Assembly (NCBI GenBank): GCA_023247895.1
Contig: JAHFFP010000004.1
Coordinates: 1 to 35,421 of the forward strand
Length of the DNA stretch: 35,421 nucleotides
Direction: 5' to 3'
Origin: Candidatus Omnitrophota bacterium
GTDB taxonomy: Bacteria; Omnitrophota; Gorgyraeia; Gygaellales; UBA12090
The notes below the pieces were generated by a model. That model did not search any database. It was given only the letters and a program-made list of their open reading frames with translations, and was not told the DNA's origin. Each line of letters opens with the position of its first letter. Position 1 is the first letter of the stretch. This document shows, piece by piece, positions 1-35,421 of the stretch. Both the position numbers and the translations under genes were made by a program.

Positions 1-30
1 CATTGTCTATCGTAAATCGTAAGTCAATTC

Positions 31-48
31 CTGCCTGACGGCAGGCAG
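31..48. repeat. Short perfect hairpin CTGCCTG-ACGG-CAGGCAG
   Basis: 7-bp perfect inverted repeat with a 4-nt loop upstream of the bactofilin gene. Confidence 0.6.
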
Positions 49-73
49 TTGCACACTCATTGAGGAGGTGGCT

Positions 74-589
74 ATGGCATTTAAAGACAAGCACAGACAG
101 GAGGAGGAAAAGATTCTCGATGTTGACGCTGCAATGTCAGGAAGCCTTACCTTTCGTGATCCCGTGAATTTAAGGATTAACGGAAAATTTGAAGGGACGC
201 TTGAAACTAAAGGCAGCCTTGTCATCGGACCGAACGCGACAGTCAATGCCTATATTATTGGCGATGAAATTGTGATTGCGGGTAGGATTAAAGGCGAGGT
301 GTTAGCCAAGCAAAAACTTATTCTTATGCCGACTGCGGTAGTAGAAGCCAAAGCGCGTACGTCAAAGTTAGTCGTCAACGAAGGCGCGGTGTTTGAAGGC
401 ACCTGCCATATGCTTCGTGAGCATTTTAGCATCGATGAATTAGCCAAGTATTTAGAGGTGGATTTGCCCTCAATAACAGAATGGGCAAGTAACGGGAAAG
501 TTCCGGCGATAAAAGAAGGGGAAGGCTGGAAATTTGAGCGCAAGGCAATTGATGAATGGCTTGCCTCGGGAAGAACGGGAAATGGCTGA
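74..589 (+). CDS. Bactofilin (polymer-forming cytoskeletal) domain fused to a C-terminal excisionase/MerR-type helix-turn-helix
   Basis: Repeating beta-helix pattern (GSLTFRDPVNLRINGKFEGTLETKGSLVIGPNATVNAYIIGDEIVIAGRIKGEV); C-terminus FSIDELAKYLEVDLPSITEWASNGKVPAIKEGEGWKFERKAIDEWLAS is HTH_17-like; GAGGAGG RBS upstream. Confidence 0.85.
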   Translation: MAFKDKHRQEEEKILDVDAAMSGSLTFRDPVNLRINGKFEGTLETKGSLVIGPNATVNAYIIGDEIVIAGRIKGEVLAKQKLILMPTAVVEAKARTSKLVVNEGAVFEGTCHMLREHFSIDELAKYLEVDLPSITEWASNGKVPAIKEGEGWKFERKAIDEWLASGRTGNG

Positions 590-881
590 GAAGTTATTAA
601 CTATACGGGAAGTCGCGTATAGCCTGGGAGTGAGCGAAAAAGAGGTCATTGAGTTAGCGGAACACGGGGGCCTTCCCGCGTATAAAGTGGGGGGGCTATA
701 TCTGCGGTTTCGTAAGGATCAGATAGAGCAGTATAAGCATACTTTGCAAAGTGTTAAGTCTCATCCCAAGGTAGTTTCTTCAAATGTTGAGCGCGTGAAG
801 GATTTTTTCTACTTTTATGATTTTTACATTTTATCTGTAATTGTGATAATTGCATTGCTTGTAATTATTAGCAGGGGTTAA
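582..881 (+). CDS. Excisionase-type HTH domain protein with a C-terminal transmembrane helix
   Basis: LLTIREVAYSLGVSEKEVIELAEHGGLPAYKVGGLYLRFRKDQIEQY, then hydrophobic FYILSVIVIIALLVIIS; ATGGCTGA overlap with the upstream stop. Confidence 0.75.
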   Translation: MAEKLLTIREVAYSLGVSEKEVIELAEHGGLPAYKVGGLYLRFRKDQIEQYKHTLQSVKSHPKVVSSNVERVKDFFYFYDFYILSVIVIIALLVIISRG

Positions 882-946
882 ACTTCCACCCAAACCATTT
901 GAGTGTGGGGATGGATGCTATTAAGGATTTTGTGGTGTGGGGGTAG

Positions 947-1621
947 ATGCGTCACAAAAAGGGTTATTGCAAGCTTGGCGGCTTTGCTAAATTAGACATC
1001 GATAGGGCGAAACGGCGTGGTTTTCCTGAGGTAGTCTATGCTCCTGGCAAGACAGATGAGCAGATTCAGCATATTGCTTCAAGAATTCTTAAAAGCGGCC
1101 AGGTACTATTAATTACTAAGGCTAAAAAAACAACTTATACCTTCCTTAAGGAAGCCTTTCCTGCCTTACAGTACAATCCTCATGCCCAGATTATCTATCA
1201 AAAAACAAAGGCCTTTTCTCGGCCTAAAGGTTTTGTGTTAGTAGTAAGTGCGGGGACTTCCGATATCCCTGTGGCTGAAGAAGCAGCGCTTGTGTTAGAG
1301 GTAATGGGAGCTAAGGTAAAGAGGCTTTATGATGTAGGGGTTGCGGGGGTGCATAGAGTCATTGATAAAAAGAGTTTATTGCGCAAAGCAAAGGTTCTTA
1401 TCGTTGTAGCAGGTATGGAAGGGGCTTTGGCAAGCATGGTAAGCGGTTTAGTGGCAGTGCCTGTAGTGGCGGTTCCTACAAGTATTGGTTATGGGGCGAA
1501 CTTTAAAGGGCTCTCGGCACTTCTCACAATGCTTAACAGCTGTTCGCCGGGGGTTGCCGTAGTAAATATTGATAACGGCTTTGGTGCAGGATATTTAGCA
1601 GGAATGATAAATAGAAGTTAG
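947..1621 (+). CDS. larB: LarB-like / PurE-related carboxylase (NCAIR mutase-like)
   Basis: SAGTSDIPVAEEAALVLEVMGAKVKRLYDVGVAGVHR and GMEGALASMVSGLVAVPVVAVPTSIGYGANFKGLSALLTMLNSCSPGVAVVNIDNGFGAGYLAG. Confidence 0.85.
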   Translation: MRHKKGYCKLGGFAKLDIDRAKRRGFPEVVYAPGKTDEQIQHIASRILKSGQVLLITKAKKTTYTFLKEAFPALQYNPHAQIIYQKTKAFSRPKGFVLVVSAGTSDIPVAEEAALVLEVMGAKVKRLYDVGVAGVHRVIDKKSLLRKAKVLIVVAGMEGALASMVSGLVAVPVVAVPTSIGYGANFKGLSALLTMLNSCSPGVAVVNIDNGFGAGYLAGMINRS

Positions 1622-1688
1622 AAGTTTCCGCCGAAGGCGCGTGCCTGTCTGCTCACAGGGATCCACCTATGGCGCAAGAGATTAGGGA

Positions 1689-2108
1689 ATGGAAAAGAAG
1701 AAGGTTTCTTTAAAGCAGGCGATTGGTTTTCATGGGCATTTAGGTCCCTATTTGGTTTTGGGGTTATTGATGGGCGAGTATGCGCTTGGCAAGATTAAAG
1801 CCAAGAGGCATTTTGGATTAGAAGTAAAAGCCTGGGGTGCAACGCAAAAACCAAAATCTTGCTTAATTGACGGCCTGCAGCTATCCACAGGATGTACCTA
1901 TGGCAAAGGAAATATAGCCAAATATAATGGTAAGGTTATAAAAGTAAGTTTTATAAATTGTGAAAATAAAAGAAACACTACTTTTGTCCTGCAAGATACG
2001 GTATTAAAAGAGTTAGCATTGGCTAATGATCATCAGAGTTCTGAAATGTTAGCACAAAAATTATATAAAACAAAACCGGAATATTTATTTTCCGCAAATA
2101 ATAGCTGA
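1689..2108 (+). CDS. FmdE-family protein (short, no obvious C-terminal zinc finger)
   Basis: GFHGHLGPYLVLGLLMGEYAL and STGCTYGKGNI motifs. Confidence 0.75.
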   Translation: MEKKKVSLKQAIGFHGHLGPYLVLGLLMGEYALGKIKAKRHFGLEVKAWGATQKPKSCLIDGLQLSTGCTYGKGNIAKYNGKVIKVSFINCENKRNTTFVLQDTVLKELALANDHQSSEMLAQKLYKTKPEYLFSANNS

Positions 2109-2161
2109 AAGCTTTCGCCTGCGGGGACAGCCGAAAGCTAAACATTTTAGTGAGGTAAAAA

Positions 2162-3496
2162 ATGGCATTATCAGGATTAGATATTTATAAGCTTCTTCCT
2201 AAAACCAATTGCCGTGAATGCGGCTTTCCTACTTGTCTTGCCTTTGCCCTTTCTTTGGCAAAGAAGGCGGTGGCCTTAGAGAAATGCCCGTATGTAAGCA
2301 AAGAGGCAAAGCAGGCGCTTGAGGCGCAATCCCAACCTCCTATACGCTTAATTTTGATTGGCGATGATAAGAATAAGGTTGAGGCGGGAAATGAGACCGT
2401 AATGTTCCGTCACGAAGAGAAATTTCATCATTCTACGGCTATAGGCTTTATTATTGAAGACAGTCTAGGGGATACCGATATAAAGCAGCGGGTAGATAAA
2501 ATCGGTAAGCTGCATTTCGAACGCGTGGGTCAACAACTAAAAACCGACCTTATTGCCATAAAACAGGCTAAGGATGCAGCGCGATTTATTGATACGGTTA
2601 AATTAATTTCAGGCTTAACGAATGCGGGGATTGTTTTGATGAGCGAGGACAAGGCTGCAGTATCAGGGGCTTTGAAGATTTTAGCAAATAGGAGGCCTCT
2701 TGTCTACGCGGCAAACAGCCAAAATATAACTGATTTGGCTGCGCTTGCGAAAGAAAATGCCGGTTCCTTAGCAGTAAGAGCAGAATCATTGGATATAGTG
2801 CTAGAATTGACCAAGAAGGCAAAAGAGTTGGGAGTTGAGGATATTGTTATTGACGTAAATACTAAAAATCAGGAAGCAAAAGTAATCGGGGAGTTTACTC
2901 AGATACGCCGGCAGGCCCTCAAAAAGGCGAACAGGCCATTAGGCTATCCCACGATTGCCGTAATGGATAAACTTAACTCTTATGAAGAGGTGATTAGGGC
3001 AGGAGACTATATCGCAAAATATGCCGGCATTATTTTGTTACATACCTTTGAGGAATGGGCGGTGCTGGCGCTGCTTACGTTACGGCAGAATATCTATACT
3101 GATCCGCAGAAACCATTGCAGATTGAGCCAAAACTCTATCCTATCGGCAATACCACGGAAAGTTCGCCAACGCTAGTTACTACAAATTTCTCTCTTACTT
3201 ATTATACAGTTTTAGGTGAGGTAGAAGCAAGCAAGGTGCCGACCTATATCTTAAGCGTTAATACCGAAGGGATGTCAGTATTGACTGCCTGGGCAGCGGA
3301 GAAATTCACTCCCGATAAAATTGCCGAGAGCCTGAAAAAATCAGGGGTGGAAGAAAAGATTACACACCGCAATCTTATCATTCCCGGCTATGTGGCGGTA
3401 ATGAGCGGGGACTTGGAAGAAAAAAGCGGGTGGAAGATTGTGGTCGGGCCAAAGGAAGCCGCAGGTATTCCGTCGTTCTTGAAGAATTTAGGCTAA
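2162..3496 (+). CDS. acsC: Corrinoid/iron-sulfur protein large (gamma) subunit
   Basis: N-terminal CRECGFPTCLAFA 4Fe-4S motif; TIM-barrel sequence of the acetyl-CoA synthase CFeSP gamma subunit; next to acsD and acsE. Confidence 0.93.
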   Translation: MALSGLDIYKLLPKTNCRECGFPTCLAFALSLAKKAVALEKCPYVSKEAKQALEAQSQPPIRLILIGDDKNKVEAGNETVMFRHEEKFHHSTAIGFIIEDSLGDTDIKQRVDKIGKLHFERVGQQLKTDLIAIKQAKDAARFIDTVKLISGLTNAGIVLMSEDKAAVSGALKILANRRPLVYAANSQNITDLAALAKENAGSLAVRAESLDIVLELTKKAKELGVEDIVIDVNTKNQEAKVIGEFTQIRRQALKKANRPLGYPTIAVMDKLNSYEEVIRAGDYIAKYAGIILLHTFEEWAVLALLTLRQNIYTDPQKPLQIEPKLYPIGNTTESSPTLVTTNFSLTYYTVLGEVEASKVPTYILSVNTEGMSVLTAWAAEKFTPDKIAESLKKSGVEEKITHRNLIIPGYVAVMSGDLEEKSGWKIVVGPKEAAGIPSFLKNLG

Positions 3497-5431
3497 ATGG
3501 AAAAATTTAAGATTATCTTTTATCCGGATAACAAAACTATAGAGGCAGAAAAAGGAGTAACTATTCTTTCTGCGGCTATTTCAGCAGGCATTCATATTAA
3601 TTCAAGCTGCGGCGGAGACGGTGTCTGCGGAAGATGCAAGGTTATTTTGAAAAAAGGCCAAGCGGTAAGCCTTCCCACGGGACGGATTACTGCTGAAGAG
3701 AGAAAAAAGGGATATTACCTGTCCTGCTTAAGCGTTGCCCAAAGCGATATAGAAGTAGAGGTGCCTAAGGAATCACGCCTTGATTCAGAAACGATAAGCG
3801 ATGAAGATGCCTATATGCTCCGGCTTAAAGGTATCTTCTCAGAGCCGGTAGATATTGACCGGGGCGAGGCAATAATAAGTGAAGAGCTTTTTATCCACTC
3901 GCCTTTGGCAACCAAGCTTTACCTGGAATTGCCAAAGCCGAGTTTAGAAGATAAGATAAGTGATTTGGAAAGGATTTATCGGGCAATACGTGCTATTCAG
4001 GATACCCCTGTGCTTCAGACTGGAATTGCCAATATCAGGCGCTTGGGTGAGCTTTTACGTTCAAGCGGCTGGAAGGTAACGGTAACCTTAGGCAAGCGTA
4101 ACGGGACAACCGAGATTGTGATTATAGAGCCGGGGGATACTTCAGGCCGCAATTACGGTTTTGCCTTTGATATAGGAACCACTACTATTTCCGGGCAGCT
4201 CATTGACTTAAATTCCAAGAAAATTCTGGGCACTAAGGCAGCTTTTAACAAGCAGGCAACCTTTGGCTCTGACGTAATTACCCGTATTATTTTTGCCCAG
4301 GAGAAAGACGGCTTGGAAAAGTTGCACCACGCCGTAATTGATGAAATGAATGTTATGATTCAGGAGTTGACTCAGGAAAATAAGATAGACTTAAATGATG
4401 TGACCTGTTGTTTATGCGCAGGCAACACCACGATGATACATCTTTTGCTTCGGGTTGACCCTACCTATATCCGCCGTGACCCGTATGTGCCCACGGCAAA
4501 CTTTGTGCCGGTAATCCGGGCGCTAGAGGCGGGAATAAAAGTAAATCCGCGGGGGTTATTGGATTGTGTTCCGGGAATTTCAAGCTATGTGGGAGGGGAC
4601 ATCACCGCTGGAGTGCTTGCCTGCGGTATGGATAAAACAGATAAACTGAGCCTGCTTATTGATATAGGGACTAACGGTGAAATAGTCTTAGGCAATAAAG
4701 ACTGGATGATTTCCTCTGCGGCGTCCGCGGGCCCGTGTTTTGAGGGAAGCGGGGTTACCTGCGGTATGCGCGCGTCTAAAGGCGCAATTCAAAAGGTCAA
4801 AATTGACCCTAAAACCTTTACTGTGGAATATTCAACCATAGCGGATACTCAGGCATCGGGAATCTGCGGTTCAGGATATATTGACATTATCGCTGAGTTG
4901 TTGCGTTCAGGCATTATTGACCGGGGCGGGAAAATTGATCCTTCGCTTACTCACCGGCGCATCAGGGATGGCGAATACGGCAAAGAATTTACTATTGCCT
5001 TTAAGGAAGATGTGGGGACTGCCGCGGATATTGTGATAACAGAAACGGATATTGAGAATCTCAAGAGGGCAAAGGGGGCAATTTATGCCGCGGCCGCGAT
5101 GCTGGTGCGCCATATGGAATTAAGCTTTAACGACTTAGCGCAGATATTTATCGGCGGCGGTTTCGGTACGTACGTAGATATGCCCAATGCCGTTTTTATC
5201 GGCTTGCTGCCGGACTTACCAAAAGAAAAATTTGTCTTTGTGGGAAACAGCTCTTTAATAGGCGCGCGGCAGATTCTTTTATCCCACGACGCGATTCTGG
5301 ATGCCGAGGAAATAGCCAAAAAGATTACTTATTTTGAGCTTTCAGTTGAGCCGAATTATATGGATGAGTATGTGGCGTCGCTCTTTTTCCCGCATACGGA
5401 CTTATCTAAGTTCCCGAATGTAAAGATTTAA
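3497..5431 (+). CDS. RACo-type reductive activator of CFeSP (2Fe-2S ferredoxin plus ASKHA ATPase)
   Basis: SSCGGDGVCGRCKV...YLSC ferredoxin motif; FAFDIGTTTISGQL and LLIDIGTNGEIVLG phosphate-binding motifs; CFeSP gene context. Confidence 0.88.
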   Translation: MEKFKIIFYPDNKTIEAEKGVTILSAAISAGIHINSSCGGDGVCGRCKVILKKGQAVSLPTGRITAEERKKGYYLSCLSVAQSDIEVEVPKESRLDSETISDEDAYMLRLKGIFSEPVDIDRGEAIISEELFIHSPLATKLYLELPKPSLEDKISDLERIYRAIRAIQDTPVLQTGIANIRRLGELLRSSGWKVTVTLGKRNGTTEIVIIEPGDTSGRNYGFAFDIGTTTISGQLIDLNSKKILGTKAAFNKQATFGSDVITRIIFAQEKDGLEKLHHAVIDEMNVMIQELTQENKIDLNDVTCCLCAGNTTMIHLLLRVDPTYIRRDPYVPTANFVPVIRALEAGIKVNPRGLLDCVPGISSYVGGDITAGVLACGMDKTDKLSLLIDIGTNGEIVLGNKDWMISSAASAGPCFEGSGVTCGMRASKGAIQKVKIDPKTFTVEYSTIADTQASGICGSGYIDIIAELLRSGIIDRGGKIDPSLTHRRIRDGEYGKEFTIAFKEDVGTAADIVITETDIENLKRAKGAIYAAAAMLVRHMELSFNDLAQIFIGGGFGTYVDMPNAVFIGLLPDLPKEKFVFVGNSSLIGARQILLSHDAILDAEEIAKKITYFELSVEPNYMDEYVASLFFPHTDLSKFPNVKI

Positions 5432-5440
5432 CAGTAAAAA

Positions 5441-6196
5441 ATGAGTTTTATCATCGCAGTCGCCGGAAAAGGCGGCACAGGCAAGACTACCGTTGCGTCG
5501 CTTCTTATTACCCTGCTCTCAAAGCGTAAAGATGGCGCTATCTTAGGAATTGACGCTGACCCCAATAGTAATCTTGCTGAATATTTTGGCCTGAAAGTCA
5601 AGGAGGATATTGGAAGCATTGTTGATTCTGTAGCCAAAAACTTAGGAAGTATCCCTGTGGGGATGACTAAAGACAGGTATATCGATTTTCGCATTCAAAC
5701 AAGTATTCTAGAGAGTGATGGCTTTGATATCCTGGCAATGGGCAGGCCAGAGGGGCCGGGGTGCTATTGCTATGTGAATAATCTTTTGCGCGGTTTAATC
5801 AGGAATTTGGCAGATGATTATAAATATATCGTCATTGACAATGAAGCCGGCTTTGAGCATTTATCGCGCCGGACTATGCGCCGGGCAGACAGGCTTTTAT
5901 TGGTTTCAGATTCATCTGAGGCAGGGCTTCGGGCAGCAAAGAGGATTATTGAGCTCATTAAAGAGCTTGCTATTGAGATTAAGAATATCGCCTTGATTTT
6001 GAATCGTGCGCCTGTAGGGACAGAACATTGTTCTGCCCCCGCAATAGCTGAGGTGGGCGTTGAGACAATTGGGGTAATCCCTGAGGATGAGGGCCTTTTG
6101 AATCTAAGCCGTCAGGGAAAGCCGATAACCTGTTTAGAGGAATCATCAAAGGCGTTTATCGAAGTTAAGAGGATATTGGATAAGATTTTAAGCTGA
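5441..6196 (+). CDS. cooC: CooC-type nickel-insertion ATPase
   Basis: Deviant Walker A AVAGKGGTGKTTVASLL; LGIDADPNSNL; GPGCYCYVNNLLR (CxC) typical of CooC. Confidence 0.9.
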   Translation: MSFIIAVAGKGGTGKTTVASLLITLLSKRKDGAILGIDADPNSNLAEYFGLKVKEDIGSIVDSVAKNLGSIPVGMTKDRYIDFRIQTSILESDGFDILAMGRPEGPGCYCYVNNLLRGLIRNLADDYKYIVIDNEAGFEHLSRRTMRRADRLLLVSDSSEAGLRAAKRIIELIKELAIEIKNIALILNRAPVGTEHCSAPAIAEVGVETIGVIPEDEGLLNLSRQGKPITCLEESSKAFIEVKRILDKILS

Positions 6197-6210
6197 TAGG
6201 GAGGAGTGCT

Positions 6211-7176
6211 ATGGCGCTTGAGCTGGTAAAAGATAAGTGGGTGAACGCGGTAAGCGTCTTGACTATTGGCGCGACTAAGGAAGAAGGCGGCAGCAGGGGA
6301 AGAATAGTGAAGTGTGGGGGAGAGGAGTCTTTGCCATTTTTATTTTCTGAAGGAAAAATCCCTCATCGCCCGGTAATCGCGATGGAGGTATTAGACGTTG
6401 AGCCTGATGATTGGCCGCGCACACTTACCTCTGCGATAGGCCCCGCAATCAAGAATCCTGTTGAGTGGGCGCAAAAGTGCGAAAGTGAATTCAAGGCGGA
6501 CCTGATTTGCCTGCGTTTGGCAGGAGCGCATCCTGATGCCCAGAACAAACCGGTTGACCAATTGGTAAAGGTAGTCAAAGATGTTTTAAAAGCGACTACT
6601 ATTCCTTTGATTATTGTCGGTTGCGGTGAAGATAAACGCGATAATGAAGTTTTGCCTCAGTGTTCTCAGGCGGCTAAAGGAGAAAAGGTTTTGATCGGTG
6701 AAGTGGTGCAGGAAAATTACAAGACCTTAACTGCAAGTGTCTTGGCGGATGGCCACAGCATCATTGCCCAATCGCCTATTGATATAAATATTGCCAAGCA
6801 GTTAAATATTTTGATTACGGATATGAGTATGCCTCTTGACCGGGTTGCCATTAATCCGACAGTGGGCGCGTTGGGCTATGGCTTGGAATATGCCTATTCC
6901 ATTATGGAGAGGGCGCGTTTGGCAGCGCTATCAGGAGATAAAATGCTGGCAATGCCTTTTATCTCTTTTGTGGGGTATGAGGCATGGAGGGCAAAAGAGG
7001 CAAAAGCTCTTGTTTTGGAATTCCCAAAATGGGGCAGCGAATTAGAGCGGGGTATAACTTGGGAAGCGCTTACTACAACCGCCTTTTTGCAGGCAGGCGC
7101 GGACATTATGGTAATGCGCCATCCCAAGAGCGTGGAACTGGTCAGAAATCATATTGAAGAGTTGATGAGAGGGTAA
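6211..7176 (+). CDS. acsD: Corrinoid/iron-sulfur protein small (delta) subunit
   Basis: Family-level resemblance over the full length (e.g. [47 protein letters not shown]-type region); cluster context. Confidence 0.92.
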   Translation: [321 protein letters not shown]

Positions 7177-7233
7177 GAAAAATAGAAGGGTCAATAGCCT
7201 ATAGGTGTTGACTTTTATTATAGGAGCGAGACG

Positions 7234-8022
7234 ATGTTTATAATCGGGGAATTAATTAACGGGATGTATAAGGATATAGGAAAGGCTATTCAAACTAAGG
7301 ATAAGAGCGTTATCCAGCAGAAGGCTCTTGAACAGATAAAAGCCGGCGCGGATGCCCTTGATGTGAATTGTGGCCCGGCATCAAAGGACCCGGTAAATGA
7401 TATTCAATGGTTGATTAATGCTATTCAGGAGGTAACAGATAAGCCTATTACCATTGATTCTAGTAAGCCTAAGGTAGTTGAGGCAGGATTAAAGGTTTTA
7501 AAGGGTAGGGCAATTATCAATTCTACCACCGCTGATGAGGAAAAACTTGAAGGGCTGGTGCCTCTTGCGATACAATATAATGCTAAACTTATCGGCTTAA
7601 CTATCAGTAAAAAGGGGATTCCTCAGAATAAAGACCAGCGCTTGGAATTGGCGGCAGGCATTATTGCTTTTGTTCAGGAGAAAGGTTTCCCCATAGAAGA
7701 TTTATATCTTGACCCCATCGTAATGCCGGTAAATGTCGCCCAGGCGCAGATGCGCGATATCCTGGAATCAATACATGATTTTAAGATAATTTCTGATCCT
7801 GCGCCTAAAACAGTGGTGGGCTTAAGCAATGTTTCTCAAGGCACCTGCCAGAGGAGCCTGGTGAATAAAACCTTTTTGATTATGGCAGTAGGCTTTGGGC
7901 TTGATGCGGCCATACTTGATCCCTTAGATAAGGACTTGGTTGACGGCGCTATTACTTCAGACTTGATTTTGAACAAGCATATTTATTGCGATTCCTATTT
8001 GGATGCCTATAGGAAAAAGTAG
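7234..8022 (+). CDS. acsE: 5-methyltetrahydrofolate:corrinoid/iron-sulfur protein methyltransferase
   Basis: Pterin-binding fold: GADALDVNCGPASKDPVNDIQWL, ITIDSSKPKVVEAGL, GLSNVSQGTCQRSLVNKTFL. Confidence 0.93.
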   Translation: MFIIGELINGMYKDIGKAIQTKDKSVIQQKALEQIKAGADALDVNCGPASKDPVNDIQWLINAIQEVTDKPITIDSSKPKVVEAGLKVLKGRAIINSTTADEEKLEGLVPLAIQYNAKLIGLTISKKGIPQNKDQRLELAAGIIAFVQEKGFPIEDLYLDPIVMPVNVAQAQMRDILESIHDFKIISDPAPKTVVGLSNVSQGTCQRSLVNKTFLIMAVGFGLDAAILDPLDKDLVDGAITSDLILNKHIYCDSYLDAYRKK

Positions 8023-8031
8023 ATAATATTT

Positions 8032-8105
8032 GGCGGGATAGCTCAGCCCGGTGGAGCAGACGGCTCATACCCGTTAGGTCGCTGGTTCAAATCCAGTTCC
8101 CGCCA
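8032..8105 (+). tRNA. tRNA-Met (CAT), elongator type; 3' CCA not encoded
   Basis: Cloverleaf GGCGGGA...TCCCGCC acceptor; anticodon loop CTCATAC; T arm CTGGTTCAAATCCAG. Confidence 0.93.
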
Positions 8106-8136
8106 CTAATTTTTCTTCTTAAAAGGATGTGCGGCA

Positions 8137-8625
8137 ATGGATTTTAATAAGGCTGGCCCCAACAAAAGAGTATGCGCCTTTTTTATTGATTCAATTTTAG
8201 GGCAGGTCGGCGGAGTATTGCTTTCTCTTGCGATCGGAAAAAATGTGAGCTGGTTTGGTTGGGCGGGGTATATTCTTCTTAAGGACTGTACGCAGGGACA
8301 GAGCGTGGGGAAACGTTTGATCGGAATACAGGTAATTGATGAAAATAATGACCCTGCGAATATTTCTAAAACGATACTTAGAAATATTTCCATGATTATT
8401 CCTGTTTTTCCTCTTATTGAGTATATTGTTATGCTCAGAGACAAGGCAGAGGGTAAAAGAATAGGGGATAGGCTTGTAAAAGCCAAAGTGTGTGATTTAA
8501 AACCTCAAGCACAGGATGGCGTTTTTCTTTGGATTTCTATTGTGCTTTTGATTGTGATTACTGTAATTCAAGTGGGCATAGTTTTTATGCTGGTGAAACA
8601 ACATCCTGAATTGCTAAGAAAATAA
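8137..8625 (+). CDS. RDD family membrane protein
   Basis: RVCAFFIDSILG ... LLKDCTQGQSVGKRLIGIQVI ... KRIGDRLVKAKV; hydrophobic segments. Confidence 0.8.
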   Translation: MDFNKAGPNKRVCAFFIDSILGQVGGVLLSLAIGKNVSWFGWAGYILLKDCTQGQSVGKRLIGIQVIDENNDPANISKTILRNISMIIPVFPLIEYIVMLRDKAEGKRIGDRLVKAKVCDLKPQAQDGVFLWISIVLLIVITVIQVGIVFMLVKQHPELLRK

Positions 8626-9149
8626 TGATGAGGAAAGCGATAAGGATTATGAGGAAATCTTGCATATTTCTATCTTGTGCATTTCTTTTGATAGGCTGTG
8701 CGGTGCATAAGTTTCAAAAGTCAGAGAAACTCAGCGGATACGTCGTGGCGCGCTTTGGCTATGTTATCCCGGAGTATACGTCAGATATTGATAATAAAGC
8801 CCCGCAAAATTTGGAACTTGCCAAGCAAAGATATAAGAGGCGAAAAGATATGGTTGAGAAATTGTATATCAAAATGGGCCAGGTAGAAGATTATGTTACC
8901 AGATACGTAACTCATTTTCCTAAGATGATGTGGAGTATTTTTGCAAATACTTTAAAGATGCCGCTCCATATCATTTCCGAGTACAGATATGAGCATAATG
9001 AACAATACCGTAAACGCATTGATGAATTGGACGCTCGAACAGAGGCGAAAGAAGATGCCCGCATCAAGCAGTTCAAAGACCAGTTATACGAATTTATTAG
9101 GCAGGACATAGAAAAAGAAAAGCCAGCCCTTAATGCCTCTCCTCAGTAA
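8625..9149 (+). CDS. Predicted lipoprotein, unknown function
   Basis: Signal-like SCIFLSCAFLLIGCAVH lipobox. Confidence 0.6.
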   Translation: MMRKAIRIMRKSCIFLSCAFLLIGCAVHKFQKSEKLSGYVVARFGYVIPEYTSDIDNKAPQNLELAKQRYKRRKDMVEKLYIKMGQVEDYVTRYVTHFPKMMWSIFANTLKMPLHIISEYRYEHNEQYRKRIDELDARTEAKEDARIKQFKDQLYEFIRQDIEKEKPALNASPQ

Positions 9150-10131
9150 GTTCAAAGGAACCATTCAACGCTATAACCTCCTTAATAAAAACGATGCCCT
9201 TGTCGTAGGAGTTTCCGGTGGCCCGGATTCTGTATGTGTATTGTATCTTTTAAAGAGCATACAAAAAGAATTCAGGTTCTCGCTTCATGTCGCGCACTTG
9301 AATCATATGCTTAGAGGCAAGGAATCTCAGAAAGACGCGGATTTTGTTTTGTCATTAGCCAAAAAACTTAGCTTCCCCGTTACTATTAAAGCTTTAGAGG
9401 CAGGGGGCTTGAGTAACCAAGGTTCACTTGAAGAAGCTGCCCGAAAAGCACGGTTAGACTTTTTATTTGAGATAGCACGAAAAGTAAAGGCGAAAAAGAT
9501 TGTTCTCGGCCATAATTTGGATGATCAGGCAGAAACCGTGCTTATGCGTATTGTGCGCGGCAGCGGCCTTATGGGCTTATCCGGGATTTTGCCTAAGCGC
9601 TCCATGGGTAGAGTTACCATTATCAGGCCTTTACTTGAGATATCAAGAAATGAAATAGAGCGTTTCTTAAAGAAGAAAAAGATCGCGCCCAGAATAGATG
9701 CAACCAATGCGGTTGAAGTTTATTTCAGAAATAAAATCCGCCATAGGCTTCTGCCTCAGTTAAAAACATATAATCCTAATATCAAGAAAGTGCTGGCAAA
9801 TATGGCAGAGAATGTGGCTTTAGACTACGAGTATCTCTTGTCAAAGGCTTCAATCGTATTCGAGAAGTTAAAGGTGAGTAACACTAAGCCATTGTTAACG
9901 TTGAAGTTAGAGAAACTTCAAAAGCTGCATCCTGCGCTCTTAAATATGGTGCTGCGCCTCGCCTATGAAGCACGCAAGGGCGATACCCGCAGGCTTGCCT
10001 ATCAGCATATCAAAGAACTCAAAGAATTACTTTATCAGCGCCCTGATGGTGCGATTGTGGATTTGCCTTTTCTGATTTCAGTAAAGAAGCAGCTTCGATA
10101 TATTTACTTTTATAGACGCAGATTAGCGTGA
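9133..10131 (+). CDS. tilS: tRNA(Ile)-lysidine synthase
   Basis: VVGVSGGPDSVCVLYLL PP-loop; HLNHMLRGKESQKDADFV; VLGHNLDDQAETVLMRIVRGSGL. Confidence 0.95.
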   Translation: MPLLSKFKGTIQRYNLLNKNDALVVGVSGGPDSVCVLYLLKSIQKEFRFSLHVAHLNHMLRGKESQKDADFVLSLAKKLSFPVTIKALEAGGLSNQGSLEEAARKARLDFLFEIARKVKAKKIVLGHNLDDQAETVLMRIVRGSGLMGLSGILPKRSMGRVTIIRPLLEISRNEIERFLKKKKIAPRIDATNAVEVYFRNKIRHRLLPQLKTYNPNIKKVLANMAENVALDYEYLLSKASIVFEKLKVSNTKPLLTLKLEKLQKLHPALLNMVLRLAYEARKGDTRRLAYQHIKELKELLYQRPDGAIVDLPFLISVKKQLRYIYFYRRRLA

Positions 10132-10221
10132 GCCTAAATTCGCGAATATTCGCGTTTACAAAATGGCTTGCTTTTATCCGCGTTTAGCCTTATAATCCTT
10201 TTTTGGAAAGGAAACTAAATA

Positions 10222-12102
10222 ATGAATGGTAAACTGCCGAAGTTAAAAACAAAGCTTAATAATAAAATGAATGTCAAAAGGCCCAATATAATGTGGTTGT
10301 TAATTATTATTGGGATTCTTTATTTTTTTAATTATGTGAGTGTTAATTTGCCTGTTAAGGAAATTAAATACGGCGATTTTTATCGTATGCTCAAAGAAAA
10401 TCCCGCAACCGGCATGGTAGAGCACGTGGCAAAGATAGACAGCCGGCTTGAAGGAGAACTAAAGAACGGGGTGCGTTTTATCGTATTAATTCCTGAAGAT
10501 GACAAAGATATTATCGCGCTGTTGAGGGAGAATGTTTCTCATTTTGAAATCAAGACCCAGCCGCTTTTTATCTCTCTGATATTTTCTCTTGGCCCGGTGT
10601 TACTGCTTATACTTTTTTGGTGGCTGATGGCAGCAAGAGGGGAGCAGTTGGGAAACCGCATTATGGGTTTTGGCAAGATACGGGCAAAGGCAGTTGATGA
10701 AACTAAGACCCAGAAAATAACCTTTAATGATGTCGCGGGGGTTGATGAGGCAAAAGAAGAATTACAGGAAGTCATTGAGTTCCTGAAAGACCCTAAGAAA
10801 TTCCAAAAATTAGGCGGGAAAATTCCTAAAGGAGTGTTATTGGTGGGGCCTCCCGGTTGCGGCAAGACCTTAGTTGCCAAGGCAGTTGCCGGCGAGGCCG
10901 GAGTGCCTTTTTTCTCCATCAGCGGTTCGGATTTTGTTGAAATGTTTGTCGGCGTGGGAGCTTCCAGGGTAAGGGATTTATTTGAGCAGGGCAGAAAGGC
11001 GTCAAAGCTTTCCGGTAAGGGGGCGATAATCTTCATTGATGAAATTGATGCTGTAGGCCGGTTGCGTTTCGCGGGAATCGGAGGAGGCCACGATGAGCGC
11101 GAACAGACTCTGAATCAGCTTTTGGTTGAGATGGATGGTTTTGAAACCACCGAGGGACTAATCCTCATTGCGGCAACCAACCGCCCTGACACATTGGACC
11201 CTGCGCTTTTACGCCCGGGAAGATTTGACCGGCAGATTGTGATTCATCTCCCCGATATCGCAGGCCGGGAGGAAATACTCAAGGTGCATACCCGAAAAAT
11301 AAAATTAGACCCCAAAACTGATTTAAAAACAATTGCCCAGCAAACTTCGGGATTTTCCGGCGCGGATTTGGCTAACCTTTGCAATGAGGCAGCGCTTTTA
11401 GCAGCGAGGCGCAATAAGGAAACTGTGGAGCAATCAGAGTTAGAATCGGCTATTGAGCGCGTGATTATGGGGCCGGAAAAGAAAAGCCACGTCATGTCTA
11501 AGCACGAAAAGGAAGTGACCGCGTTTCACGAAGCAGGCCATGCGATCCTTTCATTATTAATTCCTGAGGTTGACCCGGTAAAAAAAGTTTCTATTATTCC
11601 CCGAGGGCTCGCGGGCGGCTACACCCTTACGCCTCCTACTGAGGACCGCCACTACTATACCAAAAAAGAGCTTGCCGGTAGGTTGATTATGGCCTTAGGC
11701 GGCAGGGCATCTGAAGAAGTGAACCTGGGTGAAGTGACTACGGGCGCGCAAAATGATTTAGAGTATGTTACTAATATGTCACGCCATATGGTCTGTGATT
11801 TAGGCATGAGCGAGCGGCTTGGCAATATTACCTTAGGCAGAAGGCACGGGCCTTTATTTTTAGGCAGGGATATCGTTGAAGAGAGAAACTATAGCGAAGA
11901 GACTGCCAAGTTAATCGACGAAGAGGTCAAACATATAGTTGATGAGTGCTACTTGCAGGCAAAACAGTTATTACAGAAGAATTTGGATAAATTGAAACTG
12001 CTCACCAATGTGTTATTGGAAAAAGAAGTTCTTAATGGTGAAGAAGTAAAACGTTTAATTGGACTTAACCCGCAAACCGCAGATACCCTACCTAAAACAT
12101 AA
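10222..12102 (+). CDS. ftsH: ATP-dependent zinc metalloprotease FtsH
   Basis: AAA+ [28 protein letters not shown] zinc motif; two N-terminal TM segments. Confidence 0.97.
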
Positions 12103-12110
12103 TTACTGCT

Positions 12111-13352
12111 ATGAATTTGAGCATTATTTCTTGCCATTCCCAGATTCAGGCAGAAGCCTTGATGAGGGAAATCGGGGTTGACCCCGTGGGCATAGAAATA
12201 ATGGCTCCCAAGACAGTCAGCCACTTAGTCAGAGTTAACCACTTGCCTGTGTTTGCCGCGCACATCCTTAAGCAGGAAGCCCTTTCCCTCGGCGGGGATA
12301 CCGCAGTCTCCCGTGAGGCCTTAACCGGCAAAAGTAAATATACCGATTGCCTGATTGTGGGGAATCTTATCCATATTAAGTGGCTTTGTGAGAAGCTAAA
12401 ACGCCAACCATATAAATTAGCTCAATTGGCAGTTGAGTTACAGAAGGCTATTGGCTGTTATCAGCGCAGTAACTTTGTTTTAGAATTAGGCAGCCATAGA
12501 TTAGATTTACATACACATACCCATATTATGGGGATTATAAATATGACCCCGGACTCTTTTAGCGGGGATGGACTTTTACGAAAGACGTCCGCCAATGCAG
12601 TGTGGCGGGCGAAAGACGAAAGACGAAAGGCGCAGGATGTAGGTGATTATGCCAAAAAACTAGTAGATGACGGCGCAGATATACTTGATATAGGAGGAGA
12701 GTCTTCGCGGCCCGGAGCAAAGGCTATTACCGTCAAGGAAGAATTGGCAAGAGTAATTCCCGCTATAAAGATGATAAGGAAGAAAGTAAAAGCACCTATT
12801 TCTGTTGATACCTACAAGGCAGAAGTAGCCCGCCAGGCGTTAGATAACGGCGCGCATATTGTAAACGATATTACCGCCCTTAGCGGCGATCCCAAAATGG
12901 CGGGCATCATCAAAAAGTATAAGGCTGCAGTAGTGTTGATGCATATGAAAGGCTCGCCCCGCACTATGCAAAAGAATCCTCACTATCGCAATATCATGCA
13001 GGAAATTGTAGCATATTTGCAGCATGCAACTACTGCCGCGGTGAGCGCAGGAATTGATCCCGAAAAGATTATTATTGATCCAGGGGTTGGTTTTGGCAAA
13101 AGAGTAACGCACAATCTGGAGATTATCAAGTCCCTTGGCCACTTGAGGGTAGTGGGGCGCCCTATTTTAGTGGGGGCATCGCGTAAATCCTTCATAGGGA
13201 ACATTCTTAATCAGGCAGCAAGCGGCCGTTTAGCCGGAACTATAAGCGCTAATTGTATCGCAGTGTATAACGGCGCAAAAATAGTACGGGTTCATGATGT
13301 GAAAGAATCCAAGCAGGCACTCACTGTTTTAGACAGTATCCTCAAATGTTAA
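12111..13352 (+). CDS. folP: Dihydropteroate synthase with N-terminal extension
   Basis: IMGIINMTPDSFSGDG, DIGGESSRPGA, PISVDTYKAEVA, DPGVGFGK, GASRKSFIG. Confidence 0.93.
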   Translation: MNLSIISCHSQIQAEALMREIGVDPVGIEIMAPKTVSHLVRVNHLPVFAAHILKQEALSLGGDTAVSREALTGKSKYTDCLIVGNLIHIKWLCEKLKRQPYKLAQLAVELQKAIGCYQRSNFVLELGSHRLDLHTHTHIMGIINMTPDSFSGDGLLRKTSANAVWRAKDERRKAQDVGDYAKKLVDDGADILDIGGESSRPGAKAITVKEELARVIPAIKMIRKKVKAPISVDTYKAEVARQALDNGAHIVNDITALSGDPKMAGIIKKYKAAVVLMHMKGSPRTMQKNPHYRNIMQEIVAYLQHATTAAVSAGIDPEKIIIDPGVGFGKRVTHNLEIIKSLGHLRVVGRPILVGASRKSFIGNILNQAASGRLAGTISANCIAVYNGAKIVRVHDVKESKQALTVLDSILKC

Positions 13353-14131
13353 AGAGCGTTATTCCTATTGATTGGAAAGTAGTGGTAGAGATTTCTATTC
13401 TATGGCTTGTTATCTATAGGATTATGCTGTTTTTTCAGGGCACACGGGCAATACAGGTATTGCGTGGCATTATCGTAGTAGTGTTTGCCTTCTTTATAGC
13501 GCAGATATTACGTTTAGAAACCCTTGATTGGCTCTTGACGCATTTGTTTGGTATTTCGGTAATTGCGATTATAATTATTTTTCAGCCGGAGATACGCCAA
13601 GGATTGGCCCGCCTGGGCCAGCAGAATATTTTTAAGGCATCCTTTCGTGAAGAGGAGTTTGATGAGATGCTAAAGGAGGTTATTGAGGCGGCGGAGGTAC
13701 TGAGTAAGAGCAAAATCGGCGCTTTAATTGCCATAGAAAATGAAGACAGCCTTAATGATTATATAGAAAGCGGAGTGAAAATTGACAGTAAAGTCACGGC
13801 AGAGTTGCTGCAGACCATTTTTACGCCCAACAGCCTTTTGCATGATGGAGGGGTTGTGATACAAGAGGGAAGAATTATTGCCGCAGGGTGTTTGTTTCCC
13901 TTAACTCAGAAGCCGGATTTAAATCGTCTTTTCGGCACGCGCCATAGGGCCGCTTTGGGATTAGTTGAGCAAACCGATTCTGTGGCAGTCACGGTCTCTG
14001 AAGAAACAGGGGATATTTCTTTATGTTATCACGGAAAGCTTTTGCGGGATTTAAGCCTGGATGAGCTGCTCGAAAATCTCAAAGCTCATTTTAGGCAGAA
14101 TAAGAACAAGAGAGCGTATAGGCAAAAATAG
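13346..14131 (+). CDS. cdaA: Diadenylate cyclase (DAC domain)
   Basis: LLHDGGVVIQEGRI (DGA-type) and GTRHRAALG (RHR) motifs; three N-terminal TM helices. Confidence 0.93.
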   Translation: MLKSVIPIDWKVVVEISILWLVIYRIMLFFQGTRAIQVLRGIIVVVFAFFIAQILRLETLDWLLTHLFGISVIAIIIIFQPEIRQGLARLGQQNIFKASFREEEFDEMLKEVIEAAEVLSKSKIGALIAIENEDSLNDYIESGVKIDSKVTAELLQTIFTPNSLLHDGGVVIQEGRIIAAGCLFPLTQKPDLNRLFGTRHRAALGLVEQTDSVAVTVSEETGDISLCYHGKLLRDLSLDELLENLKAHFRQNKNKRAYRQK

Positions 14132-14140
14132 GAGATAAAG

Positions 14141-14254
14141 TTGAAGTTTTGGTTATTCCACAATTTCTGGCTTAAAACAATTTCCTTAGTTCTGGCTATT
14201 CTTACGTGGCTCTACGTAAAGGGCGAGATGACCAAGTTAGTGATACGTTTTTAA
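14141..14254 (+). CDS. Very short YbbR/CdaR-like membrane leader (37 aa), TTG start
   Basis: LKFWLFHNFWLKTISLVLAILTWLYVKGEMTKLVIRF resembles a YbbR N-terminal TM segment, immediately after cdaA; RBS-like GGAG. Confidence 0.5.
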   Translation: MKFWLFHNFWLKTISLVLAILTWLYVKGEMTKLVIRF

Positions 14255-14255
14255 T

Positions 14256-14969
14256 ATGGCAAAGCTTGGGGTTAATGTTGACCATGTGGCTACCTTGCGA
14301 CAGGCAAGAAGAGGGGTATGCCCTGATCCTGTGCATGCCGCTTTTATTTGTGAAAAGGCAGGGTGTGATTCTATTGTCGCGCATTTACGCGAAGATAGAA
14401 GGCACATTAACGATGGGGATATCAAACGCCTTAAAGATACGGTAATAACACGGTTTAATTTGGAGATGTGCATTGCTCCTCGCATTGTGGGTATTGCCTG
14501 CAGGCTTAAGCCGCATCAGGCGACATTAGTGCCGGAGAGAAGGCAGGAGCTTACTACTGAAGGAGGCTTGGATATAATAGCCAATAGAAAAAGGCTCAAG
14601 GATGTAATTAAGCGATTAAGCGATAAAGGTATCGAAGTGAGCCTTTTTATTGATCCTGACAAGAAGCAAATAGCGGCTGTTCCCGAGGTAGGAGCCAAGA
14701 TTATAGAGCTGCATACGGGAAAATACGCGCACGCAAAGAACAAAATCCAGTCGCTTGAACGTTTAGAAGAAATAGCACAGGCGTTAAGGTACGCGAAAGG
14801 TTTTGGGCTTACGGTTAATGCCGGACATGGCCTTGATTACGATAATATTACCGCCATTGCCAAAGTCAAGGATATCTATGAGTTTAATATCGGCTATTCC
14901 ATAATTTGCCGAAGCCTTTTTGTGGGGCTTGAGAACGCGGTGAAAGAAATGGCGGCGCGGGTGAAATGA
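14256..14969 (+). CDS. pdxJ: Pyridoxine 5'-phosphate synthase
   Basis: LGVNVDHVATLRQARRG; CDSIVAHLREDRRHI; VNAGHGLDYDN. Confidence 0.95.
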   Translation: MAKLGVNVDHVATLRQARRGVCPDPVHAAFICEKAGCDSIVAHLREDRRHINDGDIKRLKDTVITRFNLEMCIAPRIVGIACRLKPHQATLVPERRQELTTEGGLDIIANRKRLKDVIKRLSDKGIEVSLFIDPDKKQIAAVPEVGAKIIELHTGKYAHAKNKIQSLERLEEIAQALRYAKGFGLTVNAGHGLDYDNITAIAKVKDIYEFNIGYSIICRSLFVGLENAVKEMAARVK

Positions 14970-15355
14970 TTATTGGGGTAGGGGTAGACATAGTTGAGAT
15001 TTCACGGATAAAGAGCGCAGTAAGCCGCTGGAAAGAGGCATTCTTAAAAAGAATATTTACCGAGAACGAGATACAGTATTCCCAAAATAAGAAATTTGTT
15101 TATCAGCATTTGGCGGCGCGTTTTGCCGCCAAAGAAGCGGTATTAAAGGCAATCGGTGATGCGTCTATACAGCGGATTGAATGGCATAACGTAGAGGTGT
15201 TAAATGACGAATTTGGCAAGCCCTATATTCGTCTCTCTGGCGAGGCCAAGAAGGTAAAAGAAGACAAAAATATCACCGATATCATTATCAGTATGTCGCA
15301 TACCCATAAAGTCGCGGTTGCCAATGCCATACTTATCAAGGATGGCAAAGAGTAG
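14966..15355 (+). CDS. acpS: Holo-[acyl-carrier-protein] synthase
   Basis: IIGVGVDIVEISRIK; HLAARFAAKEAVLKAIG; ISMSHTHKVAVA. Confidence 0.93.
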   Translation: MIIGVGVDIVEISRIKSAVSRWKEAFLKRIFTENEIQYSQNKKFVYQHLAARFAAKEAVLKAIGDASIQRIEWHNVEVLNDEFGKPYIRLSGEAKKVKEDKNITDIIISMSHTHKVAVANAILIKDGKE

Positions 15356-16244
15356 CGTTCTTTCTCATAGAAAGCCACACACGCACAAAGGAGATTATGG
15401 CCATATTTTTGTCTTAGCCGGCTCAAGAGGATTAAGCGGCGCGGCTATCCTTTGCGCAGATAGCGCAATGCGCACAGGCGCAGGATTAGTTACTTTAGGG
15501 ATTCCTGAAAGCCTGTATCCGATTGTTGCAAGGAGAGTTTTCTTAGAGGTAATGGCTAAACCTTTGCCGGAAACAAAGGAGCAAGCCTTACATCAGAGTG
15601 CGTATAAGAAAATCTTTGATTTTGCGCAAAAAACAGATGTCTTAGCTATAGGCCCGGGATTATCCCGAAATCATTCAACCCAAAGGTTAATCCTTAAAAT
15701 TATATCTGCAATAGATAAACCTATGGTGATAGATGCCGATGGCCTAAATGCACTTGTAGGTCATTTGAATATTTTACGCACTACGCACTACGCACGGCGC
15801 ATGACGATATTAACTCCTCACCTGGGTGAATTTAGCCGTTTGATAGGGAAACCTGTTATAGAGGTAGAAAAAAACAGAGAAATACTTGCAAAAAAGTTTT
15901 CCTCTGATTATAATATTATCCTTGTTTTAAAAGGCCATAAGACGGTGGTTGTTTCTCCCGGTAAAAAAGTATATATAAATACCACGGGTAATCCCGGAAT
16001 GGCAACCGCAGGTTCGGGTGACGTTTTGACCGGGATGATAGCAGCGCTCTTGGCCCAAGGCTTACATGGATTTGAGGCAGCGAAATTAGGCGTGTATCTG
16101 CATGGTTTAGCCGGAGATTTAGCCGCTAGGGAAAAGACTCAAGCGGGCATGATTGCCTCTGACATAATAGAAAAGATACCCCAAGCGATTAAGCGAATTG
16201 ATTTTTGCCGGCGTAGCTCAGTTGGTAGAGCAATTGTTTTGTAA
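15342..16244 (+). CDS. nnrD: ADP-dependent NAD(P)H-hydrate dehydratase (single domain); 3' end runs into tRNA-Thr
   Basis: HKGDYGHIFVLAGSRGLSGAAIL; VIDADGLNAL; TAGSGDVLTGMIAALLAQG; start may be 15318 or 15342. Confidence 0.88.
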   Translation: MAKSSVLSHRKPHTHKGDYGHIFVLAGSRGLSGAAILCADSAMRTGAGLVTLGIPESLYPIVARRVFLEVMAKPLPETKEQALHQSAYKKIFDFAQKTDVLAIGPGLSRNHSTQRLILKIISAIDKPMVIDADGLNALVGHLNILRTTHYARRMTILTPHLGEFSRLIGKPVIEVEKNREILAKKFSSDYNIILVLKGHKTVVVSPGKKVYINTTGNPGMATAGSGDVLTGMIAALLAQGLHGFEAAKLGVYLHGLAGDLAAREKTQAGMIASDIIEKIPQAIKRIDFCRRSSVGRAIVL

Positions 16245-16279
16245 ACAATGGGTCGGGGGTTCGATTCCCTTCGCCGGCT
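16207..16279 (+). tRNA. tRNA-Thr (TGT); CCA not encoded
   Basis: GCCGGCG...CGCCGGC acceptor; anticodon loop TTTGTAA; T arm GGGGGTTCGATTCCC. Confidence 0.93.
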
Positions 16280-16294
16280 TTAAAATTTATTAAA

Positions 16295-16915
16295 ATGCAA
16301 AGATTACAACAGAGTATTTACTCAGCACCGTTAGATTTTACTGAGGTAAAGGCTTTATATTGGGATAAAGAATATACCATGCAGGAAATCGCAAACAAAT
16401 TTAACATTTCTTTATGGGCGCTTTACACTTTTATGAAAAAATACAAAATTGAGCGCAGGAATTTTTCTCAAGCAAACTATGTTGTTTCTAATAGGTTAAA
16501 GCCGCAATTTAAAATAAAACAAGAACTTTCATCTCTAGATGAAAAGTTAAAAGTCGCAGGAATTATGCTTTATTGGGCAGAAGGTACATTAAATAGAAAC
16601 ACGGTAGATTTTGTCAATAGCAACCCTCGTATGATAAAGGTATTCCTAAGGTTTTTAAGAGAAATTTGTGGAGTTAGTGAGAAAAGGCTGCGTTTGTATC
16701 TTTATGTGTATTCCTATCATAATGTAAGAACTATAATGGAATATTGGCATAAAGTAACAGCTATTCCCGTTAACCAATTCACAAAGCCATATGTGAGGAA
16801 AGGAAGTTTGAATAAAACGGAAAGAAAATTAGTTTACGGATTGGTGCATATTAGATATAATGATAAACGATTGTTACAAATAATTAAGGATTGGATTGAG
16901 GAATATATAAAATAG
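16295..16915 (+). CDS. HTH plus degenerate LAGLIDADG-like protein (possible homing-endonuclease relative)
   Basis: N-terminal HTH (YTMQEIANKFNISLWALYTFMKKYKI); LKVAGIMLYWAEGTLNRNTVDFVNSNPRMIKVFLRFLREI resembles a single LAGLIDADG-type motif; between two tRNA genes. Confidence 0.5.
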   Translation: MQRLQQSIYSAPLDFTEVKALYWDKEYTMQEIANKFNISLWALYTFMKKYKIERRNFSQANYVVSNRLKPQFKIKQELSSLDEKLKVAGIMLYWAEGTLNRNTVDFVNSNPRMIKVFLRFLREICGVSEKRLRLYLYVYSYHNVRTIMEYWHKVTAIPVNQFTKPYVRKGSLNKTERKLVYGLVHIRYNDKRLLQIIKDWIEEYIK

Positions 16916-16922
16916 TATATAT

Positions 16923-17252
16923 GGGCAGGTACCCAAGCGGCCAAAGGGGACAGACTGTGTAAACGCAGCGCCGGGGAGTAATCTTCGGTGTAAAAGCTGG
17001 TGAATTCAGGGAACCCCTTAGAGTAATATCTTAAGGGCAATCCTGAGCCAAGCCGTCAAAGTTGTATGACTGGAAGGTGCAGAGACTAAGCGCCAGCCGT
17101 CCCGGTTAAAAGGATGATGAGATAGTCCAAGCCTCAAGGTAACTTGAGGGCAGTCGCCACAAAGCGTTGGCGATTGTCCGCCACTAATTCTTTGGTGGAC
17201 ACTTGAAATCTGTTGCACCTGTGCTTCAGAGGTTCGAATCCTCTCCTGCCCA
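16923..17252 (+). tRNA. tRNA-Tyr (GTA), interrupted gene; exons 16923-16958 and 17206-17252; CCA not encoded
   Basis: Acceptor GGGCAGG/CCTGCCC; joined anticodon arm ACAGA-CTGTAAA-TCTGT gives GTA; long variable arm GCACCTGTGC; T arm AGAGGTTCGAATCCTCT. Confidence 0.93.
16959..17205 (+). ncRNA. Group I self-splicing intron (IC3-like) in tRNA-Tyr
   Basis: 5' exon ends in U with P1 pairing CUGU/GCAG (U.G at splice site); CAATCCTGAGCCAAGCC (P4/Q-like), GGTGCAGAGACTA (R) and GAGATAGTCC (S) core sequences with GACTA/TAGTC P7; intron ends in G; P9 hairpins near the 3' end. Confidence 0.92.
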
Positions 17253-17259
17253 TTCTTCT

Positions 17260-17310
17260 TTAATTAGGGACAGACACTAATTAAATTAATTAGTGTCTGT
17301 CCCTAATTAA
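17260..17310. repeat. 51-nt near-perfect palindrome TTAATTAGGGACAGACACTAATTAA-A-TTAATTAGTGTCTGTCCCTAATTAA (REP-like or bidirectional terminator)
   Basis: 25-bp complementary arms with a 1-nt centre between tRNA-Tyr and convergent thpR; overlaps the thpR stop. Confidence 0.9.
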
Positions 17311-17864
17311 TTTGTTAAACCTATTTCGCTTAGTTTTTCGTAGATGGGGCCATGGGGGGTGAGGGTGCTTTTGAAGAGGGTGATTGATTTTACTTCTTGC
17401 GGTAGTGGGGAAAATTGAGCTTTGCTTAGTATTTGAGAGAAGGATTTCTTATCCTTAATATATTTTACCCTTCCTATGGTAAGATGGGATGAGAACTTTC
17501 TTGTCTCTTTTGGGAATTTCAATTTGACCAAAGTATCTTCAATAGAGGCAGCTAATTCGTGTAATCCTTCCTTCCCTTTTTCAATACCTACCCAGATAAC
17601 TCGCGGCGATTGTATAGTGGGGAAGCCTCCTATATTTTTGAGCTCCATCATAAATGGCTTAAAAATCCTTGAGACTTCTTTGAGGGATTGAATTATTCTG
17701 GGGATTTTTTGTTCTTCAACTTCACCTAAGAATTTTAAGGTCAAGTGAATATTCTCAGGCTCAACCCACTTTGCGTCTGCCGGAGCAGTTTTGAGTTCTG
17801 CTTGGAGTTTGGAGAGGGTTTCTTGAATTTCTTTGGTTATTTCAATAGCGATAAAAGCCCTCAT
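17307..17864 (-). CDS. thpR: RNA 2',3'-cyclic phosphodiesterase (2H family)
   Basis: MRAFIAIEI; HLTLKFLGEV and HLTIGRVK paired HxT motifs. Confidence 0.93.
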   Translation of the reverse strand: MRAFIAIEITKEIQETLSKLQAELKTAPADAKWVEPENIHLTLKFLGEVEEQKIPRIIQSLKEVSRIFKPFMMELKNIGGFPTIQSPRVIWVGIEKGKEGLHELAASIEDTLVKLKFPKETRKFSSHLTIGRVKYIKDKKSFSQILSKAQFSPLPQEVKSITLFKSTLTPHGPIYEKLSEIGLTN

Positions 17865-18328
17865 CGTAACGCTTCTAAAAGCATTTTAATTGCCTTATCA
17901 GTAGCTTTTCTTTTTACCTGCAGGCGGCTGCCTCTGAAAAGTGATTTTTTAACCAATACCTTCTTTTTTGAAGAAACAGCGATAAACACGGTTCCTGCCG
18001 GTTTAGTTTTAGTTCCGCCGTGTGGGCCTGCGATTCCGGTTATCCCTACGCTTATTGAGGCTTGGGCTATTTTTCGGATATTTAGCGCCATACGTTTTAC
18101 CACTTCTTCAGAAACAGCGCCATGCGTAACGATTATTTTCTTGGGAATTTTAAGGATTCTGGTTTTTGAATCGTTAGAATAGGTGACTATTCCTAAAAGA
18201 AATGCGTGAGAGCTTCCGGAGATATTGGTAATACGGTTTGAAAGTAGGCCTCCGGTGCAGGATTCGGCAATGGCAAGGGTAAGCCTTTTCTGAATGAGCT
18301 TATTTAGGAGAGTAACCTCTTTTAACAT
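17861..18328 (-). CDS. CinA C-terminal domain nicotinamide-nucleotide amidase
   Basis: LTLAIAESCTGGLLSNRITNISGSS; VTHGAVSEEVVKRMA; GITGIAGPHGGTKTKPAGTVFIA. Confidence 0.9.
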   Translation of the reverse strand: MLKEVTLLNKLIQKRLTLAIAESCTGGLLSNRITNISGSSHAFLLGIVTYSNDSKTRILKIPKKIIVTHGAVSEEVVKRMALNIRKIAQASISVGITGIAGPHGGTKTKPAGTVFIAVSSKKKVLVKKSLFRGSRLQVKRKATDKAIKMLLEALR

Positions 18329-18391
18329 AGAGATATTATAAACTAATACAAAAGCCTTGACAACCTTAAATTTAGTGATAAAATACACCTA

Positions 18392-18638
18392 ATCTTCGGG
18401 GCAGGGTGAAATTCCCGACCGGCGGTTGCGCTAAAAGCGCACACCAAACCATCAGATCGGTTTGGGTGTAGCGCAGAAGCGCACACCGGCGTTTCCAATA
18501 ACGCCGGGTGTAAAGTCCGCGAGTCTTGCGCGAAAGCGCGGACATGAACCGGTGAAAATCCGGTACCGATAGTTTGCGCTAAAGGCGCACACCAAACCAT
18601 CTGATTGGTTTGGGCCGAAAGTCTAGAGGGGAGAAGAT
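18392..18638 (+). promoter_or_regulatory. FMN riboswitch (RFN element) with enlarged variable stems
   Basis: ATCTTCGGGGCAGGGTGAAATTCCCGACCGGCGGT ... AGTCCGCGAG ... GAACCGGTGAAAATCCGGTACCGATAGT ... AGTCTAGAGGGGAGAAGAT; upstream of ribBA. Confidence 0.95.
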
Positions 18639-18721
18639 TAAGAACGCGGATGGCGCGGATTTATAAAGAAAGTATCCTGCGCAGATTACGCGGATAAAGT
18701 AAAAAACTAAGTATATGTATG

Positions 18722-18750
18722 CCCCGGGATAAAACTCGGGGTTTTTGTTT
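18722..18750 (+). terminator. Intrinsic terminator, probably the riboswitch expression platform
   Basis: CCCCGGGATAAAACTCGGGG stem followed by TTTTTGTTT, ending just before the ribBA ATG. Confidence 0.75.
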
Positions 18751-18753
18751 GCC

Positions 18754-19971
18754 ATGTTTAATACCATTGAAGAAATAATTAAAGATATAGAATCCGGCAA
18801 GATGGTTATTGTTATTGATGATGAAAGCCGAGAAAATGAGGGTGACTTGGTAATGGCTGCATCCGGTGCCACCCAAGAAAAAATAAACTTTATGGCTAAG
18901 TTTGGCCGGGGGCTTGTTTGTGTGCCGATGACCCATGAACGGCTTGAGGTGTTAGGGTTGCATTTGATGATTAATTTTCTACCGCATGAGGCCCCCGGAG
19001 GCTATGAGGACAAGTTTCAGACTGCGTGGCGTATTTCTGTGGACGCGCGCAACGGCATAACTACGGGAATCTCTGCCGGCGACAGGGCGCATACTATTAA
19101 AGTTTTAATTGATGAAAAAAGCAAGCCCCAGGATTTAATTCGGCCAGGGCATATCTTTCCTTTAGCGGCAAAAGAAGGCGGCGTTTTGGTAAGGGCAGGC
19201 CATACCGAGGCTGCGGTGGATTTGGCGCGCCTTGCCGGGATGTATCCTGCGGGGGTGATTTGCGAGATTATGAATGATGACGGCACCATGGCACGCACCC
19301 CTGAGCTAAAGCAATTTGCTAAAACCCATAGCTTAAAGATTTGTACTATTGCCTCGTTAATAGAATATAGGCGTAGAAAAGAGCTCTTGGTAAAAAAGAT
19401 AGAAGAGACAAGGCTGCCAACAGCTTTTGGCGAATTTACCTTGTCTCTTTATCAATCTATGATTGACCAGTCCGACCATTTAGCCTTGGTTATGGGAGAT
19501 ATTAAAAAGGGTGAGCCGACTTTAGTGAGAGTGCATTCGTCTTGTTTAACCGGCGATATCTTTTCTTCTTTACGCTGCGACTGCGGTGAGCAGTTAGAAA
19601 GGGCATTGCAGCTGATTCAGTCTGAAGGAAAAGGGGTGCTTATTTATATGAATCAGGAAGGCCGGGGCATAGGACTGGTAAATAAAATCCATGCCTATGC
19701 TTTGCAGGATAAGGGAATGGATACTGTTGAGGCAAACGAGGCATTGGGGTTTCCCGCGGATTTACGCGATTATGGAATCGGCGCGCAGATTCTGGCTGAT
19801 TTAGGCATAAAAAAGATTCGGCTTCTTACCAATAATCCCCGTAAGATTATTGGCTTGGAAGGGTATGGTTTAGAGGTCGTAGAGAGAGTGGAGATACAGG
19901 TTAAGCCTACAAAGGTTAACAAGAAATATCTTAAGGCCAAGAAAGAAAAATTGGGGCATCTCTTGGCGTAA
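18754..19971 (+). CDS. ribBA: Bifunctional 3,4-dihydroxy-2-butanone-4-phosphate synthase / GTP cyclohydrolase II
   Basis: [62 protein letters not shown]. Confidence 0.96.
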
Positions 19972-20029
19972 CCGTATAACTGCAGATACAAACTCTGATT
20001 ATACGAGAATACTCATTGAGGAGGAAGAA

Positions 20030-20497
20030 ATGATCAAGACAATAGAAGGGCAGTTGATTGCGAAAGGAAAAAGTTTTGGTATTGTTGCCAGCCGTTTCAA
20101 TGATTTTATTACCAAGCAGCTTATTGAGGGATGTATTGACGCGCTTGTACGCCATGGAGCGGATAAGGAGAAGATAGAGTTAGCGCTTGTGCCGGGAGCC
20201 TTCGAAATTCCCCTCGCTGCGCAAAAGTTAGCAAAGAGCAAGCGTTTTGACGCCGTTATCTGTTTAGGCACGGTAATCCGCGGGGCAACGCCGCATTTTG
20301 ACTATATTGCCAGCGAAGTCTCTAAAGGCATTGCCAATGTTTGATTAGATACGGGCTTTCCTATTGTGTTTGGAGTAATTACCGCGGATACCATTGAGCA
20401 GGCGATTGAACGCGCGGGAACCAAAGACGGAAATAAGGGAAAAGACGCGGCGGTTACCGCGATTGAGATGGTCAATCTTTTAAAGGAGCTGAAGTAA
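20030..20497 (+). pseudogene. ribH: 6,7-dimethyl-8-ribityllumazine synthase with one in-frame TGA (20341-20343)
   Basis: [105 protein letters not shown], same frame on both sides. Confidence 0.85.
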
Positions 20498-20520
20498 CGC
20501 TCCGAGCGAAGCGAGGGCAA

Positions 20521-20931
20521 ATGCGTAAACGTACCAAAGCCAGGGAATACGCTTTACAGCTGTTATACCGATACGATATCACTCAGGAAGCTCCTATCGA
20601 TTTTGGGCAATTTTGGCAGGAACAGGATGAGCAGGATAATGAGGTAAAGCTGTTTACGCAAGAACTGGTGTCAGGGGCATTGCAAAAACTCTCTGAGATA
20701 GATAAGAAGATATCCGGGTTTGCCGAGAATTGGGAATTAAACCGTATGGCAGTCGTAGATAGGAATGTGCTGCGTATGGGCAGTTTTGAGCTTCTTTATT
20801 TAAAGGATATTCCCTCAAAAGTTTCTATAAATGAAGCGGTGGATTTAGCCAAGAAATATTCAGGAGAGGAATCGGGAAAGTTTGTTAATGGAATCCTTGA
20901 TCGCATCAAGCAAGATTGTGGTAAAACCTAA
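20521..20931 (+). CDS. nusB: Transcription antitermination factor NusB
   Basis: RKRTKAREYALQLLYRYDI; VVDRNVLRMGSFELLYLKDIPSKVSINEAVDLAKKYSGEESGKFVNGILD. Confidence 0.94.
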   Translation: MRKRTKAREYALQLLYRYDITQEAPIDFGQFWQEQDEQDNEVKLFTQELVSGALQKLSEIDKKISGFAENWELNRMAVVDRNVLRMGSFELLYLKDIPSKVSINEAVDLAKKYSGEESGKFVNGILDRIKQDCGKT

Positions 20932-21010
20932 TTTAATAGGTGCAGGAAGATATATCCCTGTGGATAATCTCTTTCCTAAGAGGCTCAGGAAGGACTATCA
21001 CTCTGGATGA
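20918..21010 (+). CDS. Possible 30-aa small ORF (GTG start) bridging nusB and the PHP gene
   Basis: VVKPNLIGAGRYIPVDNLFPKRLRKDYHSG, overlapping nusB and sharing ATGA with the next gene; no recognised family. Confidence 0.3.
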   Translation: MVKPNLIGAGRYIPVDNLFPKRLRKDYHSG

Positions 21011-21825
21011 TGAAGTATGCCGACCTGCACATTCATACCTGTTATTCAGACGGGACTTTTAGCCCTGCCCATATTATTACCTTAGCCAAAAAAGCAGGTA
21101 TACGTTGTATCAGTATTACCGACCATGATTCGGTTGATACCTATCTAAACCCTTTACCTTCCGAAGAAGATATTGAAATTATTCCGGGCGTGGAATTTAC
21201 CTCAAACTACAACAATATAGAAGTGCATATTTTAGGGTATTTTATTGATTATAGCGCAGCCTGGTTTCAAGAAAGGCTTAAAGCTATGTGCGAGGACCGA
21301 ATTAAACGGATGGAGGCAATGTGCCAAAAGCTTACAGGATTAGGTATGCCTTTAACTATAGAAGAGATATCAAAATTTGCAGGCCATTCTTGCGTGGGGA
21401 GGCTGCATTTGGCTCGAGTTATGGTACAAAAGGGTTTTGTCGCTTATCCTCAAGAGGCATTTAATAAATATATAAGCGATAGCGGCCCTGCCTATGTGTC
21501 TAATTTTAGGCTTACCCCCCGAGAAGTGATTGACGTAATTCTTAAGGCCAAGGGAGTGCCTGTATTGGCACATCCTTATAGCTTGCCTAACCAAGAGTTA
21601 ATCCCTGAGTTTGTTAAAACCGGGCTTATGGGCATAGAAGGTATTTATTCGGAGCATTCTCCTAAGCAAACAGCGCATTATAAAAAGTTAGCTCAAGAAT
21701 ATGATTTGCTTCTTACTGGAGGTTCTGATTTTCATGGAGATGCCAAGCCAGAGGTAAAAATCGGCATGGCTAAGATTCCCTATTTTTTTGTAGAAGCGCT
21801 TAAAAATGCCCGCATAAAGGTGTAA
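21007..21825 (+). CDS. PHP-domain phosphoesterase
   Basis: YADLHIHTCYSDGTFSP; ISITDHDSVDTY; PGVEFTS; LAHPY; GGSDFHGD. Confidence 0.9.
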   Translation: MMKYADLHIHTCYSDGTFSPAHIITLAKKAGIRCISITDHDSVDTYLNPLPSEEDIEIIPGVEFTSNYNNIEVHILGYFIDYSAAWFQERLKAMCEDRIKRMEAMCQKLTGLGMPLTIEEISKFAGHSCVGRLHLARVMVQKGFVAYPQEAFNKYISDSGPAYVSNFRLTPREVIDVILKAKGVPVLAHPYSLPNQELIPEFVKTGLMGIEGIYSEHSPKQTAHYKKLAQEYDLLLTGGSDFHGDAKPEVKIGMAKIPYFFVEALKNARIKV

Positions 21826-21840
21826 GCAGATTAGTCGAAT

Positions 21841-22938
21841 ATGAAAATTTCAAATGAATATTTTATGCAAAAGGCTCTTGCTTTGGCATTGAAAGCCAAA
21901 GGTCAAACGTTTCCTAATCCGCTTGTCGGTGCGCTGGTAGTTAAGGATGGTAGAATTATCGGCAAAGGCTATCATAAAAAAGCAGGCTTACCCCATGCCG
22001 AGGTAGAAGCTATTGAAGATGCCGGAAAAAAAGCAAAAGGTGCTATGCTTTATGTTAGCTTAGAGCCATGCACGCATTACGGCCGCACGCCTCCTTGTGT
22101 GGATAAGATATTGGAGTCTGGGATTAAAAAAGTATTTGCGGGCATGGTTGATCCTAATCCCTTAAATAACGGCAAGGGGATAAAATTACTGCAAGAGCAT
22201 GGCGTAGAAGTTGAAGTTGGTTTTTGTGAAGATAAGGCGCGAAAAATAAATCAGCCTTTTATGAAATGCATCACTAAGAAAATGCCGTTTATTACGGTAA
22301 AGGTAGGGCAGTCTTTGGATGGCAAGATTGCGACAAAAAACGGTGATTCAAAATGGATTACCTCAGATAAAACAAGGGCATTTGCTCATAGTTTACGCCG
22401 GTTTTACGATGGAGTAATGGTGGGAGTGAATACCGTAATTCGCGATGACCCCTTTTTAGTATCGGAATGCCCTGAGCATCCGATAACCAGGATTATTGCT
22501 GATAGCCACCTGAGCACGAGTGCGAAAGCTAATCTGTTTCAGAAGCCTGACCCGGTTATCATCGCTACGCTCAGGGAATCTTTGGGCCAGGAAACAGAGA
22601 ATAGGAATTTGTTAGCTCGGGAGGCAAAGATATTAGAAGTACGGGAAAATAACGGCCAGTTAAATCTCTATGATTTATTTAAAAAATTGGCACGCTTAGG
22701 GATAACTAATGTTTTAGTTGAAGGAGGAGGCTCTTTAATCGGCTCCCTATTTGATTGCAATTTGGTAGATAAAATTTTATTTTTTATTGCGCCTAAGATT
22801 ATCGGAGGTAAGGATTCCATAAGCTCAGTAATGGGTAAAGGGATATCCCGCATAGATCGGGCGGTTAAGTTAAAGGATGTCAGGATTCAGAAGATTGGAG
22901 AAGATATGCTGATTGAAGGCGCGGTTAAGGAATATTGA
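21841..22938 (+). CDS. ribD: Bifunctional riboflavin deaminase/reductase
   Basis: HAEVEAIEDAGKKAKGAMLYVSLEPCTHYGRTPPC; GQSLDGKIATKNGDSKWIT; VEGGGSLIGSLF. Confidence 0.95.
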   Translation: MKISNEYFMQKALALALKAKGQTFPNPLVGALVVKDGRIIGKGYHKKAGLPHAEVEAIEDAGKKAKGAMLYVSLEPCTHYGRTPPCVDKILESGIKKVFAGMVDPNPLNNGKGIKLLQEHGVEVEVGFCEDKARKINQPFMKCITKKMPFITVKVGQSLDGKIATKNGDSKWITSDKTRAFAHSLRRFYDGVMVGVNTVIRDDPFLVSECPEHPITRIIADSHLSTSAKANLFQKPDPVIIATLRESLGQETENRNLLAREAKILEVRENNGQLNLYDLFKKLARLGITNVLVEGGGSLIGSLFDCNLVDKILFFIAPKIIGGKDSISSVMGKGISRIDRAVKLKDVRIQKIGEDMLIEGAVKEY

Positions 22939-22987
22939 GTTTGGGAGCTTTGAGAGTTTAGGAGTTCAGGGAGTTTGGGGAGTTTAG

Positions 22988-23563
22988 ATGTTTACGGGGA
23001 TTGTGGAAGAATTGGGAGTGGTGAAGAATATAGCCCATAAAGGCGCTATTATCGCTTTATCTATTCAAGCTGCCAAGTGCGTAGAAGGCACGAAACTAGG
23101 CGATAGTATTGCGGTTAACGGAGTTTGCCTTACCGTGGTGAAGGCGGAAAGTGGAGAACTAACTTTTGAACTCTTGGTTGAGACCTCAGGGCTTACCAAT
23201 TTAGGTAAGCTAAGAATAGGCCAGAAGGTTAATCTGGAGCGTTCTTTAAGAATAGGCGATAGGCTCTCAGGGCATTTTGTTGCCGGGCATATAGATTGCT
23301 TGGGTGTTATTCGTAATAAAAGCTATGTTGCAGGAAACCTTTGTTTTGAAATAGCGATACCTCAAGAGTGTATAAAATATATTGTTGCTAAGGGCTCTGT
23401 TGCAGTTGACGGCATAAGTTTGACGGTAGCGATCAGGCGTTCAAATATTTTTAGCGTATATATTATCCCCCATACTCTTCAAAATACCACCTTAAGCTTT
23501 AAAGGCCCCTCTGCCCTAGTCAATATAGAATGTGATATTCTTGCCAAATACCGAAAACAATAA
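22988..23563 (+). CDS. ribE: Riboflavin synthase alpha subunit
   Basis: MFTGIVEELG; GDSIAVNGVCLTV; GHFVAGHIDC; VAVDGISLTV duplicated lumazine-binding domains. Confidence 0.95.
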   Translation: MFTGIVEELGVVKNIAHKGAIIALSIQAAKCVEGTKLGDSIAVNGVCLTVVKAESGELTFELLVETSGLTNLGKLRIGQKVNLERSLRIGDRLSGHFVAGHIDCLGVIRNKSYVAGNLCFEIAIPQECIKYIVAKGSVAVDGISLTVAIRRSNIFSVYIIPHTLQNTTLSFKGPSALVNIECDILAKYRKQ

Positions 23564-23670
23564 TTCCTGGTAAAGTTAACCCCATCTTTCTTGAAAGTCT
23601 ATTCCTTTTAAAAGAAGGGCTTGACTGGTTAACATCGCTTATTGCTAAAGGTGTTTTTTTTTGGTATAGT

Positions 23671-24057
23671 ATGAAAATGGCAAGAATTTTATTAATATTA
23701 GCTGGAGGAGGTGTCGGCGCTTTGTTAAGGTATGGTTTGTCAGGGGCAATTTCTAAACATTACGCTACTTTTCCCTGGGGGACATTGGCAGTGAATCTAT
23801 CCGGTTCTTTGGCTGTTGGGTTTCTTTGGGGGCTATCTGAAAGGTTGGTTTTTTCAAGTAATCTGAAACCCTTTATATTTGTAGGTATCTTGGGTGGTTT
23901 TACCACCTTTTCCGCTTACGGCTTGGAATGTTTCAATCTATTGAGGGAGGGAGAAGTTTTGCCTGCCCTCGCCAATATTTTCTTAAGCAATAGTATAGGA
24001 ATAGGTTTGGTTTTTCTGGGGTTTGCTTTGTCTAAAGCATTGATCTGTTGGTTATGA
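23671..24057 (+). CDS. crcB: CrcB/Fluc fluoride channel
   Basis: GGGVGALLRYGLS; FPWGTLAVNLSGSLAVGFLWG; GILGGFTTFSAYGLE. Confidence 0.93.
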   Translation: MKMARILLILAGGGVGALLRYGLSGAISKHYATFPWGTLAVNLSGSLAVGFLWGLSERLVFSSNLKPFIFVGILGGFTTFSAYGLECFNLLREGEVLPALANIFLSNSIGIGLVFLGFALSKALICWL

Positions 24058-24101
24058 TGATATAGGAGATACAAATTCCATAAGGTTTTGGTGAGGGGCG
24101 T

Positions 24102-24141
24102 GCCCCGTACAAAACCCTCTGGAATTCCAAATAGTTTTGTA

Positions 24142-24147
<6 letters not shown>
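24102..24147. repeat. 46-nt imperfect palindrome overlapping the tRNA-Pro 5' end
   Basis: GCCCCGTACAAAAC / GTTTTGTACGGGGC 14-bp arms around a TGGAATTCCA core. Confidence 0.8.
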
Positions 24148-24218
<71 letters not shown>

Positions 24219-24364
24219 AATCTAATAATACTCTTATAAAAATTGAGCAGGGAATTGCAAGGGAGCCCACTACTGCCACGGTCACAAAAATAGCTTCCGC
24301 CTTGGAGGTTTCTATTGATGAATTGGTAAAAGGAAGTAAGAATAATGAAAAGAGGAAATTATGA
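24219..24364 (+). pseudogene. 5'-truncated XRE-family HTH regulator fused to the tRNA-Pro 3' end
   Basis: SNNTLIKIEQGIAREPTTATVTKIASALEVSIDELVKGSKNN is the C-terminal part of an XRE HTH; the first helices are replaced by tRNA sequence. Confidence 0.75.
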
Positions 24365-24651
24365 GAGCTATTAATAATAAAGAGAAGTTACTCCAAACAT
24401 GCAGAAATAATGACATTGTATTCTTGGCGATATTCGGCTCTTTTGTAACAGGTGATTTTACGAAGAAAAGCGATATCGATCTTTTAGCTCGTTTTTCTAA
24501 GCCTAAGAGTTTGCTTGATCTTGTAAGGATTGAAAGAATGTTTTCAGATGTTTTGGGCAGAAAGACAGATTTATTAACCGAAGCCTCTATCAGCCCCTAT
24601 TTAAGAGACCGGATTAAAAATGAGATGGAGGTAGTTTATGAATCCCGTTAG
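24361..24651 (+). CDS. mntA: MntA-type nucleotidyltransferase antitoxin
   Basis: FGSFVTGDFTKKSDIDLLARF (GSx10DxD motif); paired with HepT. Confidence 0.85.
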   Translation: MRAINNKEKLLQTCRNNDIVFLAIFGSFVTGDFTKKSDIDLLARFSKPKSLLDLVRIERMFSDVLGRKTDLLTEASISPYLRDRIKNEMEVVYESR

Positions 24652-24913
24652 ACCTGGGTATTTTTATACATACGTTCTTACATCTGATAAAACAGGAACA
24701 TTTTATACCGGTGCTACAAATAATTTAGAGAGGAGATTAGAGCGACATAACAGTGGTAATGTATATTATACTAAAAATAAGCTTCCCGTGAGGCTGGTTT
24801 ATTTTGAAGCCTGTTTAAATAAAGACGATGCTTATCGTAGGGAAAGATATTTAAAGACTGGCATGGGTAAAAGATATCTTAAGAATCGGTTAAAAGGAGG
24901 TCTAACGGGATGA
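24638..24913 (+). CDS. GIY-YIG single-domain nuclease (element-borne)
   Basis: [32 protein letters not shown] ... [30 protein letters not shown]. Confidence 0.9.
24643..24910 (+). mobile_element. 268-bp GIY-YIG mini-element: 13-bp TIRs (TCCCGTTAGACCT/AGGTCTAACGGGA) and TGAA target duplication (24639-24642, 24911-24914)
   Basis: Direct reading of both ends; excision with one TGAA copy restores an overlapping mntA-hepT junction. Confidence 0.82.
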
Positions 24914-25254
24914 AAGAGCGGGATGATACAGTATACCTAAAGCATATTTTAGATGCGATTGCCAGAATTGAAGGATATCTTTCCGGGGTTAATCAGGAGA
25001 CTTTTACTAAGACCCCGCTTCTTCAAGATGGGGTCATTCGGCAGGTTGAAATCATTGGAGAAGCAGCTAAAAGGATTTCCTCTTGCCTGCGAAACAAATA
25101 CCCCAATATCCCATGGAAAGACATAGCAGGGATGCGAGACAAGCTTATTCATGATTACTTTGGAGTAGATATCAACGCAGTCTGGTCTACGACAAAAAAA
25201 GATATTCCAACGCTAAAAGCAGAGGTGCAACAAATTTTAAAGGACATTACATAG
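24910..25254 (+). CDS. hepT: HepT-type (DUF86) HEPN ribonuclease toxin
   Basis: [38 protein letters not shown] with the Rx4HxY motif. Confidence 0.88.
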
Positions 25255-25316
25255 CGTCGCAAAATAACTTAAGATAAGTTATTCACAAGTTCTAAGACCG
25301 TTCAGATGTGGCGACG
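25255..25316. repeat. Branched inverted-repeat structure downstream of hepT
   Basis: Outer CGTCGC/GCGACG, inner AATAACTTA-AGA-TAAGTTATT, and CACA/TGTG next to the closing stem. Confidence 0.5.
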
Positions 25317-25400
25317 ACGTTAAGGTATTATATACAGGTGTTTCCGGAAGATTTAGAAGAAACCGTATACATGTTGGCGGAAAGATAAGGAGGGTTAATC

Positions 25401-26090
25401 ATGATAGTTTTAAGAATAAGTGGCTTAGTTTTAATGATTTTATTTTTGGCAGTTGGTACATCTTGTTCTCAGACTATTGAAGAATACCTTGGTAAAGGTT
25501 TAGAGTATGGTGCTCAAGGAAAATTTGAGGAGGCAGAAAAAGAATTTAAAAAAACTTTAGAAATTGACCAATTCTATGAACAGGCAGAGGAATGTTTAAG
25601 ATTAATTGAAGATGTTTTAGAGAAAAGAGTAGAAAGTGAGGTTGTTATTCATTTATTTAAAGGGGGAACTTATCACGACAAAGGGATGATTGATGAAGCC
25701 ATCGCTGAATACAAGAAAGCCATTGCTATTGACCCTAACTATGTCTCAGCGCATCATCTTCTCGGGATAGCTTGTCACGACAAAGGGATGATTGATGAAG
25801 CCATCGCTGAATACAAGAAAGCCATTGCTATTGACCCTAACCATGTCTCAGCGCATCATAATCTCGGGATAGCTTATAGCAGTAAAGGGATGACTGATGA
25901 AGCCATCGCTGAATACAAGAAAGCCATTGCTATTGACCCTAAGGATGCCTCGGCGCATAATAACTTGGCTGTGAGATATTATATGCAAGGGCGATATGAT
26001 TTAGCCGTTAAACATTGTGATAAGGCAATTGAACTTGGATATAAAGTTAATCCTAGATTTTTAGAGGATTTAAAGCCATACAGAAAATAG
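25401..26090 (+). CDS. TPR-repeat lipoprotein-like protein
   Basis: Repeated GMIDEAIAEYKKAIAIDPNYVSAHHLLGIA; N-terminal hydrophobic signal ending SC. Confidence 0.85.
   Translation: MIVLRISGLVLMILFLAVGTSCSQTIEEYLGKGLEYGAQGKFEEAEKEFKKTLEIDQFYEQAEECLRLIEDVLEKRVESEVVIHLFKGGTYHDKGMIDEAIAEYKKAIAIDPNYVSAHHLLGIACHDKGMIDEAIAEYKKAIAIDPNHVSAHHNLGIAYSSKGMTDEAIAEYKKAIAIDPKDASAHNNLAVRYYMQGRYDLAVKHCDKAIELGYKVNPRFLEDLKPYRK
25674..25979 (+). repeat. Three near-identical 102-bp tandem repeats encoding TPR units
   Basis: Units start at about 25674, 25776 and 25878 with very high nucleotide identity. Confidence 0.85.
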
Positions 26091-26145
26091 GGCTATTCTT
26101 TTCCTATGAAACATATAACCAAAATTTTCTAACAACCCGAAGGGC

Positions 26146-26182
26146 AGAGTTCCACGGCCTGCCCGTGGAACTCTACTTTTTT
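26146..26182 (+). terminator. Intrinsic terminator
   Basis: AGAGTTCCACGG-CCTGC-CCGTGGAACTCT, then ACTTTTTT. Confidence 0.85.
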
Positions 26183-26222
26183 CAGATAAAAAGGGGGAAT
26201 TAATCTTTATGGAGGTGTTTGA

Positions 26223-26492
26223 ATGGTACTATTAATGTTATTTGGCTTGTGGGTAATAATAACAGGGAAAGTTATCATTACAAAAAATATTAGTTTTGCT
26301 GGAAAAAAAGCTAGAATTTATGGTTTACTCTTAATAGCGCTATCTGTTCCTTGGAGCGTTGTCGTAAGTTATTTACTGCAGCTTGTATTGCCAGCATCTT
26401 TACTTGTCAATAGTTATGTGGAAATAATAATAAATGCTATTCTTATTATTTTGTTTGTTGTTCTGTTAGCAATTCCGTTTCGTGAACAATGA
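26223..26492 (+). CDS. Small predicted membrane protein
   Basis: 89 aa with about three hydrophobic segments; GGAGG upstream. Confidence 0.5.
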   Translation: MVLLMLFGLWVIITGKVIITKNISFAGKKARIYGLLLIALSVPWSVVVSYLLQLVLPASLLVNSYVEIIINAILIILFVVLLAIPFREQ

Positions 26493-26537
26493 AAAGAGCT
26501 TTTAACTCCCCGAGAACGCCTTTTAATAATTACGCTT

Positions 26538-26684
26538 TTATATATCCAAAACATCTACTATCCGTACTAAAGTATCTACAGAAACATTTTCATGGCCATT
26601 TTTAATTTTAGAAATATACCGCTGGATTATTCCCAAATTTTTGGCTATATCTTTTTGAGTATATCTAAGCGGAGATAAAAACAC
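26538..26684 (-). CDS. Short XRE-family HTH (48 aa, possibly a fragment; not in the ORF track)
   Basis: Reverse strand reads LRYTQKDIAKNLGIIQRYISKIKNGHENVSVDTLVRIVDVLDI-stop. Confidence 0.55.
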   Translation of the reverse strand: MFLSPLRYTQKDIAKNLGIIQRYISKIKNGHENVSVDTLVRIVDVLDI

Positions 26685-26766
26685 TCACGAAGTCAAATAT
26701 TTAATCCTAACAAATTGCTCAGGAGGGACACGGCAAAAGACCGTTGCACCACCCAGCTTAGTTGTT

Positions 26767-26799
26767 AACCGTCGCAAAAGTCTTACTTTTGCGACGGTT
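26767..26799. repeat. Perfect 15-bp hairpin AACCGTCGCAAAAGT-CTT-ACTTTTGCGACGGTT
   Basis: Direct inverted repeat; shares GTCGCAAAA with the structure after hepT. Confidence 0.85.
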
Positions 26800-27061
26800 G
26801 GATAGGGAAGCAAGCACAAAATAAGGGGGATTTGCTGGAGTTTTGCGATATTCAAAGCAAAATTTTCCTGTTCTTTCTAAGGTTTAAATAGACCTGTTTT
26901 CATTGCAGGCAAAATTTTGCCCAGAGGCTTTGAAGCACTGCGCGAAAGAGGCTCTGCATGCCGCCTTCGTAGATTATTTAATTGTTGTAGGCGGTAAGCG
27001 GACGAACTCTTCTTATAAACAAATATTTTTAGCGTGTAAAAACAAGTTGGTGTGAGGACGC

Positions 27062-27217
27062 TGCGGCTGGCAGCTGCCCCCGCCCAGCTGCCAGCCGCAA
27101 GCAGAGCCGAACACGCATTGTATTAGCAAGAAAGCCGTCCCGAGACGGCCGCCCAGCGAGGCTTTGCCCCAGCAGAGCCAAAACGGAGCTCGGGAGATGT
27201 GGGAGCGCCATCGGCGC
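27062..27217. other. GC-rich multi-hairpin element (candidate structured RNA or intergenic repeat)
   Basis: Successive hairpins: TGCGGCTGGCAGCTG/CAGCTGCCAGCCGCA; GCCGTC-CCGA-GACGGC; GGCTTTG/CAGAGCC; GCGCC-ATC-GGCGC; no convincing protein. Confidence 0.6.
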
Positions 27218-27289
27218 GGTGCCATAGATTAAATTTTAGTTGCTATTGTTTTAAAATGAGTTCGAGCAGCGTATAATAGCTGCGACTAA

Positions 27290-27661
27290 ATGAGGAGCCA
27301 ACAGGATTTGTTTTGCAACCTGTCCATTACTGTGAAAACCGTCATTCTTCTTACCATCTCCAACATTTTTATGACCATTGCCTGGTATGGGCATCTTAAA
27401 TATAAAAACTCGCCCCTTTGGATGGCGATATTGATAAGCTGGTTGATTGCCTCTGTGGAATATTGTTTTCAGGTGCCGGCAAACAGGATCGGCCATTATC
27501 AGTTTTCGGCAGCCCAGCTCAAAACCATTCAGGAAGTTATCACCCTCATCGTCTTTTGCGTCTTTTCCGTCGTCTACCTCAAGGAAGGGCTTAAGTGGAA
27601 TTATATCGTTGGTTTTCTTATGATTGCCGGCGCGGTATTCTTTGTATTCAAGAAGTGGTAA
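27290..27661 (+). CDS. DUF486 (DMT-like) small membrane protein
   Basis: ISNIFMTIAWYGHLKYK; EYCFQVPANRIGH; FSAAQLKTIQEVITLIVFCVFSVVYLKEGLKWNY. Confidence 0.9.
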   Translation: MRSQQDLFCNLSITVKTVILLTISNIFMTIAWYGHLKYKNSPLWMAILISWLIASVEYCFQVPANRIGHYQFSAAQLKTIQEVITLIVFCVFSVVYLKEGLKWNYIVGFLMIAGAVFFVFKKW

Positions 27662-27712
27662 GCTATTTGAATTTTTGCACGCCTCGCCATCCCTTTGATA
27701 AGTCAGAAGATA

Positions 27713-27984
27713 ATGCGTAAACGGGTTGAGGTTTTTTATTCAGGCAGGGTGCAGGGGGTGGGGTTTCGTTTTACTGCCGAGAGCATTGCCGGTGAGTTAG
27801 GAGTATGCGGCTGGGTGAAGAACCTGCGAGATGGCAATGTCCAGCTTATGGCAGAAGCAGAAGAAGGCATACTAAAAGATTTTTTAAGCAAAATTAAAGA
27901 ATCTTTTTCCCCGTATATTGCTGATAGCGATATTACATGGCTTGAGGCAACAAGTGAGTTTCAAGGATTTGAAATAAGGTTCTG

Positions 27985-27985
<1 letters not shown>
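27713..27985 (+). CDS. acyP: Acylphosphatase
   Basis: EVFYSGRVQGVGFRFTAESIAGELGVCGWVKNLRDGNVQLMAEAEE. Confidence 0.94.
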
Positions 27986-31271
<3,286 letters not shown>

Positions 31272-31272
<1 letters not shown>

Positions 31273-31919
31273 TGCATATTGATACTCTTTCGGTAGGCGA
31301 AATTCAGGCGAATTGTTATATCGTCTCAAGTATAATAACCAAAAACGCCATACTCATTGACCCTGGCGATGAGTACGCAAAAATAAAGGCCTTTTTAGAC
31401 AAGAAGAAGCTCACTGCGCAATTGATTGTGCATACCCATGGCCACATTGACCATATTCAGGCGGATAACGAGTTTAAGCTTCCGGTGTATGTGCATAAGT
31501 TAGACGCCGAGCTTTTAATGAGCCCGGATAAGAATCTTTCCCGTTTTTTGAGCCATCCTTTTAGCGTGAATGCCAAAATAAAGGCGGTAGATGATTTAGC
31601 GCATATAACGCTTGATGATATATCGCTTGAGGTGCTGCATACGCCGGGGCATACCCCGGGAGGCATATGCCTAAAGTCAGATAATGTTATTTTTACCGGT
31701 GATACCCTTTTTGCGGGAAGTGTGGGTAGAACGGATTTCCCCGGGGCATCCTGCGAACAGCTTATGCAATCAATTAGGCGGCGCTTGCTGGTGTTTCCTG
31801 ATGCGACGATTATTTATCCCGGCCACGGCCCGTACTCAACTATAGGGAAAGAAAAGAAATTAAATCCTTTTTTGGTAAGCCATAAGGATGGCGGCGATGT
31901 GGCTGCCTGTTCTCTATAG
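31272..31919 (+). CDS. Metallo-beta-lactamase-fold hydrolase (glyoxalase II-like)
   Basis: HTHGHIDHI; HTPGHTPGGICL; FTGDTLFAGSVGRTD; GHGPYSTIGKEK. Confidence 0.93.
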
Positions 31920-31954
31920 GCCACCATAGAGTTATTTGAAAAGAAGAAGCTTCT

Positions 31955-32845
31955 GTGCGTCAATTTATTGAAAGTTTTTTGAATTACCTGTCTGTAGAAA
32001 GGTCGCTGAGTAAGAATACGATTATTTCTTACCGGCGCGATCTGGGGAAATATATTGCCTACCTTGAAAATGCCCGTATCAGCTCTTTAGCCGCCACTTC
32101 CCGTAAAGACATCAGCGATTTTATGTTTAGCCTTAAGGATAAGGGGTTATCTGCGACTTCAATTGCAAGAAATTTAGTAGCGATAAAGGTGTTCTACCGT
32201 TTTTTGGTGAGGGAGAGGATTTTACCGGCAGATCCCTCGAGCCTTTTAGATTCACCTAAGTTATGGAAAAAAATACCCGATGCCCTTACCCTTGAAGAAG
32301 TGAACGCCTTGCTCCAATCGGTGAATCTCGCCACTATTCAGGGCATCCGGGATAAGGCGATTTTAGAGTTGATGTACGCGACAGGAGTAAGGGTTTCCGA
32401 GGCAGTGAGCCTTAAAATGCAGGATATAAATTTAGACGTGGGGTTTTTACGCTGTATCGGGAAGGGATCAAAAGAGAGGATTGTCCCTTTAGGGAAAGCA
32501 GCAATAGACGCGCTTAAGGTGTATCTAGAAAAGTCAAGAACAAAGCTGCTTAAGAATACATCCGGTGATTCAATATTATTCGTAAGCCGTTTAGGTAAGC
32601 GCATTTCCCGGCAATCCTTTTGGAAATTGATTAAAGCCTATGCAAAGAAGGCGCATATCACAAAGGATGTCAGGCCGCATACGCTCAGGCATTCTTTTGC
32701 TACCCATCTTTTGGAAAGGGGTGCGGATTTGCGAAGCGTGCAAGAGATGCTTGGCCACGCAGATATTTCCACCACGCAAATATATACGCATATTGATAAA
32801 AACAGGCTTAAATTGATACATAAAACCTATCATCCCCGGCCTTAA
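31955..32845 (+). CDS. xerD: Tyrosine recombinase XerC/XerD
   Basis: ATGVRVSEAVSLK; HTLRHSFATHLLERGADLRSVQEMLGHADISTTQIYTH catalytic motifs; GTG start. Confidence 0.92.
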   Translation: MRQFIESFLNYLSVERSLSKNTIISYRRDLGKYIAYLENARISSLAATSRKDISDFMFSLKDKGLSATSIARNLVAIKVFYRFLVRERILPADPSSLLDSPKLWKKIPDALTLEEVNALLQSVNLATIQGIRDKAILELMYATGVRVSEAVSLKMQDINLDVGFLRCIGKGSKERIVPLGKAAIDALKVYLEKSRTKLLKNTSGDSILFVSRLGKRISRQSFWKLIKAYAKKAHITKDVRPHTLRHSFATHLLERGADLRSVQEMLGHADISTTQIYTHIDKNRLKLIHKTYHPRP

Positions 32846-32880
32846 GAAGCGTGTAAGTGTAAAGTGTGTAAGGGATACTC

Positions 32881-34194
32881 ATGACAATGGAGAATGTAGC
32901 GAAAAGATTGCATACGCAGCCACAAGAGGTTTTGGCGCGCTTAAGGTTTATCGGTAACGTAGCGCAGGAATTAGGGTATCCTGTGTACGTGGTCGGCGGT
33001 TTTGTGCGCGATTTGCTGCTTGGTGTTGAAGATTACGACCTTGATATCGTGGTTGAAGGTGATGGCATACACTTTGCGAAAGAGTTAAGCAGCCGTTTAC
33101 ATGTCGGGTTTGTCAAGCATAAGCAATTTGGCACCGCAACCCTTATTACTCATGATAAAGTGAAAGTAGACGTGGCAACGGCACGCCAGGAAACGTACGA
33201 GTATCCCGCCAGCCTTCCTAAAGTAAAGCCGGGCTCCATAAAGGATGATTTGGCAAGGCGTGATTTTACCATTAATGCCTTGGCACTAGATATTTCTAGG
33301 AATAATTTCGGCGCCTTAGTAGACTTCTTTCACGGCAGGAAGGATTTAAATAAAAAGGCAATCAGGGCATTGTATGATATAAGCTTTATAGATGATCCCA
33401 CGAGAATCCTTAGGGCAATACGTTTTGAACAGCGATTCGGTTTTACCATAGAGCGCCATACGTTTACGCTTTTGAAGGATGCGCTAAAAAAACATATGCT
33501 TGAAGCGGTGCATAAGCATCGTTTACGCGATGAGTTTATTTTAATACTCAAAGAGTCTCAAGCCTTTAAATGCATAAAGAGGATTAATGGCTTGTGCGGC
33601 TTTGCTTTTATTGAGAAAAAGTTACGGCTCAAGAAGAAGGCGCTCAACACGCTTAAAAAAATTGAAGGGACATATACATGGTTTAGGGATAATTATCCTC
33701 ACAAACACAAAGTAGAAGTTTGGCTTTTGTATTTGATGGTACTCTTGGAACATTTGGATAGCATGCGGCTTAAGAAGGTGTTCAAGGAATTCGCCTTTCG
33801 TAGATCTGAAATGGATGCGGCCAGTATTTTTAAAGAAGAAAGCAGCGCGATGCTCTCCAGGTTAAAGGCGCCAATCGCGCCAAGCGTCATCTACAAGATT
33901 TTACAGCCTTTGCCATACGAGGTGCTTTTATGTGTTTTCATAAAGGCGCATGATAAAAAAGTAAAAGACAAGATCAGAGATTTCTTATTCACGTATAAAA
34001 GTATACAAATTCATCTAAATGGAGAAGAGCTTAAGGCTTTGGGTATGGCTCCAGGCCCTCAATTTAAGCGCATTTTACTCCAGCTTTTATACGCGAAGCT
34101 AGACGGAAAGTTTAAAACTAAGGAAGAGGAACTCATTTATTTAAGGCATAATATTTTAGCTAAAAGTTGCGCTAAAAATGGAGGCAAAGTATGA
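32881..34194 (+). CDS. cca: CCA-adding enzyme / poly(A) polymerase family tRNA nucleotidyltransferase
   Basis: VYVVGGFVRDLLLGVEDYDLDIVVEGDG; RRDFTINALALDI; DDPTRILRAIRFEQRFGF. Confidence 0.9.
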   Translation: MTMENVAKRLHTQPQEVLARLRFIGNVAQELGYPVYVVGGFVRDLLLGVEDYDLDIVVEGDGIHFAKELSSRLHVGFVKHKQFGTATLITHDKVKVDVATARQETYEYPASLPKVKPGSIKDDLARRDFTINALALDISRNNFGALVDFFHGRKDLNKKAIRALYDISFIDDPTRILRAIRFEQRFGFTIERHTFTLLKDALKKHMLEAVHKHRLRDEFILILKESQAFKCIKRINGLCGFAFIEKKLRLKKKALNTLKKIEGTYTWFRDNYPHKHKVEVWLLYLMVLLEHLDSMRLKKVFKEFAFRRSEMDAASIFKEESSAMLSRLKAPIAPSVIYKILQPLPYEVLLCVFIKAHDKKVKDKIRDFLFTYKSIQIHLNGEELKALGMAPGPQFKRILLQLLYAKLDGKFKTKEEELIYLRHNILAKSCAKNGGKV

Positions 34195-34562
34195 GTAGAG
34201 TCGAGAAAGTCGCGGAAGAATTAAGAAAAGAAATAGGCGCGATTGTCCAGAATGAGCTTAGTGATCCGCGTGTAGGATTTATTACTATTATGCGCGTAGA
34301 AATAACAAAGGATTTGCAGCTTGCTAAGGTATATTTCAGCGTGATGGGTAACGACCTGCAGAAACATAAGGCTCAGGAAGCCTTGGAATCTGCCAAGGGG
34401 TTTATCCGCAGGCTTATCGGTCAGAGGCTCGCCTTGCGCCTTACCCCTGAAATAATCTTTAAATTAGATACGTCAGTTGAATACAGCATCGATATCACCT
34501 CAAAAATGGAAAGGATGAAAGATGAGCTTAAGAAAAGTAAGAGCGTTGATACAAAAACATAG
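34191..34562 (+). CDS. rbfA: Ribosome-binding factor A
   Basis: MSRVEKVAEELRKEIGAIVQNELSDPRVGFITIMRVEITKDLQLAKVYFSV. Confidence 0.94.
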   Translation: MSRVEKVAEELRKEIGAIVQNELSDPRVGFITIMRVEITKDLQLAKVYFSVMGNDLQKHKAQEALESAKGFIRRLIGQRLALRLTPEIIFKLDTSVEYSIDITSKMERMKDELKKSKSVDTKT

Positions 34563-35421
34563 GGTATTCTTAATTGCCACGCATGTGAACCCTGAAGCAG
34601 ATGGTGTAGGGGCTGAGCTTGCATTTTTATACCTTTTAAGAAAATTAGGAAAAAAGGGGATTGTGGTGAATGAAAGCAAGGTTCCTTATGAATGTGTATT
34701 TTTACCCGGCGCTAACGCCGTTCAGCCTGTGGGAAGGAAAATAAAGGGGGTTGATTGCGCGGTATTCTTAGACTGTTCCGAAGCCAGCCGCGCGGGGAAG
34801 GTTTCCGGCTTACTCTGTGATGATACCGTTACCTTAAATATAGACCACCATTTTTCAAATACGCGCTTTGCGAAAGTTAATTGGGTGGATGCGAAGGCCT
34901 CGTGCACCTGCGAGATGGTCTATCAGCTTTGCCGCAGCTTTAAGGTGGCAATAGACGCGGATATGGCGCTGCAGCTTTATTCGGGAATTGTGGCAGATAC
35001 AGGAAATTTCCGTTACAGTAATGCCGGAGCCTCAAGCCATCGTATCGCTGCAGAGTTGATAAAAAGAGGAGTTAATCCCTCTAAGGTCTATAATAAGCTT
35101 TTTGAGAATAATCCTTTTGACGATATTAAATTATTAGGCAGCGTATTGTCTGCCATAGAGAAGGATGCTTCAGGGATGATTGTATGGGCGAGCATCTCGC
35201 ACAATGTCCTCAACCATAAATTTCCCTCAATAGATTTAGCGGAAGTAGTTTTGAGTTTATTGCGTTCGATTAAGGGCGTTGAATTGGCTATCATTTTTAA
35301 GGAAGTAAAAGATAAGAAGAATCAAGCGCGCCTTAATTTCCGCTCCCAGAATACGTTTGATTGCAACCAATTGGCTTCCTGTTTTGGCGGGGGAGGCCAT
35401 AGAAACGCAAGCGGGGCTACG
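34522..35421 (+). CDS. nrnA: DHH/DHHA1 phosphoesterase (NrnA-like), truncated by the window end
   Basis: ATHVNPEADGVGAELAFLYLLRKLGK; NIDHHFSNTRFA; ADTGNFRYSN; FGGGGHRNASG; open to the window end, absent from the ORF track. Confidence 0.92.
   Translation, partial: MSLRKVRALIQKHRVFLIATHVNPEADGVGAELAFLYLLRKLGKKGIVVNESKVPYECVFLPGANAVQPVGRKIKGVDCAVFLDCSEASRAGKVSGLLCDDTVTLNIDHHFSNTRFAKVNWVDAKASCTCEMVYQLCRSFKVAIDADMALQLYSGIVADTGNFRYSNAGASSHRIAAELIKRGVNPSKVYNKLFENNPFDDIKLLGSVLSAIEKDASGMIVWASISHNVLNHKFPSIDLAEVVLSLLRSIKGVELAIIFKEVKDKKNQARLNFRSQNTFDCNQLASCFGGGGHRNASGAT

Follow-up and report, generated by a model that had tools for sequence, protein, structure and literature searches.

The 35,421-nt stretch of Candidatus Omnitrophota DNA analysed here (the window) carries an FMN riboswitch with repeated hairpins in its variable stems, which raises the question of what these hairpins are and how they came to lie inside a gene-control RNA.

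An FMN riboswitch with three copies of a double-hairpin element

In line with an initial annotation that described the aptamer core as intact, the Rfam FMN model RF00050 matched positions 18388–18642 on the plus strand with 75.7 bits (E 1.3e-15), surpassing its gathering score of 66.2. The match spanned model positions 1–138, that is, the full model, and the conserved core was complete in the alignment. By family score and by its position in the leader of riboflavin genes, the sequence is confirmed, at this level of evidence, as a genuine FMN riboswitch. The features of the locus are as follows.

18357–18384, plus strand: promoter-like site TTGACA-16-TAAAAT (extended TG), upstream of the riboswitch (consensus scan, 11 of 12 positions)
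18388–18642, plus strand: FMN riboswitch aptamer, core intact (RF00050, 75.7 bits)
18428–18469, plus strand: copy A, the first of two P3-loop inserts, of AAACC type (covariance model R1, 60.4 bits; 41-nt repeat; landmarks)
18471–18511, plus strand: copy B, the second P3-loop insert, of GGCG type (R1, 62.6 bits)
18528–18539, plus strand: GCGCGAAAGCGC, end of the P4 hairpin, no element copy (between the P3 and P5 landmarks)
18576–18615, plus strand: copy C, the P6-loop insert, of AAACC type and almost the same as copy A (R1, 37.3 bits; 41-nt repeat)
18721–18742, plus strand: intrinsic terminator of the predicted expression platform (terminator scan)
18745–19971, plus strand: ribBA-type ORF, predicted riboswitch target, 408 aa from TTG, with an ATG at 18754 (ORF list)

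R1 is a covariance model of the element; the A1 structure was assigned manually. The 41-nt repeat that had drawn attention to the locus (18426–18466 and 18574–18614) was present with 93% identity, and a third module variant turned out to be copy B, a divergent copy called by R1. A supposed fourth hairpin, GCGCGAAAGCGC, proved to be the tip of the normal P4 stem-loop, with no R1 match at E ≤ 1. The window riboswitch holds three copies of a double-hairpin element of about 41 nt, two in the P3 loop and one in the P6 loop; the inserted repeat amounts to about 87 nt in P3 and about 46 nt in P6, where many relatives have 2–3 nt. Copies A and C both have a TAAA-type loop that was unseen in the other copies examined, and copy C resembles the P6 copies of three genomes of the same family (G001, G003 and G008). 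Taken together, the common loop and the P6 relatives of copy C point to recent copying within this riboswitch and make P6 to P3, with C preceding A, the likelier direction, as far as can be inferred from the sequences.

The ribBA-type ORF begins no more than 12 nt past the terminator, with ribH-, ribD- and ribE-type ORFs downstream; the riboflavin genes at 18745–23563 comprise ribBA, ribH, nusB, ribD and ribE, with one unrelated ORF among them (names from translations read by eye, without a family search). As read from the sequence, GCCCCG in the terminator is complementary to CGGGGC on the 5′ side of the aptamer, and this pairing is a possible antiterminator candidate. The interval between aptamer and terminator (18643–18702) holds a further repeat, CGCGGATGGCGCGGAT / CGCAGATTACGCGGAT, 35 nt apart.

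Upstream of the riboswitch lies a tRNA-Tyr(GTA) gene (16922–17253) whose anticodon loop is interrupted by a group I intron (RF00028, 99.5 bits); ARAGORN with introns allowed recovered this gene, which a plain tRNA scan overlooks. A 206-aa ORF between tRNA-Thr and the intron-bearing tRNA-Tyr (16295–16915) may be part of the intron's history, and a long palindrome, GGGACAGACACTAATTAA..TTAATTAGTGTCTGTCCC, immediately follows the split gene (17265–17306).

Two unequal hairpins with conserved unpaired bases

The module had been described as a GCGC tetraloop hairpin usually followed by an ACACC...GGGTGT-type stem, and this two-part form was recovered in aligned copies from related genomes. Hairpin 1 has 4–5 base pairs and a loop of about 4–5 nt, often AGAA (in summary form, GCGC-loop-GCGC). 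Hairpin 2 follows directly and reads ACACC N6 TCNNAT N6 G GGTGT, in which the G before GGTGT is bulged. The unit is about 41–44 nt long, and its conserved sequence consists of ACACC, the loop ends TC..AT and GGGTG.

Among 22 sequences, 10 of the 15 base pairs showed compensatory changes on both sides, and none of 500 shuffles equalled the observed covariation. With 133 distinct copies, 14 of the 15 pairs covaried, giving 363 double-change cells in an alignment that leans toward structure because it was fitted to the model. That unrelated GC-rich hairpins came to look alike by chance or convergence is hardly credible: short hairpins of this composition are common, and GCGCGAAAGCGC is such a case, but the fixed architecture and conserved unpaired bases recur in 133 distinct copies, with E values down to 3e-13 per genome.

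Copies that touch a Shine-Dalgarno sequence (see below) showed 7 GU and 7 AC cells, small numbers that give no wobble bias to one strand. Covariation without such a bias is expected if the palindrome is kept at the DNA level. A sign of selection on the RNA strand, sought through wobble asymmetry, was not seen in this class, within the same small numbers. In a permissive Rfam scan of one element, the best match to the element itself was at chance level (about 11 bits, E about 8). At gathering scores, FMN riboswitches were the only families matched among the element loci.

The element is dispersed across Omnitrophota

According to the initial annotation, a lack of further copies in the genome, together with unrelated loops in orthologous riboswitches, would speak against reused modules. 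The first of these was found, since R1 and module searches of the window's own genome (720 kb, 66% complete) yielded no element copy outside the riboswitch. The second was not: in the relatives' aptamers that we compared, orthologous FMN riboswitches reuse the module in both P3 and P6.

A plain DNA search gave matches in 24 of 58 related genomes, many of them at sites outside riboswitches, and R1 found the element in at least 66 of 285 Omnitrophota genomes (E down to 3e-13 per genome); copy and genome counts with R1 are lower bounds because only the best candidates were scored. Twelve element-bearing genomes had from 2 to 99 copies each, again as lower bounds, with tandem arrays in one of them (G047). 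An exact-pattern scan across 84,980 species returned six records, all from Candidatus Omnitrophota or Omnitrophica. As far as the named matches show, the surveyed genomes are mostly metagenome-derived. Carriage by phages or plasmids was considered and rejected: viral contigs were without exact copies, and plasmids and phages matched the aptamer core only. Two genomes of genus g62 (G108 and G125) contain a longer composite repeat, made up of CCATAAATTCTCAAGATAC, the element and more hairpins (L107, L150, L209, L210 and L211).

Filled and empty sites point to mobility

We found reciprocal filled and empty junctions in a pair of genomes from the same genus: L093 (G048) is filled where L230 (G055) is empty, and the reverse holds nearby. 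Further orthologous junctions of this kind are L229/L092, L195/L118 and L075/L223. The best-aligned insertions were clean, adding at most a single T and leaving the target unduplicated; no target-site duplication was found at L229/L092, L093/L230 or L230/L093, which are few junctions at T-rich sites. Compared with an empty site in L093, L074 contains a 42-nt, 14-codon insertion in frame in a protein gene, L081 has tandem copies within an ORF, and comparison of L220 with L216 revealed a copy nested in the loop of another copy. The in-frame copies in L074 and L081 encode AQKRxP... peptides, two of them in tandem in L081.

Mobility is here inferred from presence and absence between species. In the initial annotation, the modules were put down to duplication or to a mobile hairpin inserting at loop positions that tolerate it; given the dispersed repeat, the clean empty sites and the recurrence in P3 and P6, both apparently occurred. 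We considered a Y1 (RAYT) transposase as a partner and rejected it: none of 30 Y1 loci in element-bearing genomes had a copy within 850 nt, a genome with 41 copies (G283) had no Y1 match, and among the compared genomes Y1 presence did not visibly track copy number.

The explanation that we consider likely is that the modules represent copies of a mobile DNA element of Omnitrophota, palindromic and non-autonomous, about 41 nt long and tolerated in peripheral loops. Such an element would be copied to new sites by machinery acting in trans, presumably an enzyme. It would persist where a self-folding insert does little harm, namely in the peripheral loops of riboswitches, the gap between stop codon and Shine-Dalgarno sequence, other hairpin loops and in-frame sites in proteins.

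One end of the element contacts Shine-Dalgarno sequences

Outside riboswitches, the placement of the element is one-sided. The hairpin-1 end lies 0–3 nt from a Shine-Dalgarno sequence with its start codon in 58 of 106 copies, compared with 2 for the other end; under a strict test the counts are 50 and 0, at a background of 0.37% per position. The 106 context copies were taken from the best model matches, and one of them (L097) was later placed in an FMN aptamer; ORFs around them were called mechanically and genes named from reading the translations. A preceding stop codon lies near 39 of the 58 Shine-Dalgarno copies, so that the element fills the gap between neighbouring genes. The genes that follow include enolase, rpoA, ndk, atpE, carB, smc, ribH, panD and others. 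A regulon was considered and rejected, as the 58 downstream genes vary in kind and include only 6 homologous pairs. The remaining copies lie after T-runs, within ORFs or nested in hairpin loops. Two copies (L067 in G048 and L226 in G029) stand straight after a T-run and before homologous 180-aa pyrR-like genes.

The one-sided contact could also mean that the module is a functional RNA, a hairpin serving translation, mRNA stability or protein binding that many genes have recruited; in FMN riboswitches it would then have been domesticated to extend P3 and P6 and tune folding or regulation. Besides the contact itself (58 of 106 versus 2; 50 versus 0 in the strict test), this reading draws on the compensatory changes by which P3 copies in riboswitches keep their pairing, on the clustering of riboswitch copies with one another and on the share of FMN-aptamer copies in the window's own family, both quantified below. 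We nevertheless regard it as unlikely. Most riboswitch copies are oriented to transcription opposite to the Shine-Dalgarno class, and orientation varies within riboswitches; copies at Shine-Dalgarno sites show no more GU than AC on the strand that is transcribed; the downstream genes are diverse and many orthologues are without the element; and copies also occur in coding frames. For the mobile element that we favour, the one-sided contact and the strong excess in FMN aptamers both go beyond plain tolerance, so a target preference or a function has to be added.

Riboswitch copies are probably inherited in part

At least one copy was present in 24 of 54 FMN aptamers examined in the order (the G039 aptamer being left out), where an estimate from a few hundred copies in about 85 Mb gives a chance expectation for 54 aptamers of well below one copy. 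By landmarks, these copies lie in the P3 loop (GGCGGT...AGYCCGC) or the P6 loop (CCGATRGT...AGTCYAGAT) and seldom in P4. Within genus g23 the P3 loop has no insert (G055), hairpin 1 alone (G048), one copy (G032) or two (G031), and G017 carries copies in P3, P6 and the expression platform. Both orientations occur in P6 loops, as in L046 (position 654, minus) versus copy C of the window (plus).

Other structured RNAs served as controls. Two of 45 cobalamin aptamers examined had a copy, at 521–568 of L316 (G029) and 374–417 of L318 (G038), and none of 27 TPP matches had one internally, copies being found only adjoining the aptamer. RNase P RNA was rejected as a second host RNA, with the element in 0 of 26 examined. 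Two RNase P RNAs, L188 (G001) and L193 (G052), were matched over 562 and 575 nt, the others over about 310–480 nt; the extra sequence of these two is not the element.

The riboswitch copies resemble one another. For 24 of the 34 copies in riboswitches, the nearest neighbour in other genomes was again a riboswitch copy, compared with a mean of 8.2 and a maximum of 17 after shuffling. The GGCG stem was present in 11 of the 25 copies in P3 and in 6 of 105 copies outside FMN aptamers (Fisher p ~1e-5). GGCG-type P3 copies are common to families f1, f3, f7, f26 and f36. The P6 copies of f1, the window's own family (G000, G001, G003 and G008), have the AAACYATC type in common, and FMN aptamers hold 8 of the 17 copies in that family. 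These comparisons suggest that the FMN-aptamer excess is owed in part to descent, and on our best reading the copies in riboswitch loops are partly inherited and not all new insertions.

An account in which descent does all the work, with vertical inheritance and local P3/P6 duplication only, would make the modules an old extension of the riboswitch arms and their likeness to repeats elsewhere secondary. It fits the GGCG-type P3 copies that recur across families, the AAACC-type P6 copies of f1 and the lack of copies elsewhere in the window's own genome. Against it, many P3 and P6 copies match dispersed types, in both orientations and in varying number, the P3 loops of most relatives are 2–3 nt long, and the same architecture is dispersed by tens in other genomes; we hold it to be very unlikely. 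Under the mobile-element reading, which accommodates some inheritance, copy B in P3 would represent a type common to other families and copy C in P6 one that its own family has in common; copy A, nearly identical to copy C, would be a recent product of copying between these two loops.

Folding of the inserts

If the modules are tolerated insertions, they would fold alone as extensions of P3 and P6, leaving the FMN-binding core and the terminator switch intact, and would be neutral for FMN binding. In a plain thermodynamic fold, pairing between copies A and C gave −112.1 kcal/mol versus −106.3 kcal/mol for the aptamer with self-folded copies, 5.8 better for the pairing. The aptamer fold would be favoured by local folding of the growing transcript and by binding of FMN, although this riboswitch may misfold through A:C pairing or form a P3–P6 contact. 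The loops of copies A and C, AUCAGAU and AUCUGAU, are exactly complementary; since the loops follow ATC-N-GAT, this would arise by chance about one time in four and is no evidence alone. It seems quite unlikely that a phylum-specific element with an inbuilt preference for DNA next to Shine-Dalgarno sites and for hairpin loops was domesticated in FMN riboswitches, where its complementary P3 and P6 loops would tune the switch by touching each other or by pairing into a rival duplex.

Discussion

A mobile repeat that has repeatedly colonised one class of gene-control RNA provides a natural insertion series, with none, half, one, or two or more modules in P3 and P6, in which the structural tolerance of a riboswitch can be followed. 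The same series allows asking whether inserts gain function. The fixed contact with Shine-Dalgarno sequences before many unrelated genes of an uncultured phylum suggests a new target-site rule for a mobile element or a new kind of leader element.

In its core and in the riboflavin genes behind it, the host RNA is like other RF00050 riboswitches; it is the P3 and P6 loops that are enlarged here. Cyanobacterial STRR are dispersed short repeats that also extend a stem of RNase P RNA; the host of the Omnitrophota element is instead a riboswitch, and the 26 RNase P RNAs were without a copy. The double-hairpin elements (DHE) of Allomyces fold as a pair of neighbouring hairpins and occupy variable loops in structural RNAs. 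Sponge mitochondria contain repetitive hairpin elements (RHE), short units that fold into hairpins (PMC2800124). Both RHE and DHE, likened here by description only, are mitochondrial, whereas the present element is bacterial and has conserved ACACC, TCNNAT and GGGTGT.

REP sequences and REPINs are short imperfect palindromes with a GT(A/G)G head, associated with REP-associated tyrosine transposases (PMC2817692, PMC3116915). The Omnitrophota element is similar in being an imperfect palindrome with a mismatch or bulge, in its many copies and tandem clusters and in the possible formation of single-stranded DNA hairpins. However, its unit consists of two unequal hairpins and is also present within riboswitch aptamers and coding frames. 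At the stem foot, none of the 106 copies showed a GT(A/G)G head (GTAG or GTGG); CTCCTT or TT flanks one side and T/A the opposite one. None of the 30 Y1 (RAYT) loci was flanked by copies. Rickettsia palindromic elements (RPE), of about 150 bp, lie between genes and in frame in proteins (PMC10969869). The Omnitrophota element is likewise a palindromic repeat with intergenic and in-frame insertions (L074 and L081), but at about 41 nt it is shorter than RPE, forms a double hairpin and lies mostly beside Shine-Dalgarno sites. Unlike MITEs with terminal inverted repeats and target duplication, it showed no target duplication at the few junctions compared. The literature searched, mostly without subscription papers, contained no description of palindromic repeats in Omnitrophota or in riboswitches. 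On the sequence comparisons made here, we rate the element as a new family of small palindromic mobile repeat that is REP- and RPE-like but belongs to neither family. Two of its habits are unusual: it is found repeatedly inside riboswitch loops, and it meets Shine-Dalgarno sequences from one side.
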